Origin: a virus
Strand: one strand, 5' to 3'
Virus record (IMG/VR): IMGVR_UViG_3300023179_000041
Span: 42,279-106,278 of that record
DNA length: 64,000 nucleotides
The translations under genes and the position numbers were made by a program. The notes under the pieces were generated by a model that was given only the letters and a program-made list of their open reading frames with translations, was not told the DNA's origin and did not search any database. Below, one piece after another: positions 1 through 64,000 of this stretch. Position 1 is the first letter of the stretch. The number at the start of each line of letters is the position of its first letter.

Positions 1-2
1 GC

Positions 3-323
3 GTTCTTATTGGTAATGCATCCAACGTGCCCACCGCCACCGCGCTGAGCGGAGATATCACAGTTAGTTCGTCTGGCGTAACAGCAATTGCGTCCGGTGT
101 AATTGTCGACGCGGATATTAATTCTTCTGCGGCAATCAGCCAGTCAAAGATTGCGACATCTACTACACAGGTTTGGGGAACTGGGTCGATTGAACTTGGT
201 CACGCGACGGACACGACAATTACAAGAGTTTCGGCTGGAAAGATTGCAGTCGAAGGCGTTACCGTAGCCACTACAACGGATACGAGAGATGTTCTAGTAA
301 GGTTCTACATGGAGGTTATCTGA
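3..323 (+). CDS. tail fibre-like structural protein, 3' part
   Basis: The frame is already open at the left edge (reads VLIGNASNVPTATAL...), so the 5' end lies outside the window. The repeated style G-N-A-S-N-V-P-T-A-x-A-L-S-G-D-I-T followed by V-D-A-D-I-N-S-S-A-A-I-S is common in phage tail-fibre and stalk proteins just before a C-terminal receptor-binding or trimerisation domain. About 107 residues are visible. It sits directly upstream of three further virion-type genes with 1-2 bp gaps, consistent with one late operon. A GTG at position 27 could be mistaken for a start, but the frame continues upstream of it. Which fibre domain this is cannot be told from the fragment. Confidence 0.75.
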   Translation, partial: VLIGNASNVPTATALSGDITVSSSGVTAIASGVIVDADINSSAAISQSKIATSTTQVWGTGSIELGHATDTTITRVSAGKIAVEGVTVATTTDTRDVLVRFYMEVI

Positions 324-324
324 T

Positions 325-687
325 ATGCCATTGACACAAAAGAGACTGGTCGGACCAACTCAGTTGACTACGACGACAAGCACTGTTCTCTATACGGTTC
401 CCCAAAGCACGACCACTATCGTCAAGCAAATAGTGCTGTGCAATACCACGGCGAGCGCTGTGACGGTAACTATGGTCCTCAAGCCGCTGAACGTTGCCCA
501 AGCATCATCGCAGAACTTTTTTAATACCTTGTCAATTGCAGCAAACGAAACGTTGACGTTCCAAACCAACATGGTTTTGACCAATAATGGAAGCACGGCG
601 AACGCTACCAATAGCGACCAAATCATTGGTTCAGCGAGCGCAAATACGGCAATCAATGCATTTATTTATGGCGTAGAAGAGAGTTAG
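325..687 (+). CDS. small virion structural protein (fibre or spike accessory)
   Basis: 120 aa, low in charge, rich in Thr, Ser, Asn and Val, with an alternating pattern that suggests an all-beta fold. It starts with ATG one base after the preceding stop and ends two bases before the next gene, so it is translationally coupled. The region TTTIVKQIVLCNTTASAVTV resembles small beta-sandwich proteins encoded beside actinophage tail fibres. No catalytic motif, signal peptide or membrane segment is seen. The structural role is inferred from context and composition. Confidence 0.65.
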   Translation: MPLTQKRLVGPTQLTTTTSTVLYTVPQSTTTIVKQIVLCNTTASAVTVTMVLKPLNVAQASSQNFFNTLSIAANETLTFQTNMVLTNNGSTANATNSDQIIGSASANTAINAFIYGVEES

Positions 688-689
688 TC

Positions 690-1421
690 GTGGCTGGGTT
701 TGTTCGGATGAACAACTCCACCATTTCAACGGCGGAGTCAACTTCAAGCGTGTCTGGTTCGTTATTGAACCTCGCAACGTACTTGAATTTGCCTGACCCC
801 GTATACGGAACTGGCGCCGACGGCGACGTCACCATAAGCGCGGACACGACCCTGACATCCGACAAGAACTACAAAAACCTCACGTTGGGCGCATTTACGC
901 TCAATCCTGGTGGATACAGAATATTCGTTCAAAATGTCCTCACCTTGGCGAACGGCTCAAGAATTGGGTACACGACAGGATTCACCACCGCTGGAACGCT
1001 CGCCCAGGGTGGAGCAACAAATACTGCCGTTACCCACAGTCTTGGCGGCTCAAGTGGTGCACAAACGGCGACGGCGCCAACAGCGGCACTTGGCGGGTCT
1101 GAGTACTACAGACAGCCCTTACAGGCGATTCGTGGTTGGGCGGTAACGGCTTCCTCTACGACTCCGACATTCCTTCGCGGCGGCGCCGGCGGTTCAAGCG
1201 GCGCTGGCGGCGGGGTCGTTCTTATTTCTGCTCGCTACATCACGGTATCTTCTGGCTCTGCCACATTCAGCGCTCCAGGAACTTCTGGTTCTGGCGGTGG
1301 CGGCGGCGGAGTTATCTTAATTGTCTCATCTGCGTCGGTACTCAATAATGGAGTAACTACTGATGTAACTGGAGGCACTGGGGCGTCGGCGGGCAACGTC
1401 TACTACATGCAGGTCGCATAA
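690..1421 (+). CDS. Gly-rich fibre/adhesin-like protein
   Basis: 243 aa from a GTG start two bases after the preceding stop; an ATG six codons in (708) is the alternative. The N-terminal half carries P-V-Y-G-T-G-A-D-G-D-V-T-I-S-A-D-T-T-L-T and a Y-K-N-L-T-L segment that are repeated closely in the next gene (around residues 22-50 there), so the two are paralogues in this part. The C-terminal half has poly-Gly/Ser runs (GGAGGSSGAGGG and GSGGGGGG), typical of polyglycine-helix receptor-binding tips of phage adhesins. Likely a tail-tip or fibre adhesin; the receptor is unknown. Confidence 0.65.
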   Translation: MAGFVRMNNSTISTAESTSSVSGSLLNLATYLNLPDPVYGTGADGDVTISADTTLTSDKNYKNLTLGAFTLNPGGYRIFVQNVLTLANGSRIGYTTGFTTAGTLAQGGATNTAVTHSLGGSSGAQTATAPTAALGGSEYYRQPLQAIRGWAVTASSTTPTFLRGGAGGSSGAGGGVVLISARYITVSSGSATFSAPGTSGSGGGGGGVILIVSSASVLNNGVTTDVTGGTGASAGNVYYMQVA

Positions 1422-1423
1422 TC

Positions 1424-2458
1424 ATGCCAAACATACAAAGATTCGGGCAGGATAGAGCGCCAGTTCAAAAAACTGGCACGGACAAAATCTTTGGTACTGG
1501 AGTCGACGGCACCGTAACCATCTCGACAAACACGTCTCTTTCTAGGGATATGTATTACGCAAACTTGACGGTCAATTCGAGCGTCACCTTGTTTACCAAC
1601 GGATTCAAAATATTCGTCAGTGAAACGCTAACGAACAACGGAACCATTGGAATGCCCAAGGGCACTGCTCAAACTACTGCCGTACTGGCTGGAACAGTCC
1701 TAACAAGAGTTAATTCAACCGCATCGTGGACGGCAAACCAGTCAATAGATTCGGCAAACAGTTCTGGAAACTTGGCATTTAGTAACACAAAGGGATTTGA
1801 AAATATTCTTGAGGGCGCATATACCACTGGCTCTGCCGTCAACAGATTCTTTGCTGGAGCACAAGGTGCAGCAGGTACCGCAAATCCAGGGAATGCTGGG
1901 AGCGGAGGAAACTCAACTGCGGGGAATCCTGGAACTGCTGGCTCTGCTGGTCTTGGTGGCGGAACTGTGGCAGTGATTGCCAAGACGATTTCTGGTTCTG
2001 GAACTTTTATCAGCGAAGGAACAGACGGTACTTCTGGGTCAAACGGTAACCCTGGAACAACTCAACCTGGAACATCGTTCCACAACCCTGGTGGTCATGC
2101 CCATGCCCCAGCACATGCTCCTGGCCACAATCCTGGTTCGCACAATCCAGAACAATCATTTCACCACCCCGCTGGATGTTGCGCGTGGAACGGCGCACAC
2201 CACCATGACCATCATAGTCACCATCACGTAAACCAAAATGCTTGGCACCACCCAGGAAACCAATTCCATTATCAATATCACTATTCGCACTCACATCCAG
2301 GGAATCCAGGGCATAATCCTACATACCCAGGTGGCACTGGTGGCAGTGGAAATTCTGGAAACCCAGGAAAAGGTGGGAGTCTTTATGTGTTGACACGTGG
2401 TATTTCTACACATATAGCCTCTGGGAACATGACATACGTAGAAGACCTAGACGATTAA
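1424..2458 (+). CDS. Gly- and His-rich fibre/adhesin-like protein
   Basis: 344 aa. The N-terminal part (about residues 1-75) is a paralogue of the preceding gene product (TGVDGTVTI, YYANLTV). A Gly/Asn/Ala-rich collagen-like middle is followed at about residues 215-305 by a dense histidine segment with repeated H-N-P-G, H-A-H-A-P and H-H-D-H-H-S-H-H-H, then more G-x-G. Known phage short tail fibres coordinate metal through His clusters on the trimer axis, and this much larger segment could act similarly. The last about 40 residues return to beta-type sequence. The gene starts 2 bp after its neighbour. Metal binding is inferred from composition only. Confidence 0.65.
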   Translation: MPNIQRFGQDRAPVQKTGTDKIFGTGVDGTVTISTNTSLSRDMYYANLTVNSSVTLFTNGFKIFVSETLTNNGTIGMPKGTAQTTAVLAGTVLTRVNSTASWTANQSIDSANSSGNLAFSNTKGFENILEGAYTTGSAVNRFFAGAQGAAGTANPGNAGSGGNSTAGNPGTAGSAGLGGGTVAVIAKTISGSGTFISEGTDGTSGSNGNPGTTQPGTSFHNPGGHAHAPAHAPGHNPGSHNPEQSFHHPAGCCAWNGAHHHDHHSHHHVNQNAWHHPGNQFHYQYHYSHSHPGNPGHNPTYPGGTGGSGNSGNPGKGGSLYVLTRGISTHIASGNMTYVEDLDD

Positions 2459-2473
2459 AGAGCGATGTAGTGT

Positions 2474-2773
2474 ATGATTGAAGACAGACACATAAGAGAA
2501 CAACTCGGATTTACAGAGGTGATTCAAATGATTGATTTTTCTACTCTTCCAGCAGAAGAGGTTTCTTCGGTAGTTGCCAGAGTCAAAAACGACATTACTG
2601 CCGCTATTTATGAAGGAGTGTTAAGACTTGGTCTTGACCCTGCTTCGTTTGACGAGTCAACTTTTGCTAGTTCATTTGACGAAACGGATGTTGATTACGG
2701 TTTAAAGTCGGTTATTGTCAATTCAATCAATCGCCTCAACTGGGTAAATAACTGGGCTGCTGAAAACCTTTAG
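2474..2773 (+). CDS. hypothetical protein, end of fibre operon
   Basis: 99 aa, acidic, predicted mostly helical (SSVVARVKNDITAAIYEGVLRLGL). ATG 2474 is used; an internal ATG at 2528 (MIDFSTLPAEE) is a credible alternative because the first 18 residues are less conserved in character. No recognisable family. A GGCGC-CTT-GCGCC hairpin (2781-2793) follows the stop and may end the fibre transcript. Confidence 0.6.
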   Translation: MIEDRHIREQLGFTEVIQMIDFSTLPAEEVSSVVARVKNDITAAIYEGVLRLGLDPASFDESTFASSFDETDVDYGLKSVIVNSINRLNWVNNWAAENL

Positions 2774-2780
2774 CCGCTAG

Positions 2781-2793
2781 GGCGCCTTGCGCC
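2781..2793 (+). terminator. short GC hairpin after fibre operon
   Basis: GGCGC-CTT-GCGCC, a perfect 5-bp stem with a 3-nt loop directly after the gene ending at 2773. There is no U-tract. It lies between the structural genes and the oxygenase/halogenase cluster, so it may be a partial terminator. Confidence 0.35.
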
Positions 2794-2809
2794 TTGATAG
2801 TATCCGTAT

Positions 2810-3424
2810 ATGAACTTCATAGAACATTTTTCGTGTCTTCGTGAATACACGTCGGTCTATTCGCCTGGTGATTTTGTAGAACTTGTTGAGCAAGAATGCA
2901 AACAAGATTGGGGATATTTGTCTTGGTATCAAACCCCAATTGGCGGAAACAAGAACAACTTGACAAATGTGGTTGACATTCACCGAACTTCACTCGGTTG
3001 CGAGATGTCCCCAATATCAATGCCGGTGGAGAATGTTTCCCAAGAAAGATTAATACCGCTTGCTAAAAAATGGATGCACATAAGGGAAAGAATCGATAAG
3101 TGCATTTGGCATTACCGCAATACGTATTCCCTCAACCTGAGCGCTGACGAGGGTTTCAGGTTGTTGAAATACGGACGTGGAGCAGAATATAAGGGCCACG
3201 TAGACCACGCCCCAACGAACGCAAGAGTATTAAGTCTCGTGAGTTTTGTTAATGATGGATTTACTGGAGGCGAACTTGTTTTCCCTCTTCTGGACGTTAA
3301 AGTGACGCCGACCGCTGGCTCTGTGCTTTTGTTCCCGTCTAATTTCCCTTACTACCACTATGCCGCCCCAGTTGGCAAAAGTGACGAATCAATAAAGTAT
3401 TCATTAGTTACATGGTTGCAGTGA
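2810..3424 (+). CDS. Fe(II)/2-oxoglutarate oxygenase (prolyl-4-hydroxylase-like)
   Basis: 204 aa. The C-terminal half shows the double-stranded beta-helix signature: H130-V-D132 iron ligands, F-x-G-G-E-L-V-F-P at about 151-159, distal H183 in Y-Y-H-Y-A-A-P-V, and K196 in the position that usually binds the 2-oxoglutarate carboxylate. Family members hydroxylate protein side chains (Pro, Lys, Asp) or small molecules. It opens a seven-gene cluster with a halogenase and two more oxygenase-like proteins; the next gene starts 7 bp downstream. A TAGTAT hexamer ends 6 bp before the ATG, so the mRNA may be leaderless. The substrate is unknown. Confidence 0.85.
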   Translation: MNFIEHFSCLREYTSVYSPGDFVELVEQECKQDWGYLSWYQTPIGGNKNNLTNVVDIHRTSLGCEMSPISMPVENVSQERLIPLAKKWMHIRERIDKCIWHYRNTYSLNLSADEGFRLLKYGRGAEYKGHVDHAPTNARVLSLVSFVNDGFTGGELVFPLLDVKVTPTAGSVLLFPSNFPYYHYAAPVGKSDESIKYSLVTWLQ

Positions 3425-3430
3425 ACAACG

Positions 3431-4885
3431 ATGAAGATAGTAATTGTTGGCTCTGGAACATCGGGATTAGTATCGGCAATAATCCTTAGGGGGCTATTCC
3501 CCTTGTGGGATATCACTGTTGTCTCATCAAAAGACATTGGCATTATTGGGGTCGGCGAAGGCTCAACAGAGCATTGGAGACTTTATTTCCAAGACAAATA
3601 TAACATCCCTGTTTCGGAGATGGTCACAGCCTGTCGCGCAACGCACAAATACGGAATCAAATTTGAAAACTGGACAAAACATACGCCAAATTATTTCCAC
3701 AGCGTAAGTGCTGGAGAGTGGGGTCGCGCGTATTTCCCTGCAAATTATGCGTTCTGTTTGGAGAACAACAAACTATTGACCAATTCTATGGTGACTCATC
3801 TTCACGACAATACGATTGTGTTGAACGAAGGCAACCCACATCATGCCGTAAATCAATTTCATTTTGACACTTTCAAACTTAATGAGTATTTGACAAGCGT
3901 CTGCAAGTTGCGAAATGTATCTTTTATCGATGGAAAGGTATCGCGAGTCACAAGAAACTCAGATAATGGTTTCATAGAGTCGATTGACGTGGATTCTTTC
4001 GGCTTGATAAATGGTGATTTTTTTATTGATGCAAGTGGGTTTCGCAGAGTTTTAATAAGTGAACTCGTTGATTCTGATAAAGACTTTGTTTCATATAGAA
4101 AATACGTTCCTTGCGATTCTGCCGCCGTATTCCCAACGCCACGTGACGAGAGTGGCGAAATTCGCCCATACACAAGGGCAAGAGCGATGCCGAATGGTTG
4201 GATGTGGGAAATCCCGACCCAAGACAGACGAGGCAATGGATATGTATTCGCCTCAGATTTTTGTTCAGAAGAGCAAGCAGTTAGAGAGATTTCGGAAGCC
4301 CACGGAAAAGATATAGAACCAGCAAAAATCATAAAGTTTAAGTCTGGATACCATAAAACCGCTTTCGCATTTAATTGTGTTGCTGTGGGCTTGTCCTCGT
4401 CGTTTGTTGAACCGCTGGAAGCAACTGCGATATCAACATCAATTCAACAAGCGCGAATGCTTGCCTCAGTTCTGCCGACGTTTTCTATTGGCTCAACTGC
4501 AACTGTGTCTCAATATAATAAACAGTACGAATCACTGTTGGAAAACATAATCACCATGGTGGCAATGCACTACATTTCCGACAGAGATGATACCGAAATG
4601 TGGAGAGCACAACAAGGTCTTGAGAAGCCGCCCATGCTTGAACACTTGATATCCCTGTGGAAAGAAAGACTTCCAGAAGCATATGATGTCCCAATATTTG
4701 GGTATGAATTATTTCAGAACGCACACTTTTGGCATGTCGCTCAAGGACAAGGTCTATTGAACCCAGATTTGGCAACTATCCAACTTGACGCATTTGCCGT
4801 ACGTAGAGAAGCAGCAAAAAACATTGCAAATCTAAAAAACGCCGCACTTGGGTCAAAAACCGTTAAGCATCATGCGATTTTTTAA
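3431..4885 (+). CDS. flavin-dependent halogenase (tryptophan-halogenase family)
   Basis: 484 aa, full length for the family. It shows the FAD-binding G-S-G-T-S-G near residue 7, G-V-G-E-G-S-T at 40-46, the halogenase signature W257-M-W259-E-I-P262 (WxWxIP), and L-S-S-S-F-V-E-P-L-E at 321-330. The catalytic Lys (K77, in K-F-E-N-W) and the Glu near the Cl/Lys site (E330, in P-L-E-A-T) both appear present when aligned by eye with PrnA-type enzymes. Such enzymes make HOX from FADH2, O2 and halide and pass it down a tunnel to a lysine haloamine. A cyanophage member of the family is known to halogenate small aromatics in vitro. No flavin reductase is encoded nearby, so host FADH2 would be needed. 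Confidence 0.88.
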   Translation: MKIVIVGSGTSGLVSAIILRGLFPLWDITVVSSKDIGIIGVGEGSTEHWRLYFQDKYNIPVSEMVTACRATHKYGIKFENWTKHTPNYFHSVSAGEWGRAYFPANYAFCLENNKLLTNSMVTHLHDNTIVLNEGNPHHAVNQFHFDTFKLNEYLTSVCKLRNVSFIDGKVSRVTRNSDNGFIESIDVDSFGLINGDFFIDASGFRRVLISELVDSDKDFVSYRKYVPCDSAAVFPTPRDESGEIRPYTRARAMPNGWMWEIPTQDRRGNGYVFASDFCSEEQAVREISEAHGKDIEPAKIIKFKSGYHKTAFAFNCVAVGLSSSFVEPLEATAISTSIQQARMLASVLPTFSIGSTATVSQYNKQYESLLENIITMVAMHYISDRDDTEMWRAQQGLEKPPMLEHLISLWKERLPEAYDVPIFGYELFQNAHFWHVAQGQGLLNPDLATIQLDAFAVRREAAKNIANLKNAALGSKTVKHHAIF

Positions 4886-5735
4886 TCGCAACAAAAAGAG
4901 CAGGGTAGTTCAAGGTTCTGCATGGGAAGATGTACCAATCCCCAAACCCAATGAACTTTTTGTTGTTCCAGCAACGAATGTATTGCTACACCCAAAATTG
5001 TCCGTTTATGAGAATAGGTCAAAAACACCAGACTGGTACAAAAAGGCAATAAGCGGTGAGTCAAGTATCAAACGATGCTATGGGCTGGCTGATTATCTTC
5101 GAACTGGCTACACAATCCCATTGTGGGCAAAATTGGACATACGACCGCCGTTGAATAAATTACAACCCAAATGGGAAGCAAAATACGATTTTTCACACGG
5201 CAACGTTTCCCATGATTTGCAGTTTGTTGATGAACTGGTCGACGATGAATTTTTTTCTATGAATTCATTGTTTCATAATCAGTTTGGTCAAGACCAAGTT
5301 GGTGAGTGTCCAGTGTCTCGCATAAAAACACGACCAAATTCTGCATATCTCAAATTGACAAATCCGTGGTTATTCAAAACCGCACCAGGGTATTCAACGC
5401 TATTTATAGCACCGCAGTGGAGTCCTGACCCAAGATATCAGGTCATGTCTGGAGTTGTAAATACCGATTATTACCATCATGCAAATGTTGTTTTAAACAT
5501 TATTGCAAACGAAGAGTTTTCTATTGAAGAGGGAACTCCGATGCTTCACGCAATCCCATTCAAGCGAGAGGACGGAATAAAAAGCAGTTCATTAATTAGG
5601 GGAGATGAAAGACTACACAAAACCCTAGATGGGCTTGGATTTTTGAATGTTAGGCGTCCGACTGACTGGAAGGGAATGTACAAGCGCGAACAATCTCAAA
5701 TAGATAAGATGATTAAGGAACAAAACAGTGGATAG
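4872..5735 (+). CDS. conserved phage protein of unknown function in halogenase cluster (A)
   Basis: 287 aa from ATG 4872, which overlaps the halogenase stop by 14 bp; an upstream in-frame start at 4848 would overlap more. Features: a basic N-terminus, S-K-T-P-D-W-Y-K-K near residue 55, a motif T-N-P-W-L-F-K-T-A-P-G-Y-S near 166-178, and E-E-F-S-I-E-E-G-T-P-M-L-H-A-I-P-F-K-R near 215-233. The last two motifs have a loose counterpart in the protein at 6889-7620 (SPFFHKTEAF and AANEPLFYLEFL), suggesting two distant homologues in one cluster. It resembles an uncharacterised family often found in marine and freshwater phages beside oxygenases. No catalytic residues can be named. Confidence 0.65.
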   Translation: MRFFNRNKKSRVVQGSAWEDVPIPKPNELFVVPATNVLLHPKLSVYENRSKTPDWYKKAISGESSIKRCYGLADYLRTGYTIPLWAKLDIRPPLNKLQPKWEAKYDFSHGNVSHDLQFVDELVDDEFFSMNSLFHNQFGQDQVGECPVSRIKTRPNSAYLKLTNPWLFKTAPGYSTLFIAPQWSPDPRYQVMSGVVNTDYYHHANVVLNIIANEEFSIEEGTPMLHAIPFKREDGIKSSSLIRGDERLHKTLDGLGFLNVRRPTDWKGMYKREQSQIDKMIKEQNSG

Positions 5736-6195
5736 ATACGTTTTTTGCCCCAATGAATCCATGATGGATGAGGCTGTTTTGCTCGCCAAAGAGTGGTCAT
5801 TGCCAATATTAAACGGTGATTCGGAGCGGTCAAAAAATGTTCATTTTGATAGAAATATTGTTTCCGTTGTTCTGATACCGATATTTAACGGGTTCGAGAA
5901 TTGTCCAGAAGTTCTGGAGCCAAACATGGCATACATATTTAGATACAGAAATGATTTCATAGATTGCGGAGAGTTGGCAGCGGTTCTGTCAACAAAAAAT
6001 CTAGGACTAAATAAAAGTTCTTTTTTACCGATACGAATGGTGTCGCCGCATGAAATAGAAATACTCGTTACAATCTCAAGTCTTGGAGAGTACTCAGTTA
6101 TGATTGCTAAAGATAAAGAGGTTTTTGCTACTCACGATTTTGCGGTTTTGCCAGATGGAAGTTCCTCTATTGAGGACTTAAGCGCGTATGATTAA
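5728..6195 (+). CDS. hypothetical protein in halogenase cluster
   Basis: 155 aa from a GTG that overlaps the preceding stop by 8 bp; it overlaps the next gene by 8 bp, so translation is coupled on both sides. Hydrophobic strands alternate with short polar stretches (NIVSVVLIPIF, EIEILVTISSL), suggesting a small alpha/beta or beta protein. No cysteine clusters, no HxD and no transmembrane helix. Function unknown; position argues for a role with the halogenase and oxygenases. Confidence 0.6.
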   Translation: MDRYVFCPNESMMDEAVLLAKEWSLPILNGDSERSKNVHFDRNIVSVVLIPIFNGFENCPEVLEPNMAYIFRYRNDFIDCGELAAVLSTKNLGLNKSSFLPIRMVSPHEIEILVTISSLGEYSVMIAKDKEVFATHDFAVLPDGSSSIEDLSAYD

Positions 6196-6892
6196 TTTCC
6201 CCAGTGGCAGGTCTACCTGCATAGCATATATAGATAACGCAATATCTGTTGACGATTGCAACTTTCTGATAGCAGAATGCACTAAAAATTATGACAAACT
6301 ATTTTCCCCTGGCCCGACCATAGGTGGCGTAAACACAAGAATCAAAAACTCGATGGATTTTGGTTTGTCCGAAGAATCTGACAAGATTTATCAAACTGGC
6401 AACAATAATTTTTTGAAAGCAACGCAATTTGTCCTAGATGGTCTTGGAACCGCAATGGCTCTATATTTGGAAGAGTTCAAAGAATTGCAGCACTCAACAG
6501 CATTAACGAGTACTGGTTTTAGACTTCAGCACTATCCAAGAAAACAGGGTTATTACAGGCGGCATCATGATGGCGCGCCATGGGACCCGGACCCGATAAA
6601 CAGCAGAGTGCTTGGGGTGGTCATATACTTAAACACCATTAAGCATGGTGGTGGGACAGAATTCCCAGAACAAAATTGCGAGATAGAGGCAAAGGCTGGA
6701 AGAATCGCTCTTTTCCCAGCAAATTGGACACATCCACACGCGGGGAAAGTTCCAATATCATGCGACAAGTGGATTATCAGCACATTTATTGTCTGCGATA
6801 GAATACATTCAGAACAATCAGTCGTTGTTCAGCCAGAGCAAATTAAATCGTATGATGACATTGAAAAACTTTTAGCGAATGAGGAAAAGTGA
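6188..6892 (+). CDS. Fe(II)/2-oxoglutarate oxygenase (P4Hc/PKHD-like)
   Basis: 234 aa. R-R-H126-H-D128-G supplies the HxD iron pair, G-G-G-T-E-F-P-E at about 154-161 is the usual strand after it, and T-H-P-H184-A-G-K gives the distal histidine, with K194 as a possible 2-oxoglutarate ligand. The double His in T-H-P-H is typical of PKHD-type hydroxylases. Together with 2810-3424 and 7622-8233 this makes three oxygenase-like genes within 5.5 kb. The stop overlaps the next start by 4 bp. The substrate may be a protein side chain or the same small molecule handled by the halogenase. Confidence 0.85.
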   Translation: MINFPSGRSTCIAYIDNAISVDDCNFLIAECTKNYDKLFSPGPTIGGVNTRIKNSMDFGLSEESDKIYQTGNNNFLKATQFVLDGLGTAMALYLEEFKELQHSTALTSTGFRLQHYPRKQGYYRRHHDGAPWDPDPINSRVLGVVIYLNTIKHGGGTEFPEQNCEIEAKAGRIALFPANWTHPHAGKVPISCDKWIISTFIVCDRIHSEQSVVVQPEQIKSYDDIEKLLANEEK

Positions 6893-7620
6893 AACAAACT
6901 CCACTTACCATTTATTGGGCACCATACTGGCCGCTGTCTTTAAAATATGACCTAAATCATATATTTCCTTCACCAAAATCTCTGTATGACGAGTGGTTTG
7001 AAAAATATACGCCGCAGCGACGACCAGATGTTTACTTCAACTGCCCTGCGTCTACAAGAAAAATGAAACGAACATTTTCGTTTGTCAACATTGTAGACAC
7101 ACACACCAGATTTAATTCAGATGGGTCAATCGAATATTCACGACCAGAGAAATATCAACTACTGAATGAACTAATTCACCAACCGACTATAGAAAATCAC
7201 CGACTGATAAATGTTCAGTATTCGTTGCTTGTTTTTTGTGAGGAGTCTGTAGTTGCCTCAATGGAGTCCCCGTTTTTTCATAAAACAGAAGCATTCAAAT
7301 ATGGAGCCATAGTGCCTGGGGAGTTTGATGTTGGTCAATGGTACCGCCCATTAAATGCGGAGTTTCAATTATGGGAAAACGTAGACGAACTATATCTTGC
7401 TGCTAATGAGCCGCTCTTCTATCTTGAATTTTTGACCGATAGACCAGTAGTTATGCAAAGGTATCAAGTCACGAAAAGACTAAGCACAATTGCAAGTTCC
7501 CTAATTCATGTAAATCCTCTTGGGAAATTTGCGGGTCTTTCTGAAAAATATCGCATCTTTCAACAATCGCGACTTAGAAGTCAGGTATTGAAAGAAATCA
7601 AGAACAATTTGGTTGATTGA
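6889..7620 (+). CDS. conserved phage protein of unknown function in halogenase cluster (B)
   Basis: 243 aa from a GTG overlapping the previous stop. Recognisable pieces are Y-W-A-P-Y-W-P near the N-terminus, V-Y-F-N-C-P-A (about 48-54), F-V-N-I-V-D-T, E-S-P-F-F-H near 124, G-E-F-D-V-G-Q-W-Y-R-P-L-N-A-E-F near 141-156, and A-A-N-E-P-L-F-Y-L-E-F-L. The order S-P-F-F ... G-x-F ... RPLNxEF ... G/N-E-P-L is shared loosely with protein A at 4872-5735. I recognise it only as a phage-typical unknown family. No membrane segment. Confidence 0.65.
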   Translation: MKQTPLTIYWAPYWPLSLKYDLNHIFPSPKSLYDEWFEKYTPQRRPDVYFNCPASTRKMKRTFSFVNIVDTHTRFNSDGSIEYSRPEKYQLLNELIHQPTIENHRLINVQYSLLVFCEESVVASMESPFFHKTEAFKYGAIVPGEFDVGQWYRPLNAEFQLWENVDELYLAANEPLFYLEFLTDRPVVMQRYQVTKRLSTIASSLIHVNPLGKFAGLSEKYRIFQQSRLRSQVLKEIKNNLVD

Positions 7621-7621
7621 A

Positions 7622-8233
7622 ATGACTATTAAAATAGTTGATTTTTTGTCTGCCGACGAAAGAGCGCGCGTCATTGAGTATGCAATGTGCAGACCGTGGT
7701 CAAAAGACAGTTGGGGACGTTTCACTTGTGACTTTCCTGTTTGGGACGTTCAAAACCTTGACTGGCTGTACGAGAAATCCGCCAATGCGGCATCTGCTGC
7801 GTTTGGCGCAGACGGCATTATTCCGACCTACTACAAATTTTGCAAGTATTCACCGCGTTACGGTATTCCAAGAGTCCCACCACACATAGATGAAAATGCA
7901 TGCACATATACAGTTGACATACAACTTGATTCAAATATTGACTGGTCTATATATATTGATTTTGATGAATATCTCCTTAAGGATGGAGATGCGGTTTTAT
8001 ACATGGGCGAAGACCAACTTCATTGGCGCCCAAAATTTCCAACAGATGATGAGTCGGATTCAATCTCAATGCTTTTCATGCATTATGCGCACCAGAATCA
8101 TTGGTTTTTTGAATATGGACAAGATTTTATGAGAAATCCAGAACTTCACAATATTTGGGTTCAAAGAATGCAAACTTTGCTTGCCTCGAACAAACACAAA
8201 ACGATGACAGAAATTGACGACGGAATATTATGA
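7622..8233 (+). CDS. 2OG-Fe(II) oxygenase-like protein
   Basis: 203 aa. The start is taken at ATG 7622, one base after the previous stop, rather than a TTG at 7613. P-P-H88-I-D90-E-N-A fits the HxD motif, Y-M-G-E-D-Q-L-H134-W-R-P supplies the distal histidine and a possible arginine for 2-oxoglutarate, and the spacing of about 46 residues fits the family. Compared with the two other oxygenases the G-G-E/T-F-P strand is not clear, so assignment is less certain. A leaderless promoter for the next gene overlaps its 3' end. Confidence 0.7.
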   Translation: MTIKIVDFLSADERARVIEYAMCRPWSKDSWGRFTCDFPVWDVQNLDWLYEKSANAASAAFGADGIIPTYYKFCKYSPRYGIPRVPPHIDENACTYTVDIQLDSNIDWSIYIDFDEYLLKDGDAVLYMGEDQLHWRPKFPTDDESDSISMLFMHYAHQNHWFFEYGQDFMRNPELHNIWVQRMQTLLASNKHKTMTEIDDGIL

Positions 8234-8245
8234 ATGTGCTATCAT
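8214..8245 (+). promoter_or_regulatory. promoter, TTGACG / TGC-TATCAT
   Basis: TTGACG, a 20-bp spacer, then TATCAT with an upstream TG dinucleotide (extended -10). The ATG at 8252 lies 6 nt after the -10, which predicts a leaderless mRNA. The long spacer makes the -35 doubtful. Confidence 0.4.
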
Positions 8246-8251
8246 GTTTTC

Positions 8252-8692
8252 ATGAACAAATTTCAACAATTCTTCAGACCAACCACGCAAGATGAATTGG
8301 CAGAACTAGCCAAAAAACTAACCCCTCCAGACGACATAAGAGACCTAGTTCCGATTCCAGGTAGACCAGAAGACTGGCTATTTTACGGAGTACAAAAGAA
8401 AGCACAGTCATTTTTCTCGACGATGGCGGCTCAAACCAAAAGGTTTGGGTCTCGTGAATACTGGACAAAGGTCAACGCAATTGAGGCGATATCCTTCACC
8501 ACGAAGATATCTATCATTTTCCCTGGTCTTTTATTTGGCAAACAATGGTGGTGGCTGTATCTCTTCGCCCTGGTGTCAAGTGCGGCGCTTGTGGCAACAT
8601 CAACCATAAAGACTTTACCGACGATAATTTGGTTCAATATTATTTGGATTGTTCTAGCCTCACTATCAATCGCAAAGCACTTTATTCAATGA
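8252..8692 (+). CDS. small integral membrane protein
   Basis: 146 aa from ATG 8252, chosen because a TATCAT -10 box ends 6 bp upstream. The first about 85 residues are polar and basic and should be cytoplasmic. The rest has three hydrophobic stretches (SIIFPGLLFG, WWWLYLFALVSSAALVATS, IIWFNIIWIVLASLSIA), i.e. two or three transmembrane helices. No family recognised. It sits between the oxygenase cluster and the glycosyltransferases, so it could serve cell-envelope modification, but nothing in the sequence proves this. Confidence 0.65.
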   Translation: MNKFQQFFRPTTQDELAELAKKLTPPDDIRDLVPIPGRPEDWLFYGVQKKAQSFFSTMAAQTKRFGSREYWTKVNAIEAISFTTKISIIFPGLLFGKQWWWLYLFALVSSAALVATSTIKTLPTIIWFNIIWIVLASLSIAKHFIQ

Positions 8693-8809
8693 CGCAAGCG
8701 GCGGGATACTGATAGAAATTCAAGACAACTTGGTTGATTAACTACTTGTTTTCGTTGGCGTAATCAAAAGTCTTAAAAATTTGATGCCCTATACGTTACA
8801 ATTTAGTCA

Positions 8810-9886
8810 ATGAAAATTGGGTACATTTCTCAAGATTGGTCAAAGCATAATGGCAATTCTGTTCCAAACGGATGCACTTGGTACAGGTGCATAGTACCCG
8901 GCAAGGAAATGAAAAAATTTGGGGTGCTGACCGAAGTCGGTCTACTCGCAATGACAAGGAGCAATCAAATTGGCGTACAGCGTGTTGACGGAATGAAAGT
9001 CTCCGGGTTCGACATAATTGTTTTCAAATTGGCAATGCACGTGAGCACACTCGCAGCAGTTGATAGGGCAAAGGGAAACGGTCAAAAAATAGTCGTAGAT
9101 ATAGATGATTGGTTTGATGACCTACCTGATACAAATAGAGCAAAAATTATCACCGACCCAGAGCGAAACCCCTTCAACAACAGAAATATTTATTTTCAAA
9201 TAATTGAACTTGCGGATGCGCTTATTTGCTCAACCGATTTTCTTTATCGCTGGTATAAAAACAAATATCCAAATAAATTGGTATTTTTAGTTCGCAACGC
9301 CATTGATTTGGATAGGTGGGCCAAGTACAAGCCACCAAAAGGAAAACCAGTCATCGGATGGATGGGCGCAACGCCCTGGCGTGCACTTGACTTAGAGCAG
9401 TTGCGTCCGTTTTTTGGGAATTTTATAAAACAACACAAACTAACTTTTCATCATGCCGGCCACATAGAGAATGCCGAGCACGCCGCAGACCTTCTTGGCA
9501 TAGATAGGTCTTTTACTTCAACAGAACCGATGCAGCCAATTACAAATCTCCCTTCACTAATGAAAAAATTCAACATTGGGATTGTTCCGCTAAACAATAT
9601 TGATTTCAATAAGGCCAAGTCATATCTGAAGGGGCTTGAGTATGCGGTTGCCGGAATCCCGTTTGTTGCCTCTGACATGTTTGAGTACAGACTCTTATCT
9701 GATGCTGGGATTGGTCGAATTGCAGATTCCCCAGAGCAATGGCAAGCACACATGGAGGCGCTATTGGATTTCAAGACGCGCAATGAAGATGCTAGAATTA
9801 ATTACGAAATAGCAATATCTGAATTCTCAATAGGTTCGCGTGTCAATGAATGGTTGTCAGTATTCAAAAAAATCTTGGAGCAATAG
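8810..9886 (+). CDS. glycosyltransferase, GT-B fold (GT4-like), copy 1
   Basis: 358 aa, usual length for GT-B enzymes. Conserved points: N-G-C-T-W-Y-R-C near residue 20, K-I-V-V-D-I-D-D near 97-104, V-I-G-W-M-G-A-T-P-W-R near 183-193 (start of the C-terminal Rossmann domain), and K-S-Y-L-K-G-L-E-Y-A-V-A-G-I-P-F-V-A-S near 265-283, the nucleotide-sugar binding E-x7-type motif. It transfers a sugar from a nucleotide donor, probably to a surface polymer, a phage protein or DNA. A TACAAT box ends 7 bp before the ATG, so the transcript may be leaderless. It is a tandem paralogue of the next gene. Confidence 0.85.
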   Translation: MKIGYISQDWSKHNGNSVPNGCTWYRCIVPGKEMKKFGVLTEVGLLAMTRSNQIGVQRVDGMKVSGFDIIVFKLAMHVSTLAAVDRAKGNGQKIVVDIDDWFDDLPDTNRAKIITDPERNPFNNRNIYFQIIELADALICSTDFLYRWYKNKYPNKLVFLVRNAIDLDRWAKYKPPKGKPVIGWMGATPWRALDLEQLRPFFGNFIKQHKLTFHHAGHIENAEHAADLLGIDRSFTSTEPMQPITNLPSLMKKFNIGIVPLNNIDFNKAKSYLKGLEYAVAGIPFVASDMFEYRLLSDAGIGRIADSPEQWQAHMEALLDFKTRNEDARINYEIAISEFSIGSRVNEWLSVFKKILEQ

Positions 9887-9889
9887 TTC

Positions 9890-10984
9890 ATGGCAAAAAT
9901 TGAATTCAGCGTTGGTTTTGTTTCTACCGACTGGTCTCAGGTTGATGGTCAAATAGTGCCAAATGGCTGCACGTGGTACAGATGTATTTTGCCTTCACAT
10001 GAGTTGCTGAAGTCTGGAATAAAATCGGCGGTTGGGCTCATTCAAATTCACGAAAATAGAGGTTTTGGCGTTGGCGGCATCGGGGTGCAAAAAGTAGGTA
10101 CACATAAAATCATTGTGATGAAAGTAATAATGCATAAGTTGGTTCGCGACCATATTAAAAAAGCACAAAAGTACGGCCAAAAAATAGTTGTAGATATCGA
10201 CGATTTGTTTGATGAGATTCATGAAAGCAATATGGCTCACGGCTCGACAGACCCAACAAAAAACAAAGACAACAATCGAGTCATTTATAGTGAAATTATT
10301 GAGGCCTCTGACGCGCTTATTTGCTCGACCCCATTCATAGCGGAACATTACAAAGCAATGTTCCCAAGAAAACCTATATTTGTAATCAGGAATTCAATTG
10401 ATGCCGGTAGATGGATACCATTTAACTCCGTTGAGAGGCAGCCAATTATCGGCTGGCTAGGCGCAACTCCATGGCGCTCATTAGACCTTGAGCAATTATC
10501 TGGTTTTTTCAACGAGTATCTTGAGTCTAGAAATGCAAAATTTCATCATTCGGGATACTTAAAGTGGGCCCCGCTCGCCCATAACAAATTGGGGATTAAG
10601 GATGCAAAGCGCGTAACGGTGTCTCCAATGGTGCCACTTATGGAGTTGCCACAAACATACGCAAACTTTGATATTGGAATTGTGCCGTTAAACGACATAC
10701 CTTTCAATCGAGCAAAATCCTTCATTAAGGGCCTTGAATACGCGGCGGCTGGGATTCCATTTGTTGCTTCTGCACTGCCCGAATATGAATATCTTTCTGC
10801 TTGCGGCATAGGAACGATTGCGTCAAATAAAAGAGAATGGTTTGATGCCCTTGATTCATTGCTGGACGCAGGCAAAAGAGAGAAAGAAAGTTATAGGTGT
10901 AGGAAGATAGTTGAGGCCGATTTTTCTATTCAGGCGCACCGTAAAGAGTGGATTTCCGTGTTTAGGGAGATTGACAAGTTGTAG
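9890..10984 (+). CDS. glycosyltransferase, GT-B fold (GT4-like), copy 2
   Basis: 364 aa, 3 bp downstream of copy 1 and clearly its paralogue along the full length: N-G-C-T-W-Y-R-C, K-I-V-V-D-I-D-D-L-F-D-E, I-I-G-W-L-G-A-T-P-W-R-S-L-D-L-E-Q-L, and K-S-F-I-K-G-L-E-Y-A-A-A-G-I-P-F-V-A-S line up residue for residue. Tandem duplication with divergence suggests two linkages on the same acceptor or two donors. The acceptor is unknown. Nearby candidate acceptors in this window are the Thr-rich protein at 11034-13172 and the tail fibres. Confidence 0.85.
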   Translation: MAKIEFSVGFVSTDWSQVDGQIVPNGCTWYRCILPSHELLKSGIKSAVGLIQIHENRGFGVGGIGVQKVGTHKIIVMKVIMHKLVRDHIKKAQKYGQKIVVDIDDLFDEIHESNMAHGSTDPTKNKDNNRVIYSEIIEASDALICSTPFIAEHYKAMFPRKPIFVIRNSIDAGRWIPFNSVERQPIIGWLGATPWRSLDLEQLSGFFNEYLESRNAKFHHSGYLKWAPLAHNKLGIKDAKRVTVSPMVPLMELPQTYANFDIGIVPLNDIPFNRAKSFIKGLEYAAAGIPFVASALPEYEYLSACGIGTIASNKREWFDALDSLLDAGKREKESYRCRKIVEADFSIQAHRKEWISVFREIDKL

Positions 10985-11033
10985 GACTGCGATATTTTCT
11001 CTATCTGACCAAGAGAAATAGTATGCGGTCAAA

Positions 11034-13172
11034 ATGTCTACTCGCACCCGCATTCGTCGAATCCAGGCCATTGTTTGGCTGATTGCATTTACTGCGTCTC
11101 TTTTTACCTTTGTTAGTTTCCAGTCGCAGCGTGTCGTATTTGCCGACGATGAGCCAACAACAACGACGACGGTTTCCCCTACCACTACAGAGCCCACAAC
11201 AACAACAGTTGAATCTACGACAACAACTGTTGCCATAACTACGACTATTCCGGCGACTACAACTACGGTCGAATCAACTACGACCACTACGGTTTCGCCA
11301 ACTACCACTATAGAACAAGTAACTACGACTACTACGACTGTTCCGCCGACTACAACAACGACAACAGTCCCTCCAACAACAACTACTACCGTTCCCCAGC
11401 AAGTTACGTATACGGCTACGCAATCAACGCGGGACTTTTACTTAGAAATTACAGAAGCGAGAACATTGACAATCAGGACATATGCGCAGTCGTTCGGCAT
11501 TGACTCAATGTTGTGGCTCTACAACTCAAGTAACACAATTCTTGCCGCAAACGACGACTGGTTCGGGCTGGATTCACATATTTCTATTCAACTTCAACCT
11601 GGCACATATCGACTTAGGGCTGGCGTTTGCTGCGGCAACCCGGATGCATGGTACGGAACTTCATACACAATCCAAGCGAATTCTGCATTGGCGCCTACGG
11701 CCGTTACGACTACTACGACTGTTCCGCCGACTACAACTACGACTACAACTACGACTACAACGACAACTACAACGACAACTACAAGTACTACGAGTACTAC
11801 GAGTACAACTACTACGACTGTTCCAACAACTACGACTACGACTACGACTACGACTACGACAAGTACTACGAGTACGACTACTACGACTGTTTATGTAACT
11901 CCGCAGACTACGACGACGACCGCTCCTGTCGTGGAGACAACGCTTCCCCCGACAACAACTGTTCCTGAGCCAGAAGAGACTGCGCCTGAGACGACTGTTC
12001 CTGATGAGACTGAGACGACTGTTCCTGATGAAGCCGAAGAGCCTTCAACAACGACAACCACGATTTTAGAGCCTCAAGAAGAAGACGAAACAACAACAAC
12101 AACAACGACTACTCCTGTTGAGACTGACCCTGGTTTTGAGGCTGAGCCAGATGATGAACAGACCACTCCTCCTGACGAAGAAACAAAGACGCAAGAAGAG
12201 ACACAGTCGACAGAACCAGAAAACCCAGAAAGCCAAACAGAATCAGAATCTCCACAGGACGAAACTGTAACAGAAATAGTTGAAGGGCTTACTGAAGTTC
12301 TAGACGAAGATGCCTCGGCAGAAGATGTGACTGCTGCCGTTGAGGACGTCCTTGAATCAATCACGGATAAGGAAGAGGTAGCCGCCTTAGTCGAGGCAAT
12401 TCTTGATGCAATCACGGAAGATAAGCCTGTCGAGCAGTTGACCGAAGAAGATAAAGAAAAGATTGTAGCGGTGGTAGAAGCAGTCATAAGCGCCGGTATT
12501 GATTCTTCAGTCGCCTCAGAACTGGCTTCTAGCGCTGCGGTTCTTGAGTCTGTTTCTGTTGACCAAGCCAAAACCATTTTTGCTTCAGTAGACGAAAGCG
12601 CCCTGACTGAAGAGGTTGCCGAACAAATAGTTGACGCGGTGCAGGAAGCCCCCTCAGAGATTCGTGAAGTCTTTGAAGACGTCGTCAGCCTGTTCTCCGG
12701 CGCATTCGACTCCTATAAGATGCTCGGTTCAAATATCGATGTTGGGCAACGCCGAACAGTTGTTGCGGCAACTCTTCTAACTTCTGCCGGAGCGGCTTCG
12801 GCCATGCTCGGGACGTCTAGGCCCACCCCTAGCGGGTCTGCCCCGTCTAGTCCGAGCACACGGCAAGACACTGCGACTAGACGGGATGATGAGGAAGAAT
12901 CTGAGCCTGCCGGCGAGATTGCTGGCGACGGTCTGGATTGGATTAGGAGTATAAGTATTTACAAATACGTAAATGGAGTAAAGGTTATGGACTGGAAAGC
13001 ATTCATCAAAAAGTTTGTCTACGGGTTGCTCAATATGGGCTTCACCATCGCTGGCTCCCTTGTTGTGTATTTAACTCTGTCTGGAGCCATTCAGAAGATT
13101 GCTGGCATCTCAACAGTTCTGGCAATCGCTGCCGCTCTATATTTGCACATGAAGGAGCCTGGAGAAGGCTGA
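11034..13172 (+). CDS. secreted Thr-rich, membrane-anchored surface-type protein
   Basis: 712 aa. Residues 1-37 are a basic start plus hydrophobic core (signal peptide or anchor). Then come Thr-rich linkers with V-P-P/V-S-P punctuation (about 41-121 and 224-350) flanking a domain at about 125-216 (Y-x-L-E-I-x-E-A-R-T-L-T-I ... L-Q-P-G-T-Y-R-L-R-A-G) that looks like a PPC-type beta domain. A long acidic segment follows, then helical repeats around 410-560, and a C-terminal hydrophobic region at about 665-705. VPPTTTT linkers are typical of actinobacterial surface proteins and are candidate O-glycosylation sites. It lies just after two glycosyltransferases. Virion versus host-surface location is not known. 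Confidence 0.7.
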   Translation: MSTRTRIRRIQAIVWLIAFTASLFTFVSFQSQRVVFADDEPTTTTTVSPTTTEPTTTTVESTTTTVAITTTIPATTTTVESTTTTTVSPTTTIEQVTTTTTTVPPTTTTTTVPPTTTTTVPQQVTYTATQSTRDFYLEITEARTLTIRTYAQSFGIDSMLWLYNSSNTILAANDDWFGLDSHISIQLQPGTYRLRAGVCCGNPDAWYGTSYTIQANSALAPTAVTTTTTVPPTTTTTTTTTTTTTTTTTTSTTSTTSTTTTTVPTTTTTTTTTTTTSTTSTTTTTVYVTPQTTTTTAPVVETTLPPTTTVPEPEETAPETTVPDETETTVPDEAEEPSTTTTTILEPQEEDETTTTTTTTPVETDPGFEAEPDDEQTTPPDEETKTQEETQSTEPENPESQTESESPQDETVTEIVEGLTEVLDEDASAEDVTAAVEDVLESITDKEEVAALVEAILDAITEDKPVEQLTEEDKEKIVAVVEAVISAGIDSSVASELASSAAVLESVSVDQAKTIFASVDESALTEEVAEQIVDAVQEAPSEIREVFEDVVSLFSGAFDSYKMLGSNIDVGQRRTVVAATLLTSAGAASAMLGTSRPTPSGSAPSSPSTRQDTATRRDDEEESEPAGEIAGDGLDWIRSISIYKYVNGVKVMDWKAFIKKFVYGLLNMGFTIAGSLVVYLTLSGAIQKIAGISTVLAIAAALYLHMKEPGEG
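11700..11890 (+). repeat. ACT/ACG trinucleotide tract in Thr-rich coding region
   Basis: Within the second Thr linker the DNA is a long microsatellite of ACT, ACA and ACG codons in 6-base and 15-base sub-repeats. Such tracts expand and contract by slippage in multiples of three, which would change linker length without breaking the frame. Confidence 0.8.
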
Positions 13173-13221
13173 TTCGCGCTAGACTAATCGCACCAAATAA
13201 CCACAACCCAAAGAGGTGCAA

Positions 13222-13686
13222 ATGCAAGCAGAACAAGACGTCCTAGACATGGCCAAGCGCGAGTGCAAAGGCTTGGCAACAGACGAAGAAATTGCATGGC
13301 TTCACGATGACGAGAACAGATTGGCTTGGTGCCACGCGCTAATCACTGCCCTGTCCGACAGCGAATCTCAAGTTGTATTTCACAAAAGCCGAATTGATAT
13401 GATGGCTAAGGATGTCGAACTTGGGATTAAAGATGCAAACGATTACTACGAGGAAAAGCAAAAATTTGACGAGTGGGTTCGCAAGTCTCAGCGATACCGC
13501 AACGGCATCAGCAAAAGGCTTTCTGAAGTCAAGACCATCCTTGCAGATACGGATGGGTTGGACCTTGTCGAGGAAAACGCCAAACTTGTCAAGGCAATCC
13601 TTGAGCACAAGCGTGCTTCTTTTGATGGCGAATATACAGCCGAGCCGCACGACATAAAACTATGGTCGGTGATTCCAAGCCGGTAA
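13222..13686 (+). CDS. hypothetical protein upstream of SNF2 helicase
   Basis: 154 aa. ATG 13222 is chosen because GAGG lies 5-9 bases upstream; a GTG two codons earlier (13216) falls on that SD. Acidic and highly helical (LGIKDANDYYEEKQKFDEWVRKSQRYRNGISKRL), likely a coiled coil. It overlaps the SNF2 gene by 25 bp, so the two are probably co-translated and may act together. No known family. Confidence 0.65.
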   Translation: MQAEQDVLDMAKRECKGLATDEEIAWLHDDENRLAWCHALITALSDSESQVVFHKSRIDMMAKDVELGIKDANDYYEEKQKFDEWVRKSQRYRNGISKRLSEVKTILADTDGLDLVEENAKLVKAILEHKRASFDGEYTAEPHDIKLWSVIPSR

Positions 13687-15854
13687 TTGCTTACGACGTA
13701 GAGCCGTTAGCAAGAGCGTTTAGAAAAATCGCAGCCCTTTGCGATGGCGCAACTGAACAAGATGGAGTTGGCTTTAGTAAGGCTGATTCGCGGTTTGGCG
13801 CTCTTGTTGCACTTCTCCCAAGCAACAAGTGGTCTCCGGCAGTCACATACGTTGCATGGACCATTCTTGCAAACTATGGCTCGCAATTAAAACGTAACGG
13901 AATTGATTACGACTCGATTATTCCACCACCACGACCTGATACATACGCTGGCGCAGACACGGTTTCTCTGATATCTCAATTGCGGCAGAAGGGCGTAAAT
14001 AGGGTTTCGACAAACGGAGAATTGTTTGCAATCGAATGCGAGTATGACGAGCAACTAATTGGAGAATTACAGAAAATAAAAGGTATTGCCTGGAATCCCG
14101 AGGCAAGTATGTGGTTGGCCCCGCTTTCGAGTAGCGAGCAAGTAGCATCTCTTATAAGCCAATACAAATTCAATACAACAAAGGAACTTGACGAAATGGC
14201 TATCGTTCCAACAATCCCAACACAATCGGTTGACCGCTCGATAACCGTATCAAAAGGTGGGCGATTAATTTTCCAATTTCCATACGACCAAGACATAGTT
14301 GCAGAAATCAAGCAATTAAATGGGCGACTTTGGGACGTTAAAAAAAAGGTGTGGACCGCACCACCATCACTTACCGCTGTGGAGATTGCAGACAAATACG
14401 GCTTTGCGATTTCTCAGTCTCTTCGCGACTCATTGCTGAAAGCAGCAAAGCGCGAGACGGAACTTCTTGAAGCCTCAACCTCCACTGATGCGGAAGTTGA
14501 AATCCCGACTCTCTCTGGCACGCTGATGCCGTATCAAAGGGCTGGCGTTGCGTATGCATCTTCTGTCGGCAGATGCCTTATCGCAGACCAGATGGGTCTT
14601 GGCAAGACGGTTGAGGCGATAGCAACGCTTGAGGCAAAAGATGCGTTTCCTGCGGTCGTCGTTTGCCCCGCATCCCTTAAGGAGAACTGGCGCCGCGAGT
14701 TTGCAAAATGGCTTCCCCACAGAACGGTAAATGTCGTATCTGGAAAGACTGATATTGTTGCCTGCGATGTGAACGTAGTGAACTATGACATTCTGTATAA
14801 GTTTGTCGAGCCAATCCAGCACTTGGGACCGAATGGGCTAATCCTTGATGAATCACATTATGTAAAAAATGCTACGTCTAAACGAACTAAGGCGGCAAAA
14901 GAAATAGCGTCATCGATTGGCAACTCTGGTGCGGTTCTGCTGTTGTCTGGAACCCCAGTTATGAACCGTCCATCCGAACTGGTTTCTCAGTTGGAAATAA
15001 TGGGGATGCTGAGCAGATTCGGCGGCAAATGGGCATTCTTGAAACGCTATGCGGCAGCGCACCATAACGGTTTCGGTTGGGATACTGGCGGCGCAAGCAA
15101 TCTCATTGAACTCAATACAAAACTCAGGCAGAACTGTTATATCCGCAGAACAAAAGATGAGGTGCTTCAGGAACTCCCGGACAAAGTTAGAAACGTGGTG
15201 CATCTTGACGCTTCTGGTCCGGGTTTTAGGGAGTATAGGAATGCAGAAAATGACCTAGTTTCTTTTCTTATGGCAAACGGATACAAAGCAAAAGATTCAT
15301 CAGAACATCTGGCAAGAACACAAGTTCTGAAGCGTTTGGCTGCATTGGCAAAAATGGATGCTGTCGAGGAGTGGATTGACTCATTTCTTGAATCGTGCGA
15401 CCGCAAACTTGTCGTGTTTGCACACAACGTAGACATTGTGGACCACTTGTCTGATAAGTACGGCGGCTTGCGAGTTTCTGGACGAGACAGCCTTGAAGAA
15501 CGTCAGCACGCAGTTGACGCATTTCAAAATAACCCAAAAGCGCGTGTGATTATATTGAACCTGCAGGCTGGTGGAGTTGGTATTACATTGACCGCCGGTT
15601 CTGATGTTGTTTTTGTGCAGATGGGCTGGACTCCGGGCGAACACGACCAAGCGGAAGACCGTTGCCACCGAATCGGCCAGAAAAACAACGTTCAAGCATG
15701 GTACTTGCTTGCAGCAGACACGATTGATGAAGATATCTACGACCTTGTTGACACAAAGAGAAAAGTTGTTGATGCCGTTACCGAAGGCGACGAAGTGGAA
15801 CAACAATCAGTTGTAAAAGATTTAATGAAGCGGCTTCTAGCAAAAGCAGAATAA
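13662..15854 (+). CDS. SNF2-family (SMARCAL1-like) DNA helicase/translocase
   Basis: 730 aa. Residues about 95-270 hold two similar segments (GVNRVSTNGELFAIEC / SKGGRLIFQFPYDQ, each ending in W-N-P/W-D-V-K ... W-x-A-P) that look like tandem HARP-like modules, as in annealing helicases. The motor has Walker A D-Q-M-G-L-G-K-T at about 308-315, D-E-S-H at about 395, L-L-L-S-G-T-P-V near 426, and the SNF2 C-terminal H-R-I-G-Q-K near 669. Phage enzymes of this type are thought to remodel or anneal DNA during replication and recombination. It overlaps the preceding small gene. Not a restriction subunit: no nuclease domain is visible. Confidence 0.88.
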   Translation: MVGDSKPVIAYDVEPLARAFRKIAALCDGATEQDGVGFSKADSRFGALVALLPSNKWSPAVTYVAWTILANYGSQLKRNGIDYDSIIPPPRPDTYAGADTVSLISQLRQKGVNRVSTNGELFAIECEYDEQLIGELQKIKGIAWNPEASMWLAPLSSSEQVASLISQYKFNTTKELDEMAIVPTIPTQSVDRSITVSKGGRLIFQFPYDQDIVAEIKQLNGRLWDVKKKVWTAPPSLTAVEIADKYGFAISQSLRDSLLKAAKRETELLEASTSTDAEVEIPTLSGTLMPYQRAGVAYASSVGRCLIADQMGLGKTVEAIATLEAKDAFPAVVVCPASLKENWRREFAKWLPHRTVNVVSGKTDIVACDVNVVNYDILYKFVEPIQHLGPNGLILDESHYVKNATSKRTKAAKEIASSIGNSGAVLLLSGTPVMNRPSELVSQLEIMGMLSRFGGKWAFLKRYAAAHHNGFGWDTGGASNLIELNTKLRQNCYIRRTKDEVLQELPDKVRNVVHLDASGPGFREYRNAENDLVSFLMANGYKAKDSSEHLARTQVLKRLAALAKMDAVEEWIDSFLESCDRKLVVFAHNVDIVDHLSDKYGGLRVSGRDSLEERQHAVDAFQNNPKARVIILNLQAGGVGITLTAGSDVVFVQMGWTPGEHDQAEDRCHRIGQKNNVQAWYLLAADTIDEDIYDLVDTKRKVVDAVTEGDEVEQQSVVKDLMKRLLAKAE

Positions 15855-15877
15855 TAAAGACCTTAGTCAGACTATAC

Positions 15878-15926
15878 GACTCCTTGGTTGAGACTGTTGG
15901 TGGCAAAAGCCATCAACAAAGGAGTC
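15878..15926 (+). promoter_or_regulatory. alternative RNA hairpins covering the SD of the first holin-like gene
   Basis: Arm 15878-15891 (GACTCCTTGGTTGA) can pair with 15913-15926 (TCAACAAAGGAGTC) over 13 of 14 positions, burying the SD AAAGGAG. A competing inner hairpin, GTTGGTGGC-AAAA-GCCATCAAC (15896-15917), would leave the SD partly free. This is a plausible translational switch timing lysis. It rests on base complementarity only. Confidence 0.45.
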
Positions 15927-15929
15927 ATC

Positions 15930-16139
15930 ATGGACAAAAAGACCCAGACACTCGACCAAGTTGTTAAGGGCGGCGCTCTTGGCGTCGTTGTTTATCTTTG
16001 CGATAAGTACAGCGTCGACGCGACATTGACTGCTCTTTTGATGCCGCTTGCTGCTGCCGTTTTTGCTTGGGCAAGCACCAAGGTCGGTGACCCATCGGTT
16101 GCTTCATTCCTTGCAAAGAAGGAGCAGGCCAAGAAATAG
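15930..16139 (+). CDS. small membrane protein, holin-like (1)
   Basis: 69 aa from ATG 15930 with SD AAAGGAG at 15918-15924; upstream in-frame codons from 15888 are not used. Residues about 14-45 are hydrophobic (GALGVVVYLCD ... ALLMPLAAAVFAWAS), giving one or two membrane helices, and the tail is charged (KKEQAKK). Size, topology and position upstream of an endolysin fit a holin or its partner. A second small membrane protein follows, so this may be a holin/antiholin pair. Confidence 0.65.
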   Translation: MDKKTQTLDQVVKGGALGVVVYLCDKYSVDATLTALLMPLAAAVFAWASTKVGDPSVASFLAKKEQAKK

Positions 16140-16156
16140 GTATCGCTACCTCGGAC

Positions 16157-16195
16157 GTGTGCGCCCAGTGCGTAAACACTCCGCTGGGCGCACAC
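16157..16195 (+). terminator. strong hairpin between the two holin-like genes
   Basis: GTGTGCGCCCAG at 16157-16168 and CTGGGCGCACAC at 16184-16195 form a perfect 12-bp stem with a 15-nt loop. No U-tract follows and the next ATG is 15 bp away, so it may attenuate transcription or set relative expression of the two membrane proteins. Confidence 0.5.
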
Positions 16196-16210
16196 TCTGG
16201 CTGAAAGAAT

Positions 16211-16459
16211 ATGGACCTCATCAAAAACGTACTTTTGCGAATCATCGCGACATTCGTCGTGACTGGCCTTGGAGTTATTGGCGCAGGCACCATTGCTGGC
16301 GTGTCGATAGAAAAGGCAATATTTATGGCCGGAATCGGCGGCGTGGCAAATGTGCTTGAAGGTCTTGCTCGCGCATTTTTGACTGATGGCAAGTTGTCTG
16401 AAGACGAGGTCAATGCTGTCTTTTCAAAAATCGAACAAGAAAATCCAGCAGAGCAATAG
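16211..16459 (+). CDS. holin-like membrane protein (2)
   Basis: 82 aa. Hydrophobic segments at about 7-27 (LLRIIATFVVTGLGVIGAGTI) and 34-50, with a charged C-terminus (SKIEQENPAEQ). This pattern matches actinophage holins. It ends 9 bp before the endolysin, typical of a lysis cassette. Which of the two membrane proteins forms the lethal lesion cannot be decided. Confidence 0.7.
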   Translation: MDLIKNVLLRIIATFVVTGLGVIGAGTIAGVSIEKAIFMAGIGGVANVLEGLARAFLTDGKLSEDEVNAVFSKIEQENPAEQ

Positions 16460-16468
16460 GAGATACAG

Positions 16469-17323
16469 ATGTCAGAACTGTACATTGATAAATTGACCCC
16501 GCCAAAAGATGTTGCTGGTCATAAACCTGGAAAACTCCCGGATGGTCTGCTTTCAAAAGTTGACGGTGGACGTTTGCACTGGCTTGCTGCGAACGCCTGG
16601 AAAGCGCTCAAGGCCGCTGCCGCTGCAGAAGGAATTGAACTGAAGCCAACATCTGCTGGCGACTTGTATCGTTCTTATGATGCACAACTCAAAGTCTTTC
16701 TTGAGCGTTACACAAAAGAGCCGAATGGGAACAGCACTCGCACATTTGAAGGTGTGAAGTGGTACAAGAAGTCTGAAAAACTGGCCAGCCTTGCCGCGCC
16801 AGGTACCTCTCAGCACAACAGCGGATTGGCAGTAGACGTTCATACCGCAAGCGGCGAACGTCTTAAGTGGATGATTGCAAACTGCCGCAAGTTTGGGTGG
16901 AGTTGGGAAGTTGTTCCAGAAGAGCCATGGCACATCCGTTATACGCAAGGCGATAATGTCCCAGAAGCAGTGAAGGCATGGATGGACGCAAATCCAGCAG
17001 AGGTCTGCAAGGCCGGCGAGGTCACTGCTCCGGCAGAACAGCCCAAACCAGCACCTGCTGCTGCAGCACCTGCTGGAGATGTAGATGCTGCCGTGAAGCG
17101 CGGAAAGACAAATGCTGCCACGAATCCAGTTCTGCAACTTGGCGCAAAAGGTGGTACGGTTCGCACCCTCCAGCAACTGCTCAATAAAGCAGGAGTCAAG
17201 TGCGCGACCGATGGAGACTTCGGTCCGAAGACAGAAGCCGCAGTAAAAGAATTCCAGAAGAAAGTTGGTCTGGAAGAAACCGGCATCGTCAATCACAAGA
17301 CGTGGGCAAAAGTAAATCCGTAG
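16469..17323 (+). CDS. endolysin: M15 peptidase plus peptidoglycan-binding domain
   Basis: 284 aa. The N-terminal domain has the M15/VanY zinc-site signature S-Q-H116-N-S-G-L-A-V-D123-V-H and E152-P-W-H155-I-R-Y, predicting a D-Ala or L-Ala-D-Glu type carboxy/endopeptidase. An Ala/Pro linker (about 190-212) leads to a PG_binding_1 domain (about 221-284: L-Q-L-G-A-K-G-G-T-V-R-T-L-Q-Q-L-L, D-G-D-F-G-P-K-T-E-A-A-V-K-E-F-Q). No signal peptide, so release through the holin is expected. SD GGAGA lies 6 bases before the ATG. Confidence 0.9.
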   Translation: MSELYIDKLTPPKDVAGHKPGKLPDGLLSKVDGGRLHWLAANAWKALKAAAAAEGIELKPTSAGDLYRSYDAQLKVFLERYTKEPNGNSTRTFEGVKWYKKSEKLASLAAPGTSQHNSGLAVDVHTASGERLKWMIANCRKFGWSWEVVPEEPWHIRYTQGDNVPEAVKAWMDANPAEVCKAGEVTAPAEQPKPAPAAAAPAGDVDAAVKRGKTNAATNPVLQLGAKGGTVRTLQQLLNKAGVKCATDGDFGPKTEAAVKEFQKKVGLEETGIVNHKTWAKVNP

Positions 17324-17365
17324 AGAATACTTCGTCTATACATACAAACCTGTGAGACTTTACCC

Positions 17366-17381
17366 GTTCGCGAAAGCGAAC
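17366..17381 (+). promoter_or_regulatory. GAAA-tetraloop hairpin in tail-tube leader
   Basis: GTTCGC-GAAA-GCGAAC, a 6-bp stem capped by a GNRA loop, in the leader of the abundant tail protein gene 27 bp before its ATG. Likely a 5' stabilising or processing hairpin. Confidence 0.45.
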
Positions 17382-17408
17382 AACTAGCAGAACAAAGGAG
17401 TCATAACA

Positions 17409-17966
17409 ATGGCTGCATCAACATCCACAATCTCATTTGACGTTCACGACTGCAAGGTCTACCCCGTCACAGCAGATGCCACTGGTGGCATCACCTACGG
17501 CGCAGCCGTTGACGTTCCTGGTATCCAGGAAGTCTCGGTCGAGCCGAACTTCATCTCGGTTGAGTTGAAGGGTGACGGAAAGGTCCTTGCCAAGAAGGGC
17601 AAGGTCGACCGTCTCAACTTCTCCGCAACATACAGCGAACTGAGCCTCGATGTTCTCGCAGCCATCTTCGGTGGTTCGACAACAACAGCAGGCAGTGGCT
17701 CGGCTGAGTCTGCATCGTACGAGTTCGATGGCGACAGCCTTCCGTACTTCAAGATTGAAGTCTTGGTCAATGACCTTGAGTCTGAACTTGCCGAGATGGT
17801 CTTCACGCTGAACAAGTGCCAGATTACTGGTGGCACGATTATGTCTGGCTCGACAGACAACTTCTCGACACCATCGTTTGACGCCGAGGCAATCCTCCCG
17901 ATTGCAACTGGTGTCGGCTTTGGCAAGGTCACGCTCCGCGAGGCCGCTTCGGGTCTTACCGCCTAA
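17409..17966 (+). CDS. major tail tube protein (candidate)
   Basis: 185 aa, acidic, no Cys except in H-D-C and N-K-C, and a beta-rich pattern starting I-S-F-D-V-H-D-C-K-V-Y-P-V. Codon usage is strikingly uniform (GTC, CTC, AAG), a sign of high expression. It has a strong SD (AAAGGAG), a structured leader and a strong terminator behind it, and it is followed by the tail assembly chaperones and tape measure, the standard position of the tail tube gene in siphoviruses. The assignment is from position, size and composition. Confidence 0.7.
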   Translation: MAASTSTISFDVHDCKVYPVTADATGGITYGAAVDVPGIQEVSVEPNFISVELKGDGKVLAKKGKVDRLNFSATYSELSLDVLAAIFGGSTTTAGSGSAESASYEFDGDSLPYFKIEVLVNDLESELAEMVFTLNKCQITGGTIMSGSTDNFSTPSFDAEAILPIATGVGFGKVTLREAASGLTA

Positions 17967-17991
17967 TAACTGAATAGTTCTGCTGGCGCCT

Positions 17992-18031
17992 ACGCCAGTC
18001 TTGGGGATGTGTGTGACCCCAAGGCTGGCGT
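17992..18031 (+). terminator. strong hairpin after tail tube gene
   Basis: ACGCCAG-t-CTTGGGG, 10-nt loop, CCCCAAG-g-CTGGCGT: two 7-bp helices separated by one mismatch, followed by TTG. It separates the highly expressed tail tube gene from the chaperones. Confidence 0.7.
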
Positions 18032-18060
18032 TTGCGCGTTTGTGACCGTGTATGTATGCT
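18032..18060 (+). promoter_or_regulatory. promoter for tail assembly chaperone
   Basis: TTGCGC, 17-bp spacer, TATGCT; the ATG at 18067 begins 6 nt after the -10, predicting a leaderless mRNA. Same architecture as the promoters of the 43-64 kb region. Confidence 0.6.
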
Positions 18061-18066
18061 GTGTGC

Positions 18067-18597
18067 ATGGACTATACACCGCTAGTACTCAAGAACAAAG
18101 GCGTTCCCTGCCTCTTTGCAAAGACAACCAAAACTGGACCAGCAGAAGAGGATTGGACAAGACAAACAACAGAAGAAGGTGAGCCAATCACAGAAACAAT
18201 TCATGTCAGATTTACAAATAACTCAATTTCTGACATTGAAGAATTTTTTGGCAACCTTGAAAAATGGCAAGAAAGCCTTGAGCAGAAGCCATACAACACA
18301 CTTAGGCAGACACTTGCTTTTGCCTTGAAGCGCTCAATTTATGATATTGGCGAAGCGATGCTCGACGGTGAAATAGTTGGCTACTCAAATGTGATAGGAA
18401 CGGCTTGGTCAATCGCCAATGGCGTGGACCCTATCGTGGCGAGTCGAATGCTCAGCCAGACAATCGCACTCGCCGAAGAAAACAAAAAGCGTCTAGCCGA
18501 AAGTCTGGCTCAAGCACTACCGGATTTGCAGACTGGAAACAGTGGCTCGGACTCTGGGCCCAAACGGGCCAACCGCTCAAAGAATTCTGGGAACTAA
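18067..18597 (+). CDS. tail assembly chaperone (gpG-type)
   Basis: 176 aa, acidic and helical, between tail tube and tape measure. ATG 18067 is chosen because it lies 6 nt after a TATGCT box; an upstream in-frame ATG at 18052 lies inside that promoter. A second ORF in the -1 frame overlaps its 3' end, the hallmark of the G/GT chaperone pair. These proteins wrap the tape measure during tail assembly and are absent from virions. The C-terminus (GSDSGPKRANRSKNSGN) is low-complexity, as expected for the non-shifted product. Confidence 0.8.
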   Translation: MDYTPLVLKNKGVPCLFAKTTKTGPAEEDWTRQTTEEGEPITETIHVRFTNNSISDIEEFFGNLEKWQESLEQKPYNTLRQTLAFALKRSIYDIGEAMLDGEIVGYSNVIGTAWSIANGVDPIVASRMLSQTIALAEENKKRLAESLAQALPDLQTGNSGSDSGPKRANRSKNSGN

Positions 18598-18710
18598 GTC
18601 CAGCGCAACTAGCCGTTGTTTTTGAATCGCGCGGCTGGATGAAACAGCGCGCTGGCCAAGAGCAACTTATGTCTTTTGCTGCCCAGATGGGGCTGAAGAT
18701 AGAAAAGTAA
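18480..18710 (+). CDS. tail assembly chaperone -1 frameshift extension (gpGT-type)
   Basis: Reading in the -1 frame gives ASSRKSGSSTTGFADWKQW ... FESRGWMKQRAG ... MGLKIEK to the stop at 18710, with no good SD or start of its own. A slip on C-AAA-AAG at 18483-18489 (Lys-Lys codons, followed by GCG) would fuse it to the upstream protein. The heptamer is not a perfect X-XXY-YYZ, so the exact slip site is uncertain. Gene order and overlap strongly favour a frameshift product. Confidence 0.7.
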   Translation, partial: KQKASSRKSGSSTTGFADWKQWLGLWAQTGQPLKEFWELSPAQLAVVFESRGWMKQRAGQEQLMSFAAQMGLKIEK

Positions 18711-18758
18711 GGCTTTTCGCAAATTTGACATTTCTGCGGGTTGTGGAAAAATATTTAT

Positions 18759-21700
18759 ATGCCTGCAGCATCGAGTGGTGGTGTAACGCCCCTTAGCGTA
18801 CAAATAAAAATCACCACAACTGGTGTAAGCGCCGCAGCAAGAGGGATGGGTGCTGTTGGCAAGGCTGGCGGTTCAATGAGCAGGTCGCTTGCCGCAAGTT
18901 CAATATCTACAAGAACTCTTGGCGATGCAATGCGAATGACAGCAACCCTTATGAAATACACGGTTGTTGGCGCATTTATGAATGCTGGGAAACAAGCAAT
19001 CCAAATGCAGAGACAGTTTGAGGTGGCGTTTTCTCGGATTAAGGGCTTGGTCGTTGTTGGCGGAGACAGCGTCGACAAAATGCGAGAAAAGGTTCTCTCT
19101 CTTGCTGGAGAAACCACAAGAGCGCCATTGGAACTTGCTGATGCCCTTTATTACATCACCTCTGCCGGCATCAAAGACGCAAGTACGGCGATGGAAGTTC
19201 TTGAGTCTTCAGCGAAAGCGGCAGCAGCAGGTCTTGGAACAACCAATACCGTTGCCGACGCAATCACCTCTACATTGAATGCGTACGGACAGGAAAATTA
19301 CTCTGCGGCCAAAGCCACCGACATCCTTGTTGCCACCGTGCGTGAAGGTAAAGCAGAAGCCGATACATTTGCTCCTGCACTTGGTAAGGTTCTGCCAGTT
19401 GCTGCGGCATACGGTGCATCGTTTGAAGACGTATCTGCCGCAATCGCTGCCCTATCAAGAGGCGGTTTGTCTGCAGGAACGGCAGCCATCTATGTTCGTC
19501 AAACCCTGTCTCAGTTGCTTAAGCCATCAAAGCAAGCGCAAGAAGTTCTTGCAGGTGTTGGGACCAACGCAGACGAAATTCGCAAGAACATCCAAGAAAA
19601 AGGTTTGTTCCCAGCCCTTATGGAGTTGAGAGACCAACTTGGCGGTATTGAAAATGCTGCAGACTTTACAAAAGTCTTTGGAAACGTTCGCGCCCTAACC
19701 GCAGTTTTATCATTGGTCGGTCCTGCTGCCGAAGACAATGCAAAAATCTTTGAGCGCATGCAATCTGCCACTGGAGACTTGGACTACGCATTTGCTGCTT
19801 ACGCAGACACAACAGATGCACAGTTCAACAAAGCAATGGCAGAACAGCAGGCAGCCTTAATTAAACTCGGCGAAGCCCTTAAGCCAGTCATAACAACGTT
19901 GCTAAAACTCGGAACTGCAATATCAAAAACCCTCGGCGCATTTGTTGGGACTGGATTTGGTAAGGGATTTGCGCGCGTCGCTGCCGGTGCCGTTCTAGCG
20001 ATTGCTGCTCTTTCAACGGTAATGAAAACAATGTCTGCCCTTATTCGATTGGGTTCAAACTTAAACATCACATTGTTTGGAACTCAATTTAGATATAACG
20101 CAACAACTGGCGCCATTACAAAATATACAACTGGCACAATTACAGCGGCAACAGCAACTGGAACAATGACCAGGTCGGTTGGCGCATGGACTGTGGCAAA
20201 TGGATTCTTGGCAGGTTCAATCAGGCTCGTTGCTCTTTCCATGAATTTCTTGACCAAATCAATGACCTATATTATTCCTGTTTTGACTATTGGTTTGATG
20301 TTATTCGAAGGTTTCAAGTTTATTGCCGGAATGTTCAATAGGGGCAAAGATGGTGCTGATTCACTTGGTCAAAGTGTTGGAAAACTTAACACATTGCTCG
20401 ATGAAACCGTTAAATACGGAAGGTCAAACCTTGTATTTGACGTAACAATTAACACAGATAACGCCAATTCAATGGAGGCAATTAAGCGATTGCGTGACGA
20501 AATTGAAGAACAATCGCCGAACCTATTGCCGGACTTCAAGAACCTTGTCACAAAACAGGGCGCAGAAGCAGGAGCCCTTTATATCCAGTCAATGCTTGAC
20601 ACCGCATTTGCAGGAAATACAAAAGAGTTCAAAGACACGTTTGTGCAAATGATGCTCTCGGTCCGGCCAGATGTGGCCGCTGCTTTTAAAGAACTTGGCA
20701 GCAGCGTTGACTACGACGAAGCATTTGGTGACCCGGTTACTAACGCCGAAACATTCCAGGCCCTTGCATCTGCCGTGGCAAGTGGAGGGGATGTTATATC
20801 CAGAGCATCGATTAAGGCAGGCGATGGGCTTGAATCGTTCATTAAAAAAGTTACAGATACTGAAATGGACCAACATGCCGAAAGAAGCAAGGAGGCATTG
20901 GGCGCATATGGTCAGGCATTTACTGACACAATTCAAAACACCGGACAACTTAATCCACTTGTTGCAAATATTAAAAAGTGGCAAGCATATTTTGAATCTG
21001 CTGGCACCAATTCTACCGAACAAGCCGAAATCATTTCTCAAATTGTTGGACCGGCACTTACAGGTCTAACTGGAGATTTAGACCTTGTTGCAGATTCGAC
21101 TGGAAACTTTAGGAATGTGTTCCTAAAGACTGCCAATGAGACTGCTGCCATAAAGTTTATCGAAAATACATTTGGCGTTGAAGGAGCACGCGCTCTAGAA
21201 ATTCTTGAGGTTTTGCGCGACAGAATGAGAGCAATCCCAGAAGGTGCAGAAGGTGCAGCACAATCTGCACAAGTTCTTGTTGATGCCCTTGGTGAAATGA
21301 AAGTTAAAGCAGAAGATGTTGTTTATAGCGTTTATGACCTTGATACTGCGGTAACTGCTCTTGGCGACCGTTTTTCTGAAGGTCTGCATCCAGAAGTGCA
21401 GGGCCTCGTTGATGATTTTGATGCCGCTCAAGCGGCGCTCAAGAATTTCCAAAGAGGCCAAGAAGCCCTTATGGGCGTCACAAGGGGAATGACAGAAGCA
21501 CAAATTGACTTCCGTGACTCAATGCGAGGTTTTAGGGAAGACGCAGCGGCTGCCGGTGGAGACCTTTTCTCCGGAAGCGCCAATGCCGATAAAGCCCAAG
21601 AGGGCCTCCTTGACGCAATGGACAGCGTCCTCGAAGTGGTGAATCAGTTTGCCCTTAAGGGAGATGAGGCTGGAGCCACACGTGCGCTGGGTGAGGGAAT

Positions 21701-23660
21701 CGCTCGAATTGTCGGAGACGGGATGGCGGCAGGCTTAAATGAAGAGGATATTAATAAGTTCTTGGAAATGCACAGTTTCGGTCCCGAAATGATAAATACG
21801 CTTTTGGGCGCAAAAGATGCACAAAGCGCAAACGCCCAAAAAATTGGCAATGACCTTATGTCTGGATTTGCTACTGGTATCGAAAATGGCCGACCGTATG
21901 TTTCGCAAGCGATTGACGCTGTCGGAGATGATGTTATCGCTCGTCTTAAGCGCCGCCTTGGCATCAAGAGCCCGTCAACGGTTATGGCAAAAGAGGTTGG
22001 TAAACCGTCTGCGGAAGGTGTTGCTGTTGGGTTCAAGGCAGAAATGGCTGGTAGCGCTGGTCGAGTAATTGAAAAGTCAATGGAAAACGCCATTATGAAT
22101 GCATACAAAAAAGGTGGCTATAGGGGTGCTGGCTCTTTCTTCAAAAAGTTTCTTGAGCAAAAAGAGGATGTTGAAACTCCGGCCACTGATTATGTAAAAG
22201 CCGTAATGGGGCGAATGAAAGACATCATTGGCTCTCTTTCTGGTTATATCAAGTCTCAGTTGAATTTCCGTAAGGCTCAAGCGGACTTAGCAAAACTAAT
22301 CAATATGCAAAAGGGGCTTGATGACCGCAGAAAACGTGCTGCTCGCGAGCAGCAATATGCCCAAACAAGATTCGGCATGGGTGGCGGTGCGGAAGTAACC
22401 GGATATGAACAGGCCCAACTTGACGAATTGCAACTTGAATTTGAGCGCGTATCGCGCGATTATGCAATGGGACGTGCAACATACGTTCAACTTGTGGATG
22501 CAGAAATTGCATTGTTCGAAGCACGTGCTGCTGCATCCGAGATAAATGACACAGTCATTGATTCACAAAATAAGTTCATCGATGCATCTGTTGATGTAGA
22601 AAATAAACAACTGAATCTTGCTGATGCAACAGTAAACGTTCTTTCGGCTTATCAGGGTGTTCAGGAAGCGGCAGCGGAACTTTATAAAAATCATAAAGAA
22701 CTTGAGACTGTTTATAACAATTTGGCAACAGCAACAGGAATCGCCAGTGGGAAGTTGCAAATTGGCACAACCGACCTGACTACTTTGGGTGGAGAGGTTG
22801 GCAAATATGGTGGATACGTGTCCACCGTTGGAGGATATGTTTCGACTCTTGGAAACAATGTCACGGTAACTGGGCAAGCCTTTAACACAACTCTTTACGG
22901 CGAAAATGGAGTATTTGCAAACATCATAAAGGCTGGCGGAAACGTAAAAACTCTTACGGCTGGCATTGGAGCAGATTTTACAAATCTTGCAAGAGGCCTT
23001 CTTGACACAGATAGCCAAATGTACAAAGACCTGAAATCATTGGGGCCAGCAATTTTTAAAGCCATTCAAAGTTCAGCAAACGAATCATTCGCTAAGTCGC
23101 CACTTGTTCTGAAAATCCCAGTAAGTGCAATTATTGACACTGGCGGCGGCGGCGGCTACAAAGAGCCCGATGACAAGTCGGGCGCTGGACTTGGAACAAA
23201 GCCAATGACATATTCACAATGGCTGGCTAGTTCAAAGACATCAATTGAAAATGCCGCTTGGGCAAGTTTTGGCAGCCAATACGGAGGAGGAGGTCAAGCA
23301 GTTAGGAGCCAATTGATTGATTCCGGTGCATTTGATAGGCGATATCAGAGTCTTTTGACTAGCGAATGGGATAAGTATCTTCAAGGATTTAAGGCTGTTG
23401 GCGGACCAGTTACAGGAAATATGCCATATGTCGTTGGTGAGCGCGGACCAGAAATGTTTGTTCCAAAAGTTTCCGGAACAATCGTTACCAACTCAGCACT
23501 TGACCGATATGCGCGAAATACACAACGTCAGACAGCGACATCACAGGCATCATCTGGTCATCCTATTATTGTCACGGTCAATAACCCAGTCCCGGCAGCA
23601 GCAGAGGATTCAATTACTCGCCGCATGAAGGTTCTGGCAAATAGCGGATTGTTTGGGTGA
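18759..23660 (+). CDS. tape measure protein
   Basis: 1633 aa from ATG 18759 (a GTG at 18741 is the alternative). About residues 60-270 match the phage tape-measure core (LAGETTRAPLELADALYYITSAG, GLSAGTAAIYVRQTLSQLL). Hydrophobic segments lie at about 400-420 and 490-530. The C-terminus has the widespread motif G-G-P-V-T-G-N-M-P-Y-V-V-G-E-R-G-P-E-M-F-V-P before the last 70 residues. At the usual relation of about 1.5 A per residue the tail would be roughly 240 nm; this is an estimate from length alone. It follows the chaperone pair and precedes the distal tail protein. Confidence 0.92.
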   Translation: MPAASSGGVTPLSVQIKITTTGVSAAARGMGAVGKAGGSMSRSLAASSISTRTLGDAMRMTATLMKYTVVGAFMNAGKQAIQMQRQFEVAFSRIKGLVVVGGDSVDKMREKVLSLAGETTRAPLELADALYYITSAGIKDASTAMEVLESSAKAAAAGLGTTNTVADAITSTLNAYGQENYSAAKATDILVATVREGKAEADTFAPALGKVLPVAAAYGASFEDVSAAIAALSRGGLSAGTAAIYVRQTLSQLLKPSKQAQEVLAGVGTNADEIRKNIQEKGLFPALMELRDQLGGIENAADFTKVFGNVRALTAVLSLVGPAAEDNAKIFERMQSATGDLDYAFAAYADTTDAQFNKAMAEQQAALIKLGEALKPVITTLLKLGTAISKTLGAFVGTGFGKGFARVAAGAVLAIAALSTVMKTMSALIRLGSNLNITLFGTQFRYNATTGAITKYTTGTITAATATGTMTRSVGAWTVANGFLAGSIRLVALSMNFLTKSMTYIIPVLTIGLMLFEGFKFIAGMFNRGKDGADSLGQSVGKLNTLLDETVKYGRSNLVFDVTINTDNANSMEAIKRLRDEIEEQSPNLLPDFKNLVTKQGAEAGALYIQSMLDTAFAGNTKEFKDTFVQMMLSVRPDVAAAFKELGSSVDYDEAFGDPVTNAETFQALASAVASGGDVISRASIKAGDGLESFIKKVTDTEMDQHAERSKEALGAYGQAFTDTIQNTGQLNPLVANIKKWQAYFESAGTNSTEQAEIISQIVGPALTGLTGDLDLVADSTGNFRNVFLKTANETAAIKFIENTFGVEGARALEILEVLRDRMRAIPEGAEGAAQSAQVLVDALGEMKVKAEDVVYSVYDLDTAVTALGDRFSEGLHPEVQGLVDDFDAAQAALKNFQRGQEALMGVTRGMTEAQIDFRDSMRGFREDAAAAGGDLFSGSANADKAQEGLLDAMDSVLEVVNQFALKGDEAGATRALGEGIARIVGDGMAAGLNEEDINKFLEMHSFGPEMINTLLGAKDAQSANAQKIGNDLMSGFATGIENGRPYVSQAIDAVGDDVIARLKRRLGIKSPSTVMAKEVGKPSAEGVAVGFKAEMAGSAGRVIEKSMENAIMNAYKKGGYRGAGSFFKKFLEQKEDVETPATDYVKAVMGRMKDIIGSLSGYIKSQLNFRKAQADLAKLINMQKGLDDRRKRAAREQQYAQTRFGMGGGAEVTGYEQAQLDELQLEFERVSRDYAMGRATYVQLVDAEIALFEARAAASEINDTVIDSQNKFIDASVDVENKQLNLADATVNVLSAYQGVQEAAAELYKNHKELETVYNNLATATGIASGKLQIGTTDLTTLGGEVGKYGGYVSTVGGYVSTLGNNVTVTGQAFNTTLYGENGVFANIIKAGGNVKTLTAGIGADFTNLARGLLDTDSQMYKDLKSLGPAIFKAIQSSANESFAKSPLVLKIPVSAIIDTGGGGGYKEPDDKSGAGLGTKPMTYSQWLASSKTSIENAAWASFGSQYGGGGQAVRSQLIDSGAFDRRYQSLLTSEWDKYLQGFKAVGGPVTGNMPYVVGERGPEMFVPKVSGTIVTNSALDRYARNTQRQTATSQASSGHPIIVTVNNPVPAAAEDSITRRMKVLANSGLFG

Positions 23661-23665
23661 CATAG

Positions 23666-24538
23666 ATGGCCACAGCGCTTCCAACTGTTCTTGAGTGGTA
23701 TGACGTCAATGGCGTAGAACTAGCCACACACGGCTACATGCTCTCCAGCGTTGAACGAGGCATTCCGGCCAAAAAAGGCGACAACGTTGGGTCAGCAATC
23801 ATTCATGGCACTCAGTGGCGCGAGAAGCGCCTTGAGGCACGTACAGAAACATGGACGATTTGGATTACGGACAATGACCCGGTATCTGGCTCTGTTGCCG
23901 CTACGGAAGCGGGACGCCGTTCTCAGTTTAACGAAAACTACGACACAGTATTTAATCTACTCAACGAAATGCCAGAACTTCTTACTATCACTCATGTTCG
24001 CATTAATCCAGACAACCCCTCAAATTATTCATCGCGAGTTGCATATGGCGAGATTGTTAACGCAGTTACGGTATCTGACCATCGTGACTTGAATGTCACG
24101 GAGTTTTCAGTCGACGTGCAGTTCCCGGACCCACGCTGGTTTGCACCAACGTCCTCGTCTGCTTCTGCGGCTTTTGCTGGTTCAAATGTCGCTGTTCCAA
24201 TGCCCGCATCTGCTATCGGTACGGCTCCTGTTACATACATGACTATCACGTTCACATCGACATCAAATCTGACTAATCCGCGATTGACAAATGAAACCTA
24301 TGCGAACAGCCTCAGTTCTATTGGCTATACAGGGACGATTCCTACGGGACAATCAGTAATAATTGATACCGATGCTTTAACGCTTGAGAAAAGTAGCGTT
24401 AATGAAATCAGCAAACTGTATAGGGCTGGCTCCAGGCAGTCTTGGTTCGAATTGTTTCCGATAGCAAACGATTTGACCTTTTCCGCACAGTCTGGAACTG
24501 GTACAGTAACTATTTCTTATAGGAAGGCTTATTACTAA
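23666..24538 (+). CDS. distal tail protein (Dit-like)
   Basis: 290 aa, 5 bp after the tape measure. Acidic N-terminal half with V-E-R-G-I-P-A-K-K-G-D-N-V and E-A-R-T-E-T-W-T-I-W-I-T, then V-D-V-Q-F-P-D-P-R-W-F at about 149-159, which is characteristic of siphovirus distal tail proteins of actinophages; the C-terminal half is beta-sandwich-like. It links the tail tube to the hub. Its stop overlaps the next start (ATG at 24538). Confidence 0.8.
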   Translation: MATALPTVLEWYDVNGVELATHGYMLSSVERGIPAKKGDNVGSAIIHGTQWREKRLEARTETWTIWITDNDPVSGSVAATEAGRRSQFNENYDTVFNLLNEMPELLTITHVRINPDNPSNYSSRVAYGEIVNAVTVSDHRDLNVTEFSVDVQFPDPRWFAPTSSSASAAFAGSNVAVPMPASAIGTAPVTYMTITFTSTSNLTNPRLTNETYANSLSSIGYTGTIPTGQSVIIDTDALTLEKSSVNEISKLYRAGSRQSWFELFPIANDLTFSAQSGTGTVTISYRKAYY

Positions 24539-27500
24539 TGGCAAAGACAACCTGGGATGTTTGGGTTGTTCTGGCCAATAATCCAAACCAAACCATCGCC
24601 TACGTTCCGCGCTGGAAAACAATTCAGTTCTCTGACCAACTAAACGATGTTGGCTCGGCGACTCTTGAACATGATTTCTCTGACCCATTTTTTGCTGCCT
24701 TCCAAGCGGACCGTGGCGATTCGCTTCTTGACGGACCATACGCACTTCAGGTGCGTCGAGATGGAACTCCAGTATTTACGTTTTTTATTGAAGATGTTCA
24801 AGTCGACCGCGCAGGAGTAAGCCAGGCCCTGACCATGGGCGGAAGAGGAATTGCCTCTGCAATGGAGTGGGCAATTGTATTGCCAGAAGATTTTTCAAAT
24901 CAAATCCGTGTAACTGCCGGGACAACACAAAGGCCTCGATTCTTTGACCGCCTATTTCCTGGTTATGCATACAACGTTCGCGTAGCGACGACTGGCAATC
25001 TTTCTGCAACCTATTCGAATGGCCCACAAACTGACGTTCCTGGTGCTGGCGCTCGACTAACCGCAACATCGAATGGGTCAATTAATAATGCCGGTATTGA
25101 CGGTTTGACAGATTTGGTTGTTGGAGACACCGTCCTGGTAAAGAATCAAACGAATGCAGCACACAATGGTGTTTACTGGATTGCAACGATTGGTGGGGCT
25201 TCTGAGCCGTGGATTTTGCAGCGAACAGCACGAGCAGATGGCTCACCAATAGGTGACCTTGCTGTCGACAATACGGCTTTTGTAACTGATGGAACGACCA
25301 ACGGATACACGTCGTGGCGAATTTCAGACAATGGTTCTTTGTCCAATTCAAATCAGGTTGGAACAAACAATATTGTTTGGTCTTCTGTCAGTCTTGGCTC
25401 ATTTACTGGCATTTCAGCCTTTTACATTCTCTTTAAAGAGGCAGATACTGGCTACGAATACTCTACAAAGAAAGCAGATTTTGGAACGGTCAAAACGCTT
25501 TACGGACGTGGTGGAACTGGCTATGCGGTGGACTGGCCACTATCACTTGATGCAACGCTCAATGCCTCGATGGGCAAGACTGATTCAAAAGGACATGTCG
25601 TTCAAGACGGTGGCAATTTCAACATTGCGGTAGGCCGTACAATTCTTGACGTATTAAATGAAGTAGCCAGCAATACAGGTGTTGATTGGCACGTTGCGCC
25701 CACTGGCGCAATAAGTATTGCGGTTCGCCCGTTTTCAACGGCGACGGTTGTCTTTGATGACCCATTTGGGAACGACCTTACAAGTGGTTCTGCTGCGCTG
25801 TTGTTCAGCCTTCCAATGCTTGAGCAAGTAGAGACACGCACGTCTGTTGCAGAACTTCGAACTGTTGTATATGGTTCTGACGGATTCAATCTCGACAGGC
25901 AAATATCTGACCGTACTGGTATTTATGGTTTCCGCGAAACATTTATTGAAAACACAAGTGACGATGCTCCCGCGGTGGCAAACATAACTGCAGCGGCAGT
26001 CCGACAGGTTCGTGATGGAAAACTTCAAATCACGACATCATTTGCCGAAAGAGATGGGATGATTGCGTGGGAAGATTTTGGAATTGGCGACAAGGTTTTG
26101 GTTGAAATCGATACAGGAGTTTTTAGCGAACGGATTATTAGCGCCATCGGTGCGTCGGTGGATGAAAATGGTAATGAAACAGTCGAGGTTACGTTTGGCG
26201 ATGTGTTTCAGGACTTGGCCAGCAATCTTAAATACGCAGCGAATTACGGACGCTTATCTGCCGCTGAGATACCGACATTCACACTGCGAGGCACGTCGTC
26301 TCAGCCAACAAAAGCCACCGGAACATCAATCGGGGCAGAAGTTCAGGGTTTAAGCAACCGTGTTGTTGCCTCATGGGTCCCTGCAGACAATACAAGTGCC
26401 GCGCAATATGAGGCAATTGTTTATAGGGAAGAACAAAACTCTGTTGGGATTGCAATAACTTATCCAATAGTAAATATTTACCGTGATGGGAATATCGCAT
26501 ACTGTCAAGTTGATTCTGCTCACGGTTTTGATGTTGGTGACCGCATAAACATATACGACACGACAAATGACTATTTTGACCGCACAAGCGTGTTTCTAAC
26601 TAGCGCGAGCGGTGCTTACTTTACATTTAACGATGCCGGCCCAGACATTGATAGCGGGACATATACAAGCGGAGATGTTGTTCGAGTTGTCGAGCGCCAC
26701 TCCACATTTGTGCCAGCAAATCAAACATCTGCGACTTTTGAAAACCTTGCCGCGCCAGGACGTGAATATCAATTTACCGTTTTACCTTATACGTCAAATG
26801 GCCAAGCCGGTCTTCCAGCCGACCCAATCTCGTTTACTGCTTCCGCTAGCGCGCAAATACTTTTAGGCGGTGCAATTCGTTCAAATAACTATGTTCAGAA
26901 TACAAGCGGATGGACAATTGAGCACGATGGTTTTGCTGAATTAAACAATTTGATTGTTCGCAACGGTACATGGGTTCAAGGAACTCTGACTGCGCCAACG
27001 CTGCAAACCGCAACATCAAACCCAAAACTGGTAATTACATCAGCCGGATTGTATGCATATAACAGTGCTGGAGATATAGTTACGTCGATTGCTTCGACAA
27101 CTGGAGCATTTTCTACTGTTTCTGGTGCGTTTTCTGGCACTATTAACGTTGGCGGTAATGATGCAACATCTTTTCACGTTGACACAAACGGGAATATGTG
27201 GATTGGTGCAACAACGTTTGCTTCTGCGCCGTTTAGGGTTTCCAGTGCAGGAGAACTGACGGCCACAAGCGGAACTTTTAGCGGCGCATTTGCTGGCACG
27301 TTGGATATTGGAGGTAGCGACACAACCTCATTTCACGTTGACACTGCTGGGAACATGTGGCTTGGTGCTGCTACTTATGCCGCGGCTCCGTTCAAAGTAA
27401 GTAATGCTGGCGCACTGTCTGCAACTGGTGCAACCGTTACAGGCACCATAAATGCTTCGAGTGGAACGATTGGAAATCTTTCTATCAGCGATGGTGCAAT

Positions 27501-28347
27501 CACATATGCCGACTCAAGTAGCCGATTTCTGCGATTGGGTCCGCAGTCATGGCCGGATAATAACAGCGCTGCATCTCTTGTTATTTCTACAACAGTTGGA
27601 GGGGGTTCTTACACCAGAATTTTATCAACAGGTATCAATACACCATCAATAACTTCTGATGTCTTCTATGGGAGTTTTGCGCGAATTGACGATTATCGAA
27701 ACAGTGCTGGAGGAAATGCAAACTTTTTTGGAACTTTATACGGAAATATAACTGGGAATGCTGCCACCGCAGATAGTGCAAATAATGCAAATAATGCAAA
27801 TTACGCAAGCAATGCTGGTGCTGTTAGCGGATACGCAGTAAGTACTGGATTTGGAAGTACCAACAGCCTCCCAGTGCGCGAAGGTGATGCATCGATTGGT
27901 GCTCAATACTTTAGATTTGATGGCGGAGCATCAATCAATCCAGGACAAGGCCAAGAAATTCGCGTTCGTAATGATGGTTATATTTTGCGTTATAATTCCA
28001 GACGTGACCTTAAGGAGCAAATTCAAAACATAGAACCAGATTTTGCTATAAATTTGATTCAATCACTTCAGCCGGTATCTTTTAGGTGGAAAACAAATGA
28101 TTATGACGACCCTGTTTTTGCAGAACATACAAGCACGTATAAAGAATTTGGTTTTATCGCAGAAGATGTTGCTGCGGTAACTCCGCATTTGGCTAGTTTC
28201 CGAACTAATGAAGGCGGAACTGGCATTGCCCCATCATCGTGGCAGTCAAACGGGCTTATATCAATATCCGTTTCTGCCATTAAGGGGCTTATTGTCGAAA
28301 TTAATGCGTTGAAAGACCGTATTTCGGCGCTAGAATCTCAGCCATGA
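24538..28347 (+). CDS. tail hub / receptor-binding protein with S74 chaperone domain
   Basis: 1269 aa. Residues 1-145 and about 290-560 resemble the Gp37-type hub (Y-V-P-R-W-K-T-I-Q-F-S-D-Q-L-N-D-V-G-S-A; L-D-V-L-N-E-V-A-S-N-T-G-V-D-W). Between them, about 148-285 is an inserted fibre-type domain (V-A-T-T-G-N-L-S-A-T-Y-S-N-G ... V-L-V-K-N-Q-T-N-A-A-H-N-G-V-Y). Two about 50-residue stalk repeats (TSFHVDTNGNMWIG / TSFHVDTAGNMWLG) follow. The last about 120 residues are a Peptidase_S74 intramolecular chaperone (S-R-R-D-L-K-E-Q-I ... F-G-F-I-A-E-D-V ... ending in a coiled coil), which trimerises the stalk and usually cleaves itself off at the Ser. Confidence 0.85.
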   Translation: MAKTTWDVWVVLANNPNQTIAYVPRWKTIQFSDQLNDVGSATLEHDFSDPFFAAFQADRGDSLLDGPYALQVRRDGTPVFTFFIEDVQVDRAGVSQALTMGGRGIASAMEWAIVLPEDFSNQIRVTAGTTQRPRFFDRLFPGYAYNVRVATTGNLSATYSNGPQTDVPGAGARLTATSNGSINNAGIDGLTDLVVGDTVLVKNQTNAAHNGVYWIATIGGASEPWILQRTARADGSPIGDLAVDNTAFVTDGTTNGYTSWRISDNGSLSNSNQVGTNNIVWSSVSLGSFTGISAFYILFKEADTGYEYSTKKADFGTVKTLYGRGGTGYAVDWPLSLDATLNASMGKTDSKGHVVQDGGNFNIAVGRTILDVLNEVASNTGVDWHVAPTGAISIAVRPFSTATVVFDDPFGNDLTSGSAALLFSLPMLEQVETRTSVAELRTVVYGSDGFNLDRQISDRTGIYGFRETFIENTSDDAPAVANITAAAVRQVRDGKLQITTSFAERDGMIAWEDFGIGDKVLVEIDTGVFSERIISAIGASVDENGNETVEVTFGDVFQDLASNLKYAANYGRLSAAEIPTFTLRGTSSQPTKATGTSIGAEVQGLSNRVVASWVPADNTSAAQYEAIVYREEQNSVGIAITYPIVNIYRDGNIAYCQVDSAHGFDVGDRINIYDTTNDYFDRTSVFLTSASGAYFTFNDAGPDIDSGTYTSGDVVRVVERHSTFVPANQTSATFENLAAPGREYQFTVLPYTSNGQAGLPADPISFTASASAQILLGGAIRSNNYVQNTSGWTIEHDGFAELNNLIVRNGTWVQGTLTAPTLQTATSNPKLVITSAGLYAYNSAGDIVTSIASTTGAFSTVSGAFSGTINVGGNDATSFHVDTNGNMWIGATTFASAPFRVSSAGELTATSGTFSGAFAGTLDIGGSDTTSFHVDTAGNMWLGAATYAAAPFKVSNAGALSATGATVTGTINASSGTIGNLSISDGAITYADSSSRFLRLGPQSWPDNNSAASLVISTTVGGGSYTRILSTGINTPSITSDVFYGSFARIDDYRNSAGGNANFFGTLYGNITGNAATADSANNANNANYASNAGAVSGYAVSTGFGSTNSLPVREGDASIGAQYFRFDGGASINPGQGQEIRVRNDGYILRYNSRRDLKEQIQNIEPDFAINLIQSLQPVSFRWKTNDYDDPVFAEHTSTYKEFGFIAEDVAAVTPHLASFRTNEGGTGIAPSSWQSNGLISISVSAIKGLIVEINALKDRISALESQP

Positions 28348-28502
28348 CCAACAGTAGACCACAGCCAGACATAAACGTAGTTATCGCCGAATTGTCCATC
28401 CAGGTGGCCAATTTAACCCGTGAAAACGCCATTCTTAAGGCCACAATTCAGGCTATGCAGGGCACAAAAACAACAGATGGCGGCGAGTTGGAAACCGAAT
28501 AA
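28344..28502 (+). CDS. short coiled-coil protein after the tail hub
   Basis: 52 aa, ATGA overlap with the hub stop. The centre (VVIAELSIQVANLTRENAILKA) is a leucine-zipper-like heptad helix; the ends are polar. Probably an accessory or assembly factor of the hub. Its 3' end contains a TTGGAA -35 for the next gene. Confidence 0.6.
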   Translation: MTNSRPQPDINVVIAELSIQVANLTRENAILKATIQAMQGTKTTDGGELETE

Positions 28503-28517
28503 CACCCCGGCTATACT
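28488..28517 (+). promoter_or_regulatory. promoter before replication region
   Basis: TTGGAA, 18-bp spacer, TATACT, then a 38-nt leader and SD GGAGGG before the gene at 28556. It marks the switch from tail to replication genes. Confidence 0.5.
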
Positions 28518-28555
28518 GTTAGTACAACATAACCACAAACAAGTTAGGAGGGCGT

Positions 28556-29404
28556 ATGCCCGTAAACTTTGACGATTACATCTCCACCTCACTGAGGTGG
28601 GCAATGTTTAAGGCAGATTGGCCTGATGCCACTGTCGAATTCTCAGAAGGGACTGCTGGCGATGCTGGTATTCCTTCGTCTTTCCACAAGAAAGATGAGA
28701 AGGTGTGCATTGCGACAATCACCCGATTCGTTGGCGATAAGCGCCCAATGATTGGCTACAAGACGCTTTCTGATGCTCGCTCGCGCGATACCGATTCGTG
28801 GAACGTCCTTTGCTCAAAGGCAATGGGCCGTGCGCTGAAGAAGGCTGGCTATCCAGACAACATGAACGACCTCAAGGTCTGGATGCGTTTTCGAGAGGCA
28901 ACTGGCAGTGCAACTCCTGCCCAACCAAAGCAGGTTTCGCAGATGGAGACAAAGTCGGTTGTCGCTGGAGTTTCATTGACTCAGCCACAACTCCCGATTG
29001 AGTCCAAAGAGCAGCCGGTCAAGAAGCCACTTATGGACTGGCCAAATGAGACGGAGCGCGAAGAGGCGCACCGCCTATTCAAGCAGTCTTGCTCTGACCT
29101 CTCGCCTGACGACCTTGAGACTTTGCGTGACGCTCACGACAAACTCAATAACCGTGCTTGGCCAATGCCCAAAGCGGAATTGAACACTCTTATCATCACG
29201 CTTGAAGGCATCCGTTCAAACAAAAAAGAGAGCGGAACAATCGGCATTGACGCAGTGAAGTCAATGTACGATTTCTCTTCTCCGAGCATTCAGGCAATCG
29301 TTCGTGAAAAACTTGGCAACCCAGAATCTTGGCCAGCCGAGTTGAGCGAGGCTGAGTACGACCAGATGGTTCAGGTGTTTGAGGCTGCTTCGGAAGCCGA
29401 ATGA
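28556..29404 (+). CDS. hypothetical protein, possible single-strand annealing type
   Basis: 282 aa with SD AGGAGGG. The N-terminal 110 residues contain W-N-V-L-C-S-K-A-M-G-R-A-L-K-K-A-G-Y, reminiscent of the A-x-G-R-A-L-A-x-x-G-Y segment of Erf/Rad52-like annealing proteins, after basic strands (KVCIATITRFVGDKRPMIGYKTL). The remainder is a Pro/Gln linker and a helical C-terminal domain. It leads a run of overlapping genes including a HIRAN protein and a replication-type helix-turn-helix protein. The annealing idea is weak; treat as unknown. Confidence 0.55.
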   Translation: MPVNFDDYISTSLRWAMFKADWPDATVEFSEGTAGDAGIPSSFHKKDEKVCIATITRFVGDKRPMIGYKTLSDARSRDTDSWNVLCSKAMGRALKKAGYPDNMNDLKVWMRFREATGSATPAQPKQVSQMETKSVVAGVSLTQPQLPIESKEQPVKKPLMDWPNETEREEAHRLFKQSCSDLSPDDLETLRDAHDKLNNRAWPMPKAELNTLIITLEGIRSNKKESGTIGIDAVKSMYDFSSPSIQAIVREKLGNPESWPAELSEAEYDQMVQVFEAASEAE

Positions 29405-29763
29405 CGTCGTATATCGACGGAACAATGCCAGAACAATTCGTCACAAAAGTTGTTGGTGTCTCTTTCGTGGAGGCATATCCAGAGAACATTTATGCGCTTG
29501 CCAAAGATACGGCAATCATGAATGCCCCCCTGTCTCTAGTCAGAGACCCCAACAACGAGCATGATAAATATGCGATTCGCGTTGAGGCATTCAATGGCGC
29601 ACTTGGTCATCTGCCAAGGCTGATATCGCTGATTCTGGCCCCGAAACTAGATGCTGGAGAAGTGTGGAATGCTTCCGTCCATTCCATCGTTGTCTCTAGC
29701 GAAAATGTAAATCAACCAGGTATAAAAATTCACGTTTGGAGAACCAGCAATGAGAATGGATGA
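29401..29763 (+). CDS. HIRAN-domain protein
   Basis: 120 aa, ATGA overlap upstream. V-V-G-V-S-F-V-E-A-Y-P-E-N-I at about 17-30, L-V-R-D-P-N-N-E-H-D-K-Y-A-I-R-V-E at about 46-62, and L-G-H-L-P-R at about 68-73 are the HIRAN signature. HIRAN domains recognise 3' ends or stalled-fork DNA, usually as part of SNF2 proteins; here the domain stands alone while a SNF2 helicase is encoded at 13662-15854. It may guide that helicase or a replication protein. The C-terminus overlaps the next gene by 14 bp. Confidence 0.8.
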   Translation: MTSYIDGTMPEQFVTKVVGVSFVEAYPENIYALAKDTAIMNAPLSLVRDPNNEHDKYAIRVEAFNGALGHLPRLISLILAPKLDAGEVWNASVHSIVVSSENVNQPGIKIHVWRTSNENG

Positions 29764-30292
29764 ACTTATTGCCGATGTCGGCGAAACACTCAAGAAGGGA
29801 ATTGAATCTGTTGCCGGACGACTTGAACGCCAAGAAGAAAAAATTGATGAACAAGAACTATTTTACGCATTGGTTGAATTTGGCGAACTGAAATACCTAG
29901 TTAGGACATTGGAGACTCGCCTAAACATCATTCTCACCGAAAACATGAGACTGAGCGGAGAAAAATATTTAGAATTTAACGGCATGCTTGCAGAGCGCAA
30001 AGTAAGTTCGAGTCGCAAAAACTGGGAACACAACACCCTCATTGAGGCAGTCGTAAACAAGGCTATTTCCGGCGCTTCCGAAAGCGTCGTGGACCCCAAT
30101 ACGGGCGAGGTAGTGGACCTTGCTTCTATTTCAAAGCCCCTTATTGATGCCGTTGTCGAGAATTTGACTCGCGCAGCAGCCATTCGTGACTGGCGCGTTA
30201 CAGCGCTTCGTGCAATGATTCCTGGCCTAAATCCAGATGACTTTTGCGAAGTAGAAAAAGCAGAGCGCGTATCAATCAGGAGGAAGCAATGA
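29750..30292 (+). CDS. hypothetical helical protein
   Basis: 180 aa; the start could be ATG 29750 or 29756. About residues 8-60 are a probable coiled coil (GIESVAGRLERQEEKIDEQELFY), followed by a second helical domain ending in a basic tail (KAERVSIRRKQ). No known family. Overlaps on both sides suggest co-translation with the HIRAN protein and a tiny membrane protein. Confidence 0.6.
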   Translation: MRMDELIADVGETLKKGIESVAGRLERQEEKIDEQELFYALVEFGELKYLVRTLETRLNIILTENMRLSGEKYLEFNGMLAERKVSSSRKNWEHNTLIEAVVNKAISGASESVVDPNTGEVVDLASISKPLIDAVVENLTRAAAIRDWRVTALRAMIPGLNPDDFCEVEKAERVSIRRKQ

Positions 30293-30387
30293 GGCCACTC
30301 GGATTGACCGTCGCCGTAGTGGTGACAACTCTTGTGATGATTGTTTTGCTGATTAATCTTGACGGCGTAATTGGAAGTAACCTGTGA
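30289..30387 (+). CDS. 32-residue membrane microprotein
   Basis: MRPLGLTVAVVVTTL ... INLDGVIGSNL. SD AGGAGGA (30278-30284) is ideal and the ATG overlaps the preceding stop (ATGA), so the reading is well supported despite its length. Residues about 5-23 form a single membrane helix with N-in topology. Its own stop overlaps the next GTG. Too short for family assignment. Confidence 0.6.
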   Translation: MRPLGLTVAVVVTTLVMIVLLINLDGVIGSNL

Positions 30388-30563
30388 TTCCAACAAGAGA
30401 TGCTCCAGAAATCGTGGACGTAGCGGTAAAGCAGCATTTGCGCAAACTGACAAAGCCAACCTCAATCCATGGTATTTCTTCTGCACTCCGATACAGTCGT
30501 GAGGTCATTTCGCAGTCATTGGTCAGAATAGCAACAGAATTAGTGAGGAAAGATGTCAATTAA
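30384..30563 (+). CDS. small basic protein
   Basis: 59 aa from a GTG (GTGA overlap with the previous stop): MIPTRDAPEIVDVAVKQHLR ... ending RKDVN. Basic and helical; could be a small DNA-binding protein (ISSALRYSREVISQSLVRIA resembles a helix-turn-helix pair). It overlaps the next gene start by 11 bp. Confidence 0.55.
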   Translation: MIPTRDAPEIVDVAVKQHLRKLTKPTSIHGISSALRYSREVISQSLVRIATELVRKDVN

Positions 30564-31218
30564 AATCATGGACTGGGTATTCGAGAACTCCAAGGCTCAA
30601 GGCATCGAGCGATTGATTCTGCTCGTCATTGCTGACCATTGCAACAGCGAAGGCGAGCATGCATTCCCAAGAATCAGCGTGATTGCTAAGCGCGCCAATG
30701 TTTCCGAGAGAACCGTAAAACGCAAACTACAAGATTTGGTTGAACTTGGAGAACTAAAAGTTGTTAAGCGGCACGGAACGTCGAACCTATATAAAATTGT
30801 CACCAGAAAAAATAAAACTTCTTCAAACGAAATAGTTCCCATCGAGCCAAAGGTGCAAAAAAGCAAAAAGCGAGAACGCAATCCGATTTGGGACACGCTC
30901 CTTGAAGTATGTGGAGTCAACCCGAACAAAGTCAATTCAAACGAGGCATCTCGATATGGTCGAATGGTCAGGATTCTAAATGAATCTGATGCGACCCCAG
31001 AAGATATTCGCGTTCGTGCAGAAATATATAAACAAAAATTTTCCTACGCCACAATGACCCCAACGGCATTAGTGAATCGCTGGTCTGAATGTGACCCAGC
31101 AAGTCAACCGATGAACGGCTTGAACGGCGTTGTGCCGAAAGGCTGGAACGCTATTAAGGCAGCACGCGAACAGCGGCTATCTCAAGCCGTAACAGTGAAA
31201 GGTGAATTGAATGTCTGA
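30553..31218 (+). CDS. replication-type helix-turn-helix protein (HTH_36/DnaD-like)
   Basis: 221 aa with SD GAGGAAAG. Residues 1-80 are a winged helix: I-E-R-L-I-L-L-V-I-A-D-H-C-N-S-E-G-E-H-A-F-P-R-I-S-V-I-A-K-R-A-N-V-S-E-R-T-V-K-R, in two parts, typical of the replication initiator N-domains of phages and plasmids. A basic linker (about 90-113) leads to a helical C-terminal domain resembling DnaD-type helicase loaders (PTALVNRWSECDP). With the genes at 31211 and 31501 it may form the initiation module. Confidence 0.75.
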   Translation: MSIKIMDWVFENSKAQGIERLILLVIADHCNSEGEHAFPRISVIAKRANVSERTVKRKLQDLVELGELKVVKRHGTSNLYKIVTRKNKTSSNEIVPIEPKVQKSKKRERNPIWDTLLEVCGVNPNKVNSNEASRYGRMVRILNESDATPEDIRVRAEIYKQKFSYATMTPTALVNRWSECDPASQPMNGLNGVVPKGWNAIKAAREQRLSQAVTVKGELNV

Positions 31219-31501
31219 AACTTTTTACGACCCAGAAAAAAATTACCTTGGTGTTGGGCGCAATGCGATTCCTGGTGATACATCATTCGATGACTGGATG
31301 TCATTTGGCATCGCGCGCGGTTGGTGTGGACCACCAGTCTGCTACACCCATGATGGATTTCCAATGTCAGAAGAAGAAGGTCAAGAATTTGAATCTGGCG
31401 ACCCGTGCGTACACATGATTCGACTTTACAATGATGACGAACACAAAAAAGCAATTGAGGATTCCCATTCGCCAAGCCAATGGAGAAACAGTTACACATA
31501 A
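31211..31501 (+). CDS. hypothetical acidic protein
   Basis: 96 aa, overlaps its neighbours by 8 and 1 bp. Contains G-I-A-R-G-W-C-G-P-P-V-C-Y-T-H-D-G-F-P, a motif seen in several actinophage proteins of unknown role that accompany replication genes. Two Cys and one His are visible but no clear zinc motif. Confidence 0.6.
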   Translation: MSETFYDPEKNYLGVGRNAIPGDTSFDDWMSFGIARGWCGPPVCYTHDGFPMSEEEGQEFESGDPCVHMIRLYNDDEHKKAIEDSHSPSQWRNSYT

Positions 31502-31848
31502 TGACCCCTGACCAAGCAGACGCAATAATCGCCGAACTAAATGTTTGTTTCCCCTCCAAGAACCTTGTGGTTGAAGAAGTTCGTAGGTGGGAGCAAAACC
31601 TAGAGCGATTCCATTTTGAGGATGCCAGAGCGGCGGTAAAGCGGATTGAGGATACAAGCCGCTTTTTCCCGTCTTGGGCTGAGTTTCGCGAGACCATCTG
31701 GCCACTTCATGAGCACAGGCTCTGGGTCGAAAAGGAACGTCGCGACGCCGAACGCAAGCAACTTGAGAAGCCACAAACAGAAGAAGAAAAGCAACGCATC
31801 TCCGCGATTATCTCTGAAATTATGTCTGGGCTGCGCACTCCCAAGTAA
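31501..31848 (+). CDS. small helical protein, possible helicase-loader type
   Basis: 115 aa; the ATG shares its A with the preceding TAA. M-T-P-D-Q-A-D-A-I-I-A-E-L-N and W-E-Q-N-L-E-R-F-H-F-E-D-A-R-A-A-V followed by F-F-P-S-W-A-E-F resemble the N-domain of replisome organisers / phage helicase loaders (G39P-like), which hold a four-helix bundle. The C-terminal 40 residues are a charged helix. The match is by feel of the pattern only. Confidence 0.55.
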   Translation: MTPDQADAIIAELNVCFPSKNLVVEEVRRWEQNLERFHFEDARAAVKRIEDTSRFFPSWAEFRETIWPLHEHRLWVEKERRDAERKQLEKPQTEEEKQRISAIISEIMSGLRTPK

Positions 31849-31858
31849 ATACTTGTTC

Positions 31859-31864
31859 TATACT
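31859..31864 (+). promoter_or_regulatory. -10 box TATACT for ParB-like gene
   Basis: TATACT ends 7 nt before the ATG at 31872, suggesting a leaderless transcript. No good -35 is seen 17 bp upstream. Confidence 0.35.
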
Positions 31865-31871
31865 TGTCCGC

Positions 31872-33191
31872 ATGTCGGACAACATTCAAGTAAATACAGA
31901 GATAGTTGAAATCACCAGTCTTAAGCCATACCCAAAGAACCCGCGTCGCGGTGATGTTGAGGCAATCGCACAATCACTCAAAGTGAATGGACAGTACAAA
32001 CCAATCGTCGTGAATAAGCGCGACAACACCATTCTTGCCGGTAACCACACATGGAGAGCGGCACGAAGCCTGGGCTGGACACACATTGCAGTTTCGTTTG
32101 TCGATGTAGACGATTACGGTGCGCAAAAAATTGTTCTGGCTGACAATCGCACGTCCGATATGTCTTCCTATGACGATTCAAAACTCCTTGACCTTCTGCA
32201 ATCGTTGTCGACGCTTGATGGAACAGGATTCCAGCAGGTTGACATCGACCAACTTGAAGCACTAATTAGCGGAGACGGAGAATTTGAAGCGCCTAACCGA
32301 GATAGAACCGGCGCGGTTGGCAAGGAAATTCGTGTATGTGTTGGAAGTTACAGAATTCTTGTTGATGACGATGTTTACTCTGATTGGGCAAATGATATTG
32401 CTACAAAAGTTGGAGATGATGACAAGGTTCTAGTCGAACTCAAGAAGCGTTTACGTCTTTCAGATGTAACTCATTTACCACCAGAAAAAACAAAGCCAAA
32501 GCGACAAAAACGAAATATCGACAGGCAGCAAATGCACTCTGTGATGCTTTCTACGGAAAATGTCGACATCAATAGCGTCTTCCCATACCCGCTCAATGCA
32601 CGACAGGGCGATATCGGCCTGATTGCTGAATCTTTAAGCAAGAACGGTCAGTTCCGGCCAATTGTTGTCAACAAACGGGACAATTCAATCTTGGTTGGTA
32701 ATCACACGTGGAAGGCAGCCAAGATGTTGGGGTGGAAACAAATTGCGGCAACCTTTGTTGATTGCGATGAGGAGGAGGCAGCAAAGATTGTTCTTGTGGA
32801 CAACAAGACTGCAGACCTTGGGTCTTATGACCATGTTGAACTAGCAGAAATTCTTCAAACACTTCCAGTGTTTGACGGAACCGGATATACAGGAGATGAC
32901 TTAGACGACCTGATGCATGAGGTCGCCGGTTGGGGTATCAAAGAAAAACCAGTCAAAGAAAAGAACGATAAGCCCAGAAACGTTACGGCGATTATCGGAA
33001 AGTGGGAGTTCAAGATGGCGCCTAACTTTTATGAAGATTGGGAAGAGGCAATGTTTGTTGAGTTCGGATACTCATATGAAGAGGTTTGCGCTGGAATTGT
33101 TGGTCTTTTGGACATTCAAAACGATGCATGGGTTTCTACCCGTCAGCGACGTTCAAAGAAGGTCAGCCCGCGTAGGGCAAACGGAGAATAA
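31872..33191 (+). CDS. tandem ParB/Srx-domain protein
   Basis: 439 aa with two copies of the ParB/sulfiredoxin-like domain. Copy 1 (about 8-135): P-Y-P-K-N-P-R-R-G-D, V-N-G-Q-Y-K-P-I-V-V-N-K-R-D-N-T-I-L-A-G-N-H-T-W. Copy 2 (about 230-350): P-Y-P-L-N-A-R-Q-G-D, K-N-G-Q-F-R-P-I-V-V-N-K-R-D-N-S-I-L-V-G-N-H-T-W. Both keep the G-N-H nucleotide-site motif, while copy 2 has lost the P-R of N-P-R. ParB/Srx folds bind or hydrolyse nucleoside triphosphates; phage versions often accompany DNA methyltransferases. The stop overlaps the next ATG (TAATG). Confidence 0.85.
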   Translation: MSDNIQVNTEIVEITSLKPYPKNPRRGDVEAIAQSLKVNGQYKPIVVNKRDNTILAGNHTWRAARSLGWTHIAVSFVDVDDYGAQKIVLADNRTSDMSSYDDSKLLDLLQSLSTLDGTGFQQVDIDQLEALISGDGEFEAPNRDRTGAVGKEIRVCVGSYRILVDDDVYSDWANDIATKVGDDDKVLVELKKRLRLSDVTHLPPEKTKPKRQKRNIDRQQMHSVMLSTENVDINSVFPYPLNARQGDIGLIAESLSKNGQFRPIVVNKRDNSILVGNHTWKAAKMLGWKQIAATFVDCDEEEAAKIVLVDNKTADLGSYDHVELAEILQTLPVFDGTGYTGDDLDDLMHEVAGWGIKEKPVKEKNDKPRNVTAIIGKWEFKMAPNFYEDWEEAMFVEFGYSYEEVCAGIVGLLDIQNDAWVSTRQRRSKKVSPRRANGE

Positions 33192-34738
33192 TGAAGCCCG
33201 TTCTTGCATCAGTAACAGACTTAAGGCCATCTGCATACAATCCGCGCAAAGCGGATGCAGAGAGGCTTGAGTTGGTTGAATTATCGCTGCGCAAGTTCGG
33301 TTGGCTATTACCTATCTACGCAGACAAGGATGGCGAGATTCTCAGTGGTCACCAGCGCCACATGGTCGCCACAAATATGGGAGCCACGATGGTCCCCGTC
33401 GTGCGTGTTCCTTCGTTCAAGATTGAGCGACGCATGGGCATCAACGTCCTTTATAACCGTGCTACGAACGACATGTACAAAACTCGTTCAACCACAGAAC
33501 TCAAAGATGACCTAATGGCAAAACTTGGAGACCTTGAGAAAATCAAGATGCTCCCAGACATCCCTGTTGATTCTCTAGAATGGTATCCAGTACTTAAGAC
33601 CAAGCCGGTTTCCACTCTTAGGCTCATACAACTGAACGGAAAATGGCCGGAACAGCACGCAGTTGCTATGGCAGCGCAGTTAAAAACTAACGGGCTTCCC
33701 CAGATGCCGGTCATCTGCACCACTGACTACAAGGTTCTCAATGGCCTTGCCAGGCTGACATACGCAGTGTCAGTAAATGAAGACTTTGTTCAGACCGTAC
33801 AGGTAGCGCCAGACATTGCCGAAGAGGTAACAGCAATGCTGAACCTTCTGACGATGGATTACAACATTCAAGAACGATATGAAGACCTGCTTCGATACAA
33901 CTCGTTTCGTCGAAAAAACCAACGGGTTCAGATTCTCACACCAACATTCTTGGAAGATTTTCTCCGCCACTTCATTAACTCTGGCAATCGTAACGGCGCC
34001 TTTGAACTCGATAACCCGCGCCATGTAGAACTATGGAAAGAGTATTACGGCACTCACGTCATTGACTTTGGTGCTGGTCTATGCGACAAGACTCAGATTC
34101 TCCGAAACATGGGAGTGGATGCAGTTGAATTTGAGCCTTTCTTCCTTGCCAAAGACAACGAAACAATCGATACGGACGCCGCTCGCGAACTTACGTCAAA
34201 ATTCCTTGCCCGCGTTGCGGACGGTACGGAGTGGGACAGTATCTTTATCGCTTCGGTATTCAACAGCATCCCATTCCTGCAAGACCGCAAACACGTGATT
34301 GCCATTGTCGCTTCCTTGTCGTCCCCACATACAAAACTCCACACAGCCGCTATATGCACGGAATCAGACCGTTGGTTCAATCACACTCGCGGAGATTTAA
34401 AGAAGGGACACGACACGTCAAGCAACGGATTTGCCCTTGATTACGAGCCACGCATCATCATCTCCGATATCGCTCTAAAGCCAAAGGTCCAGAAGTACCA
34501 TACCGAAACCGAGTTCAGCGAACTCATTAGGCACGGCTACCGGCATGTAGATACGTTCTTGACCGCCAAAAACGGGCTTGTTCAAGCCGTTGGTTCCAAT
34601 GCCCGACAAATTGGGGTCGACGAACTACGTGTTGCAATTGAGTTTGAGTTCAATGTCCCACATCCAGAAGGCCGTCGTCTTGGAATGGTGGAGGAAGCAA
34701 AAGCGGCGTTTTCCAAGAGGCTTGGGATTCAATTATGA
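33191..34738 (+). CDS. ParB/Srx domain fused to methyltransferase-like domain
   Basis: 515 aa. Residues about 1-110 are a ParB/Srx domain (A-Y-N-P-R-K-A-D, L-S-L-R-K-F-G-W-L-L-P-I-Y-A, I-L-S-G-H-Q-R-H-M-V-A). About 110-270 is a helical middle with a second degenerate version (LRLIQLNGKWPEQHAVAMA). From about 290 a Rossmann-type segment V-I-D-F-G-A-G-L-C-D-K-T-Q-I-L resembles class I methyltransferase motif I, with E-F-E-P-F-F as motif II. No D/N-P-P-Y/W/F catalytic motif is obvious, so the modified atom is unclear. It sits between a tandem ParB and a carboxy-SAM synthase homologue, with ATGA coupling to the latter. Confidence 0.75.
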   Translation: MKPVLASVTDLRPSAYNPRKADAERLELVELSLRKFGWLLPIYADKDGEILSGHQRHMVATNMGATMVPVVRVPSFKIERRMGINVLYNRATNDMYKTRSTTELKDDLMAKLGDLEKIKMLPDIPVDSLEWYPVLKTKPVSTLRLIQLNGKWPEQHAVAMAAQLKTNGLPQMPVICTTDYKVLNGLARLTYAVSVNEDFVQTVQVAPDIAEEVTAMLNLLTMDYNIQERYEDLLRYNSFRRKNQRVQILTPTFLEDFLRHFINSGNRNGAFELDNPRHVELWKEYYGTHVIDFGAGLCDKTQILRNMGVDAVEFEPFFLAKDNETIDTDAARELTSKFLARVADGTEWDSIFIASVFNSIPFLQDRKHVIAIVASLSSPHTKLHTAAICTESDRWFNHTRGDLKKGHDTSSNGFALDYEPRIIISDIALKPKVQKYHTETEFSELIRHGYRHVDTFLTAKNGLVQAVGSNARQIGVDELRVAIEFEFNVPHPEGRRLGMVEEAKAAFSKRLGIQL

Positions 34739-35454
34739 GGGACAAAGACAACTACAAACCAAGTGGCAAATGGACATTTGATGAGGGTGTCACGAAGGTA
34801 TTTGAAGACATGATTTCCAGGTCAATTCCTGGATATCAAACAATGCGCGATTCTGTCGTCCGAGTGGCTACGCCAATTTTGTGCGCCGCAAACGTATCAA
34901 ACTTTTTGGATGTTGGCTGCAGCCGTGGTGAAACTATCTATCAAATCCTTAACGCTCTTCCTACTGACATCCCCGCGACTGCTGTTGGTGTCGACTCCAG
35001 CCAGCCCATGATTGATGCTGCTGCTGAACTTTTTGGGAACTTTGACAATGTTCGATTTGTTTGTGCGGATGTCAGCGATATCGAGATAAGGCCCTTCGAA
35101 TATTCGCTTATTACGTCGGTACTCACCGCGCAATTCATTCCTCTTGATGTCCGCCAAAATTTCTATCAACAGGTGCATAATGGTTTGTCCTTAAATGGGG
35201 CGTTTATTATCGTCGAAAAGATACTTGGCGAGACTCCACTTTGTCAGGATTTGCTGGTTGACATTTATCACACTTTTAAAGCCGACAACGGTTATACGCA
35301 CGAACAGATAGAAGAGAAGCGGAAGTCACTTCAGGGAGTTTTGGTTCCGCTTCGTGGTTCGGAAAATGAAAAAATGCTCAAAGATGCCGGCTTTATAAAT
35401 GTTCAGCGTTTCTGGCAATGCCTGAACTTTGCTGGTTGGGTGGCATTCAAATGA
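34735..35454 (+). CDS. cmoA: carboxy-SAM synthase homologue (CmoA-like)
   Basis: 239 aa, the same size as E. coli CmoA, and collinear with it by eye: W-T-F-D-E-G-V-T-K-V-F-E-D-M-I-S-R-S-I-P-G-Y (13-34), L-D-V-G-C-S-R-G (58-65), V-G-V-D-S-S-Q-P-M-I (84-93), T-F-K-A-D-N-G-Y (180-187), and the C-terminal W-Q-C-L-N-F-A-G-W-V-A-F-K. Arg196 falls on E. coli Arg199, which holds the carboxylate of the product. CmoA converts SAM and prephenate to carboxy-SAM, which CmoB uses on wobble uridine. No CmoB is visible here, so the phage may feed carboxy-SAM to its own ParB-methyltransferase or to a host enzyme. Confidence 0.85.
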   Translation: MRDKDNYKPSGKWTFDEGVTKVFEDMISRSIPGYQTMRDSVVRVATPILCAANVSNFLDVGCSRGETIYQILNALPTDIPATAVGVDSSQPMIDAAAELFGNFDNVRFVCADVSDIEIRPFEYSLITSVLTAQFIPLDVRQNFYQQVHNGLSLNGAFIIVEKILGETPLCQDLLVDIYHTFKADNGYTHEQIEEKRKSLQGVLVPLRGSENEKMLKDAGFINVQRFWQCLNFAGWVAFK

Positions 35455-35831
35455 AAAAGCAGGACAAGAAAGTCCATGTTCTTGAAGTTTGGGGCGAAAT
35501 GTGGACCTCCAATAAAGAACGAACACTCCATCATTTCACGCGCGCCAAGAAGGTCAAGGAGTGGCGTGAAGCAGCATGTGTGTCTGCCATTGCCCGCAAG
35601 ATTCCCAAGATGAAAGCAATCGAGGTCCGCTTCATCCCCCATCGGGTGAACAAACGGGGCCTAGCAGATACTGGTGGGCACTTCCCGGTAGCAAAGGCCA
35701 TGATTGACGGTTTGGTTGACGCCGGCATCCTTACTGGCGATGGACCGGATACTGTGCGTAGACTTATATTCGAAGCACCGATTATTTCTGGCGAAAGCAA
35801 AGCAGTAATCGAAATCACCGAGTTGGAGTAG
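35451..35831 (+). CDS. RusA-like Holliday junction resolvase (candidate)
   Basis: 126 aa, ATGA overlap with the preceding gene. V-R-F-I-P-H-R-V-N-K-R-G-L-A-D-T-G-G-H-F-P-V-A-K-A (in two blocks), I-D-G-L-V-D-A-G-I-L-T-G-D-G-P-D-T-V and the final V-I-E-I-T-E-L follow the RusA pattern, in which spaced acidic residues bind Mg at a junction. The classic D-x-D-N is replaced by A-D-T-G-G, as in many actinophage members. Expected to resolve recombination or replication intermediates. Confidence 0.65.
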   Translation: MKKQDKKVHVLEVWGEMWTSNKERTLHHFTRAKKVKEWREAACVSAIARKIPKMKAIEVRFIPHRVNKRGLADTGGHFPVAKAMIDGLVDAGILTGDGPDTVRRLIFEAPIISGESKAVIEITELE

Positions 35832-35834
35832 GAC

Positions 35835-36119
35835 ATGATTGAAGGAAAACTAAAAGAGGTTACAAAGATTTCTGACCCAGTCGAACGCGCGCGTATTCTT
35901 CATTTTGAATTACTCCCAGCAGTTGCAGAAATTCGCCGCAGCATCATTGAGCAGCGCGCTCTTGCAATCAAAGAGTCGTGTGAGTTTGGTGGACCTGACG
36001 CAGAAGGACTTTCCTATTCGGCAATGGCTGGCGAACTGACAGTTTCCAAGCCGCTAATCCAGCAAATGGTGGCGTTGGCTCGCAAAATTGTTGCTGGTGG
36101 TCGGGCTCCCCTCGAATGA
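35835..36119 (+). CDS. small helix-turn-helix-like protein
   Basis: 94 aa. Helical throughout; the C-terminal half (YSAMAGELTVSKPLIQQMVALARKIV) reads as a helix-turn-helix with S-K-P at the turn. Could regulate or bind DNA as a partner of the recombination proteins. It overlaps the next start by 4 bp. Confidence 0.6.
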   Translation: MIEGKLKEVTKISDPVERARILHFELLPAVAEIRRSIIEQRALAIKESCEFGGPDAEGLSYSAMAGELTVSKPLIQQMVALARKIVAGGRAPLE

Positions 36120-36322
36120 CATTGTTTTGGCTGATTGTTGCTGTCTTTGGGTGGCTCGGCGCTATTTTATTGTGCGTCTTACTTGGTTTTATTTTAGTTG
36201 TTCTTGGTGGCCTTCAATCTGAATATCAAGAACTAGAAAAAAAATACACTTTGCTCTTGGAACAAAAAAAGTCTGGCAGTAGCATGTGGGCCTTGCGAAA
36301 GGAAGTCCCATTCGGTGATTGA
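36116..36322 (+). CDS. membrane-anchored coiled-coil protein
   Basis: 68 aa. Residues about 3-33 are one long or two short membrane helices (LFWLIVAVFGWLGAILLC, LLGFILVVLGGL), then a short coiled coil (QSEYQELEKKYTLLLEQKK). Resembles phage spanin or Rz-type small membrane proteins in layout, but it is far from the lysis genes. Overlaps the next GTG. Confidence 0.55.
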   Translation: MTLFWLIVAVFGWLGAILLCVLLGFILVVLGGLQSEYQELEKKYTLLLEQKKSGSSMWALRKEVPFGD

Positions 36323-36593
36323 ACCCAATCCATATCGGCGTCAAAACCGATTTTACAAAGCAGTAAAAATTGTTGACCGAATAGAACAACTCGGTCTTGC
36401 ATTATTCAATGTAAAAAATATGTCAATAAAGTATCGAGCGAAGATTTCCAACGAAGCAGGATTCCCGGCCCCGTCTGAAGAAACTTGGGATAACGTCATC
36501 GATTTGTATTCAAAGAGGGTGGTATCCCCTTTAGTTCTGAAGGCGGCAGCGCGAAATACTGGCAGCGCATGTACGCCTCTGCGGTCGTACTAA
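36315..36593 (+). CDS. hypothetical protein (possible frameshift partner)
   Basis: 92 aa from a GTG overlapping the previous stop. The N-terminal 75 residues look like a normal helical protein (VKIVDRIEQLGLALFNVKN, SEETWDNVIDLYSK); the last about 20 (AAARNTGSACTPLRSY) are of a different character. In the -1 frame the sequence continues naturally as FKEGGIPFSSEGGSAKYW into the ORF that ends at 36820. Either the gene ends here or a -1 shift, real or a sequencing error, joins the two. Confidence 0.5.
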   Translation: MIEPNPYRRQNRFYKAVKIVDRIEQLGLALFNVKNMSIKYRAKISNEAGFPAPSEETWDNVIDLYSKRVVSPLVLKAAARNTGSACTPLRSY

Positions 36594-36820
36594 CGCAAAC
36601 ACTCCAGCGTCACGCACTCGACCCCAGCGAGTGCCAGATGTTGAGAAGTCAAGAAATCCATCATCTCTGCACGTCAAGCGGAATCTTCACCGAAGAAGAA
36701 GATGTCGTATTCAAAATTTCTGTTTTGATGTTGGAAGAACGACATGGCTGGTCGTATGGTGGTGGCGAACAACTCCACAAAAAGAAAGAAGAAGAACAAT
36801 GGTCACACAAAACCGATTGA
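36569..36820 (+). CDS. hypothetical protein overlapping the previous ORF
   Basis: 83 aa from ATG 36569, no clear SD. Y-A-S-A-V-V-L-T-Q-T-L-Q-R-H-A-L-D-P-S-E and E-E-E-D-V-V-F-K-I-S-V-L-M-L-E-E look like genuine protein, ending in a charged tail that overlaps the WhiB start. Its frame is open upstream to about 36489, so it may be the C-terminal half of the 36315 gene read after a -1 shift. Confidence 0.45.
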   Translation: MYASAVVLTQTLQRHALDPSECQMLRSQEIHHLCTSSGIFTEEEDVVFKISVLMLEERHGWSYGGGEQLHKKKEEEQWSHKTD

Positions 36821-37353
36821 GAGAAAATGGCGCCTTTAGCCCGGACCCAAAAGTTCGTGTCCATGTCCCACAGGACGTGTTTCTTCAGAACAACAAATAT
36901 TTGTTGGATGAAAAGATTGATACGCCGCGTGGCGGCGCTTGTCAAGGCCAAGACACTTCGATTTTCTTCCCACTACATGCAGACGGTCGCTACACAAAAA
37001 AGCAGTTGACAGATAGACAAACCGCTATATCGCTTTGCCGGTCCTGCGATATCAGACAAAAGTGTTTGATGTATTCACTGGAGTACGAGCCACAAGGAAT
37101 TTGGGGTGGATTCCCGGAACAAGCCAGAGCCCTACTCGGGAAGTTCTGGGGTATTGAAAACAAGAGAACTTGGAAGGTCAGAGCCTCCTTCTTGAGGTAT
37201 AGAAAGATTGTCGACTATATTGTCAATTCGGAAGACATTGCGTTTCTCAAGAAAGTAGCCCATGACCACAATCTTGCACAACCACCTTTTGATGAACGGT
37301 CAGGCCTATCAGCCGCCGCGCGACGTCGAATCAGTCAAGGAGTGGCTAACTAA
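36799..37353 (+). CDS. WhiB-family transcription factor
   Basis: 184 aa from ATG 36799. The four iron-sulfur cysteines are C48 (G-A-C-Q-G) and C80, C83, C89 (C-R-S-C-D-I-R-Q-K-C), followed by G-I-W-G-G at 100-104, the WhiB beta-turn. WhiB proteins bind a [4Fe-4S] cluster and region 4 of the primary sigma factor to redirect transcription. The family is confined to Actinobacteria and their phages, which sets the host phylum. Unusually long N-terminal (about 45) and C-terminal (about 70, basic) extensions; the latter could bind DNA. A phage WhiB could act on the repeated promoters of the 43-64 kb region. Confidence 0.88.
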   Translation: MVTQNRLRENGAFSPDPKVRVHVPQDVFLQNNKYLLDEKIDTPRGGACQGQDTSIFFPLHADGRYTKKQLTDRQTAISLCRSCDIRQKCLMYSLEYEPQGIWGGFPEQARALLGKFWGIENKRTWKVRASFLRYRKIVDYIVNSEDIAFLKKVAHDHNLAQPPFDERSGLSAAARRRISQGVAN

Positions 37354-37651
37354 GTTAGTTGCCGACATCGGCATGAAGATTGTTACTGGTCCTCATGCTT
37401 ACTATGTCGAGAGTGAAGGAAATCGCGGAATCACTGCGTGTGTATGTATTGAGACTTCGCACATCGCCTTCCACGTCTGGGATGAGGCAGTTCCCGCGCG
37501 CGTGCAGTTTGACCTTTACACATGCTCAACCCTCCCCACACAAGCAGTTCTAGAAGCGTGCGAAAAGTATTTCGACTTGGTGGATTATCAGTATGTTGTC
37601 CTTAACCGCGAAGATGGTTTTGTCATTGAGAAAACAGGTCAGCGCATTTAG
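37262..37651 (+). CDS. S-adenosylmethionine decarboxylase-like protein
   Basis: 129 aa, close to the size of bacterial AdoMetDC proenzymes. Around residues 56-89, G-I-T-A-C-V-C-I-E-T-S-H-I-A-F-H-V-W-D-E and F-D-L-Y-T-C-S align with the family: S66 is the residue that becomes the pyruvoyl group, H71 and C88 the conserved catalytic His and Cys. The residue before the cleavage Ser is Thr rather than Glu, so self-processing should be tested. The N-terminal H-N-H-L-L-M-N also fits. AdoMetDC makes decarboxylated SAM for spermidine. The start overlaps WhiB by 92 bp; ATG 37292 is a shorter option. Confidence 0.7.
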   Translation: MTTILHNHLLMNGQAYQPPRDVESVKEWLTKLVADIGMKIVTGPHAYYVESEGNRGITACVCIETSHIAFHVWDEAVPARVQFDLYTCSTLPTQAVLEACEKYFDLVDYQYVVLNREDGFVIEKTGQRI

Positions 37652-37653
37652 TC

Positions 37654-37869
37654 ATGGGCGCAAAGAATAAGAAGGTCGCCCGTGGCTCGCAACAGCGAAT
37701 CCGCCACAACTATCTGACCGGCAAGGATGAAACCATTCCTGGAACCAAAGCAGGTAGGAAGAGACAGCGACTTTCTTTGGGTGACCCACTACGCACACAT
37801 GACCTTCACGGCCCGGTCGGCAAGAAGAAGAAGCCCAAAAAGTCGGAGCGACAAAACCAAGAAGATTAA
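37654..37869 (+). CDS. small very basic protein
   Basis: 71 aa, rich in Lys, Arg and Gly with a K-K-K-K-P-K-K-S tail; two bases after the previous stop. Probably a nucleic-acid-binding protein. No family recognised. It ends the long rightward operon; a minus-strand gene converges on it. Confidence 0.55.
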   Translation: MGAKNKKVARGSQQRIRHNYLTGKDETIPGTKAGRKRQRLSLGDPLRTHDLHGPVGKKKKPKKSERQNQED

Positions 37870-37887
37870 GTTGGGAATTGATACCAA

Positions 37888-38460
37888 CTAGCGGTACGGC
37901 TCTCCATGTGCCCACGTAGTCAAGGAATACCTAACCCCCGACTCTACGGGTAGGACCTGATGAAGGGTCCACGAAGGCCACACGGTGGCGTACCCCTGAA
38001 CAGCGGAGATTGATTCCTCTTCCGGCCCCGCATATAAAACAACCCTCCCGCCTTTGTAGTTGTAGTGGGAGGACAGTTGGACGGTCATGGACAACTTCCG
38101 CTCCCGCGCCGCCCCGTATGACCAATCGGTATGACGCCCGTATCCATCCCCGACCTGATACTCCAGAACTCGGATGGACGGGATATCGGTATAGGACAGT
38201 TGCCACGGATTACCCCTGGCGAACCCCTCGTAGACGCGCTGAGAGAGGCTAGAAGCGTCGTTAAAGGTTAAACCATGTGGGTCTATCAAATATTCTTTAC
38301 AACGCCTTAAATCGCTTCCTGACGCTTGTGGGGAGTGGTGGACGAGGCCAGGTTGGGAATATCCCGATGAGATGGCGTAGTCAACGACCATTTGGGCTTC
38401 CTGCGGCGTGAACATCTGAAATTCATAATGAGTCCCCTTATTCAGCCCCTTGTTTTTCAT
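37888..38460 (-). CDS. Fe(II)/2-oxoglutarate oxygenase, minus strand
   Basis: 190 aa. G-R-H110-T-D112-W gives the iron pair, K-G-G-R-V-V-L-Y at about 136-143 the following strand, W-T-L-H167-Q-V the distal His, and R177-Y-S-L-T-T-W the 2-oxoglutarate arginine. This is the fourth oxygenase of the window and the only one on the minus strand, isolated between two rightward genes. It is related in layout to the 2810-3424 protein (both end Y-S-L-V/T-T-W). GC content is higher than in its 2.8-8.2 kb relatives, so it may have arrived separately. Confidence 0.82.
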   Translation of the reverse strand: MKNKGLNKGTHYEFQMFTPQEAQMVVDYAISSGYSQPGLVHHSPQASGSDLRRCKEYLIDPHGLTFNDASSLSQRVYEGFARGNPWQLSYTDIPSIRVLEYQVGDGYGRHTDWSYGAARERKLSMTVQLSSHYNYKGGRVVLYAGPEEESISAVQGYATVWPSWTLHQVLPVESGVRYSLTTWAHGEPYR

Positions 38461-38526
38461 ACATTCTCCCTATACTCGCGGTACTATCACAACGATACAC
38501 AACCGATAACACTAAGGTCTTGGACT
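38461..38526. promoter_or_regulatory. divergent promoter region
   Basis: 66 bp between the minus-strand oxygenase and the rightward HExxH gene. CTATACT on the plus strand (38469-38475) and several TAT/ATA steps could serve as -10 boxes for either direction; AAGG precedes the ATG at 38527. No clear -35. Confidence 0.35.
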
Positions 38527-39081
38527 ATGCCCCTTCAAAAAACCCACTACCCAGATTGGCTGAAGGATTACGTAAAAAAACTGCAGAGCGAGATGAAACT
38601 TGCTCATTGGCAGATTGAGTTTGAAAAGCACTACTGCGGAGAAGCAGCCTTCGCTGAAATCTCCGTCCTGCCAGCACAACACTCCGCAACGCTATCTCTG
38701 TGTCGAGGTTGGCGCAAGTGGTCACCAAGTTTGATGCGAAGCACCATCACTCACGAACTCATGCACTGCCATCTAAACGCAATAAACGAAATTGCGGAAG
38801 AACACTTGGAAGAGTTGTCCCCCAAGACGTATGAAGCACGCAAGAAGGGAATTGATTATGTCAATGAGAGGGTAACGGATGCCCTGGCAGAGATGATTTC
38901 CCCACACTTGACTTTGCCAAAAGTGCCAGTGGTCCGCAAGTCGCACACACTATCGCATACACTATCATACTCTCGCACACGAAGTAGTGCAAAATCGGGT
39001 AAGTCAAACGGGAAGAAAGTACAGAAGTCCGGTAAAAAGAATGTAAGGAAGAGGCCCGCTAAGCCGAAGAAACGAAATTAA
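38527..39081 (+). CDS. HExxH zinc-protease-like protein with Lys-rich tail
   Basis: 184 aa from ATG 38527. I-T-H76-E77-L-M-H80-C-H-L-N-A-I-N-E is a zincin motif within a small alpha/beta domain, as in SprT/ImmA-type metallopeptidases. The last about 45 residues are almost purely basic (GKSNGKKVQKSGKKNVRKR), suggesting DNA association like SprT repair proteases, which act on DNA-protein crosslinks. Targets unknown; it could also process a phage protein. Confidence 0.7.
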   Translation: MPLQKTHYPDWLKDYVKKLQSEMKLAHWQIEFEKHYCGEAAFAEISVLPAQHSATLSLCRGWRKWSPSLMRSTITHELMHCHLNAINEIAEEHLEELSPKTYEARKKGIDYVNERVTDALAEMISPHLTLPKVPVVRKSHTLSHTLSYSRTRSSAKSGKSNGKKVQKSGKKNVRKRPAKPKKRN

Positions 39082-39140
39082 GTAAAACAAGTTGGCCGAA
39101 AACCTAAAAAATCGACACGTGTGTGCGCGATAATTTTTTC

Positions 39141-39190
39141 AAGAAACGGCACCGGATTAAACCCATCACGGCTGGAACACCATTTTTTGC
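39141..39190 (+). repeat. interspersed 70-bp element, copy 1 (partial)
   Basis: GAAACGGC ... ATTAAACCC, then CCATCACGGCTGG-AACA-CCATTTTTTG. It has the same core and orientation as the copies further right but lacks the CCAAGGG and GGGGCAG ends. Lies between a rightward and a leftward gene. Confidence 0.75.
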
Positions 39191-39192
39191 GA

Positions 39193-39519
39193 CTAATCTC
39201 GCGCTAAATCCCGTCTTCGCAGCGTCTCATTTGAAACTTGTGCGTCCTTTATGAATTTAGTTTTCTCGTAAGCCATCAATGCAGCAATTCCACGTTCAGT
39301 AATCACAACATTCTTCCCCACTCGCATACACCAGCCGTTTTCCAAGTATCGACGAATGATTAACAGGGCCTGTGAGCGTGTTGGGACGTTCTTGGACTTC
39401 GCATTCGCTCCTTCGTGTGGAGAGACGAAGTCAATGTAGACGTCAGCGTTGAATTCCTTGCCGATGCGCGTGTAAAAGCGCATGATGTTGAGCATGTTCC
39501 ATTTGTGATTTGTTGCCAT
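39193..39519 (-). CDS. hypothetical winged-helix-like protein
   Basis: 108 aa on the minus strand. T-R-S-Q-A-L-L-I-I-R-R-Y-L-E-N-G-W-C-M-R-V-G-K-N-V-V-I-T-E-R-G, in order, reads as a winged helix (recognition helix then beta wing). It overlaps the 3' end of the next minus-strand gene by 77 bp, so both are likely on one transcript. Function unknown; a regulator is possible. Confidence 0.55.
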   Translation of the reverse strand: MATNHKWNMLNIMRFYTRIGKEFNADVYIDFVSPHEGANAKSKNVPTRSQALLIIRRYLENGWCMRVGKNVVITERGIAALMAYEKTKFIKDAQVSNETLRRRDLARD

Positions 39520-40045
39520 AGTTGTTCTTCTTCAATCTAGCGACCATCACGTCCTTTTCCAACTGCGTGAGTGGTCTTTTGTATGGTGTGTGTCTCTTGG
39601 AGTACTTGCAATTATGTTTCTTCATCGCGGCCTTTAGTTGTTTTAATTTCTCCCGACCAAAAAACAGAAGTACCAAATGCTGATATACGCGGCAAAACTC
39701 TCTTCCGTGTTCCTGTACATCTGCCGGAGTGAATAGATGCGCGAGTTCGTGGAGGATGGTGTGTTTATTTCGGAACTTGCGCGGGAATGAAACCCACATC
39801 TTGTCCGGAAGTATGCGGGCCCATGCCTTACGAGAGCCATCACCCTTGGATATCTTGAGCGGGATACGTCCAGATACGATATCGCGGGCCACTGGGTATC
39901 TTTTTTGGACCCGCCAGTTCGATAAAACTTTCCAAATGTATGCCTCGGCATCCCCCATGGTCTTGAATTCCATTGTCGGCCAGCCAAAGCACTCCCACTC
40001 CGCTGCGTAGAGGCGGCTTCTCTGGTTGTCTCGCGGGCGCGGCAT
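39443..40045 (-). CDS. actinobacterial HExxH metallohydrolase-like protein
   Basis: 200 aa. R-D-N-Q-R-S-R-L-Y-A-A-E at about 5-16 and I-L-H99-E100-L-A-H103-L-F ... E-H113-G-R-E-F-C match a family of putative metallohydrolases known mainly from mycobacteria and related actinobacteria and often tied to phage or mobile regions (I recall it as TIGR04338). Two histidines of HExxH plus H113 would bind zinc. Function is unknown in that family too. Supports an actinobacterial host. Confidence 0.72.
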   Translation of the reverse strand: MPRPRDNQRSRLYAAEWECFGWPTMEFKTMGDAEAYIWKVLSNWRVQKRYPVARDIVSGRIPLKISKGDGSRKAWARILPDKMWVSFPRKFRNKHTILHELAHLFTPADVQEHGREFCRVYQHLVLLFFGREKLKQLKAAMKKHNCKYSKRHTPYKRPLTQLEKDVMVARLKKNNYGNKSQMEHAQHHALLHAHRQGIQR

Positions 40046-40058
40046 GAAAACAGTTTAG

Positions 40059-40121
40059 AGAAACGGCAAAAGCAGAATAAACCCATTCCGGCTGGAACAC
40101 CATTTTTTTGGGACAGAGGCA
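40059..40121 (+). repeat. interspersed 70-bp element, copy 2
   Basis: GAAACGGC...AGAATAAACC, CCATTCCGGCTGG-AACA-CCATTTTTTTGGGA, CAGAGGCAGAAAA. Followed by a GTGCGCACTTTCACAA motif shared with the flanks of copies 8, 9 and 11. Confidence 0.8.
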
Positions 40122-40203
40122 GAAAAGTTTGTGATTGTGCGCACTTTCACAAACGAGGGCTCAAAATGATTTTACCGAGAGCAAAAATATTTTTTGAAAG
40201 AGG

Positions 40204-40232
40204 TTGTCGCATGCTCTATCACGCTGTATCAT
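40204..40232 (+). promoter_or_regulatory. promoter TTGTCG-17-TATCAT
   Basis: First member of the repeated promoter style; drives the gene at 40271 with a short leader. Confidence 0.6.
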
Positions 40233-40270
40233 GGATAGTGTCCCTAGACAACTCAAGAAATGAGAACCCA

Positions 40271-40480
40271 ATGAAAGAGTACAGAATCACCACCATGGTC
40301 ACCGTGGATGTTTTGGCCGCAAGTGAGACCCTTGCCGTCAAGTACGCCCTGGATGAGATTGACGACCACATCAGAAACAGAGAAGACACCAAGTCTGTTA
40401 AGAACCCAGTCGTTACCGGCATTGCTCAGACCTTGGATGGCGAGTTCATGGTTTTTGAACAGAAGCGTGCTAGAGCCTGA
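40271..40480 (+). CDS. hypothetical small protein
   Basis: 69 aa from ATG 40271, chosen because the promoter at 40204-40232 excludes the upstream in-frame starts. Pattern M-K-E-Y-R-I-T-T-M-V-T-V-D-V-L-A-A-S-E ... A-L-D-E-I-D-D-H resembles the beta-alpha layout of the protein at 44202-44441 (N-K-Y-V-V-R-V-T-A-S-L-D-I ... M-E-N-S-L-D-R-F-D). Possibly the same small ferredoxin-like fold. Confidence 0.6.
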   Translation: MKEYRITTMVTVDVLAASETLAVKYALDEIDDHIRNREDTKSVKNPVVTGIAQTLDGEFMVFEQKRARA

Positions 40481-40486
40481 TATAAT
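40455..40486 (+). promoter_or_regulatory. promoter TTGAAC-20-TGA-TATAAT
   Basis: A perfect TATAAT with extended TG, inside the 3' end of the previous gene; the -35 spacing of 20 is long. Drives 40520. Confidence 0.55.
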
Positions 40487-40519
40487 ATGATAACAACACA
40501 ATACGAGGAGGTGAAACAA

Positions 40520-40720
40520 ATGAGCATTGACTTAGACGCCCGCGTGGAAGAAGCGGTAGACGTGGGTCTTGAAGCCTTCTGGGCTGCCATCGTGGAGAAG
40601 TTCCCCGAGTCGCAATCCGGAGACTTTGACCCGATGCTAGAAGGTGCAATGTATGCAGATATGTCCGCATACCTTCGCCACTGGCTTACACTCAATACCA
40701 ACCTAATTCCAAAGGAGTAA
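40520..40720 (+). CDS. hypothetical acidic protein
   Basis: 66 aa, strong SD GGAGGTG. Helical (ARVEEAVDVGLEAFWAAIVEKF). Common small phage protein type; no function. First of four closely spaced genes. Confidence 0.65.
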   Translation: MSIDLDARVEEAVDVGLEAFWAAIVEKFPESQSGDFDPMLEGAMYADMSAYLRHWLTLNTNLIPKE

Positions 40721-40724
40721 ACGA

Positions 40725-41015
40725 ATGTCCTTAATCAGGAACAAATGGTTTTGGTGGTTTGTCGTTCTGGTGTTGTCCTTCGGTGTGCTGCCGGTGACGA
40801 ATGCGTCGCCGATGTTGGTCGCCATGGCAATGCTGTGGGCAATCTTTTTCCCAACCATGCAATTCACTGGAGGAGTATTTAAGTTCCTCAAGTTTCATCA
40901 ATTCCCAACCCCATTTCAACTACTGAAAGGATTCAAGCGCATATGGCCCGCCGTAAGAAAAGGTCCCGTCGTCACGCGAGTGCACCGACCACGCCCATCG
41001 TCACGTACACCGTGA
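40725..41015 (+). CDS. two-helix membrane protein
   Basis: 96 aa. Hydrophobic segments at about 8-28 and 30-48 with a basic C-terminal half (RPRPSSRTP). SD AAAGGAG overlaps the previous stop. The last 70 bp overlap the next gene. Confidence 0.6.
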   Translation: MSLIRNKWFWWFVVLVLSFGVLPVTNASPMLVAMAMLWAIFFPTMQFTGGVFKFLKFHQFPTPFQLLKGFKRIWPAVRKGPVVTRVHRPRPSSRTP

Positions 41016-41197
41016 CAGTGGCGCACGAGCCGAATGCTGAGTGTGATGCGTGCTGCATGCCGCGGCCAACGCTCATCGAGCAGGAAAGCGGCGCATGGAT
41101 TTGCGAGATGTGCGCCGGGCTCTCAAGAGGCGGCGGTGCGTTTTGGAGCATGGCATTCTTCAATGGAATCTACGATGCAGCAGGAGACGGCTGGTGA
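40943..41197 (+). CDS. zinc-ribbon-like protein
   Basis: 84 aa. Basic start (MARRKKRSRRH) and C-D-A-C-C ... W-I-C-E-M-C, two CxxC pairs separated by about 20 residues, a likely zinc ribbon that could bind nucleic acid. Overlaps the preceding gene by 73 bp in another frame; both readings look protein-like. Confidence 0.6.
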   Translation: MARRKKRSRRHASAPTTPIVTYTVTVAHEPNAECDACCMPRPTLIEQESGAWICEMCAGLSRGGGAFWSMAFFNGIYDAAGDGW

Positions 41198-41694
41198 AAA
41201 TAACCGACGACATCATCGAAAACAAGAACGCAGAACTGTGGAAGGATGCAGCGCTTAAGTACGGGACGAAATTCAAAGTTCCGAATAGCGAGCAGCAGCG
41301 CATCGGCGAACTTATCCGCGGGCTGTGCGTGATGCAGGTTTGGCAAAAAACGCCATCGGCCGGCAACATAGTGCGGTTTATGCGCGATTACTCGATTGCC
41401 CAGCCGGTAATCGAGTATCTCGTCACAGAGTACCTGGGGAAAGAACGGTTGAAAGAAGCGGTCCAAGAAAAGAAACCTGAGAAGCGCGCCGACAAGTGGA
41501 AAGCCCTTGAGGAGTGGTGCAAAAACAACACTTACAAGGAAGTAACCACCGAAGAGATTGTCGGCCTTTCGGGATTTTCTTATCCAACAGTTCTAAACTA
41601 TCTTAAAACTTCCCCATACTTCCGCAAAATACAGCGGGGCTCGTGGGAAGTGAGGGACCCCAAAGCGGATAGAGAACGAGAGAAGAATGGCTAA
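41194..41694 (+). CDS. hypothetical DNA-binding-type protein
   Basis: 166 aa from GTG 41194 (GTGA overlap, SD AGGAGA). The C-terminal third (YKEVTTEEIVGLSGFSYPTV, then LNYLKTSPYFRKIQRGSWEV) is a winged helix-turn-helix; the N-terminal part is helical. Likely a small regulator. Overlaps the next gene by 8 bp. Confidence 0.65.
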   Translation: MKITDDIIENKNAELWKDAALKYGTKFKVPNSEQQRIGELIRGLCVMQVWQKTPSAGNIVRFMRDYSIAQPVIEYLVTEYLGKERLKEAVQEKKPEKRADKWKALEEWCKNNTYKEVTTEEIVGLSGFSYPTVLNYLKTSPYFRKIQRGSWEVRDPKADREREKNG

Positions 41695-42148
41695 GAAGTC
41701 AACTGAGCGCATCGTACTGATGGACTTGAACGTGGCTTTGTCGTCCAACTTCAGCGAGATGCGTAATCATGCCTTTGAAGACTTCGTAAACAATCACGAG
41801 GACTATCGGAAGTGGATGACGGAACTACTTGACCCGGAATTTACGATTCTGATTACGGCGCGCAACATCAAGTGGGCCATTCCCACGTTGAAGCGCATAT
41901 ATGACCGTACCGGATGGCAGCCAGACCTCGCCCTCTTTAACGACACAGACATCGATGGCCAAGATGCTCCGGCAATCAAGGAGTATCAGATGGTCAATCG
42001 AGTATTCAAGAAATTCGGGAATGACACAGGTAAATACCACGCCATTGACTCAAACGCGAATACGCGGGCGATGTACAAGCGGCTTGGGCTGAGCAGCGTG
42101 CATGACTGTGCGCGCGGCAAGGACATGTGGTTCAGGCTCCCCTTTTAA
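41687..42148 (+). CDS. HAD-like phosphatase domain protein
   Basis: 153 aa. I-V-L-M-D-L-N-V-A at about 9-17 corresponds to HAD motif I (DxD with N as third residue), F-T-I-L-I-T-A-R-N at about 52-60 to motif II, and the later F-N-D-T-D and A-I-D-S-N-A to motif IV. Size and I-T-A-R fit the phosphatase half of phage polynucleotide kinases and 5'-nucleotidase-like proteins. The missing second Asp may reduce activity. Confidence 0.6.
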   Translation: MAKKSTERIVLMDLNVALSSNFSEMRNHAFEDFVNNHEDYRKWMTELLDPEFTILITARNIKWAIPTLKRIYDRTGWQPDLALFNDTDIDGQDAPAIKEYQMVNRVFKKFGNDTGKYHAIDSNANTRAMYKRLGLSSVHDCARGKDMWFRLPF

Positions 42149-42171
42149 CAAAACAAAGAAAGACATAAAAC

Positions 42172-42414
42172 ATGACAAGGAAGACGGAGTTCCGGCAGCC
42201 GCCGGGACCACGAAACGGCAGCCCATTTCAGGTTGCGCGTTTCGTAGACAAACTCAAAGAGACTCCTGGCGAGTGGGCGGTGTACTGCACCGGCAACATC
42301 GCGCGCACGGGTCACTCCAAAGCACAGCAATACAAGAAGCGATATCCGGGTACGGAATGGATTGTGCGACGCGAAGAAGGCGGCTACACCGTCTTTGGAA
42401 GATGGGTGGGGTAG
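42172..42414 (+). CDS. hypothetical protein
   Basis: 80 aa. P-G-E-W-A-V-Y-C-T-G-N-I-A-R-T-G-H-S-K-A-Q-Q-Y-K-K-R-Y-P-G (in two stretches) then E-W-I-V-R-R-E-E-G-G-Y-T-V-F-G-R-W, a pattern seen in small actinophage proteins that look like DNA-binding domains. No assigned function. Confidence 0.6.
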   Translation: MTRKTEFRQPPGPRNGSPFQVARFVDKLKETPGEWAVYCTGNIARTGHSKAQQYKKRYPGTEWIVRREEGGYTVFGRWVG

Positions 42415-42424
42415 ATTGCCGCAC

Positions 42425-42688
42425 ATGAAACCAATCACCGTGAGTGCTGCGGCAAATACCCGTAGTGATGGATTGCGCATCGTTGCAGTTTTGCGCGAAC
42501 TCGATGAAACAGGAGAACTCCTGTTACATGAAGCAAAGAAGGGAATGGGGTGGACGGTCACGGGCTATGTGTGCTTGTCCCTCGACAATCTTCGCAAACT
42601 ACGAAATCGTTTCAACGACATGGGTGTACTTGCCTCGGTGAAGGATGCTGACCGGCCACATGGCCCAAGGGAACGGCCTGCGCAGTAA
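42425..42688 (+). CDS. hypothetical winged-helix-like protein
   Basis: 87 aa from ATG 42425, which lies 10 bp after the preceding stop. L-R-I-V-A-V-L-R-E-L-D-E-T-G-E-L-L-L-H-E-A and the following V-T-G-Y-V-C-L-S-L-D-N-L-R-K-L-R read like a winged helix. The CDS runs into copy 3 of the interspersed element: the element start CCAAGGGAACGG encodes the last codons. Confidence 0.55.
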   Translation: MKPITVSAAANTRSDGLRIVAVLRELDETGELLLHEAKKGMGWTVTGYVCLSLDNLRKLRNRFNDMGVLASVKDADRPHGPRERPAQ

Positions 42689-42736
42689 AATAAAACCATT
42701 TCTACTGGAACACCATTTTTTGGGCTAGGGGCAAAA
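42664..42736 (+). repeat. interspersed 70-bp element, copy 3
   Basis: CCCAAGGGAACGGCCTGCGC, AGTAAAATAAAACC, CCATTTCTACTGG-AACA-CCATTTTTTGGG, CTAGGGGCAAAA. The first 25 bp overlap the coding end of the preceding gene. Confidence 0.85.
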
Positions 42737-42759
42737 TGAGACACTATTGCCGAAGTGTC

Positions 42760-42915
42760 TCACGGTAAACAGTTGAGACTGAACCAATCCTTTATTTTCT
42801 GCCAACGCGACCTATTTTCCCAATCGCGCATAGCCAGTTTCAGGCGCACATACAGGAGTTTTATTTCATCGTCGGTCATATTTTCCAGTTTGGTGTTGAA
42901 TGTTTGTTTGTCCAT
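42760..42915 (-). CDS. small basic protein, minus strand
   Basis: 51 aa; the start (complement of 42913-42915) has SD AGAAAGG, the same SD used in the right-hand region. M-D-K-Q-T-F-N-T-K-L-E-N-M-T-D-D-E-I-K-L-L-Y-V-R-L then W-E-N-R-S-R-W-Q-K-I-K. Helical and basic. Function unknown. It is one of the last minus-strand coding genes before the all-rightward block. Confidence 0.6.
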   Translation of the reverse strand: MDKQTFNTKLENMTDDEIKLLYVRLKLAMRDWENRSRWQKIKDWFSLNCLP

Positions 42916-42950
42916 ACCCTTTCTACGCACGAACTTTTTGGGGTGTGACG

Positions 42951-42979
42951 TTGGCAAATAAGATTCTTTGTGCTACAAT
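42951..42979 (+). promoter_or_regulatory. promoter TTGGCA-17-TGC-TACAAT
   Basis: -10 ends 6 nt before the ATG at 42986: leaderless arrangement. Confidence 0.8.
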
Positions 42980-42985
42980 GGGTGT

Positions 42986-43234
42986 ATGAATCAAACTTAT
43001 GTGCTCCAAAAAACCAATGATAAGGGATACCGGCGATTCGCAGCAAAGGTCTTAGGCGACCGAGGCGGAACCACCAACACCCTTCGCAATGCCTTGACTT
43101 GGGATAGTTTTGCCAATGCTGAGACTTTCCGTATTATCCATAACCTGACTCAGTTTGATGTTGTCCTTTCAGACAATACGGACGACGAGCAGACAGAAGT
43201 GCGCGCGTATTGGGCTGCCAAGAATGGAAAATAA
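42986..43234 (+). CDS. hypothetical protein, leaderless
   Basis: 82 aa from ATG 42986 (in-frame upstream codons at 42968 lie inside the promoter). Y-V-L-Q-K-T-N-D-K-G-Y-R-R-F-A-A-K then T-F-R-I-I-H-N-L-T-Q-F-D-V-V-L, beta-rich, unknown. Overlaps the next start by 11 bp. Confidence 0.6.
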   Translation: MNQTYVLQKTNDKGYRRFAAKVLGDRGGTTNTLRNALTWDSFANAETFRIIHNLTQFDVVLSDNTDDEQTEVRAYWAAKNGK

Positions 43235-43541
43235 ACCAGACTGGACGGATATGCTCCTTGCGCCACCCGAAAGTATCCCCGACTACATAATCGAAGACCA
43301 CGAAGACTGGTGGATTTGTAAGTGTAAGAACCAGCCAGACTCAGATGGGTTTAGTCCTTGTAGTCCTATCGGCGCGCGTTGCGAGCCAGATGACGACAGT
43401 TGGGACGGAACCCACTACCTATGTGAACGGTGTTTTCGTATCATCGACCAACATACACTTCAGATAATGGGTATCCCCTCAGACGAAGTAATCCAACAGA
43501 ACGAGTCGTATCGTTGGCACGATGTGTCCTTATTTGACTGA
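43224..43541 (+). CDS. cysteine-rich hypothetical protein
   Basis: 105 aa from ATG 43224 within the previous gene's end. W-W-I-C-K-C-K-N, C-S-P-I-G-A-R-C and Y-L-C-E-R-C-F provide six Cys that could bind one or two zinc ions. Very acidic. Unknown role. Confidence 0.6.
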   Translation: MENKPDWTDMLLAPPESIPDYIIEDHEDWWICKCKNQPDSDGFSPCSPIGARCEPDDDSWDGTHYLCERCFRIIDQHTLQIMGIPSDEVIQQNESYRWHDVSLFD

Positions 43542-43546
43542 TAAGG

Positions 43547-43575
43547 TTGCTAAGTGTGCTACAATATGATACAAT
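43547..43575 (+). promoter_or_regulatory. promoter TTGCTA-17-TGA-TACAAT
   Basis: A second TGC-TACAAT lies inside the spacer (43558-43566), a partial internal duplication. Drives 43619 after a 37-nt leader containing AGTGTAAGCAATAA, also seen before 46363 and 48457. Confidence 0.85.
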
Positions 43576-43618
43576 CTAAGTGTAAGCAATAATCAACTCA
43601 ACAAGAAAAGAGAAACTA

Positions 43619-43936
43619 ATGGCTACTACAACTATGGAAGATTACTGGCTTGATGTCGCAGAGGCGTGTCATGCGGCGCACCTCATCGCGTGGGATACGT
43701 GCCACAAGATTTATCTCGCTATGGACAAAACTCAGGCTGACTGGTTTGAGGAAAACTATCTCACTGAGCGCGGCACTCCAGAAGAAATGCTGGAAACTCT
43801 CAAGCGTTGGTACGAGCGTTCGTGCTGGCTTAGGTTCATTTCGGCGGTAGAAACCAACGAGGCTGACCCCAACGAAGGCTTCACCGACCTCATTCCTCAA
43901 GGCGCGGAAGAAGAAGAAGAGGAGGAGTATGCGTGA
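43619..43936 (+). CDS. hypothetical acidic protein
   Basis: 105 aa, helical (MEDYWLDVAEACHAAHLIAW), ending in a run of Glu. No family. Followed by a TGATG-coupled gene. Confidence 0.65.
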   Translation: MATTTMEDYWLDVAEACHAAHLIAWDTCHKIYLAMDKTQADWFEENYLTERGTPEEMLETLKRWYERSCWLRFISAVETNEADPNEGFTDLIPQGAEEEEEEEYA

Positions 43937-44142
43937 TGGAGAAAATTAACGTCATCCGCACCTTCACCTACGATGTCGCGGCAGTCAAAGAGTCAATTCG
44001 GGAACTTAACCACGACCCTGAGTTAGAAGTGTCTGACGACGAAGTGATGGACTTGGTCTATGGGTGGGCATATGAAGATATGCGCTCAGTCCCGTCCCGT
44101 CACGAACTCATCTTCCAAGATGAGGATGGCAACGATATCTAG
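43936..44142 (+). CDS. hypothetical acidic protein
   Basis: 68 aa. ATG 43936 overlaps the preceding TGA (TGATG); GTG 43933 is possible. I-N-V-I-R-T-F-T-Y-D-V-A-A-V-K-E-S-I then L-E-V-S-D-D-E-V-M-D-L-V, an alpha/beta pattern. Unknown. Confidence 0.6.
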   Translation: MEKINVIRTFTYDVAAVKESIRELNHDPELEVSDDEVMDLVYGWAYEDMRSVPSRHELIFQDEDGNDI

Positions 44143-44143
44143 G

Positions 44144-44172
44144 TTGTAAAACCACCTACAATGTGCTACAAT
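44144..44172 (+). promoter_or_regulatory. promoter TTGTAA-17-TGC-TACAAT
   Basis: A partial TACAAT sits in the spacer. Drives 44202 with SD AGAAAGG. Confidence 0.85.
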
Positions 44173-44201
44173 GTAATCAACCCAATAGAAAGGCAAACAC
44201 A

Positions 44202-44441
44202 ATGAACAAATATGTAGTTCGCGTCACCGCGTCCCTTGATATCTCCTATGTAATTGAGGGAGAGGATATGGACGACGCGATGGAAAACTCTCTTGACCGC
44301 TTTGACCCCAAGAATATTGTCGGAATAGACCACATTCATTGGGACAAGCCGTGGGACATTGAGGAGTACGCCGTAGGCGCGCCCCACCGTGTCCTTACAG
44401 AGAAAGAACTGAAGCCCTATCAGGAAGCAGGAATCATCTGA
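44202..44441 (+). CDS. hypothetical small alpha/beta protein
   Basis: 79 aa from ATG 44202 with SD AGAAAGG. N-K-Y-V-V-R-V-T-A-S-L-D-I-S-Y-V-I-E-G-E-D-M-D-D-A-M-E-N-S (in two stretches) matches small phage proteins with a beta-beta-alpha layout. TGATG-coupled to the next gene. Confidence 0.65.
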   Translation: MNKYVVRVTASLDISYVIEGEDMDDAMENSLDRFDPKNIVGIDHIHWDKPWDIEEYAVGAPHRVLTEKELKPYQEAGII

Positions 44442-44797
44442 TGGGCGCAGACTTCTTTCTATGTGTCCTCGAAATAAAACACACAAAGAGTGTCGCTCTG
44501 GCAAAGGCGAAAGACCTGAACCTGACCAAAGACGACTTTCATACCTTTGAGGACGCAGGCATTTGGTTTGACTGGACTGGCGATGACGCAGAACTGGTTA
44601 AAGAGATGCGTGCGAGGCTCCTAGAGGCTGTGGAGGCCGTTTATAGCGCAACCCAGCGTCGCGACTGTTCATACTTCTATGTGGACGGCGACAGGGTGTT
44701 CTACGCCACCGGTGGGACTTCGTGGGGCGGCGAACCAAGCGATGTCTGGGACGACTTCCTCCTTGTCCAGCAATACTCCAAAGAAATCTTGGAGTAG
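44441..44797 (+). CDS. conserved phage protein of unknown function
   Basis: 118 aa. M-G-A-D-F-F-L-C-V-L at the start and V-F-Y-A-T-G-G-T-S-W-G-G-E-P-S-D-V-W near the end are a pattern I recognise from many actinophage small proteins without assigned function. Acidic, no membrane segment. Confidence 0.7.
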   Translation: MGADFFLCVLEIKHTKSVALAKAKDLNLTKDDFHTFEDAGIWFDWTGDDAELVKEMRARLLEAVEAVYSATQRRDCSYFYVDGDRVFYATGGTSWGGEPSDVWDDFLLVQQYSKEILE

Positions 44798-44800
44798 AGG

Positions 44801-44829
44801 TTGGCAAGTGTGCTACAATGTGCTACAAT
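44801..44829 (+). promoter_or_regulatory. promoter TTGGCA-17-TGC-TACAAT
   Basis: A duplicated TGTGCTACAAT sits in the spacer. Drives 44867. Confidence 0.85.
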
Positions 44830-44866
44830 GTAAGTAATAACCAAACTCAATGAAAGGGAATACACA

Positions 44867-45346
44867 ATGGGATTAGACCAATACCTCTACGCAAAGAAAT
44901 ACTCTTGCCCGAACGACATAACTGGCAACGAGCGTTGGAAGCAGATGAACGCTGACTTCTCAAAGTTTAAGAAGTTGCTTGGCGACGACGCTAAATACAT
45001 TCATAAAGAGTTGCCAAGTATTTCTGTCGAGATGAAAATCGGCTATTGGCGCAAGGCAAATGCCATTCACCAATGGTTCGTGGACAACTGCCAGAAGGGT
45101 GAGGACGACTGCCGTGAAGCCTATGTGTCTCGTGAACAACTTGAGGAACTCTTGGGAGTAGTCAATAAAGTCCTTGCTGACCACAGCAAGGCTGATGAAC
45201 TACTGCCAACACAGTCAGGTTTCTTCTTCGGCTCAACCGAGTACGACGAGTATTACTTTGGCGACCTTGAACTGACCAAGAAGATACTGAAGAACGCCCT
45301 CTCTATGCCGAAAGAGTGGGACTTCGGATACTCAAGTTCTTGGTAA
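44867..45346 (+). CDS. conserved phage protein (GLDQYLY family)
   Basis: 159 aa, SD GAAAGGG. M-G-L-D-Q-Y-L-Y-A-K-K and I-G-Y-W-R-K-A-N-A-I-H-Q-W-F-V are hallmarks of a small protein found in many phages; its role is not known to me. Ends in S-S-S-W. Followed by a structured, gene-free interval. Confidence 0.75.
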   Translation: MGLDQYLYAKKYSCPNDITGNERWKQMNADFSKFKKLLGDDAKYIHKELPSISVEMKIGYWRKANAIHQWFVDNCQKGEDDCREAYVSREQLEELLGVVNKVLADHSKADELLPTQSGFFFGSTEYDEYYFGDLELTKKILKNALSMPKEWDFGYSSSW

Positions 45347-45354
45347 TAACTAAA

Positions 45355-45463
45355 CACATAAGGGCAGATGACTTGGCTGGGGCGGGACGCCGCTACTTCC
45401 AGTAATGGATGTCGTTGCCGATGCTGAAAAGATGGCTGAAATAAACCATCGTTCCCTTGTGTG
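45355..45463 (+). ncRNA. candidate structured RNA
   Basis: Arms CACATAAGGG (45355-45364) and CCCTTGTGTG (45454-45463) pair over 10 bp (one G-U), closing a 109-nt domain. Inside, GGCA..TGAC pairs with GTC-GTTGCC, CTGG with CCAG enclosing a GGCG-GGA-CGCC hairpin, and GATGG-(9 nt)-CCATC forms a third arm. This is a three-way junction layout. No ORF, no promoter directly upstream; it would be cut from the 44867 transcript. Not a tRNA (no T-loop). Confidence 0.5.
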
Positions 45464-45466
45464 AAG

Positions 45467-45495
45467 TTGTAAAACGACAAGAAAGGTGATACAAT
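45467..45495 (+). promoter_or_regulatory. promoter TTGTAA-17-TGA-TACAAT
   Basis: -10 ends 6 nt before ATG 45502: leaderless. Confidence 0.85.
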
Positions 45496-45501
45496 ATCAT
45501 T

Positions 45502-45726
45502 ATGGACAAGACAACCAAATACGAAAACATAATCAACAGTATTATCAACGCCATTACCCATCACGGCGACCTCGCCACTGATGGAGAGTGCCTAGATGAG
45601 GTTTGGGGAGTTCTTGAGCAGGCTGGCTACGGCGAGCAACTCAGGAAAGTCCAAGCCGAACAAGAAGCCGACCACTTGGCGTTCATAGAAGCAAACCGCG
45701 TTCGGAGTGGTGGCGATGACGACTGA
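45502..45726 (+). CDS. hypothetical helical protein, leaderless
   Basis: 74 aa. Y-E-N-I-I-N-S-I-I-N-A-I-T-H-H-G and E-V-W-G-V-L-E-Q-A-G-Y. Acidic tail. Overlaps the next gene by 11 bp. Confidence 0.65.
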   Translation: MDKTTKYENIINSIINAITHHGDLATDGECLDEVWGVLEQAGYGEQLRKVQAEQEADHLAFIEANRVRSGGDDD

Positions 45727-45982
45727 CCTTTGTGTTTACTGTCATCGCTCAACGGCGTTCGGTAGCGGCAACGGCCTGTTCGTGAACCGTATTCCAGTCG
45801 ATGACGGCTGGGGTTGCGCGGAATGCTCAGGCTTTGAGTGCGACGAGTGCGGAGAACAGATTTATCTGGACTCAGAAGTTCGCGTCGAGGGCTACGACGA
45901 AGGCAAATATCTGTACGGCAACTATCACCAAGAGTGCTACAACAGAACAAAACACGGCGACGCAAGTTATGGTGTCGTATGA
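45716..45982 (+). CDS. multi-CxxC zinc-binding protein
   Basis: 88 aa from ATG 45716. C-V-Y-C-H, C-A-E-C, C-D-E-C-G and H-Q-E-C-Y give a LIM-like series of four zinc half-sites (treble-clef or double ribbon). Probably binds protein or nucleic acid. Overlaps the next tiny gene by 4 bp. Confidence 0.65.
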   Translation: MTTDLCVYCHRSTAFGSGNGLFVNRIPVDDGWGCAECSGFECDECGEQIYLDSEVRVEGYDEGKYLYGNYHQECYNRTKHGDASYGVV

Positions 45983-46071
45983 AAGACATACTCGTGGTCA
46001 TTGCCCTGTTCGCTGTTCTTGCGGCTGTATTGGCCATTTACATCAAAACAAACGAAAGAGATACACAATGA
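45979..46071 (+). CDS. 30-residue membrane microprotein
   Basis: MKDILVVIALFAVLAAVLAI plus a polar tail. Single membrane helix; ATG overlaps the preceding stop and its own stop overlaps the next ATG (ATGA), so it is embedded in a coupled operon. Comparable to the 32-aa microprotein at 30289. Confidence 0.55.
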   Translation: MKDILVVIALFAVLAAVLAIYIKTNERDTQ

Positions 46072-46298
46072 GCATTGTCTATTGTGATGCTTGTAGCGGG
46101 ACGTGGTTTCTTGACGCCCCGGTACGCATCGATACGCAAGGCTGGGATGACGCCGACTGGAATGCGTGGGACAATGTGATGTCCGACGCCGAACGCGGCG
46201 ACTACGCAGATAAATACGCGCACGCACAAATGTACGGCACTGTCGACAAAATGCCTTCTCCTCAAGAATATTCTCGTGGACAGGTTGGAGATGGCTGA
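46068..46298 (+). CDS. hypothetical acidic protein
   Basis: 76 aa from ATG 46068. C-D-A-C-S-G-T-W-F-L-D plus an aromatic acidic body (WDDADWNAWDNVMSDAERGD). One CxxC pair only. The promoter for the next unit begins inside its 3' end. Confidence 0.6.
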   Translation: MSIVYCDACSGTWFLDAPVRIDTQGWDDADWNAWDNVMSDAERGDYADKYAHAQMYGTVDKMPSPQEYSRGQVGDG

Positions 46299-46313
46299 TT
46301 ATTGTGCTACAAT
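46285..46313 (+). promoter_or_regulatory. promoter TTGGAG-17-TGC-TACAAT
   Basis: Overlaps the end of the preceding gene. Drives 46363; leader has AGTGTAAGCAATAACC. Confidence 0.8.
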
Positions 46314-46362
46314 GTAAGTGTAAGCAATAACCAATAACCAACTCAATGAAAGGGAATACAAA

Positions 46363-47037
46363 ATGCCAAACTGGTGCTACAACGAATTAGAAGTCCACGG
46401 CGAAACAAGCGAACTCCAAAGGTTCGTTGACGCCACCAAGACCACCTACAAGGATGAGGAGACTGGCGAGACCAAAAAAGAAGTTGGTCTCAACCACCTC
46501 TTTCCTTGCCCCAAAGAACTGTCCGACACCGTGTCTGGCTTTCTGGGTGACGGAGAAGAACAGAAGAAACTGGAAGAACAGCAAAAGCGCAACATCGAGA
46601 AGTACGGTCACCAAGACTGGTATTCGTGGTGTAATGCCAATTGGGGAACCAAGTGGGGTGCTTGCGACTTTGACTGGACTTCATTCTTTGACGACAAGAT
46701 GGAAGAAAAAGCACAATACATTGGCGCCTACTTCCAGAGTGCGTGGTCGCCTGCTGAAGGTCTCATCAAAGAGATTTCCAAGCAGTTCCCAACTCTGGTG
46801 TTCTCGCTTGTTTACACAGAAGAAAGCCACGCCTTCGCAGGGTGCTCAGTCTTCCGTGACGGCAAACTTCTGGCAGAAGAAGGTGAAGAGCCACAGATGC
46901 CAGAAGGCTTAGAAGAACTTGCCGAGAAAGAAGATATGGACGACTACTACGAGGCAATGAGCGACTGGCAAAACGAATACTCGGACAAGTATCGAGAGAT
47001 GCGTGACTCCCTAGTTGCCAATGCCCTTGGCATTTAG
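46363..47037 (+). CDS. Api92-like / DUF1281-type protein
   Basis: 224 aa, SD GAAAGGG. M-P-N-W-C-Y-N-E-L-E-V-H-G-E-T-S-E-L at the start and W-Y-S-W-C-N-A-N-W-G-T-K-W-G-A near 107-121 define a ferredoxin-like phage/plasmid family (YubB, Api92). Function unknown although the family is widespread on plasmids and phages. It precedes the repeat block at 47054-47292. Confidence 0.8.
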   Translation: MPNWCYNELEVHGETSELQRFVDATKTTYKDEETGETKKEVGLNHLFPCPKELSDTVSGFLGDGEEQKKLEEQQKRNIEKYGHQDWYSWCNANWGTKWGACDFDWTSFFDDKMEEKAQYIGAYFQSAWSPAEGLIKEISKQFPTLVFSLVYTEESHAFAGCSVFRDGKLLAEEGEEPQMPEGLEELAEKEDMDDYYEAMSDWQNEYSDKYREMRDSLVANALGI

Positions 47038-47053
47038 GGGTCAATATGTGGGG

Positions 47054-47187
47054 GGTGACAGGTTGTCACCTCCACTACATATAGTATGTGACATCCGACA
47101 CAAGTAGTGACAGGTTGTCACCCTGGGGTGTCAGGCTGTCACCCCCTAGGTGACAGGTTGTCACCCCCTAGGTGTCAGGCTGTCACC
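47054..47187. repeat. array of GGTGACA-GGT-TGTCACC palindromes
   Basis: Palindromes at 47054-47070, 47106-47122, 47127-47143, 47149-47165 and 47171-47187, plus a weak one near 47087-47102. Two variants alternate (GGTGACAGGTTGTCACC and GGTGTCAGGCTGTCACC). The last four start 21-22 bp apart, two helical turns, so bound proteins would face one side. Confidence 0.9.
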
Positions 47188-47193
47188 CGCAAA

Positions 47194-47248
47194 TATGGTA
47201 CAAATCTCGGGAAACCCTTACCCAGTAAGGGTTTGAGCCTGTACCATA
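47194..47248. repeat. nested inverted repeat (cruciform-like)
   Basis: Outer arms TATGGTACA (47194-47202) and TGTACCATA (47240-47248); inner hairpin AAACCCTTAC-CCA-GTAAGGGTTT (47212-47234), 10 bp perfect. Could be a terminator for 46363 or part of an origin/partition site. Confidence 0.8.
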
Positions 47249-47255
47249 GATATCT

Positions 47256-47292
47256 AACCGTCACTTAACCGTCACTATAACCGTCACTTAAC
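47256..47292. repeat. three direct repeats AACCGTCACT
   Basis: Copies start at 47256, 47267 and 47279 (11-12 bp spacing, one helical turn), with a fourth partial AACC. They share the GTCAC core with the palindromes upstream. Confidence 0.85.
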
Positions 47293-47323
47293 CACAAAGC
47301 GCGAGTGACCTCGCGCACAGAGG

Positions 47324-47352
47324 TTGTGGTGATGTCAAACAGTATGTATAAT
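47324..47352 (+). promoter_or_regulatory. promoter TTGTGG-17-TATAAT
   Basis: Lies 31 bp after the direct repeats; drives the ribbon-helix-helix gene, which would allow autoregulation. Confidence 0.8.
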
Positions 47353-47391
47353 GAAGATGTAATACCAACACACATAGAAAGCAGAAAAGCA

Positions 47392-47556
47392 ATGAGCAAG
47401 ACCAAGACGGCGTCAAAGCCTAAGTACCCACTCATCGCCTTCCGTCTCTCGGAGGATATGGCGCGTCAAATCGCGACCGCATCCAAAGAGGACAAGGTAA
47501 GCAAGTCGGCAGTCATCAAGTCCGCTATTGAGGCTTACCTCAAGAAGCGCGGATAA
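47392..47556 (+). CDS. ribbon-helix-helix DNA-binding protein
   Basis: 54 aa from ATG 47392 (start codons further upstream lie in the promoter). P-L-I-A-F-R-L-S-E-D-M-A-R-Q-I is the beta strand plus helix A, and S-K-S-A-V-I-K-S-A-I-E-A-Y-L-K-K-R helix B of a CopG/Arc-type dimer. Such proteins bind short direct or inverted repeats in arrays and control plasmid copy number or partition. The GTCAC repeats just upstream are the obvious target. Confidence 0.8.
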   Translation: MSKTKTASKPKYPLIAFRLSEDMARQIATASKEDKVSKSAVIKSAIEAYLKKRG

Positions 47557-47563
47557 CGTAGCG

Positions 47564-47595
47564 TCCCTTGCGGCTGGGCAATCAGCCCCAAGGGA
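47564..47595 (+). terminator. hairpin terminator after RHH gene
   Basis: TCCCTTG-c-GGCTG-(6 nt)-CAGCC-c-CAAGGGA. The 3' arm is the CCAAGGGAACGG start of interspersed element copy 4, so element and terminator share sequence. Confidence 0.7.
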
Positions 47596-47660
47596 ACGGC
47601 CGCACTGTAAATTAAATCCAATTTATCTGGAACACCATTTTTTGGGCCAGAGGCAAAAAC
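47588..47660 (+). repeat. interspersed 70-bp element, copy 4
   Basis: CCAAGGGAACGGCCGCACTG, AAATTAAATCC, CCAATTTATCTGG-AACA-CCATTTTTTGGG, CCAGAGGCAAAAAC. Confidence 0.9.
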
Positions 47661-47666
47661 CAAAGT

Positions 47667-47734
47667 AGCCGGGTCAGGCAAGAACCACATCCGCGAACAT
47701 ATTCTTTCGGGAAGGTTGCAAACCTGACTCGGCT
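47667..47734. promoter_or_regulatory. 12-bp inverted repeat flanking XRE promoter -35
   Basis: AGCCGGGTCAGG (47667-47678) and CCTGACTCGGCT (47723-47734) match at 11 of 12 positions; the right arm lies in the promoter spacer. Candidate autoregulatory operator with looping, or a long hairpin. Confidence 0.5.
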
Positions 47735-47744
47735 ATGGTACAAT
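47716..47744 (+). promoter_or_regulatory. promoter TTGCAA-17-TACAAT
   Basis: Drives the XRE-type gene at 47781. Confidence 0.85.
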
Positions 47745-47780
47745 GTAGTTGTGGCACAACACCCACAGAAAGAAAAAATA

Positions 47781-48014
47781 ATGAACAACGCAATGAACAA
47801 AAAGGCACTGCTTGAAGTTGCAAGCCGAGTAAAGAGCCTGCGTGAGACCAACGGTCTCTCACAGGGTCAGTTGGCTGAGAGCGCAGGCATTGACCGCAAA
47901 ACCATCAACAGAATCGAGAACGGTCACTTCTCGCCGTCACTAGATACATTTTTCCGTATCTGCTACGCGCTTGATACCCGACCAGAAAAACTCGTGACGG
48001 GAATCAAGGTATGA
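47781..48014 (+). CDS. XRE-family helix-turn-helix regulator
   Basis: 77 aa from ATG 47781. R-V-K-S-L-R-E-T-N-G-L-S-Q-G-Q-L-A-E-S-A-G-I and R-K-T-I-N-R-I-E-N-G are the classic Cro/cI-type HTH; single domain, no effector region. It may repress its own or many of the repeated promoters. ATGA-coupled to the next gene. Confidence 0.85.
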   Translation: MNNAMNKKALLEVASRVKSLRETNGLSQGQLAESAGIDRKTINRIENGHFSPSLDTFFRICYALDTRPEKLVTGIKV

Positions 48015-48235
48015 GCAATACCAAAGTCAAAGGCAAGGCTCACTACGCTCAGTCACTTGTTGGCAAAACAATCGTCAGCGTTCGCTATCTTTCAGAAGCA
48101 GAGATGGAAAACCTAGGTTGGTTCCCAACGGGCGACCCGACGTGCGTAATCTCGTTTAACGACGACACATACGCGCTCGTGCAATCCGACCCAGAAGGCA
48201 ATGGCACAGGCTTCCTAGACATTGGTCGCTACTAA
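48011..48235 (+). CDS. hypothetical protein
   Basis: 74 aa. V-G-K-T-I-V-S-V-R-Y-L-S-E-A-E-M-E-N-L-G-W and I-S-F-N-D-D-T-Y-A-L-V, beta-rich. Resembles small phage proteins next to XRE regulators. Overlaps the next ATG (TAATG). Confidence 0.65.
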   Translation: MSNTKVKGKAHYAQSLVGKTIVSVRYLSEAEMENLGWFPTGDPTCVISFNDDTYALVQSDPEGNGTGFLDIGRY

Positions 48236-48408
48236 TGTCTGAACCCGTGACGGGCGATAAATACGAAGCAGCAAGAAAACTCGTGGATGAGGCTCTGTCG
48301 GAAATCTCCGGCAGAGACCTTGTCTCATCCGCAGAGATGACTGACCTACTCCTAGACATTCGTCTACATTTAGCAGCAGAAGAAGTTGCAACACAACCAA
48401 CTTCGTGA
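48235..48408 (+). CDS. hypothetical helical protein
   Basis: 57 aa: MSEPVTGDKYEAARKLVDEA, then LSEISGRDLVSSAEMTDLLL, ending TQPTS. Helical, acidic. The last codons and stop contain the -35 and part of the -10 of the next promoter. Confidence 0.6.
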   Translation: MSEPVTGDKYEAARKLVDEALSEISGRDLVSSAEMTDLLLDIRLHLAAEEVATQPTS

Positions 48409-48414
48409 TACAAT
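48386..48414 (+). promoter_or_regulatory. promoter TTGCAA-17-TGA-TACAAT
   Basis: Embedded in the end of the preceding gene; the TGA of the extended -10 is its stop codon. Drives 48457. Confidence 0.85.
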
Positions 48415-48456
48415 CTAAGTGTAAGCAATAACCAACTCAACAGAAAGAAAAACAAA

Positions 48457-48927
48457 ATGGGATACTTTGTACAGACAACCAATAACGACATAACCATCAA
48501 GAAAGAAAACTTTGTCAAGTGCTACGAGGCGATGTGCGCCCTCAACCAGCATGATGACTTGAAGCGTGGCGGCTCATACGGCGGCGATGGTGTGGACGCT
48601 CGTAGTCCACGACCAGAAGGTTTGGACTATCACCCCGCCAAATGGTTTTCGTGGATGCCAGCGGATTACCCTCACCAATACAAGACCTTTGAGGAAATCA
48701 TCAAGGCTCTTGGCTTTGACGCTGACTACAACCAAGATGGTGACCTCAGCGCTATCTACTACGACAACAAGATGGGTTCAGAAGACCTGTTCTTCCAGGC
48801 AATCGCCAAGTATGTCGAGAAAGATAGTTTCATTGATTGGCGTGGCGAAGACGGTGCCGAGTGGCGTTGGTTATTCAACGGCGACAGCATTGTGACGCAA
48901 AGCCTCATCAGAAAGGTTTGGGCATGA
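48457..48927 (+). CDS. conserved phage protein of unknown function
   Basis: 156 aa. M-G-Y-F-V-Q-T-T-N and Y-H-P-A-K-W-F-S-W-M-P near 58-67, A-L-G-F-D-A-D and W-R-W-L-F-N near the end are typical of a widespread phage family with no known function. Distant similarity in style to the protein at 52853 (M-G-Y-T-H-Y-W). Confidence 0.7.
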   Translation: MGYFVQTTNNDITIKKENFVKCYEAMCALNQHDDLKRGGSYGGDGVDARSPRPEGLDYHPAKWFSWMPADYPHQYKTFEEIIKALGFDADYNQDGDLSAIYYDNKMGSEDLFFQAIAKYVEKDSFIDWRGEDGAEWRWLFNGDSIVTQSLIRKVWA

Positions 48928-49331
48928 ACGGATATACCGAAACAAACGGATATACCGAAAAACGCGGAACCAAGTACGAAGACGTCGCCTATCTGTCTGA
49001 CGCAAACGACAGTGGCGTCACATTTACAGAAGGCAAAAGCCTCATCACTTTGTGGAACCACCACCAAACGTGGCACTTCGTAGAGGTAAAGCCCTATCTT
49101 TCTCAAAATCTGTTCCGTGTTTACATAGCCCGCAACGCATACGATGAGCAGTCATACGCGCGGCTAGAAAAGTTCATGGGTTCTGGCTGGGTCAAACTCC
49201 ACGAAATAGGAATCAACGGGACTCCTGCTGCACAGGTTTCATACATTCAGAAGTTGGGTCGTGTTGATATAGAACTATTCCGCCGCACCGCAGATATTTT
49301 GTGGGACATAAAGGCGTTCATGAATGAGTAA
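48924..49331 (+). CDS. hypothetical protein
   Basis: 135 aa from ATG 48924 (ATGA overlap). The first 12 residues repeat N-G-Y-T-E, from a 16-bp direct DNA repeat AACGGATATACCGAAA. The rest is beta-rich (GVTFTEGKSLITLWNHHQTW) with a helical C-terminus. Unknown. Confidence 0.65.
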   Translation: MNGYTETNGYTEKRGTKYEDVAYLSDANDSGVTFTEGKSLITLWNHHQTWHFVEVKPYLSQNLFRVYIARNAYDEQSYARLEKFMGSGWVKLHEIGINGTPAAQVSYIQKLGRVDIELFRRTADILWDIKAFMNE

Positions 49332-49464
49332 AGAAACGCGATATTGCGAAGCGGGATGCGGTTATAAGTTGCCAGAAGAATACGGCGACGACGAGACCAT
49401 CTGTGGAGCCTGTTTGGACAATCCTGAATCTTGGGAAGAGTCAGACTTGACATCCGTAAAATAA
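49324..49464 (+). CDS. small zinc-ribbon-like protein
   Basis: 46 aa: C-E-A-G-C-G near residue 8 and C-G-A-C near 27, enough for one zinc site; acidic tail. ATG overlaps the previous stop region. Confidence 0.55.
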   Translation: MSKETRYCEAGCGYKLPEEYGDDETICGACLDNPESWEESDLTSVK

Positions 49465-49475
49465 CTGTCATACTT

Positions 49476-49517
49476 GACGACGCGGCTGAGGCTTTCCTTC
49501 CTTGTGCCTCAGTCGTC
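49476..49517 (+). terminator. hairpin terminator
   Basis: GACGAC...CTGAGGC (to 49492) pairs with GCCTCAG-TCGTC (49506-49517); 7-bp inner and about 5-bp outer stems. Confidence 0.6.
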
Positions 49518-49573
49518 GGGTGCGCGGCCCGTCCAGGTTCTTAATCCCTTTCTGTCCTGGGCGGGCCCCCTGA

Positions 49574-49649
49574 CCCCAAGGGAACGGCCTGCCGGTATAA
49601 ATAAATCCATTATTCGAGGAACACCATTTTTTGGGGCAGGGACAAAAAC
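49574..49649 (+). repeat. interspersed 70-bp element, copy 5
   Basis: CCCAAGGGAACGGCCTGCCG, TATAAATAAATCC, CCATTATTCGAGG-AACA-CCATTTTTTGGGG, CAGGGACAAAAAC. Confidence 0.9.
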
Positions 49650-49695
49650 TCGGCAGCAAGATTCACAAACACACAACGGGGGCCCGGGCCGAAAG

Positions 49696-49716
49696 TTATC
49701 CACAGGCTGTGGAAAA
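49696..49716. promoter_or_regulatory. inverted DnaA-box pair
   Basis: TTATCCACA (exact DnaA-box consensus) at 49696-49704, then GGC, then TGTGGAAAA (one mismatch to the inverted box) at 49708-49716, followed by AT-rich ATAATTCTTGAAAT. Candidate replication origin element. Confidence 0.6.
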
Positions 49717-49733
49717 ATAATTCTTGAAATAGG

Positions 49734-49762
49734 TTGGCATTTGGGTATTCTCCCCCTATATT
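49734..49762 (+). promoter_or_regulatory. promoter TTGGCA-17-TATATT
   Basis: Distal of two tandem promoters for 49883. A GTG at 49775 could start an N-terminally extended product. Confidence 0.65.
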
Positions 49763-49803
49763 GGTATTACCAACGTGAACGAAATAAATATTCGCGATGG
49801 TGG

Positions 49804-49832
49804 TTGCGAAAGCAACGGCAATGTGATACACT
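49804..49832 (+). promoter_or_regulatory. promoter TTGCGA-17-TGA-TACACT
   Basis: Proximal promoter for 49883, standard family member. Confidence 0.85.
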
Positions 49833-49882
49833 TAGTAATAGCAATACCAACCCAAATAACCAAACACAGAAAGGCAATAGCA

Positions 49883-50926
49883 ATGTCCAAAGAAACTATG
49901 GAGTGGCTCAACTCCAACATTCTCGTCGGGTTCACCGCCGAGCGTGGGAACGCGTGGCACTACCGCGCCGACCTACAAGGTTCAGAGCCAAACCACTACG
50001 AAGGCGCGATTCCGACCGACGATATTCTTCGTCGGCTCTTCGCGTGGTCGGCAGTATCGGCTCCCGTTTTTGTTCGTGTCCCCGCGACACTTGAAGACGC
50101 GACCTCAACCGATGACGAAGGCAATCCAATCAAGTTCATTCGCGTAGAGCGTCAAGCAATCTTGCGCTCAGATACCAACGAACTGATGGAAATCTTCGGC
50201 AACGACTATCGCTCGCACCAATACGGCGAGTGGCTCGTTCAGAACCTTGCGAACATCGTTGATGGAAATATCAACTTTGGCTCGGCAGGGCTCTTGAAGA
50301 ACGGCGCAGTTGCGTTCGTCTCGTTGGAAATGCCAGAGTCAGTAGAAGTGTTGGAAGGATTCTCAGTCCGACCGCACCTACTCGCGACTACTTCGCACAA
50401 CGGAATGTTGGCAACGACCTACAAGAGCGTTTCTACATTCGTCGTGTGCGATAACACTCACGCGATGGCGATGAGCGAAAACACGAGTCAGTTCAAGACC
50501 CGACACAGCAAGTATTCGGGAATGAAGATTCAGTCTGCTCGTGACGCTCTTGGTATCGTTCACAAGATGACGGAAGATATCGTCGCGGAAGTGACGAAAC
50601 TGTCCGAAGTCAAAGTGACCGACGCAGAATGGCAAAAAGTGCTTGAAGCACTCGCGCCTATTCCGTCGCTTGCGAAAGACGAAAGCAACAAGGCAGCAGT
50701 GACGCGCGCAGAGAATAAGCGCGCCGAACTTGTCGGTCTTTACAACTACGATGTTCGCGTGGCACCGTGGAAGGGTTCAGCACTTGGAGTTCTTCAAGCG
50801 TTCAACACTTACAACCACCACATCGTCGGCAACGACAAGAACCGCGCCGAGCGCAATCAAATGAACGCGCTAATGGGCAAGACCGAGCAGAGTGACCGAA
50901 AGGTTCTCCAACTTCTCGGAGTCTGA
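49883..50926 (+). CDS. DUF932 (phage/plasmid-like) protein
   Basis: 347 aa from ATG 49883 with SD AGAAAGG. F-V-V-C-D-N-T-H-A-M-A-M near the middle and K-Y-S-G-M-K-I-Q-S-A-R-D-A-L-G are the DUF932 pattern (TIGR03299-type). The family is common on phages and plasmids and is of unknown function. Largest gene of the right-hand region, driven by two promoters and followed by 680 bp without a conventional gene. Confidence 0.82.
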   Translation: MSKETMEWLNSNILVGFTAERGNAWHYRADLQGSEPNHYEGAIPTDDILRRLFAWSAVSAPVFVRVPATLEDATSTDDEGNPIKFIRVERQAILRSDTNELMEIFGNDYRSHQYGEWLVQNLANIVDGNINFGSAGLLKNGAVAFVSLEMPESVEVLEGFSVRPHLLATTSHNGMLATTYKSVSTFVVCDNTHAMAMSENTSQFKTRHSKYSGMKIQSARDALGIVHKMTEDIVAEVTKLSEVKVTDAEWQKVLEALAPIPSLAKDESNKAAVTRAENKRAELVGLYNYDVRVAPWKGSALGVLQAFNTYNHHIVGNDKNRAERNQMNALMGKTEQSDRKVLQLLGV

Positions 50927-50936
50927 CCGCGTACAG

Positions 50937-50960
50937 GTGGGGTGCGAAAGCACCCCACCG
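50937..50960 (+). terminator. hairpin terminator, GAAA loop
   Basis: GGTGGGGTGC-GAAA-GCACCCCACC: 10-bp perfect stem with a GNRA loop, 11 bp after the DUF932 stop. Confidence 0.75.
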
Positions 50961-51030
50961 AACACGCGTTCGGGCCGCGAGCGCGCGGCGAGGCCGGGAA
51001 CAGGGACCGACGAACCGGACATGCCAGGGT

Positions 51031-51100
51031 CCAAGGGAACGGCGCAGCATAAGAATAAAACCATTGGTAATGGAACACCATTTCTTGGGTCGGGAGCAGG
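51031..51100 (+). repeat. interspersed 70-bp element, copy 6
   Basis: CCAAGGGAACGGCGCAGC, AAGAATAAAACC, CCATTGGTAATGG-AACA-CCATTTCTTGGG, TCGGGAGCAGGA. Here the variable part is itself a perfect palindrome. Confidence 0.88.
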
Positions 51101-51134
51101 AGCAGGTTTACAGCGCACCGGCGCATAGCAAAAC

Positions 51135-51152
51135 TGTTAGGCAAGCCTTACA
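51135..51152. promoter_or_regulatory. palindrome TGTTAGGC-AA-GCCTTACA
   Basis: One mismatch from perfect; same motif as 57500-57517 and 62227-62244. Candidate operator. Confidence 0.5.
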
Positions 51153-51182
51153 AAAGAAACTTTGCACAATCTCAGTTTCGGG

Positions 51183-51212
51183 TTGCGCACCACACCCCAA
51201 GTGTGGTACAGT
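51183..51212 (+). promoter_or_regulatory. promoter TTGCGC-18-TACAGT
   Basis: -10 ends 6 nt before an ATG (51219), the leaderless spacing. Confidence 0.65.
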
Positions 51213-51218
51213 ATAGGT

Positions 51219-51278
51219 ATGGGGTTAGCACCCCAGAAAATAATTCAGAATAAGGTTGCGAAAGCGACTAGAATGTGA
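51219..51278 (+). CDS. possible 19-residue leaderless peptide
   Basis: MGLAPQKIIQNKVAKATRM. Supported only by exact leaderless spacing from a promoter. The ORF runs through the next promoter and its stop is the TGA of that -10, so it may be fortuitous. Confidence 0.25.
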   Translation: MGLAPQKIIQNKVAKATRM

Positions 51279-51284
51279 TACAGT
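51256..51284 (+). promoter_or_regulatory. promoter TTGCGA-17-TGA-TACAGT
   Basis: No ORF follows for 270 bp; likely drives the RNA gene at 51290. Confidence 0.8.
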
Positions 51285-51288
51285 ATAA

Positions 51289-51530
51289 GTAGTGGGAAAC
51301 CACTACGGAATCACTAACAACATACGGATAGCATTACCAGTCACGCGTTGTATCACCAGCGATGTGCGAGAGAAGTGCCGCGGCACCCACTCAGTTCCTC
51401 TCCTGCGATGAGCCGCCTCTGCTAGTCCCTGCTATCGGCGGCAACCAGACTTGCTATCTGGTGGGTCGCAACGAAATGGGCAACGACGGTTGCTGTTGGT
51501 GGTTTCGTAGTGGTTTCTGACTGCGATAGG
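51289..51530 (+). ncRNA. candidate promoter-driven structured RNA
   Basis: Begins with GTAGTGG-GAAA-CCACTAC (51289-51306), then several hairpins: GTGCCGCGGCAC, GCCGCC...GGCGGC with an 18-nt loop, CCAGA...TCTGG and GCAAC-GACG-GTTGC. No ORF. The next promoter (51531) starts at its 3' end. The 3' boundary is not defined. Confidence 0.55.
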
Positions 51531-51559
51531 TTGCGAAAGTGCCTAGCGTGTGATACAAT
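51531..51559 (+). promoter_or_regulatory. promoter TTGCGA-17-TGA-TACAAT
   Basis: Drives 51610. The leader starts with a 9-bp hairpin GTAGTGGGC-(6)-GCCCACTAC. Confidence 0.9.
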
Positions 51560-51609
51560 CTAAGTAGTGGGCAATCCCGCCCACTACAAACACAAGGAAA
51601 GGCAACACA

Positions 51610-52062
51610 ATGAGTACCATCAGCAATACGACGGAACTGAGCGTGGGAGAAATCGTCTCACTGCTCGGCGCAAACTGTCTCAACACCAACCCGACTATCG
51701 GCACTGCCCCCACAAAGGCTCGTGTCGCACCCGTAGCGTTCCACGACGGACACCCAATCTGGGTCAAAGACTTGGAACAGCGTGGCGGAGATGTGTACGA
51801 CCTGCTGGATACAATCACCCCCGACGAGTCTGCGAACTATTACGGGGTCATTACGGCTGGTTGGGCTTCGCCCGTTGGAGACAACGACCACCTGCCACCG
51901 TCTCAGCACCCTGAGCGTCGGCGTGTGGAGTTGCTGGTCGTCGTCAATCGTGACGGCTCAATAGCAAGCGCACTCTCAATGTCGGGCAACGACGAACTGA
52001 TTATTGACGAAGGCAAAGCGCACGGCGCACTTGCCGACGCAGTTCTCGGTATCTTCGCCTGA
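51610..52062 (+). CDS. hypothetical protein
   Basis: 150 aa, SD GGAAAGG. A-P-V-A-F-H-D-G-H-P-I-W-V-K-D-L-E-Q-R-G-G-D-V-Y and later V-E-L-L-V-V-V-N-R-D-G-S-I-A-S-A-L read like a small alpha/beta fold. No family. Ends before a strong GGGCTGGTGGG terminator. Confidence 0.65.
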   Translation: MSTISNTTELSVGEIVSLLGANCLNTNPTIGTAPTKARVAPVAFHDGHPIWVKDLEQRGGDVYDLLDTITPDESANYYGVITAGWASPVGDNDHLPPSQHPERRRVELLVVVNRDGSIASALSMSGNDELIIDEGKAHGALADAVLGIFA

Positions 52063-52069
52063 GTCAGTC

Positions 52070-52096
52070 GGGCTGGTGGGCAACCCCCACCAGCCC
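52070..52096 (+). terminator. GGGCTGGTGGG hairpin terminator
   Basis: 11-bp perfect stem with a 5-nt loop, no U-tract. First of a recurring family. Confidence 0.85.
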
Positions 52097-52134
52097 ACAA
52101 CTCGGCCGGCAGGGGCAGAATCTTCCAAACAAAG

Positions 52135-52163
52135 TTGCAAAGCAACAGAAAGTGTGATACACT
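52135..52163 (+). promoter_or_regulatory. promoter TTGCAA-17-TGA-TACACT
   Basis: Leaderless: ATG 52170 is 6 nt after the -10. Confidence 0.9.
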
Positions 52164-52169
52164 AGAACT

Positions 52170-52382
52170 ATGAGCACAAACACCGAAATCAAATATCCAG
52201 AGATAACAATCCCGCTTGAGGGCGAGGACGGAAATGCGTTTGCAATACTTGGGCGTGTTAGCCGTATCGCCAAGCAGGAGGGTGTCTCAAAAGAAGAGAT
52301 TAAAGCGTTTATGGATGAGGCGATGAGTAGCGATTATGACCACCTTCTCCGCACCGTGATGCGCTGGTTCTCGATTACCTGA
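52170..52382 (+). CDS. hypothetical protein, leaderless
   Basis: 70 aa. E-D-G-N-A-F-A-I-L-G-R-V-S-R-I-A-K-Q-E-G-V-S-K-E-E-I (in two parts) then Y-D-H-L-L-R-T-V-M-R-W-F. This resembles a small family in phages of many hosts. Alpha-helical. Confidence 0.68.
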   Translation: MSTNTEIKYPEITIPLEGEDGNAFAILGRVSRIAKQEGVSKEEIKAFMDEAMSSDYDHLLRTVMRWFSIT

Positions 52383-52389
52383 GTTCGCT

Positions 52390-52428
52390 TCTACGGGATT
52401 GCACACACACCTAGGTGGTCTCCGTAGA
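52390..52428 (+). terminator. hairpin TCTACGG/CCGTAGA
   Basis: 7-bp stem, 25-nt loop, directly after the 52170 gene. Confidence 0.45.
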
Positions 52429-52432
52429 ACGA

Positions 52433-52470
52433 GGGCAGGGGCAGAGTATTCACTTTCTCTGTCCCTGCCC
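52433..52470 (+). terminator. hairpin GGGCAGGG/CCCTGCCC
   Basis: 8-bp stem plus inner CAGAG/CTCTG. Separates 52170 from a promoter remnant near 52480-52510. Confidence 0.6.
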
Positions 52471-52513
52471 GACTCTCAGGTTGCAAATTCAGAAAAACCG
52501 CTACGCTTTAGTT

Positions 52514-52593
52514 CTTCCCGAGTTGAGTTCCCGGCGGGCCTTTTCCTCGGGAAGGCGCAGGGGCAGGGCACGGGCCTCCGTAGTCCCTGCCCC
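52514..52593 (+). other. two GC hairpins, likely remnant of a lost unit
   Basis: CTTCCCGAG/CTCGGGAAG (52514-52554) and GGGGCAGGG/CCCTGCCCC (52560-52593). A TTGCAA with TACGCT at 15-bp spacing (52481-52507) precedes them. No ORF between: either a small RNA or a decayed gene cassette. Confidence 0.45.
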
Positions 52594-52603
52594 TCGCAGC
52601 AGG

Positions 52604-52632
52604 TTGCAAATCAACAGAAACTGTGATACAAT
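52604..52632 (+). promoter_or_regulatory. promoter TTGCAA-17-TGA-TACAAT
   Basis: Leaderless: ATG 52639 is 6 nt after the -10. Confidence 0.9.
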
Positions 52633-52638
52633 ATAACT

Positions 52639-52806
52639 ATGAAACCAAACCACTACTACGCACCATTCAAAAACTTTGAAGGCTGGGAAGTCTGGCTTTA
52701 CAGCGGGACAACTCGCCTAGACCGCATCTCTGGCCCTCATCAAGACCGCATCGCTGCCGAAAGAGCAGCAGCGCGTTTGATGAACGAAGAGTTGCTAAGT
52801 CAGTAA
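52639..52806 (+). CDS. hypothetical protein, leaderless
   Basis: 55 aa: MKPNHYYAPFKNFEGWEVWL, then YSGTTRLDRISG, ending ELLSQ. Basic-aromatic. No family. The next promoter begins inside its 3' end. Confidence 0.65.
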   Translation: MKPNHYYAPFKNFEGWEVWLYSGTTRLDRISGPHQDRIAAERAAARLMNEELLSQ

Positions 52807-52820
52807 ATAAGTGATACAAT
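52792..52820 (+). promoter_or_regulatory. promoter TTGCTA-17-TGA-TACAAT
   Basis: Its -35 overlaps the last codons of the preceding gene. Drives 52853. Confidence 0.88.
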
Positions 52821-52852
52821 AGAGATAACACAACAAGAAAGGCACAAACACA

Positions 52853-53344
52853 ATGGGATACACGCACTACTGGGTACGAGACAAGCGCAATGTCGGCTCG
52901 GCTTGGATGTTCGGCAAACTTGCCCTAGACACCAAGAAGATTATTGAGCAGGCAAAGTCAGAAGGCATAGAAATATGCGGACCTCTTGGCAAAGGCGAGC
53001 CCGAGTTCACCGAGGCACACTTCTGCTTTAACGGAACCGAAGTCGGCGGACTTGACCACGAGACCTTTTGGTGGGAAGCACTGCCAACTCAGCCCGACTA
53101 CCAATACGAATACAAGAAAGGCACCGACCGTGAGAATGAGATTTTTGAGTTCTGTAAGACTGCTTACAAGCCGTATGACTTGGTGGTCGTGGCAGTTCTT
53201 CTCAGGGCTAAATACTGGTACGGAAATGTCGTAGATGTTTTTTCTGATGGTGGCTGGGATAGCGACTGGAAAGAAGGGCGAGCCTTCTACGAGCGCATCT
53301 TTGACGAAGTCGCACAGTGTCCACGAGACGAGGTGTCGGCGTGA
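52853..53344 (+). CDS. conserved phage protein of unknown function
   Basis: 163 aa, SD AGAAAGG. M-G-Y-T-H-Y-W-V-R-D opens a family found in many phages. F-C-F-N-G-T-E-V-G-G-L-D-H-E-T-F-W-W-E near 58-76 and F-C-K-T-A-Y-K-P-Y-D-L-V-V-V-A-V-L near 97-113 are its strongest blocks. Function unknown. GTGA overlap with the next gene. Confidence 0.75.
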   Translation: MGYTHYWVRDKRNVGSAWMFGKLALDTKKIIEQAKSEGIEICGPLGKGEPEFTEAHFCFNGTEVGGLDHETFWWEALPTQPDYQYEYKKGTDRENEIFEFCKTAYKPYDLVVVAVLLRAKYWYGNVVDVFSDGGWDSDWKEGRAFYERIFDEVAQCPRDEVSA

Positions 53345-53505
53345 CGCGCCTCTATCGAGATATGGTCCACTTCGGCACCGAGGACTCATTCGACGCCTTT
53401 AAGCGGAAAGTAAACGATTACTACGACTGGTGTCTACGACTTGGTCGAGACCCCCAAAACGACGAGAACTGGATTACGTACCACGAGATGATGGCCAACG
53501 CTTAG
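53341..53505 (+). CDS. hypothetical protein
   Basis: 54 aa from GTG 53341: MTRLYRDMVHFGTEDSFDAF then KRKVNDYYDWCLRLGRDPQN. Coupled to the previous gene. Helical. Confidence 0.6.
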   Translation: MTRLYRDMVHFGTEDSFDAFKRKVNDYYDWCLRLGRDPQNDENWITYHEMMANA

Positions 53506-53558
53506 TCCTTGGCTGGCCCGGCCTCATCCTTTCCGGGCCGGGCCGGCACCCAAGGGAA
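53506..53558 (+). terminator. GC-rich hairpin after 53341 unit
   Basis: CCTTGG and GGCCCGG (53516-53522) pair with CCGGGCC (53533-53539) and CCAAGG (53550-53555); the outer arm merges into interspersed element copy 7. Confidence 0.55.
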
Positions 53559-53619
53559 TGGCGCAGCCTTAAATAAATCCGAATATCGAGGAACACCATA
53601 TTTTGTGGCAGGGGCAGAA
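53549..53619 (+). repeat. interspersed 70-bp element, copy 7
   Basis: CCCAAGGGAATGGCGCAGCC, TTAAATAAATCC, CCGAATATCGAGG-AACA-CCATATTTTGTGG, CAGGGGCAGAA. Confidence 0.88.
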
Positions 53620-53726
53620 TTCATCAATTGCTTATTAGCAAGTCGTGCAGATAAGCCGCAGGGGCCAAGGTCACTCTCCGTGGTCGAGCGGCCACCCTGG
53701 GCGGTCAGAACTTTTTTCCGTAGAAG

Positions 53727-53755
53727 TTGCCAACTGTCTAACAAACTGCTATAAT
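53727..53755 (+). promoter_or_regulatory. class II promoter TTGCCA-17-TATAAT (GTCTAAC spacer)
   Basis: Spacer carries CTGTCTAACA. Leaderless: ATG 53762 is 6 nt after the -10. Confidence 0.88.
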
Positions 53756-53761
53756 CTAGGT

Positions 53762-54157
53762 ATGAGAACATACACACTCCCAAACATCAACCGTGAAGGT
53801 CGCGAATGTGACCCCACAGAACTTATCCAGCAAATCGGACTAATGAACCTCTACGCCATCTCTGGTGGTCTTTGGGGCTCTCTCCGTGACGCTGAGCAAA
53901 ACATAATCGGTGCGTGGCTGCCTGTCGGTCAAGGTCGTATGGTTGAGGTGTCGCTTGACTTTGACGACACCTACCGTGTCCGTTGCGTTCGCCGTGTTAT
54001 GCGTGGCAAGAACCGTAATCAGGGCATTATTGAGACCGAAGTAGTCGGTGTCTATTGCGACCAAGTGGGCGAGGCTGCCTATCAAGCGTCGTGCTGGCGC
54101 ACCAACAACTACCGAAAAGAAATCGCGTCACAGGTTGCCGACAGCGCAACGGTGTGA
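53762..54157 (+). CDS. hypothetical protein, leaderless
   Basis: 131 aa. I-N-R-E-G-R-E-C-D-P-T-E-L and G-R-M-V-E-V-S-L-D-F-D-D-T-Y-R-V-R-C-V-R-R-V are the clearest segments; mixed alpha/beta. No family. Its last codons encode the next promoter (TTGCCG ... GTGTGA with the TGA as stop). Confidence 0.65.
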   Translation: MRTYTLPNINREGRECDPTELIQQIGLMNLYAISGGLWGSLRDAEQNIIGAWLPVGQGRMVEVSLDFDDTYRVRCVRRVMRGKNRNQGIIETEVVGVYCDQVGEAAYQASCWRTNNYRKEIASQVADSATV

Positions 54158-54163
54158 TACAAT
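54135..54163 (+). promoter_or_regulatory. promoter TTGCCG-17-TGA-TACAAT
   Basis: Embedded in the preceding gene's end. Leader has GTGTGGGGATAACCTCAC, a weak 5' hairpin. Drives 54213. Confidence 0.88.
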
Positions 54164-54212
54164 AGAGGTGTGGGGATAACCTCACGCTAAACCAAACAGG
54201 AAAGGCAATCAA

Positions 54213-54623
54213 ATGAGTAAAACAGTAAATGTTCGGGTCGCCAAGAGCAAGTTGCTCAAAGCCCTGAAAGAAGCACTTGACCGCAAGGTTGAGGAAGCGA
54301 ACAACCACGCCAAGGCTGAGAAGGCTCAGAAGCAGGCAATCGCAGACATCAAGAAGTCTGTCGCCGCGCTTGTGAAGTCTGGAAAACTCACGCCCAAAGA
54401 GGTGTCGTTTCCATACAACTATCACCGCTACGGCAACGAGGAAATCAACGAAGTCACCGTGACTTTCAGTCACAAGATTTCACTCCCCAAAATTGAGGGT
54501 TTCAGCGAGCACCGTAATCAGGAAGCGCAAGAGGAACTTTCTAACGCAATCCGAGTGCTGGAACTGTCCGACGAGGAGTATGTCCGTACTTCCTCATACG
54601 GCGCAGTAGCCAAGTATCTCTAA
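54213..54623 (+). CDS. hypothetical coiled-coil protein
   Basis: 136 aa, SD GGAAAGG. Residues about 10-60 form a long charged coiled coil (LLKALKEALDRKVEEANNHA); the C-terminal half is a small alpha/beta unit (ITVTFSHKI-like). Possibly a virion-host interaction scaffold; unknown. Confidence 0.65.
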   Translation: MSKTVNVRVAKSKLLKALKEALDRKVEEANNHAKAEKAQKQAIADIKKSVAALVKSGKLTPKEVSFPYNYHRYGNEEINEVTVTFSHKISLPKIEGFSEHRNQEAQEELSNAIRVLELSDEEYVRTSSYGAVAKYL

Positions 54624-54634
54624 GTGGTCAGCGA

Positions 54635-54661
54635 GGCTGGTGGGGCAACCCCCCACCAGCC
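54635..54661 (+). terminator. GGCTGGTGGGG hairpin terminator
   Basis: 11-bp perfect stem, 5-nt loop. Confidence 0.85.
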
Positions 54662-54665
54662 CAGC

Positions 54666-54737
54666 CCCAAGGGAACGGCGCAAGGCAAAATAAATCCATT
54701 TATCGAGGAACACCATTTTTTGGGGCAGGAGCAGAAA
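54666..54737 (+). repeat. interspersed 70-bp element, copy 8
   Basis: CCCAAGGGAACGGCGCAAGG, AAAATAAATCC, CCATTTATCGAGG-AACA-CCATTTTTTGGGG, CAGGAGCAGAA. Closest to the consensus. Followed by GGGCTTGTGAAAGTG, shared with copies 9 and 11. Confidence 0.92.
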
Positions 54738-54815
54738 TCGCTTTCACCGGCCCCGGGCTTGTGAAAGTGTGAACAAGCACAAGCCGAATGTCACACAACT
54801 GTAATACTTCTCAGG

Positions 54816-54845
54816 TTGCCAAATGTCTAACACTATGCCTATAAT
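54816..54845 (+). promoter_or_regulatory. class II promoter TTGCCA-18-TATAAT (GTCTAAC spacer)
   Basis: Leaderless: ATG 54852 is 6 nt after the -10. Confidence 0.88.
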
Positions 54846-54851
54846 GTAGTT

Positions 54852-55211
54852 ATGAACACCACACAAGGAACCAGCCCTAATGCTGGAAGCGCAATAGATA
54901 AGTTAGATGAGTTCACGGAATACTGCTTCGAGTTCTATCTGCTTGACCCAGAAAGACCGTCGCTGTACCCGTTTGCTCTGGATTGGGAAATCTGTCGTGC
55001 GGTAGTCGCCCACATGACTGACCCGAACCCGCTATTCCCGTTTGACGGTGATAGCGCAGACCGTGAAGCAGTCCGTGACCGTATTCTCGCAGACCGCCGT
55101 CTAATCGGCTGTGGCGAGACTAACTTCGACAAGGCTGTGGCAATGGGTCAGCACGGTATCCCGTCACGCTGGCGAACCTACGAACAGACGCTAGAAAAAA
55201 TCCTCAAATAA
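54852..55211 (+). CDS. hypothetical protein, leaderless
   Basis: 119 aa. D-E-F-T-E-Y-C-F-E-F-Y-L-L and T-D-P-N-P-L-F-P-F-D-G-D-S-A-D-R-E-A-V. Mostly helical, acidic. No family. Confidence 0.65.
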   Translation: MNTTQGTSPNAGSAIDKLDEFTEYCFEFYLLDPERPSLYPFALDWEICRAVVAHMTDPNPLFPFDGDSADREAVRDRILADRRLIGCGETNFDKAVAMGQHGIPSRWRTYEQTLEKILK

Positions 55212-55213
55212 GG

Positions 55214-55242
55214 TTGCTGTTCTGCCCCACATCTGGTATTCT
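55214..55242 (+). promoter_or_regulatory. promoter TTGCTG-17-TATTCT
   Basis: Lies within the 14-bp inverted repeat of 55220-55259. Drives 55288. Confidence 0.7.
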
Positions 55243-55259
55243 GTAGATGTGGGGCAGAA
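55220..55259. promoter_or_regulatory. 14-bp inverted repeat across a promoter -10
   Basis: TTCTGCCCCACATC (55220-55233) and GATGTGGGGCAGAA (55246-55259), perfect, with the -10 TATTCT in the loop. Candidate operator that replaced the usual TGTGATACAAT. Confidence 0.6.
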
Positions 55260-55287
55260 GCACCACCAACACAAGAAAGGCAAGGAA

Positions 55288-55512
55288 ATGGAAACAGAAA
55301 TCCAGAAGCCACGACAAGCGGCAACGCTCTACTCGTGGAACACAGCCATTGACCAAATCAAAGTCAGGGTGAACGGCGGTCACTTAGAGGTTCGCATTGG
55401 TGACCTCTCTATCGTGATGAGCGCAGTCTCAGGCGAGCAGGTGCTCGACCTTGCGGCGGCGTTCAGTCAGGTGGAAGTCACCGACACCGTCACCAAGACC
55501 GTCAGGGTGTAA
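55288..55512 (+). CDS. hypothetical protein
   Basis: 74 aa from ATG 55288, SD AGAAAGG. I-K-V-R-V-N-G-G-H-L-E-V-R-I-G-D-L-S-I-V is a beta meander; ends V-T-K-T-V-R-V. Unknown. Confidence 0.65.
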   Translation: METEIQKPRQAATLYSWNTAIDQIKVRVNGGHLEVRIGDLSIVMSAVSGEQVLDLAAAFSQVEVTDTVTKTVRV

Positions 55513-55519
55513 GTGGTGG

Positions 55520-55545
55520 GCTGGTGGGGTGAAAGCCCCACCAGC
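55520..55545 (+). terminator. GCTGGTGGGG hairpin terminator
   Basis: 10-bp perfect stem, 6-nt loop TGAAAG. Confidence 0.82.
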
Positions 55546-55601
55546 AAACACCCAGCCGATAGGCCGGGAATAGGGGCCGACGAAAATAATCGGCCGCCGA
55601 G

Positions 55602-55630
55602 TTGCGAAAGCGTCTTGGGTGTGATACAAT
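55602..55630 (+). promoter_or_regulatory. promoter TTGCGA-17-TGA-TACAAT
   Basis: Drives 55674; SD AGAAAGG. Confidence 0.9.
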
Positions 55631-55673
55631 AAAAGTGTAAGGTAAACCAACAACAGAAAGGTAAGAAACAGAA

Positions 55674-55940
55674 ATGGCAAATGTTCCAGTCCCGTTTCAG
55701 GGAACCAAAGAAGAGGCTGAGGCTAACTACCTCACGCATTCGTGGTGGTCGTTTGACGGCACGCCCGTTTGCGGAGAATGTGACGCAAAGGCTTGGCACC
55801 AAGCGGCCAACTACCCTTGCGGCACCGAGCCTGAGCGTCTTAATGTCGCAGACCTATCAGAGTGGGCAGCCCTAATCAAGGGTGAAATCACGCTGGCAGA
55901 GTTGCGAGAGCGTGAAAAGTGTGATACAATAGAAGTATAA
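55674..55940 (+). CDS. small zinc-finger-like protein (CxxC-H-C)
   Basis: 88 aa. V-C-G-E-C-D-A-K-A-W-H-Q-A-A-N-Y-P-C-G-T near 32-51 offers Cys, Cys, His, Cys, and is repeated as R-C-A-K-C-D-A-R-Y-G-G-K-W-H-N-L-P-C-G-T in the protein at 63380, so the two are paralogues. The C-terminal codons C-D-T-I-E-V are the -10 region of the next promoter. Confidence 0.7.
   Translation: MANVPVPFQGTKEEAEANYLTHSWWSFDGTPVCGECDAKAWHQAANYPCGTEPERLNVADLSEWAALIKGEITLAELREREKCDTIEV
55902..55930 (+). promoter_or_regulatory. promoter TTGCGA-17-TGA-TACAAT inside 55674 gene
   Basis: No ORF follows; 20 bp after the -10 a terminator hairpin begins. Predicts an about 50-nt RNA. Confidence 0.85.
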
Positions 55941-55990
55941 GGTCGAGTGCGGCTGGTGGGGTTCCTTACCTCCTTTCCCCACCAGCCCAA
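55936..55990 (+). ncRNA. candidate about 50-nt RNA: leader plus terminator with anti-SD loop
   Basis: From the promoter at 55902 the only product is a short leader and the hairpin GGCTGGTGGGG-(15-nt loop)-CCCCACCAGCC (55951-55987). The loop contains ACCTCCTTT, identical to the 16S rRNA anti-Shine-Dalgarno core. Could titrate SD sequences or simply be a promoter whose gene was lost. Confidence 0.4.
55951..55987 (+). terminator. GGCTGGTGGGG hairpin terminator
   Basis: 11-bp perfect stem, loop TTCCTTACCTCCTTT. Confidence 0.85.
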
Positions 55991-56038
55991 GACCTCCCCA
56001 CGGCAGGGCCGACAGGGGCAGAATCGCAGAAAGGCAGG

Positions 56039-56067
56039 TTGCAAAACGCGAACAGATGTGATACACT
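56039..56067 (+). promoter_or_regulatory. promoter TTGCAA-17-TGA-TACACT
   Basis: 6 nt before ATG 56074. Confidence 0.9.
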
Positions 56068-56073
56068 GGAAGT

Positions 56074-56328
56074 ATGAGGAAAGGAAAAACAATGACCAAG
56101 AAAATCAGGCAATACCGATACGAGCCCGTCGGACTGGATGTCTTTGACGCTCGCCCGCATCAGCCAAAGCGTGGAACCCTCGTGGTGAAGTGCTCAGGCG
56201 GAATGGGTGCGCCAAAGAACGGAACGATGGGTCACTCGTTCGTGAAAGACGCAGTGACAGGTGAGTTCTACGGCCTCGTGCTGAATAACTCACTGAAGCC
56301 CGCTGGCCTCGTCCCTACCTCACGGTAG
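56074..56328 (+). CDS. hypothetical protein, dual start
   Basis: 84 aa from the leaderless ATG 56074, or 78 aa from ATG 56092, which has an SD (AGGAAAGG) lying inside the first codons. Y-R-Y-E-P-V-G-L-D-V-F-D-A-R-P-H-Q-P-K-R-G-T-L and G-M-G-A-P-K-N-G-T-M-G-H-S-F-V, beta-rich. Unknown function. Confidence 0.65.
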   Translation: MRKGKTMTKKIRQYRYEPVGLDVFDARPHQPKRGTLVVKCSGGMGAPKNGTMGHSFVKDAVTGEFYGLVLNNSLKPAGLVPTSR

Positions 56329-56365
56329 GGCGAGTGCCGCCCGGAGGCAAACTTTGCCGCCGAGG

Positions 56366-56394
56366 TTGTCAAACAGCAAAATAGGTGATACAAT
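56366..56394 (+). promoter_or_regulatory. promoter TTGTCA-17-TGA-TACAAT
   Basis: Leader begins GTAGTGGGGC..GCACCACC hairpin. Drives 56441. Confidence 0.88.
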
Positions 56395-56440
56395 TTAAGT
56401 AGTGGGGCAAAAGCACCACCTAACAGAAAGGAAGTAAACA

Positions 56441-56905
56441 ATGCCATTGACATGGGATATCGGAAACACAAAGGCTTACGCCAAAGACCCTGACGGAATC
56501 TGGGTGAAAGACGAGTACGGTCACACCACCGTACGCGCCGACATTCAGACGTTCATCTTCTGGGGTGGCGTGGTCGGATACGGTCGCATCACCGAAGCAA
56601 ACGCTGCCGACTACTACGGTCGGTCAAAGGCTGTTGAGGCTCTGATGCAAAACTCAATGATGCACGAGTGGAGAGAAGATGGCGAACGCCACAACCTCTA
56701 CATCACTCCAGAGATGGTAGATGAGATGGTCGGACTCAGCACCAACCACAGCACCTACAGCATCACCGAGTGGGCAAACCGTATTGCGAAGTACGGAAAC
56801 AACGTGGTCGAGATGCCAGCAAAAGTCATCAAAGCCATCGTGACCACTGAGTCGTGGAACTACGAGCAGTGGGTCAAAGCCCAGAAAGAGTTAGTCACAG
56901 CCTGA
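56441..56905 (+). CDS. hypothetical protein
   Basis: 154 aa, SD AGAAAGG. D-V-F-like start replaced by M-P-L-T-W-D-I-G-N-T-K-A-Y; H-T-T-V-R-A-D-I-Q-T-F-I-F-W near 29-42 and W-R-E-D-G-E-R-H-N-L-Y-I-T-P-E-M-V near 78-94. Looks like a small globular alpha/beta protein. Not recognised. Confidence 0.66.
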   Translation: MPLTWDIGNTKAYAKDPDGIWVKDEYGHTTVRADIQTFIFWGGVVGYGRITEANAADYYGRSKAVEALMQNSMMHEWREDGERHNLYITPEMVDEMVGLSTNHSTYSITEWANRIAKYGNNVVEMPAKVIKAIVTTESWNYEQWVKAQKELVTA

Positions 56906-56912
56906 CGGGTCT

Positions 56913-56939
56913 GGCTGGTGGGGAACCACCCCACCAGCC
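56913..56939 (+). terminator. GGCTGGTGGGG hairpin terminator
   Basis: 11-bp perfect stem, 5-nt loop. Unusually, a gene with SD but no promoter follows, implying read-through. Confidence 0.85.
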
Positions 56940-56962
56940 GATGCCCGGAGGCAGAGGAAAAA

Positions 56963-57163
56963 ATGAACTACATCATCAAACTCGAAACAGCCGTGGGCGA
57001 AATCTGCCTCGGCCCATACTCAAAACTCAGTGAGGCGCTCAGAGTGGCAAAAACCAGGGGGCAAATCATTGCGGTCATCAAACCCACAAAACTAAACGCA
57101 GTAGATATTCAGGCCATGACCGAAGCAGAGTTGCTAAAACTCCTAGAGTGTGATACACTGTAA
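56963..57163 (+). CDS. hypothetical protein
   Basis: 66 aa from ATG 56963 with SD GAGG at 56954. Y-I-I-K-L-E-T-A-V-G-E-I-C-L-G-P-Y-S-K-L-S-E-A-L-R-V-A (in two parts) is a beta-beta-alpha pattern. It has no promoter of its own, only the terminator upstream, and ends C-D-T-L from the next promoter's -10. Confidence 0.6.
   Translation: MNYIIKLETAVGEICLGPYSKLSEALRVAKTRGQIIAVIKPTKLNAVDIQAMTEAELLKLLECDTL
57131..57159 (+). promoter_or_regulatory. promoter TTGCTA-17-TGA-TACACT
   Basis: Embedded in the preceding gene. Drives 57188. Confidence 0.88.
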
Positions 57164-57187
57164 TTATCCAACAAGAAAGGAAACACA

Positions 57188-57340
57188 ATGAGCAAGACAA
57201 CGTGGTGGGAGCATCTCCCAGAAGACATCCAAGAAGGCAAAGCGCCGCTTACAGAAGACGACTTCTGGCAAGCAGTAGCCGATGCCAACGACCTTGATGT
57301 CTCCGAGATAGCAGATGGAGACGTCATCGAGTGGCTCTAG
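57188..57340 (+). CDS. small acidic protein
   Basis: 50 aa: MSKTTWWEHLPEDIQEGKAP then LTEDDFWQAVADANDLDVSE. Start resembles the next-but-one gene (MSEVNVTYLTWDEVPEEIQ), suggesting related short acidic proteins. SD AGAAAGG. Confidence 0.62.
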   Translation: MSKTTWWEHLPEDIQEGKAPLTEDDFWQAVADANDLDVSEIADGDVIEWL

Positions 57341-57345
57341 CCAAG

Positions 57346-57378
57346 TGGGGTGAGTGGCCGGCGTGGTCACTCACCCCA
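57346..57378 (+). terminator. TGGGGTGAGTG hairpin terminator
   Basis: 11-bp perfect stem, 11-nt loop. Confidence 0.8.
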
Positions 57379-57390
57379 AGGCTCGGGAGC

Positions 57391-57464
57391 CCAAGGGAAC
57401 CGCCCCGAAAACAAAAATTAAACCATTTCTGACGGAACACCATTTCTTTGCCGGGGGCAAAAAC
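57391..57464 (+). repeat. interspersed 70-bp element, copy 9
   Basis: CCCAAGGGAACCGCCCCG, AAAAATTAAACC, CCATTTCTGACGG-AACA-CCATTTCTTTGCC, GGGGGCAAAAAC. Followed by GCGGGCTTGTGAAAGTTCG. Confidence 0.88.
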
Positions 57465-57499
57465 AAGGTCGCGGGCTTGTGAAAGTTCGTACTATCACT

Positions 57500-57517
57500 T
57501 GTTAGGCACGCCTAACA
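57500..57517. promoter_or_regulatory. palindrome TGTTAGGC-AC-GCCTAACA
   Basis: Perfect 8-bp arms. About 60 bp upstream of the weak promoter for 57624. Candidate operator. Confidence 0.6.
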
Positions 57518-57521
57518 CCTA

Positions 57522-57541
57522 TTGTTACAGTTGTGTAACAA
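57522..57541. promoter_or_regulatory. inverted repeat TTGTTACA/TGTAACAA
   Basis: Perfect 8-bp arms around GTTG, 4 bp after the TGTTAGGC palindrome. A related TTGTGTTACA direct repeat lies at 62284-62304. Confidence 0.55.
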
Positions 57542-57578
57542 GTGTCGCACAATGCGAGGAAATCTACCCCACCAATGG

Positions 57579-57584
57579 TATGCT
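57579..57584 (+). promoter_or_regulatory. extended -10 TGG-TATGCT, no -35
   Basis: Upstream of 57624; lacks TTGCRA, suggesting activator dependence, perhaps through the palindromes above. Confidence 0.4.
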
Positions 57585-57623
57585 TAGAGTGTAAGGTAAA
57601 AACAACAACAAGGAGAAAACACA

Positions 57624-57794
57624 ATGAGTGAAGTGAACGTCACCTACCTAACATGGGACGAAGTACCAGAAGAAATCCAATGGGAATACTACGAGCGCAT
57701 AATGGCGAAGACGTGGCACCCATGCGACCGCATGAACGAAGACAAGGCATGGAAGTACGCCGAAGAACTATGGGAAAACGAAAACGGTAGGTAA
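57624..57794 (+). CDS. small acidic protein
   Basis: 56 aa: MSEVNVTYLTWDEVPEEIQW then EYYERIMAKTWHPCDRMNED. SD AAGGAG. Acidic, aromatic. Paralogous in style to 57188. Confidence 0.62.
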   Translation: MSEVNVTYLTWDEVPEEIQWEYYERIMAKTWHPCDRMNEDKAWKYAEELWENENGR

Positions 57795-57813
57795 CTCCGT
57801 TACACCCATAAGG

Positions 57814-57819
57814 CATAAT
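57814..57819 (+). promoter_or_regulatory. -10 CATAAT, no clear -35
   Basis: Same leader as the 57624 unit (GTGTAAGG ... CAACAAGGAGAAA). Drives 57860. Confidence 0.4.
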
Positions 57820-57859
57820 GAGAGTGTAAGGCAATAACAAAACAACAAGGAGAAACCCA

Positions 57860-58132
57860 ATGAGAATAGAAGTAACCCAACTCAACTCAACGGCAGTGAG
57901 AAAACTCACTTACGTTCTGGGTGCTATTGACCCAGCCGAGACAGACGAAAATAACGAACTCACCTATGGTGAACTAGTTATTGAGTACGCCAACGGTAGC
58001 GAGTATGTCTACTACGACGTAATGCTCGGCGTGTTCACTGACCTACTCAATGCGAAGAGCATTGGGCGAGCCGTGAACGAAGACATAAAGCCGACCCACC
58101 GCTACGACAAACTCGCAACGGTAAACGCCTAG
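57860..58132 (+). CDS. KTSC-domain-like protein (1)
   Basis: 90 aa, SD AAGGAG. Y-G-E-L-V-I-E-Y-A-N-G-S-E-Y-V-Y-Y-D-V, then V-F-T-D-L-L-N-A-K-S-I-G-R-A-V-N-E-D-I-K-P, is the KTSC pattern (strand, N-G-x-x-Y-x-Y, S-x-G-x-x-x-N-x-x-I). KTSC domains are small and of unknown role, often beside nucleic-acid enzymes. Paralogue at 59833. Ends T-V-N-A like two other proteins nearby. Confidence 0.72.
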   Translation: MRIEVTQLNSTAVRKLTYVLGAIDPAETDENNELTYGELVIEYANGSEYVYYDVMLGVFTDLLNAKSIGRAVNEDIKPTHRYDKLATVNA

Positions 58133-58140
58133 TAGCAAAC

Positions 58141-58176
58141 GGGTGTAACACAGTTAGCAATAACTGTGTTACACCC
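58141..58176. terminator. GGGTGTAACACAGTT inverted repeat
   Basis: 15-bp perfect arms, 6-nt loop. Second copy with a different loop at 62631-62666. Confidence 0.8.
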
Positions 58177-58240
58177 CCACGCTAAAATGGGAGTGTGGGA
58201 GAGAACTGCGTTAGCCCAGGGGCAAAACTTTCAGACGAGG

Positions 58241-58269
58241 TTGCGAAATCACTAGAAGTGTGATACACT
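58241..58269 (+). promoter_or_regulatory. promoter TTGCGA-17-TGA-TACACT
   Basis: Drives 58307; SD AAGGAG. Confidence 0.9.
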
Positions 58270-58306
58270 TAGAGTGTAAGGTAAACCAACAACAAGGAGA
58301 AACACA

Positions 58307-58528
58307 ATGGGAACATACAGCAACCTGCCCCCGGGCGTCAGCGTCAGCGACCTCCCGGGCTGGCACGACATTACGGCAGAGGTAGAGATTATCTGCCCAA
58401 ACTGCGGCCACCAGTATTGGGAAGAACACGAAATTGACGGGCGTTGCGGATACACAACAGATGTCGAGACCCAGTGCCCAAACTGCCTACGCAGGTGGGA
58501 GCACCCAGTAACCGTGTCGCTTGACTGA
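58307..58528 (+). CDS. zinc-ribbon protein
   Basis: 73 aa. I-I-C-P-N-C-G-H-Q-Y and T-Q-C-P-N-C-L-R-R-W form a classic two-knuckle zinc ribbon around residues 29-65, with an additional Cys in G-R-C-G-Y. Likely nucleic-acid binding. Confidence 0.72.
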   Translation: MGTYSNLPPGVSVSDLPGWHDITAEVEIICPNCGHQYWEEHEIDGRCGYTTDVETQCPNCLRRWEHPVTVSLD

Positions 58529-58539
58529 CCGAGCGCAGT

Positions 58540-58559
58540 GGTGGGGCGCAAGCCCCACC
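58540..58559 (+). terminator. GGTGGGGC-GCAA-GCCCCACC hairpin
   Basis: 8-bp stem, GCAA tetraloop. Also stands at the far end of the minus-strand RNA unit. Confidence 0.78.
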
Positions 58560-58673
58560 CGAACGCGCAGGGGCAGAATCGAACAGGTGTTCGCCCGTGC
58601 GCCAGAGGCCGCGGCGGGCGGCGAGGCACGCGCAGAGGGCGGAGAGCGTCTCCCACCTCTCCCGTCTATTATT
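58560..58673 (-). ncRNA. candidate minus-strand GC-rich RNA (family member 1)
   Basis: Transcribed leftward from the minus promoter at 58674-58702. 5' end GACGGGAGAGGTGGGAGACG folds as GGAGA-(loop)-TCTCC; then very GC-rich sequence up to the shared terminator. No ORF begins after the promoter. Same 5' style as the RNAs at 59600-59694 and 61165-61284. Confidence 0.5.
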
Positions 58674-58702
58674 ATTGTATCACACAGCGAGAGAAAAAAC
58701 AA
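58674..58702 (-). promoter_or_regulatory. minus-strand promoter TTGTTT-17-TGA-TACAAT
   Basis: Divergent from the plus promoter at 58745. Confidence 0.85.
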
Positions 58703-58744
58703 CCTGAGCCGGCAAAAAGTTTCTGAAGTTTCTGCCCGAATAGG

Positions 58745-58773
58745 TTGCGAAGTGTCTAACAATCTGGCATAAT
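58745..58773 (+). promoter_or_regulatory. class II promoter TTGCGA-17-CATAAT (GTCTAAC spacer)
   Basis: Drives 58820. Confidence 0.85.
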
Positions 58774-58780
58774 TGAGTTA

Positions 58781-58802
58781 GTAGGGAAACCGAAGTACCT
58801 AC
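58781..58802 (+). promoter_or_regulatory. 5' leader hairpin with GAAGTA loop, copy 1
   Basis: GTAGG-GAAACCGAAGTA-CCTAC at the predicted mRNA 5' end; related copies at 59795, 60201 and 62351. Confidence 0.65.
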
Positions 58803-58819
58803 GAGAGAGAGGTAATGAA

Positions 58820-59110
58820 GTGAGTTATTACAAACTGCCGAGAGGCGCAAAGCGCACGAGCGAGTGGGCTGAGGTATCCAGCGAGGCTTACCCTACGGGG
58901 TGGGCTTACGACGAGATTACCAAAGTCACCTACGAAGCCGAAGTGACCTACGACGATGGCATAAAGGCAAACGCCGTTATGGTGGAGTTGTACCACAAAG
59001 GCAAGCGTGTCTATCGGCAAGCGTTCTACGGCGAGACAGCCGACAGCGACGCTTGGCGAGAGAGTGGCGACGCCCTCAACAAGTTGGCAATGGCAACGCC
59101 AACCGCATAG
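58820..59110 (+). CDS. hypothetical protein
   Basis: 96 aa from GTG 58820; SD AGAGAGG at 58805-58812. S-Y-Y-K-L-P-R-G-A-K-R-T-S-E-W and V-T-Y-D-D-G-I-K-A-N-A-V-M-V-E-L-Y. Beta-rich. No family. Confidence 0.62.
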   Translation: MSYYKLPRGAKRTSEWAEVSSEAYPTGWAYDEITKVTYEAEVTYDDGIKANAVMVELYHKGKRVYRQAFYGETADSDAWRESGDALNKLAMATPTA

Positions 59111-59119
59111 GTCGTGAGA

Positions 59120-59154
59120 GCACGGCGGGGTTCAACCTCCTTCCCCCGCCGTGC
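59120..59154 (+). terminator. GCACGGCGGGG hairpin terminator with CCTCCTT loop
   Basis: 11-bp perfect stem; loop TTCAACCTCCTTC presents an anti-SD-like sequence, as in 55951-55987. Confidence 0.8.
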
Positions 59155-59212
59155 CAGACCTCTCCCGCCAAAGGCCGGGAATAGGGGCTGACGAAAAAAA
59201 GTTGGGAATGAG

Positions 59213-59241
59213 TTGCGAAGTTATCGAGAGTGTGATACACT
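59213..59241 (+). promoter_or_regulatory. promoter TTGCGA-17-TGA-TACACT
   Basis: Leader hairpin GTAGTGGGGC-AACC-GCACCACTA. Drives 59288. Confidence 0.9.
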
Positions 59242-59287
59242 AATAGTAGTGGGGCAACCGCACCACTAGACCAAGGAAGGAAACACA

Positions 59288-59479
59288 ATGAGTACCCACA
59301 TCTACCACAACCTCAAAGCGGAGGGTGTCGTCGTAGAAATGCGAAACGGCACACTTGTTATCGAAATGCGCGAGGGAGACAAGTGGACTTGGCTGAACAT
59401 TACGGGCGAAATCGTAGAAATCGCTCGCAAGTTGGGCAACCCAACCGTCAAGGCAAAGCCAGAAACGGTAAACGCCTAA
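59288..59479 (+). CDS. hypothetical protein
   Basis: 63 aa: H-I-Y-H-N-L-K-A-E-G-V-V-V-E-M-R-N-G-T-L-V-I-E-M-R, a beta hairpin, then a helix. Ends P-E-T-V-N-A, matching the tail T-V-N-A of 57860 and V-N-A of 59833. Confidence 0.62.
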   Translation: MSTHIYHNLKAEGVVVEMRNGTLVIEMREGDKWTWLNITGEIVEIARKLGNPTVKAKPETVNA

Positions 59480-59541
59480 GAGCGCAAGTGGGCTGAGGGG
59501 GACGAGAAGTGCCCCCTCGGCTCAATGCTCACGGCCGGGAG

Positions 59542-59613
59542 CCCAAGGGAACGCCTAGCGCAAATAAATCCAATTATCAGGAAACACCATATTTTGGGCG
59601 GCCGGGAGCAGGA
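59542..59613 (+). repeat. interspersed 70-bp element, copy 10
   Basis: CCCAAGGGAACGCCTAGCG, CAAATAAATCC, CCAATTATCAGGA-AACA-CCATATTTTGGGC, then GGGAGCAGGA. Confidence 0.85.
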
Positions 59614-59694
59614 GCAGTCTGAGGCGCGCGGGAAAAGACAAGAGGGGGGAGGGCTAGGGCTCTCCCGTGTCGCCTGCCTTGCCCTACTACTATC
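59600..59694 (-). ncRNA. candidate minus-strand RNA (family member 2)
   Basis: Leftward from the promoter at 59695-59723. 5' part TAGTAGGGCAAGGCAGGCGA folds GGGC...GAGCCC; ends near the element. No ORF. Confidence 0.48.
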
Positions 59695-59723
59695 AGTGTA
59701 TCACACTCCGACGGAAAAAGCAA
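59695..59723 (-). promoter_or_regulatory. minus-strand promoter TTGCTT-17-TGA-TACACT
   Basis: Divergent from the plus promoter at 59759. Confidence 0.85.
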
Positions 59724-59758
59724 CCTCAAAAAGAAAAATAAGTTTCTGCCCGAATAGG

Positions 59759-59788
59759 TTGACAAATGTCTAACAGCGTGCCTATAAT
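59759..59788 (+). promoter_or_regulatory. class II promoter TTGACA-18-TATAAT (GTCTAAC spacer)
   Basis: Consensus -35 and -10; probably the strongest of the set. Drives 59833. Confidence 0.9.
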
Positions 59789-59794
59789 GTAGTT

Positions 59795-59816
59795 GTAGGG
59801 AAAAAGAAGTACCTAC
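59795..59816 (+). promoter_or_regulatory. 5' leader hairpin with GAAGTA loop, copy 2
   Basis: GTAGG-GAAAAAGAAGTA-CCTAC. Confidence 0.65.
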
Positions 59817-59832
59817 AGAAAGAGGTAATGAA

Positions 59833-60093
59833 ATGAAAGTCCTTATCGGCGCCGAGACCCCAGAAAGCACGGCTATCGCAAAGTGGCACTATTCCACTGA
59901 AGACGAGGCTGGCACTATGGGCGCTCTCTTTATCACTTTCACGAATGGAAGCGTGTACGGCTACCCCAACTGCCCACTGACTATGGCACTCGCTATGGCA
60001 CAGCAGGCAAGCGTTGGTCGCTACTTCGCCCACACCGTGAAGCCCTACTTTGGCGAGAACTTCGTCAAGGTTGGCGAACAGGTGAACGCCTAA
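59833..60093 (+). CDS. KTSC-domain-like protein (2)
   Basis: 86 aa. M-G-A-L-F-I-T-F-T-N-G-S-V-Y-G-Y-P and A-S-V-G-R-Y-F-A-H-T-V-K-P-Y match the KTSC strand-turn-helix layout and align with 57860. Driven by a near-consensus promoter, so it should be well expressed. SD AGAGG. Confidence 0.7.
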   Translation: MKVLIGAETPESTAIAKWHYSTEDEAGTMGALFITFTNGSVYGYPNCPLTMALAMAQQASVGRYFAHTVKPYFGENFVKVGEQVNA

Positions 60094-60104
60094 GACCCTC
60101 GCTA

Positions 60105-60128
60105 GTGGTGGGGCGCAAGCCCCACCAC
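60105..60128 (+). terminator. GTGGTGGGGC-GCAA-GCCCCACCAC hairpin
   Basis: 10-bp perfect stem, GCAA tetraloop. Confidence 0.85.
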
Positions 60129-60165
60129 AACAGCGAAGCCGCTGGGGCAGAAATCGTAGATGGAG

Positions 60166-60194
60166 TTGCGAAACCGCGATAGATGTGATACAAT
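60166..60194 (+). promoter_or_regulatory. promoter TTGCGA-17-TGA-TACAAT
   Basis: Drives 60238. Confidence 0.9.
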
Positions 60195-60200
60195 AAGAGT

Positions 60201-60222
60201 GTAGGGAAAAAGAAGTACCTAC
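60201..60222 (+). promoter_or_regulatory. 5' leader hairpin with GAAGTA loop, copy 3
   Basis: GTAGG-GAAAAAGAAGTA-CCTAC, here behind a class I promoter. Confidence 0.65.
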
Positions 60223-60237
60223 AAGAGAGAGGTAAAA

Positions 60238-60483
60238 ATGAGACACAAAGGAACAGTGGCAAGCGCCGAAGTGGTGCTGAGCCCAACAATGGAATACGGA
60301 GTACGGACAGAGTGGGCAGTTGCCTTACACTTCCAAAGCCCGACGGGTGACGCCTCGGACTTTATGGTGCGAGAGTTGCCCTGCCTGAACCGTGAACAGG
60401 CAGTGATTATCGCAGACAAGTGGAATAGCGAAGTTTGCCCAGAGTTAGTGGGCAGGTTCGCAGTCTCCGACTTGGTGAACTGA
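60238..60483 (+). CDS. hypothetical protein
   Basis: 81 aa, SD GAGAGG. A-V-A-L-H-F-Q-S-P-T-G-D-A-S-D-F-M-V-R-E-L and N-R-E-Q-A-V-I-I-A-D-K-W-N-S-E-V, alpha/beta. No family. Confidence 0.64.
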   Translation: MRHKGTVASAEVVLSPTMEYGVRTEWAVALHFQSPTGDASDFMVRELPCLNREQAVIIADKWNSEVCPELVGRFAVSDLVN

Positions 60484-60494
60484 AAACGGCGTAA

Positions 60495-60522
60495 GGCTGG
60501 TGGGGCGCTCCCCCCACCAGCC
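60495..60522 (+). terminator. GGCTGGTGGGG hairpin terminator
   Basis: 11-bp perfect stem, 6-nt loop. Confidence 0.85.
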
Positions 60523-60562
60523 GAGCCGCTGGGGCAGAACTCTAAAAATCTTTGCGAAAGAG

Positions 60563-60591
60563 TTGCGAAACCTCGCAGAGTGTGATACACT
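60563..60591 (+). promoter_or_regulatory. promoter TTGCGA-17-TGA-TACACT
   Basis: 6 nt before ATG 60598. Confidence 0.9.
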
Positions 60592-60597
60592 ATTCTT

Positions 60598-60744
60598 ATG
60601 GAGGTAAAGATGAAAAAGCAAAAGAGCAAGCGCAAGGGCTGGAACTCAGCCGATAGGCAAGCGTTCGCCGACGGGCTTCGCACCCGTGCGGTGACTATCC
60701 ACCACAAGCGCAAGCCTGCGCCTGACCGCCGAGAGTGGGACTGA
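60598..60744 (+). CDS. small basic protein, dual start
   Basis: 48 aa from the leaderless ATG 60598: MEVKMKKQKSKRKGWNSADR ... PAPDRREWD. The second ATG (60610) has SD GGAGG formed by codons 2-3 of the longer form. Highly basic, probably nucleic-acid binding. Confidence 0.6.
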   Translation: MEVKMKKQKSKRKGWNSADRQAFADGLRTRAVTIHHKRKPAPDRREWD

Positions 60745-60818
60745 CCCACCCAGGGCGGCGGGCAACCTAGGGCGCGCGGGCGGCGGAGGCCGCGGCGGGC
60801 AAAACTTTGCGCCGCAGG

Positions 60819-60847
60819 TTGCGAAATAGAAGTAGTTGTGATACACT
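60819..60847 (+). promoter_or_regulatory. promoter TTGCGA-17-TGA-TACACT
   Basis: Drives 60895; SD AAAGGAG. Confidence 0.9.
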
Positions 60848-60894
60848 AGAAGTAGTGGGGCAACCGCCTCACACAACACAAAGGAGAAAGAACA

Positions 60895-61137
60895 ATGGAT
60901 ACAATGACCGAGGGTGAGATAGCGCAGCAGAAGGCGAATGAAGTCAAGTTCATTCTGCGCCGACTGATTGACCAAGTAGAGGCAGCCGAAGCGGAGGCAG
61001 CCGACACGCCCCACGACGAAGAAAAGAGCAGCCTCATTCAGGGTGCACTGAGGGTCGTACAGCGACGTTGCAGCAACCTCGCCTACGACATTGTGTACGC
61101 ATACGGAACGCTGCTCAACACGCAAGAAGCAAAGTAG
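60895..61137 (+). CDS. hypothetical helical protein
   Basis: 80 aa, acidic and wholly helical (ANEVKFILRRLIDQVEAAEA, LRVVQRRCSNLAYDIVYAYG). Possibly a small coiled-coil dimer. Unknown. Confidence 0.64.
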   Translation: MDTMTEGEIAQQKANEVKFILRRLIDQVEAAEAEAADTPHDEEKSSLIQGALRVVQRRCSNLAYDIVYAYGTLLNTQEAK

Positions 61138-61144
61138 TCCCGAG

Positions 61145-61164
61145 GGGGGAGGGCGACCTCCCCC
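61145..61164 (+). terminator. GGGGGAGG-GCGA-CCTCCCCC hairpin
   Basis: 8-bp stem, GCGA (GNRA) loop. Confidence 0.78.
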
Positions 61165-61284
61165 ACAAGGGGCGGCCAGGGGCCGCGCGGGGCGCGGCGG
61201 GCAACCCAGGGCGAAGAGGGGCGCGCGGGCTGCCACTTGCCGGAGAGGGGCGCGAGCCGTCTCCTACCCCACCCCTACAATAAT
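61165..61284 (-). ncRNA. candidate minus-strand GC-rich RNA (family member 3)
   Basis: Leftward from 61285-61313. 5' part GTAGGGGTGGGGTAGGAGAC folds GGGG...GCCCC; followed by a very GC-rich tail ending at the shared terminator 61145-61164. No ORF begins after the promoter. Confidence 0.5.
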
Positions 61285-61313
61285 AGTGTATCACAGACTG
61301 ACGCAAAAAGCAA
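61285..61313 (-). promoter_or_regulatory. minus-strand promoter TTGCTT-17-TGA-TACACT
   Basis: Divergent from the plus promoter at 61346. Confidence 0.85.
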
Positions 61314-61345
61314 CCTCAAACAAAAAATAAAAAATGCTCAGGAAG

Positions 61346-61374
61346 TTGCGAAACCTTGCGAAGTGTGATACAGT
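61346..61374 (+). promoter_or_regulatory. promoter TTGCGA-17-TGA-TACAGT
   Basis: Drives 61395 with a short leader (SD GGAGG). Confidence 0.9.
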
Positions 61375-61394
61375 ATTAGTAGGAGGAAAACACA

Positions 61395-61646
61395 ATGAAC
61401 ATCGGACAACTAGCAACGGCACACATTCGCAACGGCGGAACCGCTAAGGCTTCGTCGTGGCGTGCTTATCAGGGCGAGAAGGTACGAGAAATCTACCACT
61501 ACACCACCTTGATGGCGAAGGTCGAAGGCAAGACCCTCACCAAGGTAAGTGAAGGTTGGGGCTCAGTCACCGATAAGCAAGGCTGGCGAAAACTGAGCAA
61601 CGCTGCCCGAAATGCAGGGTTCACCGTGAACGAGTTGCAAAACTAA
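61395..61646 (+). CDS. hypothetical protein
   Basis: 83 aa. H-Y-T-T-L-M-A-K-V-E-G-K-T-L-T-K-V-S-E-G-W-G-S-V-T-D-K-Q-G-W (in two parts), then a helix-turn-helix-like end (RKLSNAARNAGFTVNELQN). Basic. A promoter overlaps its last codons. Confidence 0.65.
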   Translation: MNIGQLATAHIRNGGTAKASSWRAYQGEKVREIYHYTTLMAKVEGKTLTKVSEGWGSVTDKQGWRKLSNAARNAGFTVNELQN

Positions 61647-61663
61647 TAGAAGTGTGATACAAT
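61635..61663 (+). promoter_or_regulatory. promoter TTGCAA-17-TGA-TACAAT, RNA-only unit
   Basis: Overlaps the end of the 61395 gene; no ORF follows. Confidence 0.85.
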
Positions 61664-61669
61664 AGGACT

Positions 61670-61736
61670 AGAGTGGTTGGGGCGGGCTAAACCGGCTGCG
61701 GAACAGAGGCGTCGTGCTCTCGCCTCAACCACTCAC
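61670..61736 (+). ncRNA. candidate hairpin RNA, 14-bp closing stem
   Basis: GAGTGGTTGGGGCG (61671-61684) pairs with CGCCTCAACCACTC (61721-61734) over 14 positions (one G-U), closing a 36-nt loop with CCGG and GAGGCG sub-motifs. The predicted transcription start (about 61670) coincides with the base of the stem. Confidence 0.6.
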
Positions 61737-61742
61737 AGAAAG

Positions 61743-61771
61743 TTGCAAAACCAAGGGAAATCTGTTATACT
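61743..61771 (+). promoter_or_regulatory. promoter TTGCAA-17-TATACT, RNA-only unit
   Basis: Followed by ATGATG, but the ORF is only 20-21 codons. Confidence 0.75.
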
Positions 61772-61777
61772 AAAGAT

Positions 61778-61892
61778 GATGCAAAGCGAGCCCGAAGGTA
61801 TTCGTACCTTCACCAAAGGGTTAGCCGAGCACCCTCGCTGAACAACCGAAACCCCCAGCCGCAAGGGCGTAGGCAGCGTTGATTGAGAAGGC
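61778..61892 (+). ncRNA. candidate three-way-junction RNA with UUCG loop
   Basis: AGCGAG (61785-61790) pairs with CTCGCT further on, enclosing GAAGGTA-TTCG-TACCTTC (a 7-bp stem with the very stable UUCG loop) and GGGT...ACCC. A GCC-GCAA-GGGC hairpin follows. Alternatively a 20-codon leader peptide MQSEPEGIRTFTKGLAEHPR starts at 61779. Confidence 0.5.
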
Positions 61893-61926
61893 CACGCAGG
61901 GTAGTTGCAAAACACTACCCTGCGTG
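61893..61926. promoter_or_regulatory. 13-bp inverted repeat around a -35 box
   Basis: CACGCAGGGTAGT (61893-61905) and ACTACCCTGCGTG (61914-61926), perfect; the -35 TTGCAA is in the loop. Acts as terminator for the upstream RNA and/or operator for the next promoter. Confidence 0.75.
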
Positions 61927-61933
61927 TTATACT
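61905..61933 (+). promoter_or_regulatory. promoter TTGCAA-17-TATACT
   Basis: Overlapped by the inverted repeat 61893-61926. Drives 61950. Confidence 0.85.
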
Positions 61934-61949
61934 AAAAACAGGAGGAAAA

Positions 61950-62096
61950 ATGACACCGAGAGAACAAAACAGACTAAACCGAGAGAACCACGAGAGGGTA
62001 GAAATCTTCGACTGGGCGCTCGACATTGACCTAAACGAGGACTTCGCCAAATGGGCAGAGGAACTTCGGAGGGCTCTGGAGAGCGACGAGGACTGA
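61950..62096 (+). CDS. small acidic protein
   Basis: 48 aa: MTPREQNRLNRENHERVEIF then DWALDIDLNEDFAKWAEELR. SD GGAGG. Helical. Unknown. Confidence 0.62.
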   Translation: MTPREQNRLNRENHERVEIFDWALDIDLNEDFAKWAEELRRALESDED

Positions 62097-62119
62097 CCTG
62101 CGAGCAGGGGCAGACCAGC

Positions 62120-62193
62120 CCCGAAGGAACGCTTTGCGCAAAAATAAATCCGAACATTCTGGAACACCATATTTTGGGCAGCCGGAGGCAAAA
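62120..62193 (+). repeat. interspersed 70-bp element, copy 11
   Basis: CCCCGAAGGAACGCTTTGCG, AAAAATAAATCC, CCGAACATTCTGG-AACA-CCATATTTTGGGC, AGCCGGAGGCAAAA. Confidence 0.85.
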
Positions 62194-62211
62194 GTGAAAG
62201 TTCGCACTTTC
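62192..62211. promoter_or_regulatory. palindrome GTGAAAGT-TCGC-ACTTTCAC
   Basis: Perfect 8-bp arms immediately after element copy 11; half-sites recur after copies 2, 8 and 9. Confidence 0.55.
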
Positions 62212-62226
62212 ACAAGGTCGCGGGTT

Positions 62227-62244
62227 TGTTAGGTCAGCCTAACA
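62227..62244. promoter_or_regulatory. palindrome TGTTAGG-TCAG-CCTAACA
   Basis: Third occurrence of the TGTTAGGC-type operator. Confidence 0.55.
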
Positions 62245-62317
62245 CGCTCGTCACTCTCCGTGACTGCCGACCACCTAGGGTGTTGTGTTACAGTTGTGTT
62301 ACAAATGGTCGTAGAAG

Positions 62318-62346
62318 TTGCGAAGTGTCTAACAATAGTGTACCCT
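62318..62346 (+). promoter_or_regulatory. class II promoter TTGCGA-17-TACCCT (GTCTAAC spacer)
   Basis: Weak -10. Drives 62393. Confidence 0.75.
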
Positions 62347-62350
62347 TGTA

Positions 62351-62378
62351 TTAGTGGCGAAAACGAAGTACCCACTAA
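62351..62378 (+). promoter_or_regulatory. 5' leader hairpin with GAAGTA loop, copy 4
   Basis: TTAGTGG-CGAAAACGAAGTAC-CCACTAA. The stem is rebuilt with different bases from copies 1-3 (GTGG/CCAC in place of GTAGG/CCTAC), i.e. covariation. Confidence 0.65.
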
Positions 62379-62392
62379 GGAAGGTTACCGAA

Positions 62393-62620
62393 GTGCTCAC
62401 TATCCACCCAACACCAGCCAACGCTACGGCTTGGCTTCGTGATAACGCCCGTAAGGGTGCTATGAAGTACACCATCAACGGCTTGACCGTCTTCGTGACG
62501 GGTGCCAAAGTCACCTACGGCGACCCCGACAAAGGCACCGAGCAGTGGCCGTTGTTCGCCCCGACCCACGCATTGGGCAAGGCGTACACCGACACCAGCA
62601 CGAAGCCCCAAATCGACTAG
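62393..62620 (+). CDS. hypothetical protein
   Basis: 75 aa from GTG 62393 with SD AAGGAAGG; an upstream in-frame GTG (62354) lies in the leader hairpin. K-Y-T-I-N-G-L-T-V-F-V-T-G-A-K-V-T-Y-G-D-P is beta-rich. Unknown. Confidence 0.6.
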   Translation: MLTIHPTPANATAWLRDNARKGAMKYTINGLTVFVTGAKVTYGDPDKGTEQWPLFAPTHALGKAYTDTSTKPQID

Positions 62621-62630
62621 GTGTATCAAA

Positions 62631-62666
62631 GGGGTGTAACACAGTTTCGTAACTGTGTTACACCCC
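62631..62666. terminator. GGGGTGTAACACAGTT inverted repeat
   Basis: 16-bp perfect arms, TCGT loop; arms identical to 58141-58176 apart from one extra G-C pair. Confidence 0.82.
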
Positions 62667-62762
62667 TGAACACTTGTTCGCCCGAACACGCGTTCGCAGG
62701 GGCAGAAATCGCCTGCGGGCGCAGTCTGCGAGTAGTGTCTAACAGCCCACCAGACGCAATAG

Positions 62763-62826
62763 GAAGCCCCCAGAGCGTTCGTTTCCAAAAGCCTTGACTA
62801 AGGGCAAGGTTTGTAAAACGCTCGCC
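62763..62826 (+). ncRNA. structured repeat unit 1 (AGCCTTGACTAAGGGC family)
   Basis: GAGCGTT (62773-62779) pairs with AACGCTC (62817-62823); inner AAGCCTTG pairs with CAAGGTTT. Shares GCCCCCAGAGCGT and AAAAGCCTTGACTAAGGGC with unit 2. A damaged promoter precedes it. Confidence 0.45.
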
Positions 62827-62894
62827 ACAAGGGCAGCCTAAACGCTTGTATTACACTCAGGCAACCACGCTCAGAAGACCCACCACACGCACCC

Positions 62895-62961
62895 GAGAGC
62901 CCCCAGAGCGTCGCAAACAAAAAGCCTTGACTAAGGGCTTATTTCTCTCAGCGAGGCGCGC
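62895..62961 (+). ncRNA. structured repeat unit 2 (AGCCTTGACTAAGGGC family)
   Basis: GAGAG (62895-62899) pairs with CTCTC (62945-62949); inner AAGCC pairs with GGCTT. Same GCCCCCAGAGCGT and AAAAGCCTTGACTAAGGGC blocks as unit 1, about 130 bp apart. Confidence 0.45.
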
Positions 62962-62992
62962 CAGGGCGTTCTAAAAAAATCTTCGTCAGAAG

Positions 62993-63021
62993 TTGCGAAG
63001 CGTTGCCAAGTGTGATACACT
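62993..63021 (+). promoter_or_regulatory. promoter TTGCGA-17-TGA-TACACT
   Basis: Drives 63039; short leader with SD AGGAGG, duplicated at 63334-63380. Confidence 0.9.
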
Positions 63022-63038
63022 GATAGCAGGAGGAAAAA

Positions 63039-63260
63039 ATGGAAACCCAAACAGAAACCCCAGAACAGAAAGCCCACTTAGACAGCAAGGTCTATAGCGG
63101 GACAGACGCTTGGCTGCTCGGCTGCCTAGACAAGGTAGGGGAAATTACCTACCGTGAGGCACTCGCAGCATTCCACGCCCGCGAGCAGGCAAAGGCGAAA
63201 ATGGCAGCAGCCACTATCGCCCTCGCTCAGGAAATACTGAGCCCGAGCCCGCGAGCCTAA
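63039..63260 (+). CDS. hypothetical protein
   Basis: 73 aa. M-E-T-Q-T-E-T-P start (shared with 63380), then G-T-D-A-W-L-L-G-C-L-D-K-V-G-E-I-T-Y-R-E-A and a long helix (FHAREQAKAKMAAATIALAQ). Unknown. Confidence 0.64.
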   Translation: METQTETPEQKAHLDSKVYSGTDAWLLGCLDKVGEITYREALAAFHAREQAKAKMAAATIALAQEILSPSPRA

Positions 63261-63273
63261 GGGCAAGACCCAC

Positions 63274-63297
63274 GTGGGGGAGGGCAACCTCCCCCAC
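63274..63297 (+). terminator. GTGGGGGAGG-GCAA-CCTCCCCCAC hairpin
   Basis: 10-bp perfect stem, GCAA tetraloop. Confidence 0.85.
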
Positions 63298-63333
63298 CAA
63301 GGGATTCGCAGGGGCAGAACTTGCCCCGCTGAG

Positions 63334-63362
63334 TTGCAAGATTACCAATAGTGTGATACACT
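63334..63362 (+). promoter_or_regulatory. promoter TTGCAA-17-TGA-TACACT
   Basis: Preceded by GGGGCAGAACTTGCCCC, a small hairpin in the upstream box. Drives 63380. Confidence 0.9.
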
Positions 63363-63379
63363 GATAACAGGAGGAAAAA

Positions 63380-63532
63380 ATGGAAACCGAAACCCAAGGA
63401 CATATCTGGACACAGACCGACGAGGAGAGCGTTCGCTGCGCCAAGTGCGACGCTCGCTACGGCGGGAAGTGGCACAACCTGCCGTGCGGTACCGACGGCA
63501 CCGACATTCACCTACTTGACATCGTTGAGTAA
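63380..63532 (+). CDS. small zinc-finger-like protein (paralogue of 55674)
   Basis: 50 aa: C-A-K-C-D-A-R-Y-G-G-K-W-H-N-L-P-C-G-T near 20-38, giving Cys-Cys-His-Cys as in the 55674 protein. Upstream 50 bp (promoter, SD, METxT start) duplicate those of 63039. Confidence 0.66.
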   Translation: METETQGHIWTQTDEESVRCAKCDARYGGKWHNLPCGTDGTDIHLLDIVE

Positions 63533-63548
63533 GTGAGGTTCGCCCAAA

Positions 63549-63568
63549 GGGGGAGGGCAACCTCCCCC
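63549..63568 (+). terminator. GGGGGAGG-GCAA-CCTCCCCC hairpin
   Basis: 8-bp perfect stem, GCAA loop. Confidence 0.82.
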
Positions 63569-63604
63569 GAAGGGGCGGTCAGGGGCAGAACTTGCCCCGC
63601 GGAG

Positions 63605-63633
63605 TTGCAATCTGTCTAACACTATGCTATACT
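63605..63633 (+). promoter_or_regulatory. class II promoter TTGCAA-17-TATACT (GTCTAAC spacer)
   Basis: Preceded by GGGGCAGAACTTGCCCC. Drives 63655; SD AAGGAGG. Confidence 0.88.
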
Positions 63634-63654
63634 AGAACCAAGGAGGGAAAACCA

Positions 63655-63876
63655 ATGAACAACGAAATCGCACCCGAGGAAATGGAAACCGAGCAAAAGT
63701 GGGAAGAAACGCCCTATTGCTTCGTGTGCAGTCGCTGCACCTGCCACATAGGTGAGCACGAGGACGAGGTAGCCGCAGGGCTCGCCGAGTACCGCGAGGG
63801 CTTGTATGTGGACTGGCGCGAGGGCGTCACCCGCGAGCAGGTAGAGGCGTTCTACGCCGCCCAGCGCGCGGGGTGA
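63655..63876 (+). CDS. small Cys-rich acidic protein
   Basis: 73 aa from ATG 63655. Y-C-F-V-C-S-R-C-T-C-H near 21-31 gives four Cys and a His in 11 residues, then an acidic helical tail. Probably zinc-binding. Unknown function. Confidence 0.64.
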   Translation: MNNEIAPEEMETEQKWEETPYCFVCSRCTCHIGEHEDEVAAGLAEYREGLYVDWREGVTREQVEAFYAAQRAG

Positions 63877-63894
63877 GGGTCGCCCCGAGGGGGA

Positions 63895-63931
63895 GGGTGT
63901 GAGCCCGCGGAAGCGGGTTTCGGAAACACCC
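63895..63931 (+). terminator. nested hairpin GGGTGT/ACACCC with CCCGC/GCGGG
   Basis: Inner CCCGC-GGAA-GCGGG (GGAA loop) within outer GGGTGT/ACACCC arms. Confidence 0.65.
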
Positions 63932-63971
63932 AACCCCAAGGGTCGACAGGGGCAAAACTTGTTTCGAGGAG

Positions 63972-64000
63972 TTGCAAAACATCGAGAAGTGTGATACACT
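63972..64000 (+). promoter_or_regulatory. promoter TTGCAA-17-TGA-TACACT at window end
   Basis: The next transcription unit starts beyond the right edge, so the modular array continues. Confidence 0.88.

Follow-up and report, generated by a model that had tools for sequence, protein, structure and literature searches.

The window analysed here is a stretch of 64,000 nucleotides from an IMG/VR virus record of 106 kb, in which it covers bases 42279-106278. It carries tail tape-measure, ParB-like and helicase genes, and a search for tRNA genes found none. No match to cultured phages was found at the DNA level; the best relatives of the helicase belong to Arthrobacter phages, at 30-34% identity, so that by sequence an actinobacterial host is likely, and a search of bacterial genomes named no host. 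Close relatives were found among uncultured viruses (G001, G002, G003, G008, G009 and G010), of which G001 and G002 are about 80% identical in DNA to the window in the antisense-promoter region. G002, a near copy of G001, was left out of the non-redundant genome set. At the right end of the genome, small rightward genes follow one another, and many of them have a promoter to themselves, of the form TTGCGAA-N11-TGTGATACAMT. Three promoters point the other way, and the sites at which they lie are laid out as follows, with positions counted from the first base of the window:

58307..58528, plus strand: gene left of site 1 (73 aa), with zinc-ribbon-like cysteine pairs below the Pfam cut-offs
58674..58702, minus strand: antisense promoter 1, TTGTTT-17-TACAAT, extended -10; kept in G001 and G002 with the key bases all identical
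58703..58744: spacer between the back-to-back -35 boxes of site 1, 42 bp, only 50% A/T beside the antisense -35
58745..58773, plus strand: rightward promoter of gene 58820-59110, class B, TGTCTAACA
58820..59110, plus strand: divergent gene of site 1 (96 aa), 85-87% identical in G001, where the antisense promoter is kept
59288..59479, plus strand: gene left of site 2 (63 aa)
59695..59723, minus strand: antisense promoter 2, TTGCTT-17-TACACT, extended -10
59724..59758: A/T-rich, UP-like spacer between the -35 boxes of site 2, 35 bp
59759..59788, plus strand: rightward promoter of gene 59833-60093, class B, TTGACA-18-TATAAT
59833..60093, plus strand: divergent gene of site 2 (86 aa), with a KTSC domain (PF13619, above cut-off)
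60895..61137, plus strand: gene left of site 3 (80 aa), 94% identical in G001
61285..61313, minus strand: antisense promoter 3, TTGCTT-17-TACACT, extended -10; kept in G001 and G002
61314..61345: A/T-rich, UP-like spacer between the -35 boxes of site 3, 32 bp
61346..61374, plus strand: rightward promoter of gene 61395-61646, class A, TTGCGAA...TGTGATACAGT
61395..61646, plus strand: divergent gene of site 3 (83 aa), 57% identical in G001

The sequence-only reading had proposed these three minus-strand copies of the promoter, each back to back with a plus-strand one, and on both points it was right: the coordinates are exact, and the rightward TTG of the partner lies at 58745, 59759 and 61346. 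All three fit the array TTG-N15-TGTGATACAMT of the rightward genes (a -35, a 17-nt spacer and an extended -10), with an extended -10 that reads TG-N-TACAMT and a spacer of 17 nt in each. The motif GTTGC-N-TGTGATACA occurs 22 times in the window compared to 0 in 100 shuffles, and two of these matches are on the minus strand, while the third minus site reads GTTGT instead. Furthermore, a 69-nt repeat family brings the three promoters into alignment, along with the first ~25 nt of the RNA. Judged by these features, they are genuine, strong-looking promoters oriented against the genes.

Such promoters are not confined to the window. When six non-redundant genomes (the window's own and five relatives, 290 kb) were scanned with TTG-N15-TGTG-N-TAYA-V-T, 13 antisense and 90 sense matches were obtained, where simulated antisense strands gave 0 or 1; the related virus records, six in all, carry one to three antisense promoters each. 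In three homologous pairs the key promoter bases, 11 per site, are unchanged at 33/33 positions, compared to 57/75 for the other positions (p = 0.0013). Because the key bases were all kept while 18/75 of the other positions changed, promoter function appears to be under selection.

Their geometry is equally regular. Each of the 13 antisense promoters has a rightward partner in back-to-back orientation, and at 11 of these sites the distance from -35 to -35 is 32-35 bp, the remaining two being site 1 and its G001 homologue, where it is 42-43 bp and exceeds the others by about one helical turn. Upstream of the -35, antisense promoters have an A/T content of 0.78 and sense promoters one of 0.55, with site 1 as an exception at 0.50, and the A/T-rich tract is as would be expected of an UP element. 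The partner promoters are mostly of one kind: judged by eye, nine out of 13 belong to a minority class that carries TGTCTAACA in the interval from -35 to -10, and under the strict pattern an antisense neighbour is found for 7/32 class B promoters versus 1/88 class A promoters (p = 0.0004). Gene gaps that hold an antisense promoter are also longer, with a median of 328 versus 172 nt (p = 0.02, on rough gene calls).

What would these promoters transcribe? At each of the three sites a perfect, GC-rich hairpin without U-run lies just past the stop codon of the left gene. Since leftward transcription would meet this hairpin, we infer RNAs of about 128, 194 and 134 nt, whose starts are placed 7 nt past the -10, near 58667, 59688 and 61278, and whose ends are uncertain because the hairpins lack a U-run:

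58540..58667, minus strand: predicted antisense RNA 1, ~128 nt, ending at the hairpin 58540-58559
59495..59688, minus strand: predicted antisense RNA 2, ~194 nt, ending at the hairpin 59495-59518 and carrying an intergenic repeat (59541-59610) as its reverse complement
61145..61278, minus strand: predicted antisense RNA 3, ~134 nt, ending at the hairpin 61145-61164

The terminator that had been described as shared by the three is not, as the hairpins have no sequence in common and each RNA would meet that of its own left gene. Similar hairpins follow many rightward genes. The stretches had also been described as devoid of ORFs. On the minus strand, two ORFs (58252-58656, 134 aa, and 60646-61236, 196 aa) do start inside RNAs 1 and 3, so this does not hold to the letter, but neither is credible as a coding sequence: a proper ribosome-binding site is missing from both, and stops interrupt the 196-aa frame in G001.

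The intergenic repeat in RNA 2 is a conserved element of ~75 nt, of which the window has 11 copies and the start of the record another two, all of them sense, and it is present in all relatives. Roughly half of the antisense promoters likewise point at a copy, and a search for a consensus fold of the repeat found none on either strand. As a general explanation, the repeat being the functional core of the RNAs was rejected, with its copies always sense, mostly without an antisense promoter and without a consensus fold; since most copies have no antisense promoter, we treat it as a separate feature.

Whether the RNAs constitute one small-RNA family, as had been suggested, depends on which part of them is considered. 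The promoters and the first ~25 nt are indeed common to the three, but past that point a comparison of the RNA bodies in the window gave no detectable likeness. Nor did the purine-rich hairpin of related style, said to open each RNA, stand out, as its stability is no better than that of shuffles: none of the three folds clearly better, and the mean z over the 13 sites is about 0 (-0.28, 0.19 and 0.07 at 45, 60 and 130 nt). An Rfam 15 search of the window gave no match at the gathering score, and what appeared with E relaxed to 5 was at chance level. The bodies do contain C/U hexamers at 2.1 per 100 nt, compared to 0.27 in control intergenic DNA, with a motif set that was picked post hoc. As seeds directed at Shine-Dalgarno regions, the target proposed earlier, these were not upheld by an objective test: with seeds defined from the ribosome-binding regions themselves, pairing is not significantly above that of composition or shuffled controls (p = 0.096).

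Comparison with the relatives divides the RNA bodies into subgroups, e.g. site 3 with its G001 counterpart, or sites in which the intergenic repeat is present as its reverse complement. For site 1, the alignment to G001 stops ~10-20 nt into the RNA, so that the promoter and the divergent gene are kept while the body and the upstream gene are different. At site 3, the body is kept in G001 and G002 (84%, with two ~26-nt blocks almost identical), as is the upstream gene, and four-fold sites of the neighbouring gene are kept at 28/36. G003 and G008 have a third type of body in common. Since one body is replaced, another kept and a third type found elsewhere, the promoter is, at the level of sequence, the common denominator, and the RNA body varies. 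We also considered whether the promoter always accompanies the same divergent gene, which is not the case in general: the site 3 unit stays with its upstream gene, and the KTSC homologues in G003 and G008 have no antisense promoter, from which it follows that the divergent unit is not needed for the KTSC gene.

In layout, the sites resemble lambda OOP, a short leftward non-coding RNA with a promoter between two rightward phage genes, directed at the upstream gene's 3' end. Here too, a leftward promoter lies between rightward genes and its predicted product is non-coding, with an end close to the left gene's 3' end, a likeness of layout only, with RNA ends that are themselves predicted. OOP overlaps the coding end of cII, whereas the RNAs predicted here would stop at a hairpin just past the stop codon; moreover, there are several copies per genome in a rigid back-to-back geometry, and no sequence relation was established. 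Work on the RNase III-dependent effect of OOP on cII is among the references listed in PMC5869508.

Non-coding RNAs of other phages offer further comparisons. Cluster A mycobacteriophages (L5, D29, StarStuff) produce an abundant Pleft RNA of ~500 nt at the genome end, which is processed to 100-400 nt and has a strong promoter, no conserved ORF and considerable sequence divergence (PMC5712189). The predicted RNAs share the strong-looking promoter, the non-coding nature and the divergent sequence, but they are short, occur several times among small genes and are each coupled with the promoter of a gene. The RNA-based replication origin of parABS mycobacteriophages consists of one non-coding RNA adjoining parABS (PMC7157519). 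We rejected an RNA-primed origin here, since the window has three copies and its ParB-like genes, at 31.9-34.7 kb, lie more than 23 kb away.

Divergent transcription is common at bacterial promoters, and symmetry-driven bidirectional promoters have starts 7-25 bp apart and overlapping -10 elements (PMC10268837). As predicted here, these yield an mRNA in one direction and a non-coding antisense RNA in the other. Our sites are not of this type, since they consist of two full promoters with -35 boxes 32-43 bp apart and inferred starts ~105-115 bp apart. Could the antisense promoters nonetheless be functionless by-products of A/T-rich promoter DNA? The RNA bodies, mostly unconserved, would allow it. 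However, a complete -35, spacer and extended -10 are found at conserved places, the key bases are unchanged between diverged homologues, the arrangement recurs in six records at fixed spacing, and its layout is unlike that of the symmetry-driven type. Because the promoters are conserved, we regard non-function as unlikely.

If they do function, the question is whether it is through the RNA, through the partner promoter or through leftward transcription as such. Trans-acting small RNAs, pairing with phage or host mRNAs with their C/U-rich stretches as seeds, are possible, if on the unlikely side. The leftward stretches are non-coding, the promoters look strong and UP-like, the bodies are C/U-rich, those of G003 and G008 are conserved, and site 3, with a body conserved in G001 and G002, is the best candidate. 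Against this stand the choice of the C/U motifs after looking, the outcome with seeds from ribosome-binding regions, the absence of excess structure, the unrelated bodies of the window's three RNAs and the lack of conservation of the site 1 body. Alternatively, the antisense promoter may tune its divergent partner, be it by negative supercoiling, polymerase competition or a regulator in the A/T-rich spacer, with the RNA as a by-product. The near-constant spacing, of which the sole departure is about one helical turn longer, would agree with this, as would the link to class B promoters and the fact that, where the upstream gene is a different one, the antisense promoter remains next to the divergent gene. 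Yet the majority of class B promoters are without an antisense partner, and two polymerase footprints on one UP tract could by themselves explain the spacing, so that we find such tuning rather unlikely.

We tentatively favor, with a probability of roughly 0.42, a conserved divergent promoter unit that acts through its leftward transcription, either insulating or antisense, and not through a specific RNA. The unit would be compact and of the sigma-70 type, with two promoters back to back around a common spacer of ~34 bp that is often A/T-rich and UP-like. One arm would drive a small rightward phage gene, while the other would fire leftward over the non-coding intergenic stretch and halt at the hairpin of the upstream gene, yielding an RNA of 130-195 nt that is antisense to the 3' untranslated end of that gene. 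Selection would then keep leftward transcription at that spot, and perhaps the first ~25 nt of the RNA, but not a defined body. Its most likely role would be local, with read-through from the upstream gene being blocked or degraded through converging polymerases or antisense pairing at the 3' end, and the divergent gene, usually of the minority TGTCTAACA class, would thereby be expressed on its own schedule. Such insulation fits both the preference for class B partners and the way in which neighbouring genes have been exchanged. We must however take into account that the site 3 body, kept together with its upstream gene, would fit a functional RNA equally well, that the partner promoter of site 3 is of class A, that the RNA bodies are more C/U-rich than control intergenic DNA, and that the KTSC gene of G003 and G008 does without the antisense promoter.

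Phage genomes are usually read as one-way operons. The broader proposal, in which a repeated divergent cassette of fixed geometry serves as a transcriptional insulator, allowing genes of a separate class to shuffle without inheriting the transcription of their neighbours, is for now doubtful. If true, conserved promoters that run counter to the genes at fixed spacing would provide compact, independent control of small genes that are mosaic and shuffled, and it would caution that not every such leftward transcript deserves the label of small RNA.

An intergenic repeat of about 75 nt occurs 13 times in this virus, with 11 copies in the window and two at the start of the virus record (L012), and several times in each of its uncultured relatives. 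Its consensus reads CCCAAGGGAACGGC..n..AAATAAATCC-n11-GGAACACCATWTTTTGGG(C)..AGGGGCAGAA, and every copy is oriented in gene direction; the core sequence hardly varies, and distances within the repeat are constant. The copies share no consensus fold on either strand, and the repeat looks like a putative protein- or RNA-recognition element.

Repeat cores (GGAACACCAT), gene direction, window: 39174, 40094, 42707, 47629, 49618, 51072, 53590, 54707, 57434, 59581, 62161
Repeat cores (GGAACACCAT), gene direction, L012: 800, 2064
Class B promoters, plus strand, TGTCTAACA between -35 and -10: 53727, 54816, 58745, 59759, 62318, 63605
Conserved 5' hairpin (GTAGGGAAAAAGAAGTACCTAC), rightward mRNAs: 58781-58802, 59795-59816, 60201-60222, 62354-62375
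KTSC-domain small proteins (PF13619): 57860-58132, 59833-60093
Tryptophan-halogenase-like protein, phage-encoded: 3431-4885

Scattered among the main, class A promoters are those of class B, with the pattern TTGnnAAnTGTCTAACA..TATAMT, and this second class suggests that a separate regulator may be involved. Several predicted rightward mRNAs start with the GTAGGGAAAAAGAAGTACCTAC hairpin, directly followed by the ribosome-binding site; as a group, the sense leaders have slightly more stable folds than shuffled sequences, with a mean z of -0.84.

The tryptophan-halogenase-like protein has its best phage relatives among cyanophage proteins (31-38% identity). Both KTSC-domain genes, probably paralogues, sit in one small-gene array. 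Between 56500 and 64000, many small genes end in a GC-rich hairpin without a U-run, often followed by AGGGGCAGAA and then by the next promoter. The order of neighbouring small genes in this region varies among relatives, as if single-gene cassettes had been shuffled.
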